From a virus, in IMG/VR virus record IMGVR_UViG_3300037137_000301, positions 1 through 37,416 of that record: a stretch of DNA of 37,416 bases; one strand, 5' to 3'. Below, one piece after another: positions 1-37,416 of the stretch. The translations under genes were made by a program, and so were the position numbers. The notes beneath the pieces were generated by a model. It was not told the origin of the DNA and did no database searches. It saw only the letters and a list, made by a program, of their open reading frames with translations. Numbering within the stretch: position 1 is the stretch's first letter; each line of letters begins with the position of its first letter.

Positions 1-154
1 GACGGTCCGGCAGTCGTGCGGGCGAACGGAGACAAGGCATGGTATCGCGCGGGCAAACTGCATCGAGTGGGCGGTCCGGCAGTCGTGCGGGTGAACGGAG
101 ACAAGGCATGGTATCGCGCGGGCAAGCTGCATCGGGTGGACGGTCCGGCAGTCG
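1..154 (+). repeat. 69-bp tandem direct repeat, about 2.2 copies
   Basis: CGGTCCGGCAGTCG recurs at 3, 72 and 141, an exact 69-bp (23-codon) period. The copies differ at only a few bases, so they are young at the DNA level as well as the protein level. Similarity stops abruptly at about base 154, where the tRNA-like tail begins. Confidence 0.9.
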
Positions 155-204
155 AGGGTTCGACTCCCTCCCGCCGCAATGGCGATGAGAAGGAGAAGGC
201 ATGA
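1..204 (+). CDS. Partial tandem-repeat protein (DGPA / WY.xGKLHR repeats), 3' end only
   Basis: Open reading frame already open at base 1, so the N-terminus lies outside the window. It consists of 23-residue repeats of the form DGPAVVRANGDKAWYRAGKLHRV, here split as DGPAVVRANGDKAW then YRAGKLHRV. Two full copies and the start of a third are visible. Repeats with W-Y, G-K-L-H-R and D-G-P-A are common in phage and bacterial proteins of unknown role, loosely related to MORN-like repeats. The last 17 residues (EGSTPSRRN and onward) leave the repeat and coincide with a tRNA-3'-end-like sequence, so the C-terminus looks like a fusion product. The stop overlaps the next ATG (ATGA at 201-204). The coding is much richer in G+C than the genes that follow. 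Frame is certain; function unknown. Confidence 0.6.
   Translation, partial: DGPAVVRANGDKAWYRAGKLHRVGGPAVVRVNGDKAWYRAGKLHRVDGPAVEGSTPSRRNGDEKEKA
154..178 (+). other. tRNA 3'-half-like sequence (T arm plus acceptor strand), possible att core
   Basis: GAGGG (154-158), loop TTCGACT (159-165) and CCCTC (166-170) form a perfect 5-bp T arm containing the GGTTCGACTCC consensus. CCGCCGC (171-177) and A178 follow as an acceptor strand and discriminator. No matching 5' GCGGCGG strand, D arm or anticodon arm is present upstream, where the 69-bp repeat sits, so this is a fragment and not a working tRNA. Phage attachment sites often carry exactly this part of a tRNA gene. An attP or attL role is an inference, and no integrase is seen in the window. 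Confidence 0.45.
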
Positions 205-260
205 GCCAGTGTCAACATCAATGGAACTACGATCACACGATTTACAGTGGCGATGTATGA
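201..260 (+). CDS. 19-residue ORF resembling the N-terminus of a small zinc-ribbon protein
   Basis: ATG at 201 follows a strong ribosome binding site (AAGGAGAAGGC) and overlaps the stop of the repeat protein. Its TGA at 258-260 overlaps the next ATG at 257, so it sits in a translationally coupled chain. The peptide MSQCQHQWNYDHTIYSGDV has the C-x-H-x-W-x-YD-xx-IY pattern that opens small phage zinc-ribbon proteins, but ends before the second pair of metal-binding cysteines. It may be a truncated relic, or a leader that couples translation to the next gene. Confidence 0.45.
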   Translation: MSQCQHQWNYDHTIYSGDV

Positions 261-469
261 CGACGGACAGAGCGAATGAAATCCGGTTGATTCAATCCTT
301 GATGGACTTTGAGGCTGATAAACTAACGCCTGAGCAAATCATTGAATTGTTTCAATGTCTTATCGACGGACGTAGTTTGGCGTTGTTTCCGGTGTCATAC
401 CGCCGAACGGCAAAGCGACTAATTGATGCGGGCCTTTGCAAAAATCCGAATACAGACGTACCGTTCTGA
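257..469 (+). CDS. Small conserved phage protein of unknown function (DUF7417-like)
   Basis: 70 residues from ATG 257, chosen because it overlaps the preceding TGA as ATGA. The pattern IxLIQxLMDFE...LTPEQIIELFQCLIDG...YRRTAKRLIDAGLC matches a family of short phage proteins with E-x-x-E-x-I-E-x-F-Q-x-L-I-D and a C-terminal A-x-x-L-I-x-A-G-x-C. From memory this is the group labelled DUF7417. It is probably an all-alpha cytoplasmic protein; its role is unknown. An upstream in-frame ATG at 179 would add a stretch that overlaps the coupled 19-residue ORF and looks unlike the family. Confidence 0.75.
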   Translation: MTTDRANEIRLIQSLMDFEADKLTPEQIIELFQCLIDGRSLALFPVSYRRTAKRLIDAGLCKNPNTDVPF

Positions 470-552
470 CAGAGACTAATTTAGATATTAGCCTGCATGG
501 GGCCGATCTGAGCGAAATCGACTGGGACGAACCCGAATAAGGACGTAGCAGC

Positions 553-864
553 ATGAATCTTTGGCGTCAGTCTTTAGCAAAACGAAAAATGCAGATGCGC
601 TATTTTATCGCCTATCAAGTTCTCAGATTTGAGGTGCGGCGAATACGTCGGCGAGAACATCCTACACTTGCAAACGGTTATATCTATCGGTTGATAACAC
701 GCTTCTGCGATAGATCGGGGCAGTATGCCGTTAAAGATAGATTCGCTGAATCCGTCTTTCGTATATGGAGGCAGGTTCACTATTCACGGCGTAGAGATCA
801 GTGGCGGGCAGAATGTCGCCTCGATGATCGAACAATACGAGCGTTACGACAATTCCCCACATAA
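553..864 (+). CDS. Uncertain arginine-rich ORF, unknown function
   Basis: 103 residues starting at ATG 553 after AAGGACG (about 9 bases upstream). The product is very rich in arginine (stretches such as VRRIRRRE), with no recognised domain. The high Arg content and a second plausible reading frame covering its 3' half (725-892) leave it open whether this is a real basic DNA- or RNA-binding protein or an out-of-frame reading. The start signal is its best support. Confidence 0.35.
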   Translation: MNLWRQSLAKRKMQMRYFIAYQVLRFEVRRIRRREHPTLANGYIYRLITRFCDRSGQYAVKDRFAESVFRIWRQVHYSRRRDQWRAECRLDDRTIRALRQFPT

Positions 865-892
865 TGCCGCTTGTTGCGGCGGGTCTAGTTAA
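725..892 (+). CDS. Small hypothetical protein, 55 residues
   Basis: ATG 725, stop TAA 890-892. The product MPLKIDSLNPSFVYGGRFTI... continues with HGVEISGGQNVASMIEQYER and ends CCGGSS, a balanced composition that looks more protein-like than the overlapping arginine-rich frame. Its stop runs directly into the ribosome binding site of the next gene (TAAGGAG), the packing seen throughout this arm. Upstream GGGG is only a weak binding site. No family recognised. Confidence 0.5.
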   Translation: MPLKIDSLNPSFVYGGRFTIHGVEISGGQNVASMIEQYERYDNSPHNAACCGGSS

Positions 893-904
893 GGAGAAAT
901 ATCC

Positions 905-1087
905 ATGACACGTCCGAGAAAAGAGTTTGACGCAAATACTACGCGGCATATTGTCGCGGAGTATAACAAGGGCACGGGGCTTGTAGCTCTGGCCAGGGAA
1001 CAGGATACCGTGGTTCCTACCATTCGTCGAGTTCTGGTCGATGCCGGAGTGGGGATTCGCGGTCGCGGTCGCCCCGCATGTGTGTAG
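905..1087 (+). CDS. Small helix-turn-helix DNA-binding protein
   Basis: 60 residues from ATG 905, with TAAGGAG 8-10 bases upstream. The core TRHIVAEYNKGTGLVALARE followed by QDTVVPTIRRVLVDAGVGI has the layout of the resolvase/Hin-type helix-turn-helix (about residues 12-50): a first helix ending in a glycine turn, a second helix, then a recognition helix with T-I-R-R-V-L. The tail GIRGRGRP is a basic arm of the sort that contacts the minor groove. No catalytic domain is attached, so it is probably an early-region regulator. It lies immediately upstream of the structured RNA at 1089-1217. Confidence 0.7.
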   Translation: MTRPRKEFDANTTRHIVAEYNKGTGLVALAREQDTVVPTIRRVLVDAGVGIRGRGRPACV

Positions 1088-1088
1088 C

Positions 1089-1217
1089 CACCAGTTATAC
1101 CGCCAAACAGCCCAGGAGCTTCGGCTTGCTGCTAGAATCGGCGGTATAAGCCAGAGTAAAAGAGTCGCCCGGTCCTGTAAATCGGGAAACGCCGGGGCAG
1201 CACCGGCCTCTGGCTTT
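1089..1217 (+). ncRNA. Structured intergenic RNA with a tRNA-like, D-arm-less half
   Basis: There is no good coding frame in 1088-1248. The first half forms TTATACCGCC (1095-1104) with GGCGGTATAA (1140-1149), a perfect 10-bp helix. This encloses CAGC/GCTG (1108-1111 with 1128-1131) and a GAGC-UUCG-GCTT tetraloop hairpin (1116-1127). The second half forms AAGCCAGAG (1148-1156) with CTCTGGCTT (1208-1216), enclosing a 6-bp stem CCCGGT/ATCGGG around the 7-base loop CCTGTAA (1174-1180) and a GCCGG/CCGGC stem around a 7-base loop (1191-1207). That half copies a tRNA layout (acceptor, anticodon arm, short variable region, T arm), but 12 unstructured bases replace the D arm, the T loop lacks TTCGA and position 33 is C. 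Function unknown; the strand is inferred from flanking genes. Confidence 0.6.
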
Positions 1218-1248
1218 ATGGCTCTGTTTTATTAGGGACGACAAAAAT

Positions 1249-1470
1249 ATGACTCCGGCTGCGGAGCATGAAAACAAATCGTCCACTGGTAGCCTAGAAA
1301 CCGGAGACCAATTATCTCCGGGACAGAGCCTTTTATTTGTCAAACAAGCGATTAAAACGCTAGAATATAGCCGATTGCATGGTGTCGGACTGAACGACCT
1401 GCGGATGATTCGGTATCACTTGCACCAAGTATTGAATCTACTTGGTATACCGACAAAGGAGTATTGGTGA
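1249..1470 (+). CDS. Hypothetical protein, 73 residues
   Basis: ATG 1249 follows AGGGACG about 12 bases upstream, at the 3' edge of the structured RNA, whose folding could affect its translation. The first 28 residues are polar and probably disordered. Residues 29-70 look helical (VKQAIKTLEYSRL..., then LRMIRYHLHQVLNLLGIP). No family recognised. The stop overlaps the next start (TGATG). Confidence 0.6.
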   Translation: MTPAAEHENKSSTGSLETGDQLSPGQSLLFVKQAIKTLEYSRLHGVGLNDLRMIRYHLHQVLNLLGIPTKEYW

Positions 1471-1562
1471 TGGCACATACAGTGGCTGTGGTCATAGAAG
1501 CGATCTGCGGTACTGCCATATTGATTTACTTGCGGACGCGGGCCTTGAGGGCCGGTAAATGA
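1470..1562 (+). CDS. Tiny single-pass membrane peptide, 30 residues
   Basis: ATG 1470 shares bases with the TGA of the upstream gene, and its own TGA (1560-1562) overlaps the ATG at 1559, so it is coupled on both sides. The product has one hydrophobic stretch, VAVVIEAICGTAILIYL, followed by the positive tail RTRALRAGK, which suggests an N-out, C-in membrane peptide. Function unknown. Confidence 0.55.
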   Translation: MAHTVAVVIEAICGTAILIYLRTRALRAGK

Positions 1563-1693
1563 AGTATCTCAAGGATGTAAAACGAGCGATCATTCTGTTG
1601 ATAGTGCATCAAACCCGACTGGTCCGGCTTGATGGCGGGATGGTGAGACAAATTGAGAATCATCTAAGGAAAGTGCTAAAACTCTTGGAGTGA
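1559..1693 (+). CDS. Hypothetical basic helical protein, 44 residues
   Basis: ATG 1559 overlaps the TGA of the preceding peptide (ATGA). The product begins MKYLKDVKRAIILLIVHQTR and ends IENHLRKVLKLLE: two amphipathic or hydrophobic helices separated by a glycine pair. Supported only by tight overlap and frame length; no family recognised. Confidence 0.5.
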   Translation: MKYLKDVKRAIILLIVHQTRLVRLDGGMVRQIENHLRKVLKLLE

Positions 1694-1697
1694 TTTA

Positions 1698-1979
1698 ATG
1701 CCGTATATCGCACAGGAACAACGTGGACAATTAAACTGTTATATCCAAATTCTAGAAGATCAGATTCGCCGTCTGGCAAAGTCCGGTCAACGTGCCGGTC
1801 TTGTTAACTATATCGTAACCAAATTGGTTTGGGGGCTTCTCGACGAACAGAATATCGCACCGGCGTATGCCCGATACAATGAAATGATCGGGGCGTTGGA
1901 ATGCGCTAAACTAGAGCTATATCGTCGGCTAATCGCGGAATATGAGGATTGTAAAATAAAAGAAAACGGTGATATATGA
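1698..1979 (+). CDS. Conserved phage protein of unknown function (DUF6899-like)
   Basis: 93 residues. It starts MPYIAQEQRGQL and ends with the conserved block ARYNEMIGALECAKLELYRRLIAEYEDCKIKENGD (residues about 58-92). This M-P-Y-I start and the E-x-I-G-x-L-E-C-A-K-x-E-x-Y-R-R ... Y-E-D-x-K-x-x-x-N-G-D end mark a well-distributed phage family of unknown role, which I recall as DUF6899. It is an alpha-helical, probably cytoplasmic early protein. The ATG follows GGAGTGATTTA, and the 3' end overlaps the next gene by ATGA. Confidence 0.85.
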   Translation: MPYIAQEQRGQLNCYIQILEDQIRRLAKSGQRAGLVNYIVTKLVWGLLDEQNIAPAYARYNEMIGALECAKLELYRRLIAEYEDCKIKENGDI

Positions 1980-2374
1980 CGGCAGCCGAGGAAGCGAAAG
2001 AAAATTTTCGGATGCGGCTTAAAGACCTTCTGTGGTCGTTTCGTCAGCGGTATATAACCACGTCAATTACCGGGGCGATTGATCGGTTTTTACCTTATAT
2101 TGCATTGAGTCTGGACTTAACCTACGAACAATTACTGGAAAAATTTGTAGCGTACAAAAAAATCTTACCGGAGGATTTTTGTGCGATTGCCCTAGACTAC
2201 CTACAAAATACCGTAAAAGTGTATTGGTCGTTTTGCAAACAGCCAACCGAGAATATCGCGTCCACCCTGGAACGGAGATTGAAGTTTGGATATTCCCTTC
2301 TCCGTGGTGGTGCGCCTGCATTCGACATTGTACCCGATATTGCAAGAGGGTGGCGATTGGGGGAAAAGAAATGA
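1976..2374 (+). CDS. Hypothetical protein, 132 residues
   Basis: ATG 1976 overlaps the stop of the DUF6899-like gene, and its own TGA overlaps the ATG at 2371. The sequence is mainly helical, with aromatic-rich segments (LLWSFRQRYI, TVKVYWSFCKQ) and no cysteine-pair or nucleotide-binding motif. No transmembrane segment is long enough to be convincing. Unknown function in the early operon just before DNA polymerase. Confidence 0.65.
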   Translation: MTAAEEAKENFRMRLKDLLWSFRQRYITTSITGAIDRFLPYIALSLDLTYEQLLEKFVAYKKILPEDFCAIALDYLQNTVKVYWSFCKQPTENIASTLERRLKFGYSLLRGGAPAFDIVPDIARGWRLGEKK

Positions 2375-2511
2375 GCGGACTTCTGTATAGACTATTGAAG
2401 CTCCTAATCAAAAAGATTTCTGGTAGAACCGTTATAGAACTGCCGATTCTTGAATGCCCGTGCGGGAGAATTCATCATGTATTTTACTTCCGACGGAACT
2501 GCGATCTTTAA
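2371..2511 (+). CDS. Small hypothetical protein with a CxC motif, 46 residues
   Basis: The start at ATG 2371 was chosen because it overlaps the TGA of the upstream gene (ATGA). A leucine-rich basic N-terminus (LLYRLLKLLIKKISG) is followed by ECPCGRIHHVFYF, where C-P-C-G and the two histidines could bind one metal ion. No family recognised. Confidence 0.55.
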   Translation: MSGLLYRLLKLLIKKISGRTVIELPILECPCGRIHHVFYFRRNCDL

Positions 2512-2539
2512 TTATTCAGAGACCTAGCAACGGTGGTAA

Positions 2540-4474
2540 ATGATTTCCGAAATCCTTAAATCCTGCGGCTATCCGACCGATACCCTCGTCATAGATTTCG
2601 AAACCTATACGACAAAGGATTATCGACTTGGTAGGGGTCGCATGTCAACAGTTGAATATATCAAAGACCCGCGATTTCAAGTGTTGGGAGTTGCTATTAA
2701 GAAAAACAATGACTCGGCTACTTTTCTGGATTATGCCACATTTACGGACGAGTTAGAGGCCGGACGACATCGTTTAGAAAACGACACAACGGTAATCTGC
2801 CACAATGCCATGTTCGACTGTGGAATCCTTGCCTTTCGATATGGCATTTATCCGTACCATGTAATTGATACTCTTTCTCTCGCCCGACATGTCGATAGTC
2901 GCAATCAAAACGATCTTGCCCATCTTGCGAAGCGCCTTAAGATAGGTGAGAAGGGCGATAGTTCTTGGGCGATAGGCTTGACCTGGGAGCAAATGACGGC
3001 GGAACAACAGAGGCAAATGACTGAATACTCCTGTAATGATGCCGAACTAGAGCATCGGATATTCAGGATATTGTTGCTGAGTCTTTCTTGGCCGGACATT
3101 GAACTTCGGTTAATGCAACATACGCTCGAACTCTATACGCGCCCGCAACTGCGGATTGATCGCGATAGAGCCGATGAAATAAAGCAGTATATGGGGGCGA
3201 AGATGATGCTTGCTGCATACGACGTGTGCATGACACCCACCGAACTCCGGCAAAACAGTATTGACGGTCTATTTTTTATGACGCTGCAACAGACACTTGG
3301 AAACGAAAAAATACCCCTGAAATGCGGCAAAAAGAAGATGATTCCGGCATTGGGCAAGGATGATGAAGCGTTAAAGCGGTTGCAATCACATTCAAATCAA
3401 AAAGTTCGCGACCTAGTGAATGCCCGGCTAGCTATTAAATCCTGGCCGCTTCATATTAAGCGAGTTGAATCATTGGTCGCCCAATCGAAAGCTATGGATG
3501 GATTGTTGCCAATACCGCTTAAATATTATGGAGGACATACTGGTCGATGGAGTGGAACCGAGGGTATCAATCCGCAGAATTTTGGAACTCGCAGCAAGGA
3601 GAATTTGGTTAATCAAGTTCGCACTATTATCGTACCGCCGCCCGATCATGTGCTACTTATAACCGATGCAGCACAAATTGAAGCCCGCATTGTAAACTGG
3701 CTGGCTGGTCAGTGGAATATTCTTGATCTTTATGCGAGTGGGGCAGACCCGTACTGCAAATTAGCCGCTGCAATTATTGGCCGACCTGTAAATAAACCGG
3801 ACTCCATGCGACAATTGGGAAAATGCGCCGAGCTTGGGTGCGGATTTGGAATGGGGCCTACGAAATTTATGGCTATGGCGGCAAAGCCGCCGTATAATTT
3901 GACTGTTGCTCCGCATCAATCCGAAGTCGCAATTTACGCCTATCGACAAACTCACCCCAAGGTCGTAACTCTCTGGTATAACGTAGAACGGGGATTCAAA
4001 TATGTAGCAAAAAACCCGATAGAGAAGTTTGCTTTACCAATCGGAGTCAGTAGTCATGTTCTCTTTACTAGCCTGAACGGGGTTATTTCTGTACGATTGC
4101 CCTCTAGCCGCGTTCTCTACTACCCCAAGATCAGGATACGAGTTGAACAAAATCGAGAGGAACTCGTACAATTAAATGCTACTGATACCCGCAAATCGGT
4201 CAGACTGTGGGGGGGTTTCCTCGTGGAGAATATCGTCCAGGCGATTGCCCGCGACATCCTAGCATTGGCAATTCTAGAAACGGATAAATACGGAGCGGGA
4301 ATCGGGCAGCGAGTTGCACTAAGTGTCCATGATGAAATTGTCTCCGTTGCGCCAGAAAAGTACGCGGCAATGGCTTTAGACATACAACTTGCCGCGTTAC
4401 GACATACCCCGGAATGGGCCGAAGGTCTACCATTGAATGCAGAGGGAAAAACTGCGGAGAGGTATGAGAAATGA
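2540..4474 (+). CDS. Family A DNA polymerase with 3'-5' exonuclease domain
   Basis: 644 residues, the replicative polymerase candidate. The N-terminal DEDDy exonuclease is visible: VIDFETY (D19, E21), NAMFD in motif II, and YSCND in motif III with Y and D spaced as in the family. The polymerase domain has motif A ITDAAQIEAR (D376), motif B or O helix RQLGKCAELGCGFG (R424, K428) and motif C VHDEI (H597-D598-E599). The residue equivalent to E. coli Pol I F762 is Leu432, and the usual Tyr766 is Phe. The length is typical of phage polymerases without the 5' nuclease domain. ATG 2540 follows GGTGGTAA. It shares an ATGA overlap with the next gene. Confidence 0.96.
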   Translation: MISEILKSCGYPTDTLVIDFETYTTKDYRLGRGRMSTVEYIKDPRFQVLGVAIKKNNDSATFLDYATFTDELEAGRHRLENDTTVICHNAMFDCGILAFRYGIYPYHVIDTLSLARHVDSRNQNDLAHLAKRLKIGEKGDSSWAIGLTWEQMTAEQQRQMTEYSCNDAELEHRIFRILLLSLSWPDIELRLMQHTLELYTRPQLRIDRDRADEIKQYMGAKMMLAAYDVCMTPTELRQNSIDGLFFMTLQQTLGNEKIPLKCGKKKMIPALGKDDEALKRLQSHSNQKVRDLVNARLAIKSWPLHIKRVESLVAQSKAMDGLLPIPLKYYGGHTGRWSGTEGINPQNFGTRSKENLVNQVRTIIVPPPDHVLLITDAAQIEARIVNWLAGQWNILDLYASGADPYCKLAAAIIGRPVNKPDSMRQLGKCAELGCGFGMGPTKFMAMAAKPPYNLTVAPHQSEVAIYAYRQTHPKVVTLWYNVERGFKYVAKNPIEKFALPIGVSSHVLFTSLNGVISVRLPSSRVLYYPKIRIRVEQNREELVQLNATDTRKSVRLWGGFLVENIVQAIARDILALAILETDKYGAGIGQRVALSVHDEIVSVAPEKYAAMALDIQLAALRHTPEWAEGLPLNAEGKTAERYEK

Positions 4475-4698
4475 TTCTCTATCTTTCCATTCTGATCTTT
4501 ATTACGCATCTTATCGGGCGATTATTGTTCGTTAAAAAGATATGGATTGCTCCGATCTATGCCGTCGCTCAAGAAACCCTGTGGATTATTTTATTCTTAT
4601 GCACCGGTGGGGGTACATGGCCGTTAATTGCCCTTTCATTATGTGATGCTGCATTGTATATGGGAGCGATGCCAAAATGGTACAGGGAAAGGAAATAG
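4471..4698 (+). CDS. Small integral membrane protein
   Basis: 75 residues, starting by ATGA overlap with the polymerase stop. Two or three hydrophobic segments are visible: LYLSILIFITHLIG (about 3-16), WIAPIYAVAQETLWIILFLC and WPLIALSLCDAALYMGAM. It ends WYRERK, a basic cytoplasmic tail. No family recognised; it lies in the replication operon, not near the lysis candidates. Confidence 0.65.
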   Translation: MILYLSILIFITHLIGRLLFVKKIWIAPIYAVAQETLWIILFLCTGGGTWPLIALSLCDAALYMGAMPKWYRERK

Positions 4699-4925
4699 CA
4701 CATATTGTTACCGTACGTTTACCGGCAGAGTGTTGGCCTGTGGTTCTAGTTCATCTGACTAGAGCAATGACGCAGATTAAATCGAACTTACACTTGTCAA
4801 GTAAAGAACAGTTCAAATATGCTGTAATTCTGCAACAAGCTATCGCGGAATTATGGATACAACTCAATCCGCAATACAATAAAGATGATTTATGTTCTAT
4901 CAAAAACGGCAACGACGAAACGTAA
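4677..4925 (+). CDS. Hypothetical helical protein, 82 residues
   Basis: ATG 4677 lies 22 bases inside the membrane protein gene. The product is predicted helical in its middle (KEQFKYAVILQQAIAELWIQ) with a polar tail. No motif recognised. Supported by length and by close packing with both neighbours. Confidence 0.55.
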   Translation: MVQGKEIAHIVTVRLPAECWPVVLVHLTRAMTQIKSNLHLSSKEQFKYAVILQQAIAELWIQLNPQYNKDDLCSIKNGNDET

Positions 4926-5122
4926 TCCTTAATCAAAAACGTCTAGCGGCCAAGATCGGTAAACCTATGGGTAACGCCGCTGAGGGGGTACGAGCTTGGC
5001 GGCAGGGAACAAAATGTGGTAACTGTCCGTACAAATCAGGTACGCCCGAACAACGAGCATGGGTGCTAGGGTGGAAAATGGAAAACGAAAGAGCGATTGA
5101 AACATCGCGGGATGAGAACTAA
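4892..5122 (+). CDS. Ribosome modulation factor (RMF/CrpP)-like small protein
   Basis: 76 residues. The C-terminal half NAAEGVRAWRQGTKCGNCPY followed by KSGTPEQRAWVLGWKMEN matches the RMF fold signature: A/G-x2-A-W-x-x-G, then a C-P-Y turn, then R-x-W-x-x-G-W (about residues 28-68). RMF dimerises 70S ribosomes in bacteria, and phage or plasmid relatives carry the same motif with roles that are not settled. The basic N-terminus (KRQRRN...KRLAAKIGK) could bind RNA. ATG 4892 lies inside the upstream gene; a shorter start at about 4966 would keep the whole motif. The stop overlaps the next ATG (TAATG). Confidence 0.7.
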   Translation: MFYQKRQRRNVILNQKRLAAKIGKPMGNAAEGVRAWRQGTKCGNCPYKSGTPEQRAWVLGWKMENERAIETSRDEN

Positions 5123-5574
5123 TGGACACGATTCAATGCCCGGTTTGTAGCGGTTGGTATGACGTAATCACCAGCGAAACATGCCCATATTGTGCCGAAC
5201 AAAATCGGAGTAAACAGAAACAAAAACGATCTAAAAGTGCCGAAGCCGGGGTAATACGTGAATGTCTTAAATGGATGCGGTCCCAACCACAGATCATCTA
5301 TGTCGAACGACGAACCACAGGATTTTTCGCCTTTGAGGGCGGGGGCGGAATTAGCATAGGATACAAGGGAGCGCCGGATATATGGTGTTTAATGGGGCGG
5401 GCGGAAAATATCCATGTTGAAATTGAATGCAAACGTCGGGACGGTAAAGGTAAATTATCTGTTGACCAGCAAAAATTTCAATCTTTTTGCAACGGTGCTT
5501 GTATCCCGCATTTCGTCGTAACGTCGGTAAATGATCTTAAAAATCAACTGCGAAAGGGCGGTTTTCTTACCTAA
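5122..5574 (+). CDS. VRR-NUC family nuclease with N-terminal zinc ribbon
   Basis: 150 residues. C6-x2-C9 and C21-x2-C24 form a zinc ribbon at the N-terminus. The VRR-NUC domain (PD-(D/E)XK superfamily) follows: an E-A-G-V-I-R-E-C-L helix at about 41-50, GYKGAPDIW supplying the catalytic D, HVEIECKRRDGKGKLSVDQQ supplying E-x-K and the usual K-L-S-x-x-Q helix. VRR-NUC proteins in phages are structure-specific DNA endonucleases, probably acting on replication or recombination junctions. Start coupled to the upstream stop. Confidence 0.88.
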   Translation: MDTIQCPVCSGWYDVITSETCPYCAEQNRSKQKQKRSKSAEAGVIRECLKWMRSQPQIIYVERRTTGFFAFEGGGGISIGYKGAPDIWCLMGRAENIHVEIECKRRDGKGKLSVDQQKFQSFCNGACIPHFVVTSVNDLKNQLRKGGFLT

Positions 5575-5596
5575 TGGTTCGATGGAGACAACAGCG

Positions 5597-5920
5597 ATGG
5601 ACGAAAAATACATGGCGTCACTCAATGACTCTCGTATACCGGATTCCGGGGCATTCTTTGTTCGGGGACAAGTTGAACATTGTCCTTTTTGCGGGAGTAT
5701 CAGACTTGTAATTCGACAGGCAATCCGTTTTATCTCCCCGACGTTTAGCGTGCAATGTTTGAACTGTTTGGCTACAGGTCCATGTGCGGGTATTGCCGAG
5801 CCATTCAGCGGTATTATACAAAAATGGAATTTTCGATGGCGTCGGAAAAGTTTTGCATATAGATTTTGGATGATAGCGGCCAATTACTTGCGGGAAATTT
5901 ACCAATGGATTTGTACTTGA
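5597..5920 (+). CDS. Lar-like restriction alleviation protein (zinc ribbon)
   Basis: The pattern CPFCGSIRLVI ... VQCLNCLATGP ... IIQKWNFR is the Lar family signature: CPFCGS, a second C-x2-C, G-P, then A/I-x-x-W-N-x-R. Rac-prophage Lar of E. coli protects DNA from type I restriction by modulating the modification function; the same role here is inference. ATG 5597 is preferred because GGAG (5584-5587) lies about 9 bases before it; ATG 5582 is the alternative. About 30 extra C-terminal residues, rich in aromatics, follow the conserved part. The stop overlaps the -35 box of the next promoter. Confidence 0.75.
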   Translation: MDEKYMASLNDSRIPDSGAFFVRGQVEHCPFCGSIRLVIRQAIRFISPTFSVQCLNCLATGPCAGIAEPFSGIIQKWNFRWRRKSFAYRFWMIAANYLREIYQWICT

Positions 5921-5944
5921 CATCCACCAAACCTATGGTATACT
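5917..5944 (+). promoter_or_regulatory. Near-consensus sigma-70 promoter
   Basis: TTGACA (5917-5922), a 16-bp spacer and TATACT (5939-5944). Transcription would start near 5951, only a few bases before ATG 5955, so the transcript would be almost leaderless for the 5955 gene and the AGGG at 5946-5949 would lie at or before the start point. It marks a likely transcription unit beginning with the recombination and replication genes. Confidence 0.6.
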
Positions 5945-5954
5945 TGAGGGTCGC

Positions 5955-6935
5955 ATGAAACCTTTGAAGCTATCAGCTTCCTCGATTTCTCGGTTCAAAG
6001 CCTGCCCCTATCGGTATTATCTCAATCATGTTCTCGGACTCAGGCCGATTGAGTCAACCGACGCTCAAAGAATCGGGACCAATTGGCACACTTGTCTAGA
6101 ACTCGTAACCGCTAGAGTCGATGATCCTTGTTTATGCTTCGCACGTTCTCTAGTTCAATTAGCCGACCCATCTTGTGCAGTTTGCCAAGGGACGGGATTC
6201 TATTCCGCCAAACAGGATGCTGTATCTCGTGCCTCTGCGTGGCTGCATCAGCAGTACGCTACAGTACCCCGTAACAAAACGCCAGAGGCTTGGGCGGTCG
6301 AGCGGGAGACTTTAGCCAACGCTATTGCGGGGTGGCTCTGGGTGTATCAGAGTGACACTCTCAAAACATTGGAGCGGGAACAACATTTTACATTGTCTGT
6401 ACGCTTTGACCCCGACGTTCAAATTGTTGGGAAGATAGATCAACTTGTTCAATCGGATAGTCGAAGGTTAGTTCTAGAAGCGAAATCAACTTCTCAATCC
6501 CTTGATAGCGATTCGGATTTTTGGGATGGTCTATCTCTCGACACACAAATCAATATGTATCTTTTAGCCGGTCGTCGGTTTAATCCTCCGGTTGATGGGG
6601 TACTATATGATGTATTTCGTAAACCTGCTATTAGGTTGAAGAAAACTGAGACTTCCGAAGAATATGGTATGCGACTTCTGCAAGACATTACCGAACGACC
6701 AACCTTCTACTTCGTTCGGCGGGAAATCGCCAGAACCGATAGCCAGTTGATTCGCTTCGAGCAACAACTTGAACGACTCGCTAAAGCAATTCAAAATATG
6801 ACGCGAGACTGCACGTGGTTTACAAACGAGAATTCGTGCAGGGGCAGAGGATATTGCGATTTCAAATCTATCTGTTATCACGGTATTAACGTGGAGGATG
6901 GAGAAATACCTGATGGATTCACAGGAACACAATAA
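5955..6935 (+). CDS. RecB/Cas4-type PD-(D/E)XK exonuclease with Cys cluster
   Basis: 326 residues. Motifs in order: ACPYRYY (C17), GTNWHTCLE (H45), GKIDQL (D162), LEAKS (E175, K177) and DTQINMY (Q198), the standard RecB-family nuclease order. C17 plus C286, C295, C301 and C307 near the end would form a Cas4/AddB-style 4Fe-4S cluster. A further set, C59-x-C61 and C74-x2-C77, sits in an insert between motifs and could bind zinc. Paired with the Sak4-like gene that overlaps its end, it fits a phage recombination module in which the nuclease resects DNA ends. Confidence 0.9.
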   Translation: MKPLKLSASSISRFKACPYRYYLNHVLGLRPIESTDAQRIGTNWHTCLELVTARVDDPCLCFARSLVQLADPSCAVCQGTGFYSAKQDAVSRASAWLHQQYATVPRNKTPEAWAVERETLANAIAGWLWVYQSDTLKTLEREQHFTLSVRFDPDVQIVGKIDQLVQSDSRRLVLEAKSTSQSLDSDSDFWDGLSLDTQINMYLLAGRRFNPPVDGVLYDVFRKPAIRLKKTETSEEYGMRLLQDITERPTFYFVRREIARTDSQLIRFEQQLERLAKAIQNMTRDCTWFTNENSCRGRGYCDFKSICYHGINVEDGEIPDGFTGTQ

Positions 6936-7842
6936 CCCAACGTCTACGAGGAATATTCAAATGCCTGGACCAACTCCGTTACCCCCGCCGCCTCCCCCAA
7001 TAACGGCTAAGACTCATGTACCCAAACGGTTTGATGCAGTCCCCTGGACCGGTGCGGGACAAGGCGAGAAAATCATCGTTTATGGTGAGTCCGGTGAGGG
7101 GAAAACCACATTGTGTTCAATGTTGCCGGGAGCGATCTTCATCGGTCTCGACGATGGCGGTCGAAAGATTCGCAACCCCAAGACTGGTGAACCGATTAAG
7201 CATATTAACGCGATTGAGACCTTCCAAGATGTGCGCGATGCGCTTCATCAACTAGACCTATGGCCTACTGGGTCGTCTTGTGTGATTGACACCGCAACGG
7301 TCTTAGAGAATCTTGCCGAGCCGTGGATGTTCGCCAACATTCTACATGAAAAGGGTGGGCATGTCGCCCGTCTGGAAGATTACGGTTTCGGCAAGGGCTA
7401 CACACATTTGTTCGATACAATGCGGCTAATACTTCAAGACCTCGATGCTCTTGTTCGATGCGGAGTTAATGCTTGTCTGATTTGCCAGTCAATGGCGATT
7501 CGTAAAGCGAATCCTGGCGGGACTGACTATTTGTATGAAGGTCCGAAGTTGTCCCATCCGTACAGCGAAAAGACTTCGGTTCGGCTACATTTCTGCGAGT
7601 GGGCTGACCACGTTGTCAAGATCGGCCATACACAGCAAACAATTAAAGACGAAAAACGAAATGTGCGAACAAATGAAGTTATAAGGCCGGGTAAGATTTC
7701 AGGTGACGTTACCAGGGCGATTTTTGTCCATCCCGAAGCGCATTATTTCGCCAAGTCAAGGACAATAAGTGAACCAGTAATCGCATTTTCTACACCGAAC
7801 GATATTTCGCTATGGACATATTTATTTGGAGAAACTAAATGA
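6913..7842 (+). CDS. Sak4-like RecA-fold ATPase (AAA_24)
   Basis: 309 residues from ATG 6913, chosen because GGAG lies about 10 bases upstream; ATG 6898 is an alternative. Walker A is GESGEGKT (58-65), and Walker B ends in SSCVID (124-126). A downstream strand CLICQSM is in the position of the RecA sensor. A proline-rich linker (residues 18-29) precedes the domain. The family (AAA_24, Sak4) promotes single-strand annealing or strand exchange in phage recombination together with an SSB. The neighbouring nuclease and SSB-like gene support that role. Confidence 0.88.
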   Translation: MDSQEHNNPTSTRNIQMPGPTPLPPPPPPITAKTHVPKRFDAVPWTGAGQGEKIIVYGESGEGKTTLCSMLPGAIFIGLDDGGRKIRNPKTGEPIKHINAIETFQDVRDALHQLDLWPTGSSCVIDTATVLENLAEPWMFANILHEKGGHVARLEDYGFGKGYTHLFDTMRLILQDLDALVRCGVNACLICQSMAIRKANPGGTDYLYEGPKLSHPYSEKTSVRLHFCEWADHVVKIGHTQQTIKDEKRNVRTNEVIRPGKISGDVTRAIFVHPEAHYFAKSRTISEPVIAFSTPNDISLWTYLFGETK

Positions 7843-8162
7843 AACCACTCGCCGATCACGTTCTGATCCGTAAAGAACCTTGGACGAACAAAAAGAAAGG
7901 AATGATACTGCTTCCCGATAACTCTGAAATTGGGAAACAATTTGCTCGTGGAGAAGTGTTGGCGGTAGGACCGGGAGTATTTACGCATAACGGGATTCAA
8001 CTGATACCCCCTATCACTATCGGGGATCATGTTGTTTACTATACCGCCTCGGCAATTCCCATAATGGCCAGTGACGAAGAAGTCTATCTTGTTCGTGAGC
8101 CGAATATCGTAGCAATACTAGACTCCGGGGAATTCGAAGCGAGACAGAGTAGCTCTACGTAA
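7839..8162 (+). CDS. GroES-like co-chaperonin (Cpn10)
   Basis: 107 residues, start overlapping the Sak4 stop (ATGA). It aligns by eye along the whole GroES fold: MKPLADHVLIRKE at the N-terminus, a mobile-loop region KKKGMILLPDNSE, ARGEVLAVGPG, IGDHVVYYTAS, and the end DEEVYLVREPNIVAILD. Like phage T4 gp31, it would replace host GroES on host GroEL so that a phage protein, often the capsid protein, fits the folding cage. No GroEL is encoded in the window. Unusually, it lies among recombination genes and not beside the capsid gene. Confidence 0.92.
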   Translation: MKPLADHVLIRKEPWTNKKKGMILLPDNSEIGKQFARGEVLAVGPGVFTHNGIQLIPPITIGDHVVYYTASAIPIMASDEEVYLVREPNIVAILDSGEFEARQSSST

Positions 8163-8180
8163 GGCGTGTCAGGAGATAAA

Positions 8181-8930
8181 ATGATGAATCTTGTAGATCG
8201 TGACGGAATTTTTAAAGGTCGCGTGTTGGACCACACTGTCGGTAAAACAAAAAATGGGTTTCCACAACTTAACATTCGCTTGAAGGCTACTGAGTTCTTT
8301 GACCCGACTCAGAGTGAGTGGGTTTCATGGGAGGAATATGGGCAAGAAATTATCGGCTATGCTGTTCTTGCCAATGACGCGGGCAAACTATTCAAACATG
8401 ACCAGATTGTTGAAGCGTTCGGCTGGAATGGTCTGAGCTATGCCGGTCTGGCGGTTCAAAACTTGTCTACTGTCGCCTGTCAGTTTCAGGTTGAATGGAA
8501 CGAATACAACGGAGTGAAAAGCCTCCAAGTTACAAATTTCGGCAAAGTTGACGGCTCTGTTCTTGGTGGGCTACGCGGAGCAACGCCAGCGGAATTAGAA
8601 GATTTAGACCGTAAGTTTCTGGGAAAAACAATAGTACCGGCGACGCCAAAGACCGCACCGAAACCGCCGAATCGTCCTACTGTGGAAACCACCACGATCA
8701 AGAAGCCTAAGATGGTTGCTGTTCCGGCTAAGCCAAGATGTACCAAGATCGACGCTTGGAAGTCAGTCAATGATCTTCGTTTGACCGATGAATGCGACGA
8801 TGCCGCGCTACGAGCCGCATGGACGAAGGCTATTGCGGAAATCGGTGAAGATGAAACCGCGTTTACTCCTGAACAATGGGAACAAGTTCGAAATAAAACA
8901 TTGGACCAGATCGCGCATCTGCCGTTCTAG
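8181..8930 (+). CDS. Probable single-stranded DNA-binding protein (DUF669-like)
   Basis: About 250 residues. AGGAG at 8171-8175 serves ATG 8181 or, with better spacing, ATG 8184. Residues 1-140 look like a beta-rich domain (VDRDGIFKGRVLDHTVGKTK, NGFPQLNIRLKATEFFD, ... LQVTNFGKV). A proline-lysine-rich linker follows, then a C-terminal helical domain with acidic stretches ending in HLPF. Genes in this position after Sak4 usually encode the phage SSB partner; this one resembles the DUF669 type. The assignment rests on position and general character, not on a catalytic motif. Confidence 0.6.
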   Translation: MMNLVDRDGIFKGRVLDHTVGKTKNGFPQLNIRLKATEFFDPTQSEWVSWEEYGQEIIGYAVLANDAGKLFKHDQIVEAFGWNGLSYAGLAVQNLSTVACQFQVEWNEYNGVKSLQVTNFGKVDGSVLGGLRGATPAELEDLDRKFLGKTIVPATPKTAPKPPNRPTVETTTIKKPKMVAVPAKPRCTKIDAWKSVNDLRLTDECDDAALRAAWTKAIAEIGEDETAFTPEQWEQVRNKTLDQIAHLPF

Positions 8931-8963
8931 CGACGAATATCGTATTCTATCAAGCATCGTCGG

Positions 8964-8994
8964 GTCGCCCCCGTGCGGGGGTGCGGATTGAAAC
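8964..8994 (+). CRISPR. Solitary type I-C-like CRISPR repeat; candidate RNA anti-CRISPR (Racr)
   Basis: 31 bases with every landmark of a type I-C repeat: GTCGC at the 5' end, a C5 stem (8968-8972), a GTGC loop (8973-8976), a G5 stem (8977-8981) extended by G-U and C-G pairs, and GGATTGAAAC (8985-8994) as the 3' handle. Against the consensus of that repeat class as I remember it, it lacks one C and differs in the 3-base segment before GGATTGAAAC. No second copy, no spacer array, no leader and no cas genes are present. In phages, lone repeats of this kind are known to give RNAs that imitate crRNA and trap Cas5/Cas6 and Cas7 subunits. Confidence 0.8.
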
Positions 8995-11263
8995 TATAGT
9001 GACAGAGTTCGCCGACCGACATGAAATATACCGAACAAATATAACCCCTGAGATGGTTGCAACCCTAGCCGAGCAACTAGGGGTAAGCCCAAAAGCGTTG
9101 TATGCACTTGACGCCGGATATAATGCAGAGACAAATGCCTGGATTTTTCCCGAACGAGACGCTAGTGGGAATATTATCGGTCTGCTGCAACGCTTTTGGG
9201 ATGGTAAAAAGACGTGCATTAGCGGCTCTAAACGCGGGTTAGCGTTTGTTCCGGTAGCGGTATCAGAGGGGTATGACCCGTCGCGTCAGAAATGGCTGCG
9301 GGTCAATGAGGACAATCTTTGCCCAATATGTCAAAAACCCGATTGGTGTTGCTTAGACGGAAGTTCGGAAACGCCGCGATTTGTACTATGTATGCGAACT
9401 GCCCAAGGTGCGGTACATACGTGCCTGTCGGGCGGTTATATACACGAGATAGTTTCCGGTTCCTTTCATCCCATGAAGAAATTCCGCTCGCCGCTCGCCA
9501 CTACGGACTTGCCTGTTCTAATTGTGGAGGGGCATACTGACGCGGCTGCCGCCTACGATCTTGGTTTTGTGGCTGTTGGTCGCCCATCCGCCGAGGGTGG
9601 AATGTCGATGCTGGCTGAACTAATGCAAGGCGTTAGTTCAGTCATTATCATAGGAGAAAACGATTCCGGGGCGGGCAAAAGGGGCATGGAACAAACCTTC
9701 GATCTGTTGAAACCCGTTGTCAAAACTATCGTTAAACTGCTGCCACCGGATGGGACTAAAGATTTTCGCCAATGGGTCCGACAGGGACTTACTCAGGAAC
9801 AGTTGCTACGGTTCGTACAACTTAAAGGCGATCAAACAAGTACCAGTATAATTCTTGCCAGTGTCGCCCCTCTGGAACTTGCCCGTATATGGCTTGACGC
9901 GACGTATCGGCAAGGTGAGATTTACACGCTCAAGTATTTGCATGGAGACTGGTTTAGTTTCACCGGACAGTATTACGAGGAAATTGATAAAATACTTCTA
10001 CGGAAATCTTTGTACAATTATTTTGGAGATAAAAAGTACAAAAAACTCAAGGCTGGCGGGTTTGACATAACAGACTACGAGCCAACCAAATTTAAGTTGG
10101 ATCAAATCCTTGACGCTGCATTGGCATTTTGTACCGCCGCAGCATCAGATGTACCATGTTGGCTAACGAATCAAAATCAACGTCCTGATCCAACGCGAAT
10201 CTTGGTTTTTCCCAATGGAATGCTAGATATAGAAAAATGTATGTGCGGCGATTTTTCGCTATCCCCGCTTACACCGGAATTTTTTACCTTGGCCGGATAC
10301 CCCTACGAATTCGATCTGTCAGCCACCTGCCCCGAATGGAAGAAATTCTTATCCGGGATATTTTCGGATGATGATTCAAAGAAAATTCTGTTGCAGGAGT
10401 GGTTTGGATATAATCTGATTCCTGACAACTCCTATGAGAAGTTTATGATGCTGCTCGGTCCTCCGAGAGCGGGTAAAGGAACAATTTTGGAGGTTCTTGC
10501 CCACATCCTCGGAGAAAAACAAATTGTTGCGACCACATTCCGCGATTATACTCGCCGATTTGGTCTGTATCCGTTTATTGGAAAACTATCTGCTTTGATC
10601 GGAGATGTTTCGGTTGGATTAAATTACGACGCGACAGAGGCATTAAATGTATTGAAGCGCATAACCGGCAATGATGTAGTAACAATTGAGCAGAAAGGCC
10701 AAGACATAACCCAAACGTGCATCCATCTAAATACGCGATTTACGATGGCCGCGAATACAATGCCGAGATTACCCGACTTTGTTCGGGCAATCGAGTCGAG
10801 AATCTTAACTATTCAATTTCTTTTGACGTTTGCGGGTCGGGAAGATTGCACGCTTAAGGATCGGTTAAAGACCGAAGCATCGGGTATTCTCTTGTGGGCT
10901 TTGGACGGGTTAAAACGGTTGAGGATAAACCGGTTATTCACACTTCCGGCCAAACATAATCAAATATTAGTGCGGATACGCAGCGAACTCACGCCATTTG
11001 CGGAGTTTGTAGACGACTGCTGCGATCTTGGATGCGGAGAATCCTTCTTCGTCCCGCAAGGACGATTGTACGAATGCTGGAAAGTGTGGGCGAGCAAAAA
11101 TGGCGAATTAGGTCATTCCGTTAGATGGTTGGTACGAGTCCTAATTTCGCTCTATCCCACATGCGGAGTTGCCCGCCACAATTTTGCCGACGGCAGCAGG
11201 CTCAAAGTGTTTACCGGCATTAAACTGCAACAACACGCCGCCTTAGAATTCGGCGGTGGATAG
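8981..11263 (+). CDS. Phage primase-helicase: zinc motif, TOPRIM domain, SF3 (D5-like) helicase
   Basis: 760 residues from GTG 8981; GTG 8999 is the main alternative. Either start lies in or just after the CRISPR-like repeat and neither has a clear ribosome binding site. Zinc-binding CPICQKPDWC (C114, C117, C123) with a further C137 precedes a TOPRIM domain: VEGHTD (E183, D187), GENDSG (D228) and TKDFRQW (D261). The C-terminal superfamily 3 helicase has Walker A GPPRAGKGT (493-501), then LSALIGDVS and the arginine-containing TRFTMAANTMPRLPDFVRAI, as in P4/D5-type primase-helicases. It would unwind the fork and lay primers for the family A polymerase. Confidence 0.92.
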   Translation: MRIETIVTEFADRHEIYRTNITPEMVATLAEQLGVSPKALYALDAGYNAETNAWIFPERDASGNIIGLLQRFWDGKKTCISGSKRGLAFVPVAVSEGYDPSRQKWLRVNEDNLCPICQKPDWCCLDGSSETPRFVLCMRTAQGAVHTCLSGGYIHEIVSGSFHPMKKFRSPLATTDLPVLIVEGHTDAAAAYDLGFVAVGRPSAEGGMSMLAELMQGVSSVIIIGENDSGAGKRGMEQTFDLLKPVVKTIVKLLPPDGTKDFRQWVRQGLTQEQLLRFVQLKGDQTSTSIILASVAPLELARIWLDATYRQGEIYTLKYLHGDWFSFTGQYYEEIDKILLRKSLYNYFGDKKYKKLKAGGFDITDYEPTKFKLDQILDAALAFCTAAASDVPCWLTNQNQRPDPTRILVFPNGMLDIEKCMCGDFSLSPLTPEFFTLAGYPYEFDLSATCPEWKKFLSGIFSDDDSKKILLQEWFGYNLIPDNSYEKFMMLLGPPRAGKGTILEVLAHILGEKQIVATTFRDYTRRFGLYPFIGKLSALIGDVSVGLNYDATEALNVLKRITGNDVVTIEQKGQDITQTCIHLNTRFTMAANTMPRLPDFVRAIESRILTIQFLLTFAGREDCTLKDRLKTEASGILLWALDGLKRLRINRLFTLPAKHNQILVRIRSELTPFAEFVDDCCDLGCGESFFVPQGRLYECWKVWASKNGELGHSVRWLVRVLISLYPTCGVARHNFADGSRLKVFTGIKLQQHAALEFGGG

Positions 11264-11401
11264 ATGTTGAAACAGAAGCGTGGATTCTATCGACCTGTTG
11301 CCGAGGAACCTAAAACTAAAAAGCCACGAATTAAACCCGTCTGTACATGCCATATTAGGTATCCGTGTAAAGACTGTCAGAGGATGGAAAAGCGTGAATA
11401 A
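11264..11401 (+). CDS. Small basic zinc-finger-like protein, 45 residues
   Basis: ATG 11264 follows directly after the primase TAG. The sequence is lysine- and arginine-rich, with VCTCHIRYPCKDCQRM near the end: C-x-C-H and C-x2-C could hold one zinc ion. Its stop overlaps the next gene. Probably a nucleic-acid-binding accessory protein; no family recognised. Confidence 0.6.
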   Translation: MLKQKRGFYRPVAEEPKTKKPRIKPVCTCHIRYPCKDCQRMEKRE

Positions 11402-11471
11402 ACTTATCGGGGCGTTGTGGTGTCTGGCATTTATTGTTGGTGCTGCTGCCTATTATTGGGTGATGAGATGA
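11394..11471 (+). CDS. Tiny membrane peptide, 25 residues
   Basis: GTG 11394 start, overlapping the upstream gene by 8 bases. The product is a single hydrophobic helix (LIGALWCLAFIVGAAAYYWV) with a short positive N-terminus. The stop overlaps the next ATG at 11468. Coupling on both sides is the main support. Confidence 0.45.
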   Translation: MNKLIGALWCLAFIVGAAAYYWVMR

Positions 11472-11704
11472 ACATACAAGAAATATTAGATCATTTTCAA
11501 GTCAAAGAACGAGTTGATCCAGTTTCCAAGACGAACATATTAACTTTTCGAATAAGTGTAAATGTGGCATCGCCACCTAAGCTGCATTCACCAGAGGATA
11601 CGGCGAAAATTCGAAAAGAACTAATTGACACTTTACGCTACGGCATTGATGAGATGGAGCACGTCATACATGTCGGACAGAGGATATTGGATTATGAACG
11701 GTAA
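11468..11704 (+). CDS. Hypothetical protein, 78 residues
   Basis: ATG 11468 was chosen for its ATGA overlap with the membrane peptide. An N-terminal helix, a beta-like stretch (NILTFRISVNVAS) and a C-terminal helical part (DTAKIRKELIDTLRYGIDEM) are visible. The final 11 bases overlap the next gene. No family recognised. Confidence 0.6.
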   Translation: MNIQEILDHFQVKERVDPVSKTNILTFRISVNVASPPKLHSPEDTAKIRKELIDTLRYGIDEMEHVIHVGQRILDYER

Positions 11705-12002
11705 AGGCGACGCATATCGTCCGTATAACCGAAAGAAATGGTACGAGGGCTGGAACCAGATATTTGGGAGTAAGCCCCTGTCGAACGGGAGAAGGGCAAT
11801 GAATAATCTTATCCTATCTGTCGCCGAAGAATCGGTATTAAACCCGCCGAAAGGTCTTGACAAATGGCGGTTTGTTCGGGTAGAATATAGGGATAGCGGA
11901 TTGGAGTATCACCTATGGATTCCCCCCTGGATGGATTCATGGGAACTAGAAAAATTCTTAACCGGAGAATATCATGCCGCTATATCGGCAAAAATCAATT
12001 AG
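11694..12002 (+). CDS. Conserved small phage protein, 102 residues, unknown function
   Basis: ATG 11694 has AGAGGA about 9 bases upstream. It opens MNGKGDAYRPYNRKKWYEGW, like a group of short phage proteins that start with G-K-G-D-x-x-R-P and contain K-K-x-x-E-x-x-x-x-I-F. The remaining two thirds (WRFVRVEYRDSG and onward) looks like a second, separate alpha/beta segment, so this may be a fusion. The stop falls inside the overlapping gene at 11974. Confidence 0.6.
   Translation: MNGKGDAYRPYNRKKWYEGWNQIFGSKPLSNGRRAMNNLILSVAEESVLNPPKGLDKWRFVRVEYRDSGLEYHLWIPPWMDSWELEKFLTGEYHAAISAKIN
11857..11886 (+). promoter_or_regulatory. Possible sigma-70 promoter inside a gene
   Basis: TTGACA (11857-11862), an 18-bp spacer and TAGAAT (11881-11886). 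It would serve the genes from 11974 on. It lies within coding sequence, so chance is a serious alternative. Confidence 0.25.
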
Positions 12003-12090
12003 CGAAATAACGATAGGCGGGATTACCCGAATTGAACCCGTCTATATCCTTATTTCTTCCATTCGCTTGTTGATGAAAGGACAAAAATAA
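11974..12090 (+). CDS. Hypothetical small protein, 38 residues
   Basis: ATG 11974 with GGAG 7-8 bases upstream, in a different frame from the preceding gene. The product MPLYRQKSISEITIGGITRI ... IRLLMKGQK has a regular alternation suggesting beta strands. It fills the gap up to the next gene (TAA 12088-12090, then ATG 12092). Supported by binding site and packing only. Confidence 0.5.
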   Translation: MPLYRQKSISEITIGGITRIEPVYILISSIRLLMKGQK

Positions 12091-12091
12091 A

Positions 12092-12871
12092 ATGACTCAA
12101 ATGCACGACAGCGGAAAACGACAAGAGTTTTCTACCGGGGCTGTACGGGATACCGCTGATGATAAATCCCGCCCCGATCTGATTTCGCCCTTCGCCCTAG
12201 AAAGACTCGGAGACTGGCTCAAACTTGGCGCTCAAAAGTATTCCGAAAGAAACTGGGAATCCGGTATTCCCATCAGCCGCTGTATTGCTTCCCTATATCG
12301 GCATCTTTTGGCGTACCAACAGAACAGACGAGAAGAAGATCACATTGCCGCGATTATGTGCAATGCTATGTTCGTCGCTCATTACGAGCATGAGATCGCT
12401 CTAGGTCTATTGCCCGTCGGAATAGACGATATGCCTCGATACAATCAGTTTGTCCGCGATGAGGAGAAACCAACCGTTTATGACTGTGGTTCAGACGCTC
12501 GCATAGTGAAATCAACTCTTTATATCTGCGGCCCAATGAGGGGCTATCCTCGGCTAAATTTCGCCGCCTTTGACAAAGCCGCCGAACTCGGCATCGCATC
12601 AGGATTTAACGTAATCAATCCTGCCGAGTTAGATCGGGCTGATGGAATCGACCCCAATAACCCAAATTTGGAATTAGCGACGAAATGCTGCGACAAAATC
12701 ATTCGACGCGATATAACCGCTATCATGTCCCTCAATCCCAGTAATGGGGACGGACTTGCGGTCCTTCGTGGCTGGTCAAGTTCTGTCGGGGCAACCGCCG
12801 AAGTAGCTCTTGCTCGTTGGCGTGGATTGCGGGTTGTGGATGCAGGCGACTTTACGACGGAGATTCGTTAA
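12092..12871 (+). CDS. Fusion: dATP/dGTP-diphosphohydrolase-like domain (DUF5664) plus DUF4406
   Basis: 259 residues with two recognisable parts. Residues 1-105 carry F-S-T-G-A-V-R-D, RPDLISPFALERLG, LGAQKYSERNWESG, SLYRHLLAY and EEDHIAAIMCNAMF, the signature of the phage DUF5664 group, related to MazG/MazZ-type all-alpha dNTP pyrophosphohydrolases. Residues 141-252 match DUF4406, a nucleoside-deoxyribosyltransferase-like Rossmann fold: STLYICGPMRGYPRLNF, NPAELD, RRDITAIM and a final GWSSSVGATAE. Together these suggest control of the nucleotide pool during phage replication. The start follows AAAGGACAAAAATAAA. The stop overlaps the next start (TAATG). Confidence 0.82.
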   Translation: MTQMHDSGKRQEFSTGAVRDTADDKSRPDLISPFALERLGDWLKLGAQKYSERNWESGIPISRCIASLYRHLLAYQQNRREEDHIAAIMCNAMFVAHYEHEIALGLLPVGIDDMPRYNQFVRDEEKPTVYDCGSDARIVKSTLYICGPMRGYPRLNFAAFDKAAELGIASGFNVINPAELDRADGIDPNNPNLELATKCCDKIIRRDITAIMSLNPSNGDGLAVLRGWSSSVGATAEVALARWRGLRVVDAGDFTTEIR

Positions 12872-13614
12872 TGCTCGGAATTCAAACATATAAAAAATTC
12901 TGGATTGGTTTCGACAAACACAATCCCGACAATGATCCCCTTGTTGACAAGATCGTTACCGAGTTCCTTACCGATTTTAAACCGCAATTCCGAATTGCTG
13001 GCGGTGACTGGATGAGTTGTGACCAAATAAGCGGATTCAGCAACGAGTCAGAAAGCGATTTACTTAAAGAGTTTGAGCAGACTGAACGTGACATTGATCG
13101 CTGGAAGGTCACTCACTATCTTGAGGGGAATCACGAGGAACGTATTCGGCGTATTGGCGGGCAACTCGATAAACGGCTTCGTGCTCTAGCGGATATTAAA
13201 CGTAACTTACATTTAGCAGATCGTAGGATACCGTTCCTACCGTATCATCCCACAGGGGGAGTATTAGAAATTGGACACCTTAAAGTTCTGCATGGATTCT
13301 ATTGCACCGAATACCTTTCTCGAAAAATGGCGGAAGTCTATGGAACGTGCGTTTTCGGACATGCTCACCGCTTCCAAATTTTCCAACCAAGATCGGCTTT
13401 TGATACCCGCGTGGGATTCGCAATCGGAATGCTCGGAAGTCTCTCGCAGTCGTATACTGAGAATCGAGCACCAATGGGGTGGGCACAGGGATTTGTTTTT
13501 GGATACATCCACCGGAACGGATGGTTCGATCTGTATCCGGTACGTATTAACGCCGGTAGAGTTTGTATAAATGATAAAGTTTATGGAACATTTCAAAATA
13601 ACAAGGAGAAATGA
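12871..13614 (+). CDS. Calcineurin-like metallophosphoesterase
   Basis: 247 residues from ATG 12871, coupled to the upstream TAA. Metal-binding motifs occur in the family order: D15-x-H17 (GFDKHNPD), G45-D46 (GGDWMSCD), GNHE (86-89), LHGFY and GHAH. The substrate cannot be read from the sequence; phage relatives include protein and nucleotide phosphatases and DNA-end-processing enzymes. Position after the nucleotide-pool gene favours a nucleic-acid or nucleotide role, as inference. It ends in AACAAGGAGAAATGA, which also carries the next gene's ribosome binding site. Confidence 0.88.
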   Translation: MLGIQTYKKFWIGFDKHNPDNDPLVDKIVTEFLTDFKPQFRIAGGDWMSCDQISGFSNESESDLLKEFEQTERDIDRWKVTHYLEGNHEERIRRIGGQLDKRLRALADIKRNLHLADRRIPFLPYHPTGGVLEIGHLKVLHGFYCTEYLSRKMAEVYGTCVFGHAHRFQIFQPRSAFDTRVGFAIGMLGSLSQSYTENRAPMGWAQGFVFGYIHRNGWFDLYPVRINAGRVCINDKVYGTFQNNKEK

Positions 13615-13615
13615 A

Positions 13616-13951
13616 ATGAAACAAACGGTTCTATGTGTAGTGCTGTGCGTACTGATCGCGGGTTGTGCGGCCACTCCGCAGCAGCGGTTGGTGACAGCGG
13701 CTGACTCCTACGCCTCAATCGCGTCAGTGGCCGCGACGTTGCGGACAAGCGGTTTGATTCCCGATAATGTGTGGACAAAGGTGAAAGAAAGTGATACCAT
13801 CGCCTGGGCGGCGTTGCAAATGTATCGACTATCAATTACCGGAGGACAAGCCGACCAGACACAATTAGATGCCTTTAACCGAGCAATAGCGGTAATTTCG
13901 GACGAAGTTAAAAAAATTCTATCCCCAACATCTCAACCAGTAAAAGGATAA
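13616..13951 (+). CDS. Small lipoprotein
   Basis: 111 residues. MKQTVLCVVLCVLIAGCAAT is a type II signal peptide: a positive start, a hydrophobic stretch and the lipobox L-I-A-G-C with the lipidated cysteine at residue 17. The mature part is helical and alanine-rich. ATG 13616 is chosen over ATG 13611, which stops after two codons. AAGGAG precedes it by 7-8 bases. It stands at the head of a run of small membrane proteins, so a lysis (spanin-like) or envelope role is possible but not shown. Confidence 0.75.
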   Translation: MKQTVLCVVLCVLIAGCAATPQQRLVTAADSYASIASVAATLRTSGLIPDNVWTKVKESDTIAWAALQMYRLSITGGQADQTQLDAFNRAIAVISDEVKKILSPTSQPVKG

Positions 13952-13954
13952 TTT

Positions 13955-14116
13955 ATGGACGCCGCAACTATTCTATCTCTGATCGTAGCTTTGGCTGGCG
14001 CGATACCCAGTCTGTTGAAACTCTTAACTATAACTCCCGGCGTCACGCAGGAACAAATAGATCAAGCTATGGCCGCTGCCGCAGCGGCTCATGCGAAATT
14101 ACAGGGGATTGAATAA
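13955..14116 (+). CDS. Small membrane-associated protein, 53 residues
   Basis: ATG 13955 after AAAGGATAATTT. One hydrophobic segment (ATILSLIVALAGAIPSLLKLL) is followed by an alanine-rich helix (EQIDQAMAAAAAAHAKLQ). The stop overlaps the next ATG (TAATG). It could be part of a holin or antiholin pair with the next gene; this is inferred from position only. Confidence 0.6.
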   Translation: MDAATILSLIVALAGAIPSLLKLLTITPGVTQEQIDQAMAAAAAAHAKLQGIE

Positions 14117-14307
14117 TGCTTAAAATGCTTGCTGATCTTCGCGAGTTTTTGGCCGGTAAGAAAACTTATCTTACCGCTGCTGTGGGGATTATAACGGCGA
14201 CAATAGCGTGGTCGTCGGGCGAGATTACCGGTCTACAATTTGCTCAAACATTGTTTGTGGCTATTCAAACGGTATTCATACGCGCCGGTATCGCCAAGTT
14301 AGAATGA
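14116..14307 (+). CDS. Holin candidate
   Basis: 63 residues. The start LADLREFLAGKKTYLTAAVG, a first membrane segment (TYLTAAVGIITATIAW), a short polar turn and a second segment (LQFAQTLFVAIQTVFIRAGI) match small phage proteins usually annotated as holins. With two segments and a short tail it would be a class II type. No endolysin gene is recognisable nearby, so the lysis assignment is provisional. Confidence 0.6.
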   Translation: MLKMLADLREFLAGKKTYLTAAVGIITATIAWSSGEITGLQFAQTLFVAIQTVFIRAGIAKLE

Positions 14308-14350
14308 TGTCGGGACAGGGAACGCCGCCGGAAAGTCCATTCGACCGGGG

Positions 14351-14602
14351 ATGCGACCGGGGAACAACGCAAAACTAGGCGTGACTGTAGGGAGAGACCT
14401 ACATAATATTGTGAAACCAGAACGACCGCCCGATAAAAAATGGTTGTGGTGTTCAAATGACATACTCCGAAGTCATGGCTTTGCGTATTGGTTCGGCAAG
14501 TATCATGGAGACCGCGCCGGAGCGGCAGTAATGCTACGAGCGTATCTCTATATCAGAAGAAAATTAAAAAGTTGTACAAATCGTACAGGGAGATTAATAT
14601 GA
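14351..14602 (+). CDS. Hypothetical protein, 83 residues
   Basis: Several starts are possible: ATG 14351 (weak binding site) or an in-frame GTG near 14411 after GGGAGAG. The central part RPPDKKWLWCSNDILRSHGF, then AYWFGKYHGDRAGAAVMLRA, looks like a folded small domain rich in aromatics. No family recognised. The stop overlaps the next ATG. Confidence 0.55.
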   Translation: MRPGNNAKLGVTVGRDLHNIVKPERPPDKKWLWCSNDILRSHGFAYWFGKYHGDRAGAAVMLRAYLYIRRKLKSCTNRTGRLI

Positions 14603-14904
14603 CTAGATCATTTGGCGAAAAGAATGGACTGGCACTATTAAATTTGTATCAAGAAGAATTGGTTGGAGAGACCGGCCCGTCTGAACAGTATTTGCGAGAG
14701 TTTATGCACAGTCCTTGTCAGCCTTGTGTACTCTGCACAGACTTGATTCCTACAGGTCTTTTGACAGTTGCCTTTGACATCGACGAATTACCGATTTCCT
14801 TCGATGCTTTCCGGGAACGGTATGTAGATCGTCTGCAACGATTGCACTATTACGTAGAACAACTAATTAAGCAAATAAACGACAAGGAGAAAACCAATGA
14901 TTAA
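14599..14904 (+). CDS. Hypothetical protein with CxxCxxC motif, 101 residues
   Basis: ATG 14599 (GGGAG 6-8 bases upstream, overlap with the previous TGA). PCQPCVLC at residues about 36-43 gives three cysteines in C-x2-C-x2-C spacing, a possible metal site. The rest is acidic and helical. It lies between the holin candidate and the arm convergence. No family recognised. Confidence 0.6.
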   Translation: MTRSFGEKNGLALLNLYQEELVGETGPSEQYLREFMHSPCQPCVLCTDLIPTGLLTVAFDIDELPISFDAFRERYVDRLQRLHYYVEQLIKQINDKEKTND

Positions 14905-15178
14905 CGCATCAGTCTATTTCAATCGAACGCTCAAGAAGGTTATCCGCACCGACCCGCCCGGACTGTTAAAATTGATCGTGCCCGTTGAGGGGTCGAGCCT
15001 GCTCATAGTCCCACCTACGGTTTTTGACACAGAGACGCGGCAGATCGTGCCGGTTAATTTCAGATTTGTCGAGACGAAACCGCCTGTGACCGATACCGAC
15101 ACGTCGGCAACGCCCAACAGTGTGGTCGAAGGACTGCTGCCCGATGGACCGAATAGAGACCAGAACTCAGCTAGTTGA
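14897..15178 (+). CDS. Hypothetical protein, 93 residues
   Basis: ATG 14897 after AAGGAG. The first 65 residues look beta-rich (KLIVPVEGSSLLIVPPTVFD). The last 28 are threonine-, proline- and asparagine-rich and probably disordered. The 3' end overlaps the next gene by 35 bases. No family recognised. Confidence 0.55.
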   Translation: MINASVYFNRTLKKVIRTDPPGLLKLIVPVEGSSLLIVPPTVFDTETRQIVPVNFRFVETKPPVTDTDTSATPNSVVEGLLPDGPNRDQNSAS

Positions 15179-15578
15179 GTACATCTGCGAACACAGTACC
15201 CGACCGGCAATTCAGCGGGCCTGCCACGAAGGGAAAGTGTTCGTAGCTGGCGGATTTAGCCAGATTCCGCCAAGTTCAAAACCGGGATGGATAGTTATAG
15301 TTACGTCCCGGTTTGGGCGGATATGGAATGTGGCGGTCACACCGAATGAGGAAAAACGGACGTTCGATGTTCGGGTATTAAAAACAATACCGTGGGGGCA
15401 GTACATCGACTCCGTGTTTGTAGCGGAGTATTCGATTTATGCGGGTGACGATCCGCGTGCGTCTCTGTTCCACAAACTAGCTCATTTATTGTGCGAAAAA
15501 CGCAGCGGCAGCGCGGCTAAGTCCAACTCCGCTGCCAATCCCGCCAACGAAAATAAGCCCGGCGACCCACAGCTTTAG
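15144..15578 (+). CDS. Hypothetical protein, last gene of the left arm
   Basis: 144 residues from ATG 15144. Up to about residue 118 it looks like a normal alpha/beta protein (GWIVIVTSRFGRIWNVAVTP ... TFDVRVLKTIPWGQY). The last 26 residues (RSGSAAKSNSAANPANENKP...) are low-complexity and lie antisense to the 3' end of the facing gene at 15486-15758. The real conserved part probably ends near the overlap. No family recognised. Confidence 0.55.
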   Translation: MDRIETRTQLVEYICEHSTRPAIQRACHEGKVFVAGGFSQIPPSSKPGWIVIVTSRFGRIWNVAVTPNEEKRTFDVRVLKTIPWGQYIDSVFVAEYSIYAGDDPRASLFHKLAHLLCEKRSGSAAKSNSAANPANENKPGDPQL

Positions 15579-15758
15579 TTTACCAATCGCCACGTCAACT
15601 CGATTACCTATCTGTTCACGGTGGGCGTCAACGTCTTGATTATGCGCGCCGATTACAGCCGCCAATTGCTTCGGAAAAATGTTAGTTAAATAGTCGTTAA
15701 AAAACTGCTGAATCATAAGCGACACAGCAAGTTCGGTTTTTGTCTTTTTATCCGCCAC
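15486..15758 (-). CDS. Small membrane protein at the end of the virion operon
   Basis: 90 residues from GTG 15758, with GGAG 6-7 bases upstream; the start lies within the end of the 1044-residue gene. An amphipathic helical N-terminal part with a coiled-coil look is followed by one membrane segment, LWVAGLIFVGGIGSGVGL, and an alanine-rich tail. Small proteins of this layout (long helix then C-terminal membrane anchor) occur among phage lysis and virion accessory proteins. Role not settled. Confidence 0.7.
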   Translation of the reverse strand: MADKKTKTELAVSLMIQQFFNDYLTNIFPKQLAAVIGAHNQDVDAHREQIGNRVDVAIGKLKLWVAGLIFVGGIGSGVGLSRAAAAFFAQ

Positions 15759-18700
15759 GCTGTGCTCCTATCATTCTTGCGTATAGTTGTTGTTTGGCTC
15801 GTTCCTTCGACAGTAATTCGATTTTGTCTATAGCGAGTCGCTTTTGTTCGGTAGAGCGCCCCTCCCAACTAGGTTGCGAAGTTATCCGCTTGATATTCGC
15901 ATTAAGTTCATCTATTGTCAGTCGTTCGTATTCGGCATACCGATCTTTGGACAATGCCCCGCCGGGGTGGTATCGTCCGACACCACCGATTCGTATCTGA
16001 ATACCATCCAACAATGTTTTAATTTCGGGAGTTAGCCTACCAGCAATTCGTCGCCCCGATTTTTCGAGTTCATCGGCGGTTGATGTTCCAAAACTTCCGG
16101 TCCGTTCAAATTTGGACTGAGCCTCAAGTTCGCGTAGTTGAGAACTTTTGGCGGTGAGTATCTTCTGTTGTTGAGGTATTAGTTCTTCCCACGGCCTGTT
16201 ATATGCCTGTTTAGCAAGTTGGTTCTTTACTTTTTCGACAGTCACCGCCGTTTTTTCCGGGTACGTTTGAACACCGGTCCCGGATGCACTCGCAAGAGTG
16301 GCGGGAATAGCCGCAAGTAGTCCTTCACTTGTAATTGCGTCAACCGTATCCTGCATTGTCAACGGTCCAAGGCGGTTCCACGTCTCTTTGCCAGCACCTT
16401 GAAGCCATTCTGGTATTCCTAGACTCGTAAGTTTCTTCCCCCACACTCCCCGCGGAGGCGCACCAAACTTTTCCCCGATGTAAGTGCTTCCGGTAATAGC
16501 GTCTGTTATCAAACTCCACATTGGATTTTCGCGACTACGGAGGATGTTTAACATTTCATTTTTGTAGTCTAGGGGCCTAATATGCCCGGATGTTGATTTC
16601 GTTTCCCCGGTCGCTAGGCGGAACATAGTTCGTATGTAGGGCAATTCACCGGCCCACAAATCGTAGCGTACATTGCCAATCTTTAATTTTCCACCATCGG
16701 GAGACCGCAAATCGGGTTCAATCTCCGTGTCGGGATGAAGCATCTTAACTAGGCCCATAACCGCAAAATTCGTACCGATCAACGATACCCACGCAGCAGC
16801 GACATTAGGACGATAAACACCCTTTCCAAGAAGTTTCACACGAGACGTGGTAAATCGTGGGGCGAAAAGAGCGTTCATAAATGGAAGAAAACTCGTTAAC
16901 GCCTTTGGCAATGTGCTTCTGCCGCTCAAATCGTTAATGTCAGAACACAGCCGCTTAAACTGTTTATCGGTCAATGGTTTACCGGTCCTGTCAGCGGCAC
17001 TAACCATACGATCTACAACGGCCATTCGATACCAATTTAACGCCGCCGTAAAACTTCTAGTAGTGGGGCGAATCGCATATTTTCCAAGGATCGGAACTCG
17101 CTCTAACAACGGGGAGGCTAGTTTTGTTTCCTCGGTAGTAGCCGGATCAGAGAAGAATGTCGGCATTTCAGTCAACTCCAATCCAAATCGCTTCCCCCGT
17201 CTATAATTCGGACTAGTACGAATGTCGGCTTCGACCTTGGTTGCGTATTCTTCTGATGAAAAAGCCTTCGCGTATACCTTGACAAATTCGGGAGCTAACG
17301 TGGGCCAGCGTTGGGCCAGAAATCGTCCCTGTCGGCCAAGTCCGCTAACGTCATAAATACTCGTTAAAGTAGTAAACGGTATATTGACAATTTCTTGCAC
17401 TGTACGCCAGATTTTGTCGCCCATTGGCACACGAGACTTAGCTGCGTCCATAATTTCAGGATTGGTCTTACCAAAAACTTTGGCCAAATACCCCGCCTCT
17501 GTAAGAGTGAGATAACTTCCGTCTATTAACTTCGTGAACGCTCGTTGCGTATCGCGGATTGCAAACCGTTCACCAAGAGGCTCAAGCGTATCTACAATCT
17601 GTTTGTAGTACGCCTCTCCACCATCGGGTAACTTATCGCGCATCGACGGAAAACGCTGTGTGTACTCCGTCAATTCCCCCGGAGGAATTGACCGTTTGAT
17701 TGCTTCTTCGGTAGCAACACCTTTCTCTTGCATACTGCGAATCTTCGGAACCATAGCCCCGGCAATACGGCTGCGAGCTTCGTAGATTTCTTCCCCGACA
17801 ATGGGGATAATCTCTTTGGCCTGTTTAGCCGCGTCGATAAAAGCCTGGCGATGTTCTGGCGCAATACCGGCAGGTGTTGCGGGTATGACTGCTTCCGTCG
17901 GTGCGGGTTGTTCAGCGGGACCGACTTCCGGCGCAATACCGCGTCGTCCGGCCCCTCGAATCGCCCCCATTAACCCCATTCCCACCGGCAACAGCGCGCC
18001 AGTTGCTCCGGCTCGAATAGCCCCCTCAAGACTCGTTTTAATCGTCGGGTCGGTTATATGGGCAATGCCGGTGTCCGCGAGATACTGCCCCAGGCTAATA
18101 CCTCCGGCTTTAAGCGCGTCCGTGACGCCCATAACGGCAATCTTTTTAGCTGAGGTCAATCCCTCTTTAGCCAAGGCTTCCCTGACTGACGGCAAAATCG
18201 CGGCTTGAACCGACCGAGCAGCCTTTGCTCCTGTCTTAAACAACAAAGCCGTTAAAACGGTGTCAACCACACCAGCAGCGGTCGCTGATAAGGCTTCTTC
18301 CCCGCCAGACACCGACAAACCCTTCCGCCGGGCCTCTGTCGCTGTAATACGCTCCCGTCCAACCCCGCCTAAACCGGCTTCGGCAATGGCGACAGCAGAA
18401 CCAGTAAAAGCCATCATGCCAACGCCACCGGCGATCTCTCCGATAGTAGCGGCTACACCGGGTTGAATGTTAGCGGTCAATTGTTGGCCGGTCTGTAACC
18501 GCTGTCCTTCTTCTGGATTGACGACCCCAACGAGTTCAGGGTAGATAGAGGTAATGGCATTAAACGCCCCGGCACTTAAATTACCTAAAACACCGCGACT
18601 CTCACGAGTCTGTTTGGCTTGATTATATTCTATCTCGCTAATCGTCTTAGTTGGCTCTTGTTTGAATAGAACCCGATGAGCATTCATAACAGCTTCGGTT

Positions 18701-18882
18701 TCACTCTCATTTAATCGGGGCCGTTGAATGGCATCTCGAAGCTCATTCATCTCCTGAATACGACCAGCGGCGGAAGTGAGGGCGAGCCGATGCCCGATTT
18801 CCTCTAAACTCGTATCGGTAACAGGACTGGGCTTATATCCGTTCTGCCGCAATTGGGACGCGATTTCTTCTAGAGTCGCCAT
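15748..18882 (-). CDS. Large internal virion (DNA ejection) protein candidate
   Basis: 1044 residues, the largest gene, last but one in the virion operon. It has no tape-measure repeat pattern. Glycine- and alanine-rich hydrophobic stretches around residues 140-310 (GEIAGGVGMMAFTGSAVAIA, GATGALLPVGMGLMGAIRGA) could insert in membranes. The remainder is helical with conserved-looking blocks. Podoviruses place large ejection proteins that form the trans-envelope channel at this location. No lytic transglycosylase motif was recognised. Start shares TAATG with the upstream gene. Confidence 0.65.
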   Translation of the reverse strand: MATLEEIASQLRQNGYKPSPVTDTSLEEIGHRLALTSAAGRIQEMNELRDAIQRPRLNESETEAVMNAHRVLFKQEPTKTISEIEYNQAKQTRESRGVLGNLSAGAFNAITSIYPELVGVVNPEEGQRLQTGQQLTANIQPGVAATIGEIAGGVGMMAFTGSAVAIAEAGLGGVGRERITATEARRKGLSVSGGEEALSATAAGVVDTVLTALLFKTGAKAARSVQAAILPSVREALAKEGLTSAKKIAVMGVTDALKAGGISLGQYLADTGIAHITDPTIKTSLEGAIRAGATGALLPVGMGLMGAIRGAGRRGIAPEVGPAEQPAPTEAVIPATPAGIAPEHRQAFIDAAKQAKEIIPIVGEEIYEARSRIAGAMVPKIRSMQEKGVATEEAIKRSIPPGELTEYTQRFPSMRDKLPDGGEAYYKQIVDTLEPLGERFAIRDTQRAFTKLIDGSYLTLTEAGYLAKVFGKTNPEIMDAAKSRVPMGDKIWRTVQEIVNIPFTTLTSIYDVSGLGRQGRFLAQRWPTLAPEFVKVYAKAFSSEEYATKVEADIRTSPNYRRGKRFGLELTEMPTFFSDPATTEETKLASPLLERVPILGKYAIRPTTRSFTAALNWYRMAVVDRMVSAADRTGKPLTDKQFKRLCSDINDLSGRSTLPKALTSFLPFMNALFAPRFTTSRVKLLGKGVYRPNVAAAWVSLIGTNFAVMGLVKMLHPDTEIEPDLRSPDGGKLKIGNVRYDLWAGELPYIRTMFRLATGETKSTSGHIRPLDYKNEMLNILRSRENPMWSLITDAITGSTYIGEKFGAPPRGVWGKKLTSLGIPEWLQGAGKETWNRLGPLTMQDTVDAITSEGLLAAIPATLASASGTGVQTYPEKTAVTVEKVKNQLAKQAYNRPWEELIPQQQKILTAKSSQLRELEAQSKFERTGSFGTSTADELEKSGRRIAGRLTPEIKTLLDGIQIRIGGVGRYHPGGALSKDRYAEYERLTIDELNANIKRITSQPSWEGRSTEQKRLAIDKIELLSKERAKQQLYARMIGAQRGG

Positions 18883-19841
18883 TAGTCAGTCAATCCGTTC
18901 TGATGTAGTATTTGTCGGGCCTTATCGACATCGCCGTTGGCTTGGATAACCGCCCTAGCCTTTTCCGAGTCAGTGGCTTTACGAATCACTCCTGCCGTGG
19001 GCTGACTCCCTACCGGTTGCTCTTGCTCCCCGCCAACGGCATGATCTATATCGGCGTGTAACCCGTTAATTTTCTGCTGGATTTGACTGCGTTCTTCATC
19101 AGACAAAAGAATCGAATTTGATCCGGTCAACTGCCGAGTTAGGGCGTTCATTTCAGTTTGTTTTTCCCGTATTAGAGTTTGCAAGGCAAATCTCTGCTGC
19201 GAGAACTCTTGCCGCTGCTGACCCCGTTCTTGGGTCTGTTGGGCCGCAGCTTGCCGAGGCAGCGAAACGCCCATTTGCAATGCCTCCTTTTGCTCTTGAG
19301 ACGTTTGAGCGGTTTGCTCCCTCAACTGTAACAAAGCCGACCGCTGATGAAGAAGTTTAACCGCATCTTCCGCACCATGCGGATTCAATAGCTGTTCGTC
19401 AAGTGATCCCAATTGATTTTGAATCTCACCAAGACGCTGCGCGGAAATTTGGTCTAAAGCGGCCACCTGTCGTGCCTGTTCACGCTCGCCAACGGACGGC
19501 CCCTGGACATCGCCAAGAACTTGCCGCATGGACTGTTCATCACCCATTTCGGCAAATATACGCAATTGTTGAAGTTGTTCAGGCCGATAGACGTTTGATT
19601 CTTCGGCCAAACCTACTATTCGTCGCGCCCGTTGTCGCTGTGAAATTTCATCTGGTTCGTCCCTGGCTTTTGCCAGTTGAGCCGCTAATGCACGTTGCAA
19701 GGCAAAGGATTGACCGTCGCCCGCATTCTCGCGTTGTTCCGGTCTAAAGATAACTCTTGGTGCGGGAGTGTCGGCCTGCCCCGCGCGTTGTGCAAGATTG
19801 GTCAACAGCCCAACAGGAGAATAGTTTATATTTATTGGCAT
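18882..19841 (-). CDS. Internal virion protein candidate, Gln-rich coiled coil
   Basis: 319 residues. Residues about 140-260 are glutamine- and glutamate-rich with heptad-like spacing (LGEIQNQLGSLDEQLL, QQTQERGQQRQEFSQQRFAL), predicting long coiled coils. The ATG has AAAGGA about 10 bases upstream. Position between the tail proteins and the large ejection protein, together with the composition, suggests a second ejection protein. No domain family recognised. Confidence 0.6.
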   Translation of the reverse strand: MPININYSPVGLLTNLAQRAGQADTPAPRVIFRPEQRENAGDGQSFALQRALAAQLAKARDEPDEISQRQRARRIVGLAEESNVYRPEQLQQLRIFAEMGDEQSMRQVLGDVQGPSVGEREQARQVAALDQISAQRLGEIQNQLGSLDEQLLNPHGAEDAVKLLHQRSALLQLREQTAQTSQEQKEALQMGVSLPRQAAAQQTQERGQQRQEFSQQRFALQTLIREKQTEMNALTRQLTGSNSILLSDEERSQIQQKINGLHADIDHAVGGEQEQPVGSQPTAGVIRKATDSEKARAVIQANGDVDKARQILHQNGLTD

Positions 19842-19854
19842 GATCTAAAATCCT

Positions 19855-20565
19855 TTAACGGTAAGGATTAGTAGTGCTGCCGGGTTCACCCCACGCCCAA
19901 CTACGACCGCTACCCTGGACAAAAGTTCGTTGCGGCCCGCGACTAGCAGATTGCATTAACTGGGCATACATACTAAGATCAGGACCGGCCTCTGTTTTTC
20001 GTTCCATTACACCAGCCTTGCTAGAAGCAAGCCACTGTTCAAACTGTTCACGGGAACGCTGTTCTTCGGCAGTAACGGCCTGTCGTTGTCCCATCACACC
20101 GGCCTTTTGTTGCGTGATACCTTCCTCTAACTGTTGCCGTTGAAGTTCCCCCTCGCCCGCAATACCGCGACTCATGGCCCCGGATATAGTCGTACTACCC
20201 AAACCACGACTAGTAAGTGACTGAGTTGAGGCGGCTTGCTGTTGGGCCGTCTGTTGCTGAATGCGGGTTCTTCCGGCTTGTCCCAATGTTGAAAATGTAC
20301 CAAGAAGTTCTTGGTATTGCTTTTCGCTTATTTTACGAGCTTCCTCTTGCGACGCTCTACCAGTTGTGCCAAGCCCCTCATACATGGAGAGAATTTTTTT
20401 ATACCGCTTCTCATTTGCTTTATTGGCGGCGTCCTGCGCAGTTTGAAGTTGCGCGAGAGGTCCATGTTGCTGTTCCCAATTTTGATATTGATTGGCGTAT
20501 TCTTGCGCCCCCCCCGGATCATTAATAAAACTTCTGGTAGCTGCATAGGGATTTCCAAAAGACAT
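19855..20565 (-). CDS. Internal virion protein candidate, Gln/Arg-rich
   Basis: 236 residues, ATG 20565 with AGGAG 8 bases upstream. Helical and rich in glutamine, with a central segment TIQQ-like (RIQQQTAQQQAASTQSL) and a glycine-rich patch. Composition and place match the first, smallest ejection protein of podovirus virion operons. No enzymatic motif. Confidence 0.6.
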   Translation of the reverse strand: MSFGNPYAATRSFINDPGGAQEYANQYQNWEQQHGPLAQLQTAQDAANKANEKRYKKILSMYEGLGTTGRASQEEARKISEKQYQELLGTFSTLGQAGRTRIQQQTAQQQAASTQSLTSRGLGSTTISGAMSRGIAGEGELQRQQLEEGITQQKAGVMGQRQAVTAEEQRSREQFEQWLASSKAGVMERKTEAGPDLSMYAQLMQSASRGPQRTFVQGSGRSWAWGEPGSTTNPYR

Positions 20566-20575
20566 TGTATTTCTC

Positions 20576-21034
20576 CTACGACAATTGAATCGCTACAATA
20601 GATGCTTCCATCGCCTGTATACTGCCCGCCGTGGGGATCACATCTATTGATCCCCATAGTTGCAGAATCGTATTCTGCGTAACCGTAACCACGACCGCAG
20701 GAAGTACAATTACATCAGCCGTGTAAGTAAGTGTAGTAATTATTGGAACCACAAATGAACATGACGAATTTCCAACATCAGAAGCGGTTGACGCATTTCG
20801 TAGTTTTAATGTTACAGTACGATTTGCTGCGAAAGTTGCCCCACTGTAATCCAGTCGGACACGACTAAGTAACAGATATGTACCGGCTCGACTGATTGTA
20901 AGTGCGGGATCGGTTGTCCCAAAATCAAGCAATGCGGCAACAGCGGTTAAACTATACGCCGTACCTGCTGCGTATATAGCCTGCGTGTCGTTTATGTCGC
21001 CCGCAAGTATGATCTTTTTCCAATAAGTCGCCAT
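20576..21034 (-). CDS. Tail fibre accessory or tip protein (jelly-roll-like)
   Basis: 152 residues, beta-rich: GTYLLLSRVRLDYSGATFAA, then RTVTLKLRN and later strand pairs, the pattern of trimeric C1q/TNF-like or fibre-tip jelly-roll domains in phage structural proteins. Directly follows the fibre gene (TAATG overlap). Binding target unknown. Confidence 0.6.
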   Translation of the reverse strand: MATYWKKIILAGDINDTQAIYAAGTAYSLTAVAALLDFGTTDPALTISRAGTYLLLSRVRLDYSGATFAANRTVTLKLRNASTASDVGNSSCSFVVPIITTLTYTADVIVLPAVVVTVTQNTILQLWGSIDVIPTAGSIQAMEASIVAIQLS

Positions 21035-22377
21035 TATCCGACACCAGCGTTATAATGCGCAGCAATCTGGTCGGTTGTTAGCGCATAGTCGTAGATAGCA
21101 AACTCATCGAGAACACACGCTGTTGGGTTTGCACCACTTGAACCCATAAGAAAATTGGTATCCAACGCATTAGCCCAACTCTGACCGAAATTACCGCTTG
21201 GAGTAAGTGTTTTTTCAACATTGTCGAGATAAAATGTCGCGGTCATTGCAGACCCGTTCAGAATAGCAACAAAATGATGCGCGGCATTATTGTTGAACCC
21301 AATGTCGGCGGAAGGAAATAGTTTATTACCAATTTGAAATCGTATGGCTCCCTGAGTTCCCCCCGGATTCATACACATATTAATTACCGGATTTGTACCG
21401 CTATTATTCACAAAATACCAAACATACTTATAGGAACCCGCTGTACTTGCTTTAATCCACCCCTCGAATGTAACCGGCCCATTTGACAAAATAGTATTTA
21501 ATCCGGTTAATGTCGGAAGTATAATAACATCGTTTAATGCGCTATCGCCCTGGGTTGCATTGCCGGGGTCGGTCGGAACTAATCCTGCAATGGCGCAATC
21601 TTGATCCGTGATACTAGAGCCATTCGCCGCTGTATATCCGTTTCCACTGGAATCGGCGACCGCTGCTGCGGCGGTAGACTCGTCGAGTTTCCAATAAGCA
21701 TAAGGCGTGTCGGCCATAACGGTATCATAGTACGATTCAATAGTTACGTCTATTCCAAAGTAAATGTGATCGTCACTTGCTAGATAAACAATTTGACCCT
21801 CAACGGCAGGAGACGGAAGCGATCCAACATCAGTAAGAATAAGCCCCTCTGCCATATCAATCCGGTCATTTTCATTGACATCGTAAACCGCTTTGGTCAT
21901 ATCACCGCTACCGCCACCGCCACCGACTTTGTTCAATAATACCTTCTTATGCGCCGTACCGGACGTGTCATAGGTCATTAAATAGTCGGCATCAATATCC
22001 GGGGTAGTATCCTCGTCTAAACCGGGAATACTGCAAGAAATCGTTCTGGTCTCCGCGATAGTCCCGCCTCCGGTCAATCCCGTACCGGCGGTAACACTGA
22101 CCGTGGTATGATTTATATGCTCATTAGCAACAAAATTTACGGTCGCATCGTGGTCAACTTTTAACACGCCCGATTCGTTGTACAAACCGCTAGAATACGA
22201 AACCAAGATTCCGTCGTCGTCTATGCTTAGTACGTCTTGGACTTTTGCCTTAATGCCGCTGAAACTTAAAGACAGTCCGCTTGGTTCGTCAAGTTGGATA
22301 TGAAGATTACCCAAGGCCCGCCTAGCACGGGTATCCTGTTGCGGAACTCTACCCTTTGATCCGAATCCAATCGCCAT
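21034..22377 (-). CDS. Tail fibre with C-terminal LamG/concanavalin A-like domain
   Basis: 447 residues. Residues about 85-120 hold a fibre motif, INHTTVSVTAGTGLTGGG. AVYDVNENDRIDMAEGL (about 162-178) is a short calcium-type loop often seen in fibres. From about 220 on, a concanavalin-like fold typical of LamG-3 domains is visible: YAYWKLDEST near its start, SSGNGYTA, VTFEGWIKAS in the middle, HHFVAILNG, and DEFAIYDYALTTDQIAAHY at the end. It probably recognises a host surface glycan. Confidence 0.8.
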   Translation of the reverse strand: MAIGFGSKGRVPQQDTRARRALGNLHIQLDEPSGLSLSFSGIKAKVQDVLSIDDDGILVSYSSGLYNESGVLKVDHDATVNFVANEHINHTTVSVTAGTGLTGGGTIAETRTISCSIPGLDEDTTPDIDADYLMTYDTSGTAHKKVLLNKVGGGGGSGDMTKAVYDVNENDRIDMAEGLILTDVGSLPSPAVEGQIVYLASDDHIYFGIDVTIESYYDTVMADTPYAYWKLDESTAAAAVADSSGNGYTAANGSSITDQDCAIAGLVPTDPGNATQGDSALNDVIILPTLTGLNTILSNGPVTFEGWIKASTAGSYKYVWYFVNNSGTNPVINMCMNPGGTQGAIRFQIGNKLFPSADIGFNNNAAHHFVAILNGSAMTATFYLDNVEKTLTPSGNFGQSWANALDTNFLMGSSGANPTACVLDEFAIYDYALTTDQIAAHYNAGVG

Positions 22378-24923
22378 TACAGCAATCCTTTTCGTACGCG
22401 ACCACGCGGCGTCAATGCGGCTACTATGGTTTCAAGCGCCCACGTCTTATTGGAAACAGAATTTGATAGTTTTAATACAAAGGTGTTTCCTGCGATTCGA
22501 TTGATGACGACATTTCGTCCGGCAATCAAACTACGAGTATACCGTGGAGTAGTCGATCCAATCGCTTTCTGCGGTGTTTCATCAGAATAGATTGTTAGCA
22601 CAACCTCATTGGAAGAATCGTCTAGAATAGCGACTAATCGGGTCAACAACATATTTTGATCCGGTCCGCCGAGAATGATAGGAGTATACTTCACATACGA
22701 GCTAATTGCGGTACTATCGTCAGTTTTGATGGAACCGTCTAAAGTTCTCAGATAACTGTCGAACCCGCCAAGTAAGATCGCCCTGTCGTTTGGGTCGTCG
22801 GCATCATACGCAAGAATAGAAAATGGCCCGCAATTGTTCGGATATTGAATCGGCCAGAATCCATCTGTGCGCTGATCCCAAAAATAATGTTTCGTTGTTC
22901 CGCTAGTAGCCGGAACGACAAAGATATGCAAGCCGTGCCGGATTGTGTCCCACGTTAATTTTACTGAATAGGTTGATAAATCAATCGCTCCGAATGTTTT
23001 ATCCAGCCGATTTCTGGAAAGCGGATCAGGTTGCCCGCCAAGAGTAAGTCTCCACACCGTACCCGCCCCAAAGAAATACATAACTCCATTGGGGTCAAGT
23101 GCCCAAGCATCCGGTCCGGCAACACCCGTCTGGTTGGTAACATTGTCGATACGCCCATCATTACTTGCCGGATCGCCGCGTAAAAGCCAAACAGTATGGT
23201 CGCCGCCAATCATCATTAAGTCGTCGTTAAATGGCGCTAAACAAGTAATTATATCGGGGCACAAACCGGCTTCGGTATCATTACCCGCAACAGCTATCGT
23301 AGCTGTAGGAGTTGCTCCGTAATCCCAATTAAGAGGATCACCAAGAGCCGACATAAACCAATTATGTGGATTTTCCTCAAGTCCCGACAGTACAATTCGC
23401 CCGCGATAGAGTGCGATTATCTTACAGGCTTTTGTTGGATCGTCGTCTCCAACGGGCAACAGACCGGGCAAGGTTGCAACCCAACTTGACATTGACCGAC
23501 TGGCCGTATCGTATATTCGATAGTGGGACGCTACGCCGTCACAAAAATACATCTTCCCGAATGCGGCCTGCATCCCGACCCGTCCAGTAGTTGACATTAC
23601 ACCGGCCCCACCAGTAACTATTTGTTTACCGTTTGTTTTATCGCCGTCGTAGATACTTCCACCTGAAACAACTACGATTCTGGATGTTCGCGTTGAACCG
23701 GCGGTTTCTGTATTGGATCGAACGACGAAATCGTCAATTTGAATTGGATTCGCGGTGGAGGCCGACCCGCAAATAAATCCGGCTCTTGTATTTTCGGTAA
23801 ACAACGTAAATTCGCCGAGAAAAGTCGCAACTAAAACGCCGTTCATATAGAGGTAAATATCAGACCCCTGGGTTCTAATTTCTATTCTCGCCTCGTCGGT
23901 CATAATCGCCTGATATGGTCCGGGATAATTATCGGAGGCGGTTACAAAACCGTTGATATAGGAGGCATTATTTCCGTTTAATCCGGCTAAAGTACCGGCG
24001 GTAAGTTTGTTAAAAAATATATACCAAGCATTGCCGGTATACGGGCTATCTCTGATTATCCACGGATAAAACTCAATGGAATACCCGTTTTTTCCTGCGA
24101 CATCTATCCGAAAGAGTACACTGAACGATCCAGATATATTCTGACCCGTTAGCGCGGTCCATTTTAACTTAAAACTAATACACAAGTTACCAGTTGGAAC
24201 GGTTGTTTTTGATACGTGCGTCGAATAAGTATAATCCCCGCTTTTGGAAAATCGAAGCGTATTAGATTTATAGACTGGTTGCATAACGCCAGACGTTGTT
24301 GTATCAATTCCTGTATGAAACCAATCATCGGTATTACCGGTAGAATAATGGTCATAATTTAGATTTGCGGTAAAATACACATTTTCCGAACTCGCATGGA
24401 TAGTATGTACCCCGCTTTGCGATCCAGTAGTTGTTACTCGTCCCGTCGCCCCACCTGTCGTTGCACGAGCCGCCGTATCATATAAATTGTAGGTATTGGT
24501 CCCCGTACCACGTAAATAATACGTTGTTCCAGCCACCAGACCCGTTGGTAATGCACCGGTAGTTGTAAACGTACACGGCAACGCCGTGGCGTAAGATGTC
24601 CCCAATACTGTCAACACGCAGGGGTTGGCAATTGTCATAGTACAAACAGGTAGAACCTCACTAAATGATCCTGCAAAGCCGGACGAAGCGGTTAAAGTAG
24701 TTGCTTGTTTCATGGCCTGAATCGTTTCAGCGACGTTAAAAGCATCTGCGATATACTTGCTAATACCCCATCGCTGACCGCCCCGCAGACGGTCAGCGAT
24801 AGCGTCGAAAGGAACTACGTTTAGAGCGTCCGGGCTAGTGCCTTCCGGCTGTTTGCCGTAGGCCCAATTTTCATCGAGACCTTTGACCGGAAAGAAAAGC
24901 TCTGTCAATTGTGGATCAGCCAT
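22377..24923 (-). CDS. Tail-tube/stabilisation protein (P22 gp10 or T7 gp12-like) with inserted beta domains
   Basis: 848 residues. The N-terminus LTELFFPVKGLDENWAYGKQ and the C-terminal half (RIVLSGLEENPHNWFMSALG, DLMMIGGDHTVWLLRG, ... RTDGFWPIQYP) look like the beta-propeller tail proteins that close podovirus tails. Between them lie two inserts: a fibre-type segment with ALPTGLVAGTTYYLRG (about 125-170), and a concanavalin A-like domain (about 190-410: LCISFKLKW, IEIRTQGSDIYLYMNG, PIQIDDFVVRS). These inserts would decorate the tail surface with sugar-binding domains. Confidence 0.75.
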   Translation of the reverse strand: MADPQLTELFFPVKGLDENWAYGKQPEGTSPDALNVVPFDAIADRLRGGQRWGISKYIADAFNVAETIQAMKQATTLTASSGFAGSFSEVLPVCTMTIANPCVLTVLGTSYATALPCTFTTTGALPTGLVAGTTYYLRGTGTNTYNLYDTAARATTGGATGRVTTTGSQSGVHTIHASSENVYFTANLNYDHYSTGNTDDWFHTGIDTTTSGVMQPVYKSNTLRFSKSGDYTYSTHVSKTTVPTGNLCISFKLKWTALTGQNISGSFSVLFRIDVAGKNGYSIEFYPWIIRDSPYTGNAWYIFFNKLTAGTLAGLNGNNASYINGFVTASDNYPGPYQAIMTDEARIEIRTQGSDIYLYMNGVLVATFLGEFTLFTENTRAGFICGSASTANPIQIDDFVVRSNTETAGSTRTSRIVVVSGGSIYDGDKTNGKQIVTGGAGVMSTTGRVGMQAAFGKMYFCDGVASHYRIYDTASRSMSSWVATLPGLLPVGDDDPTKACKIIALYRGRIVLSGLEENPHNWFMSALGDPLNWDYGATPTATIAVAGNDTEAGLCPDIITCLAPFNDDLMMIGGDHTVWLLRGDPASNDGRIDNVTNQTGVAGPDAWALDPNGVMYFFGAGTVWRLTLGGQPDPLSRNRLDKTFGAIDLSTYSVKLTWDTIRHGLHIFVVPATSGTTKHYFWDQRTDGFWPIQYPNNCGPFSILAYDADDPNDRAILLGGFDSYLRTLDGSIKTDDSTAISSYVKYTPIILGGPDQNMLLTRLVAILDDSSNEVVLTIYSDETPQKAIGSTTPRYTRSLIAGRNVVINRIAGNTFVLKLSNSVSNKTWALETIVAALTPRGRVRKGLL

Positions 24924-24926
24924 GTG

Positions 24927-25511
24927 TTACCCCAAACTACGATAGCGGTCGGCATCGTTATAACCACGAACGCAACTGGCGTAGATCAGATTCATTCCAA
25001 GCAGAATCAATTCAAGACCGCCGGTGGCGGTACAGGTCAACGTCAACCGAATACGATCACCGGCCTTATAGCCGCGACCGCTGAGGTCCAGTACATTCTC
25101 CCGAACCTTTGCCGTTGTGACAGAAGCCGTTGCGGATTCGGCCTTCGCCGTACTAACCGTAGTAACGACCGCTGCTCCGGCCCCGTAAATCGACTGAGCC
25201 GTGGTAATACCCAGTAATGTGGTATCAGTCGCATGTGCCGCAGAAGGAACCTCATGCAGACGAAGGGCGATCTTATCCACGCCGTCGTCATAATCCTGCG
25301 GGATATTAAAGTCCAAGAATGCGGTCTCCGTGGTAGCGAACGAAATCCCGGCCTCAACCCATGTGGGAACATCTCCCGTGACAAGCGGCAAATAATCATT
25401 GGACGCTCGCACAGTACCGTGCAAAGAAAGTTCAATTTCCTTCAAAAACGGAGCGGCCACTTCGCCGCTAACAATCCAACTCAACTGTTTCAAAAAATTT
25501 CCGGTATTCAT
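24927..25511 (-). CDS. Virion structural protein, unknown function
   Basis: 194 residues, ATG 25511 with AAGGAG 8-9 bases upstream. Beta-rich with alanine/threonine runs (VSTAKAESATASVTTAKVRE) and no enzymatic motif. It lies between the connector and the large tail protein, and separated from the latter by only three bases. Likely a tail or head-tail accessory protein. Confidence 0.6.
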   Translation of the reverse strand: MNTGNFLKQLSWIVSGEVAAPFLKEIELSLHGTVRASNDYLPLVTGDVPTWVEAGISFATTETAFLDFNIPQDYDDGVDKIALRLHEVPSAAHATDTTLLGITTAQSIYGAGAAVVTTVSTAKAESATASVTTAKVRENVLDLSGRGYKAGDRIRLTLTCTATGGLELILLGMNLIYASCVRGYNDADRYRSLG

Positions 25512-25529
25512 AATAAATCTCCTTCTTTA

Positions 25530-25546
25530 CCGCAAATTGATTGCGG
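25530..25546 (-). promoter_or_regulatory. Short hairpin upstream of a ribosome binding site
   Basis: CCGCAA and TTGCGG pair across a 5-base loop, just 5' of the AAGGAG of the 24927-25511 gene in the transcript sense. There is no following T run on the transcript, so it is not a terminator of the usual type. It may stabilise mRNA or tune translation. Confidence 0.35.
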
Positions 25547-25550
25547 CGTT

Positions 25551-26690
25551 TTAAGGCATTCTTGCATCAGGCCGGCGTATGAAGTCCCGCCAGTCATTCG
25601 ACTGTTCAATCGGAACAGGTCTCATCAACAAATTCCCCGCTCGTTTTGGAGCAGAGCGATTATTGCGTCGATACGCACCCGGTAAAACCTTCTGTTCGTA
25701 ATACTGGCTTCTACCGGCCATCATATCTTCGCCGTGCAATTCGGCGTACGCCTCACAAGCCGCCAGGATTGCCTCATCGTACATTTTACCAGCCGGATGC
25801 GCGTCATCATCGTCATCCAAAGCGGTAAAATACAATTCGTACGGGAACTCGGCAACCAATAGTTTGGTGGGATGCGGGTATGTCAACAACTCCCATCGGT
25901 AGGGCAAAGACCGCATCTTGCGTACTGCCGCCCTCATGGGATAACCAGTCTGTCGTTTGATGTTCTCCCGCAGTCGCCGAATCGAACCTTCCGCCTCCCA
26001 TGCCAGCGTTATACCGACACAGGTTCCCGCCGCATAGGTAATCTGTCCACTGTATTCCCCGCCAAACGTGGAAGGCAATGTAAAATTTCCATCAGTATAC
26101 ATGTAAAACGTAGCGCCGTTCCCCTCTCCGCTGGCGTCACCTGTTACGACCGCAACGGTCGCGCTCGTAACACTAACTATCGGGTAAGTATGCGCCGTGG
26201 ACGTAGTAACTGCCCATTTCAAAGCATTTAGGTCGGTCTGGAAGATTCCGCTCGTATGCGTAATCAAACACTTATACGTTACGCTGTCGTACACTACCAA
26301 ATCGTCTGCGGTATACAAATGGGTAGTAACCCACGCGGCCACAAATGAAACACTGTGTCCCGCCATTTCATCGTAGAAAATGTCTCCACTGGCAGTAATC
26401 GTACTCTGTTCATCTTCCGCGCTATAATCAGGAGCGCCGCTAGTCAAGCGACTCGCCGTGGACCACAGATTAACAGACGCGGTTGGATGTAGGAAATTCC
26501 AACCTTCGGGCGGCGCGTCGTTCAGGAACATACGAATCCCGCCGTTCACCAAGTCTTTAACCCGTTGAAGCGTGGGAGTATCAGTAGGCGGCTGAGCAAC
26601 CTCAGCACCACCGACGCCATAATAGGCAACGCCCAATTGAATGGCGAGATGCGTTTGAAGGTCAGCAAATGTCAATCCATCTTCCGCCAT
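25551..26690 (-). CDS. Head-tail connector with carbohydrate-binding (CBM5/12-like) insert
   Basis: 379 residues. The ends look like a podovirus connector or adaptor: TFADLQTHLAIQLG and VKDLVNGGIRMFLNDAPPEG at the N-terminus, AEFPYELYFT and MYDEAILAACEAYAELHGED at the C-terminus. Between about residues 115 and 165 sits YTADDLVVYDSVTYKCLITH followed by TSGIFQTDLNALKW. The order Y-x-x-x-D-x-V-x-Y-x-x-x-x-Y-K-C ... H-T ... W is the pattern of chitin-binding CBM5/12-type modules found in phage structural proteins. Confidence 0.7.
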   Translation of the reverse strand: MAEDGLTFADLQTHLAIQLGVAYYGVGGAEVAQPPTDTPTLQRVKDLVNGGIRMFLNDAPPEGWNFLHPTASVNLWSTASRLTSGAPDYSAEDEQSTITASGDIFYDEMAGHSVSFVAAWVTTHLYTADDLVVYDSVTYKCLITHTSGIFQTDLNALKWAVTTSTAHTYPIVSVTSATVAVVTGDASGEGNGATFYMYTDGNFTLPSTFGGEYSGQITYAAGTCVGITLAWEAEGSIRRLRENIKRQTGYPMRAAVRKMRSLPYRWELLTYPHPTKLLVAEFPYELYFTALDDDDDAHPAGKMYDEAILAACEAYAELHGEDMMAGRSQYYEQKVLPGAYRRNNRSAPKRAGNLLMRPVPIEQSNDWRDFIRRPDARMP

Positions 26691-26692
26691 GA

Positions 26693-26842
26693 TTACTTAC
26701 CTTTCACGACGCCCTTGATGTTGCCTTTATTTTCCGAAGCGTAAAAAATGCTCTCGGCCCGTTTACGACTAAATCCGCGTTTCTTTTGATAATATTTCAT
26801 CATCGCCTCTTTGATTTTTTCACCCTTTGCTGTCAGAGGCAT
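26693..26842 (-). CDS. Small basic protein, 49 residues, conserved in phage head operons
   Basis: ATG 26842 with GGGAG 7-8 bases upstream. The sequence MPLTAKGEKIKEAMMKYYQK, then RAESIFYASENKGNIKG, matches a short phage protein group with M-P-L-T-x-K-G-x-K-I and S-x-F-Y-A-S-x-N-K-G, usually found near capsid genes. Role unknown. The strongly paired RNA element at 26863-26931 lies directly upstream of its binding site. Confidence 0.75.
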   Translation of the reverse strand: MPLTAKGEKIKEAMMKYYQKKRGFSRKRAESIFYASENKGNIKGVVKGK

Positions 26843-26862
26843 AATTATTCTCCCTGGCCCCG

Positions 26863-26931
26863 CCGGGGCGAGATCGGCCTTTGGGCATCCGTATTGTGGC
26901 CGAAGCCTAATTGCGGATCATCTCGCCCCGG
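26863..26931 (-). promoter_or_regulatory. Perfect 12-bp inverted repeat with inner stem, between head genes
   Basis: CCGGGGCGAGAT (26863-26874) pairs with ATCTCGCCCCGG (26920-26931). The 45-base interior contains a further CGGCC/GGCCG pairing. The element fills the 103-bp gap between two virion genes and ends about 12 bases before a ribosome binding site on the - strand. There is no T run, so a simple intrinsic terminator is unlikely; an mRNA processing or stability element, or an attenuator that lowers downstream expression after the capsid genes, is more likely. Confidence 0.6.
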
Positions 26932-26945
26932 TTAGGCATTAAAAC

Positions 26946-27845
26946 TTACGGACTGATCTGCAACATAATGAACGGAGGACCGGCTTCCGTGGACGCATCT
27001 CGCTGGATAATCGTCCCCGCTCGCTGCCACCCGCTCTCGACCGTAGCAGCTTCCCCGCCATAAATCGAACCGTCGCCAACAAAGAACACATCACGATCCC
27101 TGGAAGTATATCCGGGCTGATGTGCAGCGCCAGGAGTACCGCTGGGGGTAATCCATAGCGGCCCCCAAGTCTGCAACCAGAAATACTGACCAGACGTAGC
27201 AGACACCGTAGGCACGCCACCAAATGACATAAATCCATCACTTAGGGCTGCCGCTGGATTTCCGTACATATTGGCGTACGGATTGGGCAGAATCTCAATA
27301 TAGGTTGTACCCGCCGTAACAGCCGTCACCAACGGGGCGTCCAGAAACACTGTGATCGCAGTAATCGCGCCAGAAGCACCGGCGGTATTACCTACAATTC
27401 CACGGTTCTGCGGGCTAGAACTCTGATTGCCAATCACGATATAACCACCCGCGAGTTCGTCGGCAGCAATTACACCGTCGGCTGCAACGCCACTGGTTGT
27501 CTTAGTTGAGACGGTTAGAGTGGCGTCACCAACTGCACCCGCGCTAAGAACGACTCCCGTAAGTGCAACCTGTGCAGGGGCCAAATCAGAAACATTCACA
27601 CGCGGGTAAAAACCCGCACCGTATCCTGACTTCACCAATGAGTTGGCGTTAATGGCCGTAGAGAGAACCGTCGAAAGACGGAAAACTCTAGAATCAGGGA
27701 GCGCAACCCTGTCTCCGATATTACGGCCAGCGGGTTTTACCGTGGACGCCTTATAGAGAAAGTTCCAACTCGGTCCACCAACATTTCCCTCAATTAACCC
27801 AACGGTAGAGTCTAGAAAAGTTGATCTAATCTTACTTTTAGCCAT
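26946..27845 (-). CDS. Head decoration or second head protein, beta-rich
   Basis: 299 residues, ATG 27845 with AAAGGAG 8 bases upstream, next gene after the major capsid protein. Rich in glycine, alanine, valine and threonine (VALTGVVLSAGAVGDATLTV), with no enzyme motif; the C-terminus ends GPPFIMLQISP. Place and composition suggest a decoration or cement protein, or a head fibre. No family recognised with confidence. Confidence 0.6.
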   Translation of the reverse strand: MAKSKIRSTFLDSTVGLIEGNVGGPSWNFLYKASTVKPAGRNIGDRVALPDSRVFRLSTVLSTAINANSLVKSGYGAGFYPRVNVSDLAPAQVALTGVVLSAGAVGDATLTVSTKTTSGVAADGVIAADELAGGYIVIGNQSSSPQNRGIVGNTAGASGAITAITVFLDAPLVTAVTAGTTYIEILPNPYANMYGNPAAALSDGFMSFGGVPTVSATSGQYFWLQTWGPLWITPSGTPGAAHQPGYTSRDRDVFFVGDGSIYGGEAATVESGWQRAGTIIQRDASTEAGPPFIMLQISP

Positions 27846-27863
27846 TGCTTGTTCTCCTTTCGT

Positions 27864-28952
27864 TTAGGCCGACGTGACCTTATGCAGCACAAATCCCGCC
27901 GTCCTACGATTAAGACACAGTATGCAGCAACGACCATCGACGTAGACCACCAATACAGTATGCTGCATCGGACTCTGCATTGGGTCTTTCTCCTTCATCC
28001 AATAACCATCCTGGACGACCGCCTTCATTTTCGCCCAATCAACCGCATAAATCGGATCAACACTATCGGTATCCAGATAGGGCACGTATACAAGGGAATG
28101 CCCGTTAATACGCGGATTGCCAACTTGATCTGTACGGACTCTAACTCCACCCATCAAATCCTCCGGGGTGTGGTTGTCGTCTCGTTTGTCGGCGAGATCG
28201 CAAAGACTGTCGTACACATTACCATTTGTATATACCGCCCGGTCCGTCTCCGCATCTTGGCCAGGATTCGTAATAAATCGAGGCGGGAAGAACTGCGTAG
28301 TACGGAACGCAGTACGGAATTTCTTGAGCAACGCATTGTCAACTGTGGTATACACATCGGCGTAGTTCTTCCACTTCGTTTCGACATGCGCGTCCAGACC
28401 AGCGCACACTGTACTGGTAGTGGCATCGCCGTAGCGAATCGTTTCTCCACTGAATCCGCCAGTAGTAATCGCTGTATTCAACTTATTCAAATAGTACGGA
28501 ATCCCGTAGGGATACAGTACATCCGTCGGATTAGTGGGAGTAGACCAGAATCGCTCCTCAACCAAATCCGCCCACGCCCACAAAGCATCATTAACGCGGG
28601 TTTTAATCAAACTGATATATGCCTTCGCGGAGTTCATCTGCGTCAGCAACTCAACTTCGTCCCACGCATATTGCGTAGAAAGCTGAGTCCAGGGAATATC
28701 AATCTGTTTGTGGACATAATCCACATTCACGGTATCCGTATCAAACATCTGACGGAACCGAGCCTGTCCCGTGTGGCTCAACACGACATTACGTTTCACC
28801 GATGTACCGCCGTCAATGACGGTTTTCTTCTCATCAAAAATCTGAGCAGCGATGTAACGCTGATACGTCCACATCACTTCAAACCGATTTTTGGGGAGAT
28901 CGGGCAACGTAGTGCGTACCATATCAGCATGATCGGCCATTGAAACGCCCAT
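27864..28952 (-). CDS. Major capsid protein (HK97 fold, P22-like group)
   Basis: 362 residues, ATG 28952 with AAGGAG 7 bases upstream. Directly follows the scaffold gene, the standard order. An N-terminal helix (EVMWTYQRYIAAQIFDEK), a long middle, and a conserved-looking end (IYAVDWAKMKAVVQDGYWMK ... VLVVYVDGRCCILCLNRRTA) fit the capsid proteins of uncultured podovirus-like phages. No prohead protease domain is present. The GroES-like protein at 7839 may assist its folding; this is inference. Confidence 0.8.
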   Translation of the reverse strand: MGVSMADHADMVRTTLPDLPKNRFEVMWTYQRYIAAQIFDEKKTVIDGGTSVKRNVVLSHTGQARFRQMFDTDTVNVDYVHKQIDIPWTQLSTQYAWDEVELLTQMNSAKAYISLIKTRVNDALWAWADLVEERFWSTPTNPTDVLYPYGIPYYLNKLNTAITTGGFSGETIRYGDATTSTVCAGLDAHVETKWKNYADVYTTVDNALLKKFRTAFRTTQFFPPRFITNPGQDAETDRAVYTNGNVYDSLCDLADKRDDNHTPEDLMGGVRVRTDQVGNPRINGHSLVYVPYLDTDSVDPIYAVDWAKMKAVVQDGYWMKEKDPMQSPMQHTVLVVYVDGRCCILCLNRRTAGFVLHKVTSA

Positions 28953-28966
28953 TGTTTATCTCCTTG

Positions 28967-29980
28967 TTATCTACTACGTAACGCAGCTAACCGCTGTTCG
29001 GTTCGCCGCTCTAATTCCTCGTCCGAAACCGGTTCATTAGACGCCATTGTTTTAGCCGCCGATAACGCGGTCTCCTTGGAACTTTGAAGTGTTTTTGTTC
29101 GTTTTTGCAAACTCTCACGAATTTGCGACCGCACAGTTTCCTCGATCTGCCCGTGTGACAGATGCGAGTGAGCGCGTTCAAGTGCGTCGTGAACGGACAA
29201 TCGCTTCCCGTGTTCCAAAGCCCCACGAATAATAATATCGGCCTCCTCAAACAATTTCATACGAGTTTCAACCTGTGTCGGCGTCAATGTTTTCACCTCA
29301 GTACCATACGTATCCCTAAACGATTTCATCTCATCACTGAGAAGATAAGATTGTGTTTGATTGAACAGCGCTTCTTGGTTGGCGTCCTGTGCCACATTTT
29401 CAACCTGACTAAACTTTTCGGATGCTTTGTTGATCTTATCAATTGCCTCATTCAGACGCGGAACCAATTGATTAACAAGATCATCATTACCGTATCTTTC
29501 GATTATCGCCTTTGCATCCAAAGGTTTCAACTCGGTTGCTTCGGACTCCGCATTCTTATCATCGACCGCTTTACCGGCCCCAACTAACCGTCTGCCGCGT
29601 TCCGACCAAAGAGCGTTATCCGCCTGCCAACTATTAAAGATTCCCTCAAACCGAGTCTCGGCCTCTTTTGGACTAAGTTCCAGATAATGGTCGATTTCCT
29701 CGGTTGACCAACCGCGAGCTAATGCGGCTCGACGATAACTTGCTGGAAGGGTTGAAGATTCAGGCTTAACTGCCGCCCCGATCTGTACGGGTTTTTCTTG
29801 TTCTGCCACCGTTTGCACAGACTTTTCTTGCGGCACATCTGTTTCCACAGCTTCCGCCGGTTTCATATCCGTTTTGCTCGTTTCACCACGTAGTGCCGTC
29901 AACTTCGTTTCAACTGCCTGTTCAACAGAGGTAGAAACCGCTGCTTCTGTCTGTTGCTTCGTCTTTTCATCTTCTGCCAT
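28967..29980 (-). CDS. Scaffold protein
   Basis: 337 residues. ATG 29980 is preferred because AGGAG lies 8 bases upstream. Highly charged and nearly free of cysteine, with an acidic, probably disordered N-terminus (EDEKTKQQTEAAVSTSVEQA), long helices in the middle (LVNQLVPRLNEAIDKINKAS) and a basic C-terminus (ELERRTEQRLAALRSR), the part that usually contacts the capsid protein. Position immediately before the capsid gene is the strongest evidence. Confidence 0.75.
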   Translation of the reverse strand: MAEDEKTKQQTEAAVSTSVEQAVETKLTALRGETSKTDMKPAEAVETDVPQEKSVQTVAEQEKPVQIGAAVKPESSTLPASYRRAALARGWSTEEIDHYLELSPKEAETRFEGIFNSWQADNALWSERGRRLVGAGKAVDDKNAESEATELKPLDAKAIIERYGNDDLVNQLVPRLNEAIDKINKASEKFSQVENVAQDANQEALFNQTQSYLLSDEMKSFRDTYGTEVKTLTPTQVETRMKLFEEADIIIRGALEHGKRLSVHDALERAHSHLSHGQIEETVRSQIRESLQKRTKTLQSSKETALSAAKTMASNEPVSDEELERRTEQRLAALRSR

Positions 29981-30040
29981 GATATACTCTCCTATACTCA
30001 CCGGCTGTCGCCGCATAATTGCGACGAGGTAGGGGTTTGC

Positions 30041-30379
30041 CTAGTTGTACGCATTTACATCTTTCCAACCACGAGCCTTCAAATAGGCCCGCTTCTGCGA
30101 TAGACTTCGTAAGATCGGACGGGCGAATCGCCCCTCGACCTGCAAGTCTACGTCTGGATGACGTTCTCTGTGCACATTAACATCGAGTGCATCAAACGCC
30201 ATCGAATCCGAGACTATGGGTTCACTGTAATCTCCACGGACAGAACCATGTTCCGCCTGATAATCGCGTTCCATCTGTGTTTCACAGTCGCATATCTCAG
30301 GTAAATGATACTGCACCATCGGTCGGGAAACTTCCCGACTCGCCCCACAATTTGGACATCTAAATATGTAATAAATCAT
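30041..30379 (-). CDS. Zinc-ribbon protein (FmdB-like N-terminus)
   Basis: 112 residues. MIYYIFRCPNCGASREVSRP ... ICDCETQMERDY places two cysteine pairs (C8-x2-C11 and a C-x-C near 30) in the arrangement of FmdB-type zinc ribbons. The remainder has no recognised fold. Such proteins often follow the portal gene in phages of this type. Starts by ATGA overlap with its neighbour. Confidence 0.7.
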   Translation of the reverse strand: MIYYIFRCPNCGASREVSRPMVQYHLPEICDCETQMERDYQAEHGSVRGDYSEPIVSDSMAFDALDVNVHRERHPDVDLQVEGRFARPILRSLSQKRAYLKARGWKDVNAYN

Positions 30380-30690
30380 CTTGAATACCCCAACCGAGCT
30401 ATCCGCTGCAAAGCAATATTCGCGGCCCGACGGTAATTCCTCGCTGCTTCGGAATTCTTTGCAGTATCCATCTTAGCCGCCAAATCTTCAAGTTCTTTGA
30501 TCCGCTTCTTGAGATAGACCAACTTATCTTCCGAGTTAGCCTGCACCCCCCGTAGATTGACGGTTGTTTTTTGTTCTAATGCCGCCGCACGTTTTGCCGG
30601 ATCAGAAAGTGCCTCTATTTCGTCGGCCTGCTGCTGACTAGTAAGACCGCGACCGCCCGCTCCGAAACGCCCATAATCACTGATAGGCAT
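30376..30690 (-). CDS. Hypothetical helical protein, 104 residues
   Basis: ATG 30690 with GGGAG 8 bases upstream. Residues about 50-100 form a basic-acidic coiled-coil-like helix (DKLVYLKKRIKELEDLAAKM). Sits between the portal gene and the zinc-ribbon gene. No family recognised. Confidence 0.6.
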   Translation of the reverse strand: MPISDYGRFGAGGRGLTSQQQADEIEALSDPAKRAAALEQKTTVNLRGVQANSEDKLVYLKKRIKELEDLAAKMDTAKNSEAARNYRRAANIALQRIARLGYSR

Positions 30691-30695
30691 AATAT

Positions 30696-32534
30696 TTACT
30701 CCCTAACCGGCAGGACAGCCTGCCCTTCATTCGCACCAACCTGTGCCGTTTGTCGCATCCGCGTATCTTCCGAAGGGCTAGTACGCCCAACAACCGCGCC
30801 CCTGTTCTGTTGCGTTGCGGATGAACCGACTACGCCCTTCTGCGGTTGCGGACCCATTTGAACCAACCGCATTGTATAGGCCAGTAATTCGGGGTCTTGG
30901 AAAATCTCGTCGATCCATTCAAACCCCAGAAACTTTGCTGCTCGGGTCAAAAATGCTCTGAAACTAAATGGCTGACCAATTTGCGCCATCATCTGCGAGG
31001 CTTGTGCCGCTGCGGGAATAAGTCGAACCGCCAACATTTCCAATTGCTGCAATCGAACAGTCCAATTAACGGGGGCCATTGACTGCTGCTCAATCTCGAA
31101 TGCAAAATCGAGAAAATCGCCGTTTCGTACTTCCGGCGTGAGAAATACCTGAGTCTCATTCGCTTTAGGCGGTTGAACCATTGTAAGAATGCCGTCAATC
31201 AAGCCGTATTGCGCCGGAACAATATCTCGCTTTATAAGCGGCAACCGAATCAAAGGATCGGTGTGCAAATACCACGCACAATTTCGCAGAACCGTTGTAG
31301 CCGCCGCATATACACGGTCAGCCATATACGTAATACCCGTCGAGGCATTTTGCTGCAATATGTTCGCTACGGTTGCAACATTAGTATTTACGTCGGTTCC
31401 ACCGGCCAAATTGACATTTCCCGACATACGATTAAACCACAAGTCAATTTCGGCCAAAACCCTCTCATTAACCGGATTTGCCCCCGCGAACGAGAACATC
31501 TTTGCTGCTTCGGGGTTATCCATCTTAACTGCATCAAGATTTTTAGCGTTTACGATTTCTTGCGCGTCGTCTGCAAATTGAGATTGGTATCCAAGGATGT
31601 CTTTTTGCGCCTCGGCCTGATCCAGTGTTTTTTTGCCGATTCGATTTGCCATAACATGAAGATCGTGCCAAATGCCCGCCAGAGCGACAGGAATTGGATT
31701 ATCGGGTACATCCGGCGTTAATGATAGAAAAACGTATGGACCGGTATTTGGCCCATAGTAATCTTCTTCTCGCAAATACGCCTGTGGTTCGCTGCCTTTG
31801 TATGGTAGAGTAACAATAGCATTCGCCGCAGGAAGCCAAAGTTCCAATAGGTCAATATAGTCGTGCAATTTCGCTACCTGTTGAACCGCCGTATTTGATG
31901 AGGATAAATTGCGAACCTCTTTTTGCAATCCCGGTTCATTGTCCAAAATAGACGGTAGACGCTCAATTACGGCATTGTCATACACTCCTGAATCCATCAA
32001 TAACCGGCGTTCGACCCGAATCCTTTCACCGATAAACCCCGTACCCGCCGGTTCAAGCGTTTTTGCGGTTGGATCGAAAGTAAAGTTATCGAGACTCACA
32101 TTTTCCACGAACAACTGACCCGGATCAACTGGAGATTCGCCGAAATAAACCAGTGAATCCGAGGTCGATAGACCGATCTTAAAAATTCCCATCGTAAAAA
32201 AGGCATCAACTAATCCTCTTTGTAGGATAGTTGGTAACGCAATCTTTTTTGACAATTGATTTAAAGCAAGTGCCAGAAGTTCGGCATACTGTCGATAGAT
32301 TAAATATTCAGTTTCAACAGTCGCCTTCGGATGTCGGGCGACCAGACTAGGAACAAGCGCCCGTACAGCATTGAAGGCATAGTTTAGCGGTTCGCTTCCA
32401 ACAAGTCCGTATTCTCGGTCGTAGTATTGTCCGCAGAATGCGCGAATGAACAGCAATCGGGCAGCACGGAAATTCCGTAGCCGCTTGAAACCATCTTCGG
32501 CGCTCTTGCGGAGTACCTGCGGGCTGTAATCCAT
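30696..32534 (-). CDS. Portal protein
   Basis: 612 residues, typical for podovirus portals. Follows the large terminase with a one-base overlap (TAATG; GGAG 7-8 bases upstream). The N-terminal AEDGFKRLRNFRAARLLFIR, the stem-region helices (IWHDLHVMANRIGKKTLDQA) and the helical C-terminal part with glutamine- and methionine-rich segments are in keeping with the portal or head-tail connector ring. No other gene in the window fits the role. Confidence 0.8.
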   Translation of the reverse strand: MDYSPQVLRKSAEDGFKRLRNFRAARLLFIRAFCGQYYDREYGLVGSEPLNYAFNAVRALVPSLVARHPKATVETEYLIYRQYAELLALALNQLSKKIALPTILQRGLVDAFFTMGIFKIGLSTSDSLVYFGESPVDPGQLFVENVSLDNFTFDPTAKTLEPAGTGFIGERIRVERRLLMDSGVYDNAVIERLPSILDNEPGLQKEVRNLSSSNTAVQQVAKLHDYIDLLELWLPAANAIVTLPYKGSEPQAYLREEDYYGPNTGPYVFLSLTPDVPDNPIPVALAGIWHDLHVMANRIGKKTLDQAEAQKDILGYQSQFADDAQEIVNAKNLDAVKMDNPEAAKMFSFAGANPVNERVLAEIDLWFNRMSGNVNLAGGTDVNTNVATVANILQQNASTGITYMADRVYAAATTVLRNCAWYLHTDPLIRLPLIKRDIVPAQYGLIDGILTMVQPPKANETQVFLTPEVRNGDFLDFAFEIEQQSMAPVNWTVRLQQLEMLAVRLIPAAAQASQMMAQIGQPFSFRAFLTRAAKFLGFEWIDEIFQDPELLAYTMRLVQMGPQPQKGVVGSSATQQNRGAVVGRTSPSEDTRMRQTAQVGANEGQAVLPVRE

Positions 32535-34471
32535 TATATTGCTCCACGGAAATCAAACACACGATTTTCTTTCCGCTCTTTTTCTTGTTTCTGCCAACTT
32601 TCGTACCGATGGGCGAATGAATTAACCGGCGGTCGTATCGGCTGAACCGTTTTCATTATCGACGCGCCAAATCCCATATTAAGTAGAGCATCAGCAATCA
32701 CTCTGTCGCCGTGGGTTTTCCTAGCGGACTCACTTTCCATCTGTAAGAACGCCGGACCAATCTGCCCGCCCTCAAAGTAAACATAAGATTCGGCCTCTCG
32801 TAGAGCGTCCTCGGAGGGATTCGGGAATGTCCCCTGAGCCAATGCCCGACGATAATCCCCAAGCAATTCAGCTTTTTTTTCTGCCGTACTATGCCAACCG
32901 TAACTGCGAGAATGTCCCAATCGAATGCTTCGAGCAGGAGGTCTGTCGATAAAAACACTCGGATAGTGAAAATCTTTTATAATCGCACGACCAAAATAGA
33001 TTCCTGGATCACCGTTCGACTCCCATATCATCAACGGACGCTGCCCGCGATTCGCCCCACCAAACCACAGGGCCGAAGCAACGGCAATCATTGCAAACTC
33101 ATGGGGGGCAAACATAGCACTTGCCCACTCCGCAATCTTTTTTCGCGTCTCCTTGCAACCGACAGAAATAACTGAATTACTTGCTCCCATGCCCTTACCA
33201 ATATCAATACCAAATATGTAGTTTAATGACTGGTCGGGTCGCCCGTCCACCAACGACATCCAAAACTTCCACGCTCCATTAGGTATACGTCGAACTTCAA
33301 CTGCTTCATAGACGTTCCGACGAATAATATCTTGTATTTTCATCGGGGAAATGTCGCGTTTAAATGTGAGATGAAATCCCGACAGTTCCGGCGGCTTAGC
33401 GAAAGTTTGAATACATTGTTGAATAGTAATCTTCTCAAAAAAGGTCTCGCCCGATCCGATATGGTCAATATCAACTTCTATGGCAAGTTCCTTCGGGGTT
33501 CTGATTTTCGCTTCATTATCGTACCAAGGAGAACGAAGTTTAACGACTCCGGTACTGTCGTCCTTTAACGAATACAATCCCTGTGCCTTTTCAGGGTGTT
33601 GCGTCCACGACAAGGTAATAACTTTAATCGCCCCGTCAAAACGCCATTTGGAAAACGTCGTACCCGCCCCATTCGGCGTACTTGTCGGTAATCGACATGC
33701 TGTAACATCGCGTGTTGACCGCTTGATACTTTCGCACTCCTGAATCTTTGCCGCTTCATCGATCAGAATCGCGGTACGTCGGTCAGAGGAACCAGCAGAT
33801 ATGTTGGCTGACTCACCGTCAATACGCGAATTATTCGCAAGGTTTGTCAAATGTAATGTAGTCCGGCTATACGGCGGAATCATCCATCGTGGGAGATGGT
33901 ATTGGAAATAATCAAGTTTTCCAAAAAGCGTACCGGGGTCGGCCAACTGGCCCGTGCTTTTACGACCGGGCGAATCCACCGCATCTTCCTTACGAGAAAT
34001 CATCAGAAACGACCTATCAGGCATAAATAACCACTGATGATACAGTACAACCAGATGATTCCACGTACTTCCGACATCACGAGACTTATCCGTTAAAAGA
34101 TCATATCCCTCTAAGATCGCTCTTTCGACTTCCTTGATATGTTCGTCCTGCATGGGCCACGTTATCCATGCCACATGAGATTCCGCTGATGTGCACTGGT
34201 GCGCGATTCCATCAGGTTTGATACTGAACAACCGATACGTCCAACCAAAGGTATTGGTCCACCACAATATGCTCATACTGGCGGCGGTATAAAGTTCCTG
34301 TCGAAATCTACTGTCCTTCTCCGCGACATCAAGTAAATGCCTGCGATATTCCAGGTTTTTCAACGGTTCTTTTGGTACAATTAAATTCGTTACGGGACAA
34401 CGCCAAATCGGCGGTTGATCCAAATATCGCCGTCTAATATCGTCAACTGTCAATGTCGTTTCGCTACTCAT
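32534..34471 (-). CDS. Terminase large subunit
   Basis: 645 residues. The ATPase domain has the deviant Walker A DKSRDVGST (K129-T136) and Walker B TAILIDEAA (D238, E239). The RNase H-like nuclease domain has FGIDIGKG (D423) and a late HGDRVIADAL acidic site. It pumps DNA into the prohead through the portal and cuts the concatemer. Located between a zinc protein and the portal gene, sharing ATGA and TAATG overlaps. Confidence 0.93.
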   Translation of the reverse strand: MSSETTLTVDDIRRRYLDQPPIWRCPVTNLIVPKEPLKNLEYRRHLLDVAEKDSRFRQELYTAASMSILWWTNTFGWTYRLFSIKPDGIAHQCTSAESHVAWITWPMQDEHIKEVERAILEGYDLLTDKSRDVGSTWNHLVVLYHQWLFMPDRSFLMISRKEDAVDSPGRKSTGQLADPGTLFGKLDYFQYHLPRWMIPPYSRTTLHLTNLANNSRIDGESANISAGSSDRRTAILIDEAAKIQECESIKRSTRDVTACRLPTSTPNGAGTTFSKWRFDGAIKVITLSWTQHPEKAQGLYSLKDDSTGVVKLRSPWYDNEAKIRTPKELAIEVDIDHIGSGETFFEKITIQQCIQTFAKPPELSGFHLTFKRDISPMKIQDIIRRNVYEAVEVRRIPNGAWKFWMSLVDGRPDQSLNYIFGIDIGKGMGASNSVISVGCKETRKKIAEWASAMFAPHEFAMIAVASALWFGGANRGQRPLMIWESNGDPGIYFGRAIIKDFHYPSVFIDRPPARSIRLGHSRSYGWHSTAEKKAELLGDYRRALAQGTFPNPSEDALREAESYVYFEGGQIGPAFLQMESESARKTHGDRVIADALLNMGFGASIMKTVQPIRPPVNSFAHRYESWQKQEKERKENRVFDFRGAI

Positions 34472-34680
34472 AGTTCTTCGGGAAGTGGAATAGAAACTGG
34501 TTTAACGATCTTTCGTACAATGTGCGAAAAACCCGGTGAAACCATCACTTGATGGTATTTCCCGTACCGCACCGCGCATGTATTACAAACAGTTGGAAAC
34601 TCTGCATCAAAGGCCGTTGCTATTTGACCCACGTTGCAGATTTCACATTTCTTCAATTGCGTCGGTATCAGTTTCAACAT
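34468..34680 (-). CDS. Small zinc-ribbon protein
   Basis: 70 residues. KKCEICNVGQ (C-x2-C) and VCNTCAVRYGK (C-x2-C) 17 residues later make a compact zinc ribbon. The gene starts 38 bases inside the upstream gene and ends in an ATGA overlap with the large terminase. A packaging accessory role is suggested by position only. Confidence 0.65.
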   Translation of the reverse strand: MLKLIPTQLKKCEICNVGQIATAFDAEFPTVCNTCAVRYGKYHQVMVSPGFSHIVRKIVKPVSIPLPEEL

Positions 34681-35032
34681 CTGATTTTTTTGTCATCGCG
34701 TTAATTCGATCTTTAATCATTGAGTCTAATCTGCTCAACACAGATATACCGTGCTCATCTTTTTCGTCGGCCAGTGCGGGTTTGCCCTCGCGCCGCTCTA
34801 GAATAATCTGCTGCGCCCGTTGGTCAGGAGAATACACTCGCTGACCAATAGTCTGGCCATCCGGACCTCGAATAGTCTCAACGAATCCCAATGCCTGACG
34901 CCATAACATGCGCGCCAGCATTTCGTCGTTAGTCCGAGGTTGAATTGTGCCGTCAACCCCCATACCGGATTCAGGGTTGATCTCACCGCCGATGCGTTCC
35001 AACCACTCGCTTAATGCTTTAGACTTTGCCAT
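34643..35032 (-). CDS. Terminase small subunit candidate
   Basis: 129 residues. NDEMLARMLWRQALGFVETI ... RAQQIILERREGKPALAD resembles small-terminase-like proteins that have an L-W-x-x-A-L helix and a later helix ending in E-R-x-x-G-K-P. The C-terminus is acidic. It lies one small gene away from the large terminase. No confirmed helix-turn-helix, so the call rests on this pattern and position. Confidence 0.55.
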   Translation of the reverse strand: MAKSKALSEWLERIGGEINPESGMGVDGTIQPRTNDEMLARMLWRQALGFVETIRGPDGQTIGQRVYSPDQRAQQIILERREGKPALADEKDEHGISVLSRLDSMIKDRINAMTKKSDVETDTDAIEEM

Positions 35033-35398
35033 TTATGCGGAAACCACAAAACCTTCAATGATACAGACGTTTCGTTTAGCGGAAGCACTAACACCAAAAA
35101 ACTTCGGTACGACACCCTGCGGGCAAACAAACGGACTCTGGTAATGATGTTCGTCCCCACCGTTTACGGCAAGATTTCCAATGCGCAGGCGTCTACCGGC
35201 AGCGTCGGAATTCGCCACAACAGCGTAATCTCCACCGGCTTCGATCTGAACGAAGATGTCCGTAACATGCAAATATTCGGTCGCGGCCAGTGTGTACACT
35301 GTAACTGATCCCGCACTATAGAGAATCACCTCGATACCGCCGCTGGCGTCACCATCAATATATGCCTCACCGTGAACAGGAATACCCCTATTAGACAT
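35033..35398 (-). CDS. Beta-rich structural protein candidate, 121 residues
   Basis: ATG 35398 is preferred: AAAGGAG lies 7 bases upstream and the preceding stop overlaps it (TAATG). Strand-like repeats such as GSVTVYTLAATEYLHVTDIF and IEGFVVSA suggest a small beta-barrel like those of phage head or fibre accessory proteins. Adjacent, with no gap, to the terminase candidate. Confidence 0.6.
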   Translation of the reverse strand: MSNRGIPVHGEAYIDGDASGGIEVILYSAGSVTVYTLAATEYLHVTDIFVQIEAGGDYAVVANSDAAGRRLRIGNLAVNGGDEHHYQSPFVCPQGVVPKFFGVSASAKRNVCIIEGFVVSA

Positions 35399-35717
35399 TA
35401 TCCGTCTCCTTTGAAGAAGTCCAAAACCACCTAGTAAACCGAGACCATAGGGACGTAGATGCCACTTCGGCCTCAATTGACGGCAATTTATCCATTATCT
35501 CCGTTGAACAGATCAACTTCTTATCGGCGATTTCTTTCGCAAATTCATCCGGCGTACCAAGTAACATTATCTTTCTTGCGGAACAAACATAAAATATGTT
35601 CCCCGATTCCGCGATTTTGAATGTACTCACGATGGTTCCATCATGGACCAGTACGGACTGCCCCGGTTTTAACGTACATTTACGAATCTCCGCAGTTGTT
35701 ATCGGGACTATATCCAT
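35391..35717 (-). CDS. Hypothetical protein, 108 residues
   Basis: ATG 35717 after AGGTGG. The first 40 residues look like a small beta domain (LKPGQSVLVHDGTIVSTFKI), followed by a helical section and an aromatic tail (LWSRFTRWFWTSS). No family recognised. Overlaps the next gene by 8 bases. Confidence 0.55.
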   Translation of the reverse strand: MDIVPITTAEIRKCTLKPGQSVLVHDGTIVSTFKIAESGNIFYVCSARKIMLLGTPDEFAKEIADKKLICSTEIMDKLPSIEAEVASTSLWSRFTRWFWTSSKETDNV

Positions 35718-35732
35718 TGTTCCACCTTTTGG

Positions 35733-36581
35733 TTAATTGTATCCCACATCCCAACCATAATCAGCCGCCAGACTAATCGCCGCCGCCAACCCATCCTCTC
35801 CTGGGGGAGAATTACCGGTATCCCCAAGATACGCCGTACCGAGTAAAATAGGCCCCCCGGAGGCATTCGATAAAAGCCGAATAAAAATGTCATCGACGGC
35901 ATTTTGCGTCAGTTGATTGATGGATAAGTCTACCAAATACAACTTGGTATTGGTTGAGATGTCTAATGCGGGCAACGCGCATTCGGAGGCAGAAAGTTGT
36001 GTCAACACAATGTCGCCGGTAAGATTAAGCGAAGCTAGACCAGGGTTGGAATAGCAAGAAATCTTCCATAAACCCGTTTTTCCAGACACATCCAACGAAG
36101 TCAATTGATTGGTAGCGCATGAAAATAAATAAAGTACACTAAGCGAAGAAACATCTATTGTCGTTAGTCCGTTATGCGAATACAGAAGTAGTGTTAGAAG
36201 AATGTTCTTTGACACGTCAAGCACGGTTATTACATTGTCGGTTGCAGTTAAACTGGCTAGAGCCGTGGCGACTCCCGCGGTCAATAAATTAACATTATCC
36301 GATGCGCAATTGAACCCGACAACTTTGCTCCAATCGGTACATGCAATCTTATATATCCCGACCTGATCGAAGTTACTCCCGGCGGGGGCTTTGCCAGTAA
36401 ATGTGGACACTCCGTCTGGTTTCGTCCAAATAAGATCACTGTCGCCTAAAGCCGCCGCAGTAATCACCGGATCAATCGCAGTCGTACTAGTAATGCCAAA
36501 TGACATCGTGGTCTCCGGGGCAACCGCCGTTATGCCGCCGAAGAATCCGTTGCCGATAATTTGACAGAAATCAAGTGTCAT
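35733..36581 (-). CDS. Leucine-rich-repeat protein
   Basis: 282 residues. Residues about 110-230 carry at least five repeats of about 21-22 residues of the form ITVLDVSKN, TTIDVSS, LTSLDVSGKTGLWKISC, LASLNLTGD, LPALDISTNTKLYLVDLS, the bacterial LDVSxN-type leucine-rich repeat. The N-terminal part contains a beta segment ending LIWTKPDGVSTFTGKAPAGS. Leucine-rich repeats usually bind proteins or surfaces; here the protein may be a virion surface or host-contact factor. Linked by ATGA overlap to its upstream neighbour. Confidence 0.75.
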   Translation of the reverse strand: MTLDFCQIIGNGFFGGITAVAPETTMSFGITSTTAIDPVITAAALGDSDLIWTKPDGVSTFTGKAPAGSNFDQVGIYKIACTDWSKVVGFNCASDNVNLLTAGVATALASLTATDNVITVLDVSKNILLTLLLYSHNGLTTIDVSSLSVLYLFSCATNQLTSLDVSGKTGLWKISCYSNPGLASLNLTGDIVLTQLSASECALPALDISTNTKLYLVDLSINQLTQNAVDDIFIRLLSNASGGPILLGTAYLGDTGNSPPGEDGLAAAISLAADYGWDVGYN

Positions 36582-36832
36582 TGTACCAGCAACCTATCAA
36601 TCTTGCACACCGCTGCTCGTACTAGACAATATAGGTCTATAACCCCATCGTCCTCTTTAGCATCCGTCAAATTATCGCACCATGCGCGAATGATGATATG
36701 CTCGTCAGTCGCTTCCACCAACTCACCATACACACGGGCTATTACCAATGTCCTGCTGCCCTGACAGTGATCCAGCACCGTCACTCGCACCGGTTCTCCG
36801 ATATACTCGCCGATTTCGCTCATGTTAATCAT
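36578..36832 (-). CDS. Hypothetical beta-rich protein, 84 residues
   Basis: ATG 36832 and TGA both in four-base overlaps with neighbours. The sequence GEPVRVTVLDHCQGSRTLVI ... HIIIRAWCDNLTD suggests an OB- or SH3-like small barrel. No family recognised. Confidence 0.6.
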   Translation of the reverse strand: MINMSEIGEYIGEPVRVTVLDHCQGSRTLVIARVYGELVEATDEHIIIRAWCDNLTDAKEDDGVIDLYCLVRAAVCKIDRLLVQ

Positions 36833-37041
36833 AACTTAAACTGTTTCCGTGCGGCTCGCACTTCGGATGCCGTCCACTGTTTCGACAGCACCCCCCAGTC
36901 CAATATAGCCTTCGCCACCCGCCGTAGTCGATGCGGAGGCACATCAATAATCTGATCCTCCTCTATCGGCAGCGACAACAGAAAGTCCATTGCTTCCGAA
37001 CACGCAAACTCAGCCGCTACCAGACGTTTATTCGTTGGCAT
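36829..37041 (-). CDS. Hypothetical helical protein, 70 residues
   Basis: ATG 37041 is favoured over 37077 because the first 12 codons look non-coding. Helices ... VAAEFACSEAMDFLLSLPIE ... and RRVAKAILDWGVLSKQW ... are visible. First complete gene of the - strand operon. A weak AGGG precedes the start. Confidence 0.5.
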   Translation of the reverse strand: MPTNKRLVAAEFACSEAMDFLLSLPIEEDQIIDVPPHRLRRVAKAILDWGVLSKQWTASEVRAARKQFKL

Positions 37042-37120
37042 ATAACACCCTATTTGTCTAGGTCCATCGCACCCCATATATGTTCGTTGCTGTCCCGGCG
37101 ACGACGTCTCTCATCACACC

Positions 37121-37416
37121 TCATAGCGCTGCTCCCTCCATCAGTGCCCGCACCGCCGACGCCGGGGCAGCCAGCACCGTTGAGTCCATCAACTGCCCCC
37201 GCTCACGCCCGTACCGCGACACCACACCCACCGCGCACCCGTCATCACGCACCACCGGCCCCCCGCTACATCCCGGCCATCCACCGGCGTTATACGCGAC
37301 ATATCCATCCCAGTCCGCGCTGATTACCCATCCTACGTACTCGGCCATCGTGGGTTCGTGCCCGCTGACCTGCACCCACCCGTAGGTCATTATACGTTCA
37401 CCCTGAACGGCATCGG
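37121..37416 (-). CDS. Partial trypsin-like serine protease (C-terminal end)
   Basis: The frame is open to the right edge, so the N-terminus and the histidine and aspartate of the triad are outside the window. NAGGWPGCSGGPVVRDDGCA contains the G-x-S-G-G-P active-serine motif, followed by VGVVSRYG, as in the S1/HtrA group. The region is noticeably richer in G+C than the adjacent genes. It could mature a virion protein, act on the host surface, or be a host-derived segment; the window does not decide. Confidence 0.65.
   Translation of the reverse strand, partial: DAVQGERIMTYGWVQVSGHEPTMAEYVGWVISADWDGYVAYNAGGWPGCSGGPVVRDDGCAVGVVSRYGRERGQLMDSTVLAAPASAVRALMEGAAL

Follow-up and report, generated by a model that had tools for sequence, protein, structure and literature searches.

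A solitary type I-C CRISPR repeat in a phage replication operon: a candidate RNA anti-CRISPR

The repeat and its place in the operon

The window, by which we mean the whole 37,416-nt stretch of DNA analysed here (one virus record), carries genes on the + strand over ~0-15.6 kb, among them those of DNA polymerase A, a PD-(D/E)XK nuclease, an AAA ATPase, Cpn10, a 254-aa protein, a DNA primase and a dATP/dGTP diphosphohydrolase-N/DUF4406 protein, and genes on the - strand over 15.7-37.4 kb, which include those of the large terminase and an SU10-like portal. The 31-nt element under study, GTCGCCCCCGTGCGGGGGTGCGGATTGAAAC, lies on the + strand at 8964-8994 (Table 1). A preliminary description of this DNA had spoken of a sense repeat within a phage replication operon, and the label is right because the neighbours are the polymerase, nuclease, ATPase, Cpn10 and primase genes just named. 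The open reading frame upstream ends with its stop at 8930 and homology to primases begins at F4-A5 of the frame that starts with the GTG at 8999, such that the element falls within a 68-nt intergenic gap (8931-8998); an alternative in-frame GTG at 8981 would place the final 14 nt of the repeat inside the primase gene. No + strand promoter was called between 5944 and 9964, and no known acr gene was found beside the repeat among the window proteins scanned.

Table 1. Features of the locus, in window coordinates unless a related phage is named.
Feature	Coordinates	Strand	Basis
Solitary type I-C CRISPR repeat (SRU), 31 nt	8964..8994	+	sequence, fold, chance estimate; 30/32 identical to Magnetococcales I-C array repeat
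Stem 5' arm, CGCCCCC	8966..8972	+	sequence; RNAfold fold
Stem 3' arm, GGGGGTG, one G-U pair; predicted Cas5c cut after 8983	8977..8983	+	RNAfold; cut inferred from the 11-nt rule (PMC3727216)
11-nt 5' handle, CGGATTGAAAC, same as in Magnetococcales I-C repeats	8984..8994	+	comparison with array repeats
Remaining 33 nt of the gap, 5' of the repeat; weak -10-like TATTCT at 8943-8948, no good -35	8931..8963	+	sequence
Upstream gene, 254 aa, at the same place in relatives; sub-threshold RecJ OB match	8166..8930	+	comparison with relatives
DNA primase/helicase, GTG start 4 nt past the repeat	8999..11263	+	protein homology
Nearest good sigma-70-like promoter upstream, TTGACA-16-TATACT, TG extension	5917..5944	+	consensus match only
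Lar-like restriction-alleviation protein, weak match; possible second counter-defence gene of the early operon	5531..5920	+	PHROG 599, 28.6 bits; Pfam 24.3 bits, below cut-off
Stem and U-run, L209	3740-3869
Stem and U-run, L211	3795-3920
Stem and U-run, L225	2254-2365
Stem and U-run, L219	3670-3752
Stem and U-run, L220	2934-3040
Stem and U-run, also in L213, L214, L223 and L224

Two further features of the window deserve mention in their own right. The Cpn10 (GroES-like) gene at 7839-8162 has a counterpart at the same place in a relative, L093, and the left end of the record carries 69-bp tandem direct repeats (3-163; two copies that are 94% alike, plus a third, partial one). The same phage was also recovered from another metagenome (L078, IMGVR_UViG_3300036761_000330; 99.9% identical over 14.9 kb) as a fragment that does not cover the repeat site and extends ~1 kb beyond the right end of the window.

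The element reads GT-CGCCCCC-GTGC-GGGGGTG-CGGATTGAAAC, in which a 7-bp stem with one G-U pair closes the 4-nt loop GTGC, and its predicted fold is the stem-loop with an 11-nt 3' tail that a type I-C repeat requires. RNAfold gives the hairpin -14.3 kcal/mol, as compared with -15.1 for a canonical I-C repeat. The three I-C parts previously pointed out are thus all present and in order, although the hairpin, which had been described as C5/G5, is in fact the longer stem just given. The handle is not the one commonest among I-C repeats, TGGATTGAAAC, but equals that of real I-C arrays. Under a first-order model of the window sequence, GTCGC followed by GGATTGAAAC at any of eight spacings on either strand is expected 1.1e-3 times by chance in the window, and demanding an in-register stem of at least 7 bp as well lowers this expectation to ~2e-7.

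The repeat also stands alone. An exact GGATTGAAAC occurs once in the window, neither 100-nt flank holds a second repeat, full or partial (the best local alignment has ~60% identity), and no cas gene was found among the window proteins scanned, in keeping with the earlier statement that the window contains no further repeat, spacer array or cas gene. An Rfam search of the window gave no match, and the exact 31-mer had none in viral_contigs or genome_contigs. In SRUFinder, a solitary repeat unit (SRU) must match a known CRISPR repeat with 90% or more identity and coverage, score at least 41.1 bits, lie between genes and have no full or partial repeat within 100 bp (PMC10651486). The element at 8964-8994 falls under this definition because it shows 93.75% identity over 32 columns and 46.4 bits against the repeat of one bacterial genome, G045 (with our own blastn settings, not the SRUFinder program), lies outside genes and has no neighbouring repeat within 100 bp; a CRISPR mini-array, which takes at least two repeats and a spacer, is not present. 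The element is a complete type I-C repeat.

Matching arrays and other solitary repeats

A scan of a species-genome collection for GTCGC...GTGCGGATTGAAAC returned 29 loci. Among them, two metagenome-assembled genomes of Magnetococcales have large arrays with the consensus GTCGCCCCCCGTGCGGGGGCGCGGATTGAAAC, and in each of them one array copy would match the phage copy but for one C in the loop. Arrays within 3 mismatches of this consensus occur in 10 of 48 Magnetococcales genomes, and they are of type I-C because in G045 76 copies of exactly GTCGCCCCCCGTGCGGGGGCGCGGATTGAAAC adjoin cas3, cas5c, cas8c/Csd1, cas7c/Csd2, cas4 and cas1c. The phage repeat therefore matches repeats of arrays linked to cas5c, cas8c and cas7c, and the existence of I-C arrays with a repeat only a few bases away, which had been named as a check, is borne out. 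The array repeats resemble the phage copy in the handle, which is identical, in the stem and in 30 of 32 positions, and the two differences (a loop one base shorter and a C-to-T change that gives the G-U pair) both keep the structure. In contrast, the arrays possess spacers and cas genes, whereas the phage has one repeat copy and neither.

Of the matches listed between 15.7 kb of phage DNA and the 48 Magnetococcales genomes, all fell on the repeat; among 398 genomes sampled evenly across the phylum, matches at E <= 1e-6 were confined to five Magnetococcales and one other genome. Judged by these comparisons, Magnetococcales arrays are the type that the phage copy mimics best among the genomes compared, which does not show that they belong to its host. 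No spacer in two overlapping sets of 503 and 770 matched the phage (best 15 nt), and relatives of its TerL were not found in the 48 Magnetococcales genomes. Two candidates were rejected. The 33 nt upstream of the repeat can be aligned with a spacer of G045 (81% across the stretch), as if a spacer had been captured together with the repeat, but 29 of 200 shuffled queries did as well; and locus L002 fits the search pattern, but its repeat-like stretch lacks an in-register stem and is a chance match.

Pattern scans further uncovered at least 83 solitary viral I-C repeats with an in-register stem, the window's own included, 49 of them intergenic by crude longest-ORF calls. Where both neighbours are known in this sample, 21 repeats run in the direction of both and 7 against both (p=0.013); these counts come from a sample with rough ORF calls and a few duplicated contigs. 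Two 31-nt repeats, in L050 and L045, are identical to the phage repeat at 29/31 positions and lie in unrelated phage contexts, the neighbour gene in L050 being a terminase. Another viral solitary I-C repeat, L043 3927-3957, has a TATAAT box a short way upstream and an RBS with ATG downstream, and on this arrangement it appears to be a strong, separate candidate for an RNA anti-CRISPR (Racr). A candidate plasmid SRU, GTCGCCCTCCGTGCGGGGGCGTGGATTGAAAC, was seen on the mobilizable Azospirillum oryzae plasmid NZ_CP054618.1 (L004 4001-4032), without a further copy anywhere in the 8-kb locus.

The pre-primase gap in related phages

A query with the single primase sequence returned no relatives; L093 was found via the AAA protein, and an alignment of the two primases (A1) then reached 58 loci, of which 23 (L204-L226) keep the order AAA protein, 254-aa protein, primase as far as their contigs reach. 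L220 is the same record as L093 and a few others of the 23 are near-duplicates. The I-C repeat is absent from the gap and from the records of all 23, the sole match to the regular expression (G061) being a 27-nt stretch. Because no relative's record carries an I-C repeat, the repeat is specific to the phage under study among the phages compared. In five relatives (L207, L208, L217, L221 and L226) the gap measures ~0-16 nt. In three lineages DNA-modification genes fill it: a Mom gene in L093/L220 (135 bits; L093 8534-9139), Mom (75.9 bits) together with a tRNA-Ile in L205/L206 (L205 3270-4004), and a C5-cytosine methylase with an MT-A70 methylase in L225 (2349-3992); the remaining gaps hold small ORFs or structured stretches. 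The same DNA is thus not found in relatives merely as coding sequence, which had been named as a refutation; their gaps lack the repeat and several carry anti-restriction genes, and the pre-primase gap, as read from these gene contents, is an accessory slot that takes anti-defence cargo in this phage lineage.

The absence of the repeat from all 23 syntenic relatives implies that it is recent or mobile, and this, like the mere two changes that separate it from a real array repeat, is what one would expect of a relic gained recently by recombination with a host I-C array and as yet devoid of function. We consider this unlikely. The insertion is clean between stop and start, with neither gene disturbed, both changes preserve the hairpin, the same slot carries anti-restriction genes in relatives, solitary viral I-C repeats are numerous, and capture of a spacer along with the repeat found no support in the shuffled queries.

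Many relatives have a stem, mostly GC-rich, just 5' of the primase or cargo start; its loop varies in length from tens to ~110 nt, and a U-run comes after the stem (Table 1). Rfam gives no match for these stems, and they are possibly attenuators or an undescribed phage RNA. A hairpin before the primase is therefore unsurprising in itself, and the phage repeat could perceivably be a cis-acting RNA element of the primase mRNA (a stability, attenuation or translation hairpin) that looks CRISPR-like by convergence. This is, however, improbable. Most of the relatives' stems have long loops and U-runs, whereas the phage hairpin is compact and without a U-run; a hairpin role leaves GTCGC and the unpaired GGATTGAAAC unexplained, a combination expected 1.1e-3 times per window even if the stem is disregarded; and in RNA folding, cutting off the hairpin leaves the accessibility of the primase start codon unchanged (0.52 with the hairpin, 0.55 without).

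Two tRNA-like stretches were also seen in these phages: L205 ~3140-3269, a second one in that record, with the T-arm GCGGGTTCGACTCCCGC, an acceptor-like CGCCCA..TGGGCG and a long insertion, which ARAGORN does not call, and a similar uncalled one at L216 ~3750-3835.

A probable RNA decoy and its relation to known systems

We propose that the element is probably a solitary type I-C repeat acting as an RNA anti-CRISPR, present in sense in the early replication mRNA, recognised and cut by Cas5c, with products that compete with crRNAs. Candidacy as an RNA anti-CRISPR, as put forward earlier, now draws support from I-C arrays two changes away, from the solitude and extragenic site of the repeat, from the relatives' gaps and from the lean of other solitary viral I-C repeats towards the direction of their neighbours, and it has a precedent in RacrIC1 (PMC10651486). 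Counting against it are the negative results given above: no dedicated promoter called, no acr gene alongside, no match to the phage in the two spacer sets and no TerL relative in the 48 Magnetococcales genomes. We infer its transcription, its recognition by Cas5c, the sequestration of Cas subunits and the benefit to the phage as follows. Early mRNA from the promoter-like sequence at 5917-5944, or from further upstream, would carry the repeat hairpin, which Cas5c of a type I-C cell would recognise and cut after the stem (8983/8984), a position predicted from the rule that Cas5c cleavage of hairpin repeats falls 11 nt 5' of the spacer (PMC3727216). Of the two RNAs from this cut, the upstream one would have the hairpin at its end, and the downstream one would open with the correct 11-nt handle and run on into the primase message. 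Both would compete with true crRNAs for Cas5c and then for Cas7c/Cas8c, giving rise to complexes without a useful guide; either product alone could occupy Cas5c and Cas7c. In other type I systems Cascade assembly starts from the handle; should this also hold for type I-C, whole Cascades of no use to the cell could form on the downstream product. In array self-protection, a site flanked by repeat rather than by a PAM is not targeted. The site that the downstream "guide" matches has the repeat (AAC) at its flank and not a TTC-type I-C PAM, and the phage should therefore be safe from its own guide.

In the full form of this idea, which we regard as doubtful, the repeat, placed directly before an essential primase gene, would make Cas5c convert the primase mRNA of the phage into decoy guides that bear a handle and load whole I-C Cascades with PAM-less phage sequence. 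The cut would also mature the 5' end of the primase message and would thus link replication to whether the immune system is present. A role as sensor or riboswitch finds no support, because the folding described above shows no change of primase-start access on cutting.

The sense orientation of the repeat would yield a handle-bearing RNA also if the locus were a one-repeat mini-array, from which Cas5c made a working crRNA guided by the following phage sequence against related phages (superinfection exclusion). Viral mini-arrays aimed at rival viruses are known, for example in the archaeal viruses SPV1 and SPV2 (PMC11656645), and the phage locus is like them in that a virus carries a host-type repeat. 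Unlike them, it has neither a second repeat within 100 nt nor a spacer, and the stretch that would serve as guide belongs to the primase coding sequence, in which relatives have diverged strongly (the closest share 33-55% protein identity); we therefore give this possibility very little credence. The least probable reading casts the repeat as an integration site in the DNA, used at CRISPR repeats either by the phage or by new spacers, as has been proposed for some viral repeats (PMC10651486), given that no integrase was found among the window proteins scanned and that the repeat lies inside an operon and not at a genome end.

The RNA-decoy reading makes the phage repeat a new example of a known trick and not a new kind of system, and the contig may already figure in published lists of candidate Racrs (PMC10651486). 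What it adds is a well-supported I-C Racr candidate in a replication operon, away from any neighbouring acr gene. Moreover, in the pre-primase slot of this lineage a candidate RNA decoy and DNA-modification genes appear to alternate, and comparison of this slot is therefore a cheap search for new counter-defence cargo.

RacrIC1, a type I-C solitary repeat downstream of AcrIC5 in a Bifidobacterium prophage, is made on a bicistronic RNA and inhibits an I-C system (PMC10651486). The phage repeat resembles it as a single I-C repeat in sense orientation, in a small intergenic gap and presumably co-transcribed with a neighbour gene, but is itself only a candidate, of another variant (handle CGGATTGAAAC), with replication genes and no acr gene adjoining. 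Among prophage SRUs in CRISPR-bearing hosts, 83% have a matching subtype in the host (PMC10651486). RacrIF1 of a Thiocystis prophage, which forms an aberrant Cas6f-Cas7f complex on an RNA without 5' handle (PMC10651486), is likewise a solitary repeat mimic outside the genes of a phage genome; however, it is of type I-F, depends on Cas6f and has a strong promoter of its own, whereas the phage repeat is of type I-C with no dedicated promoter called. Finally, the RacrIF1 product lacks the 5' handle, whereas the predicted I-C cut would also release a handle-bearing RNA, and as Cas5c is in type I-C both the nuclease and the handle-binding subunit, this downstream, handle-bearing half may be the part of the transcript that inhibits.
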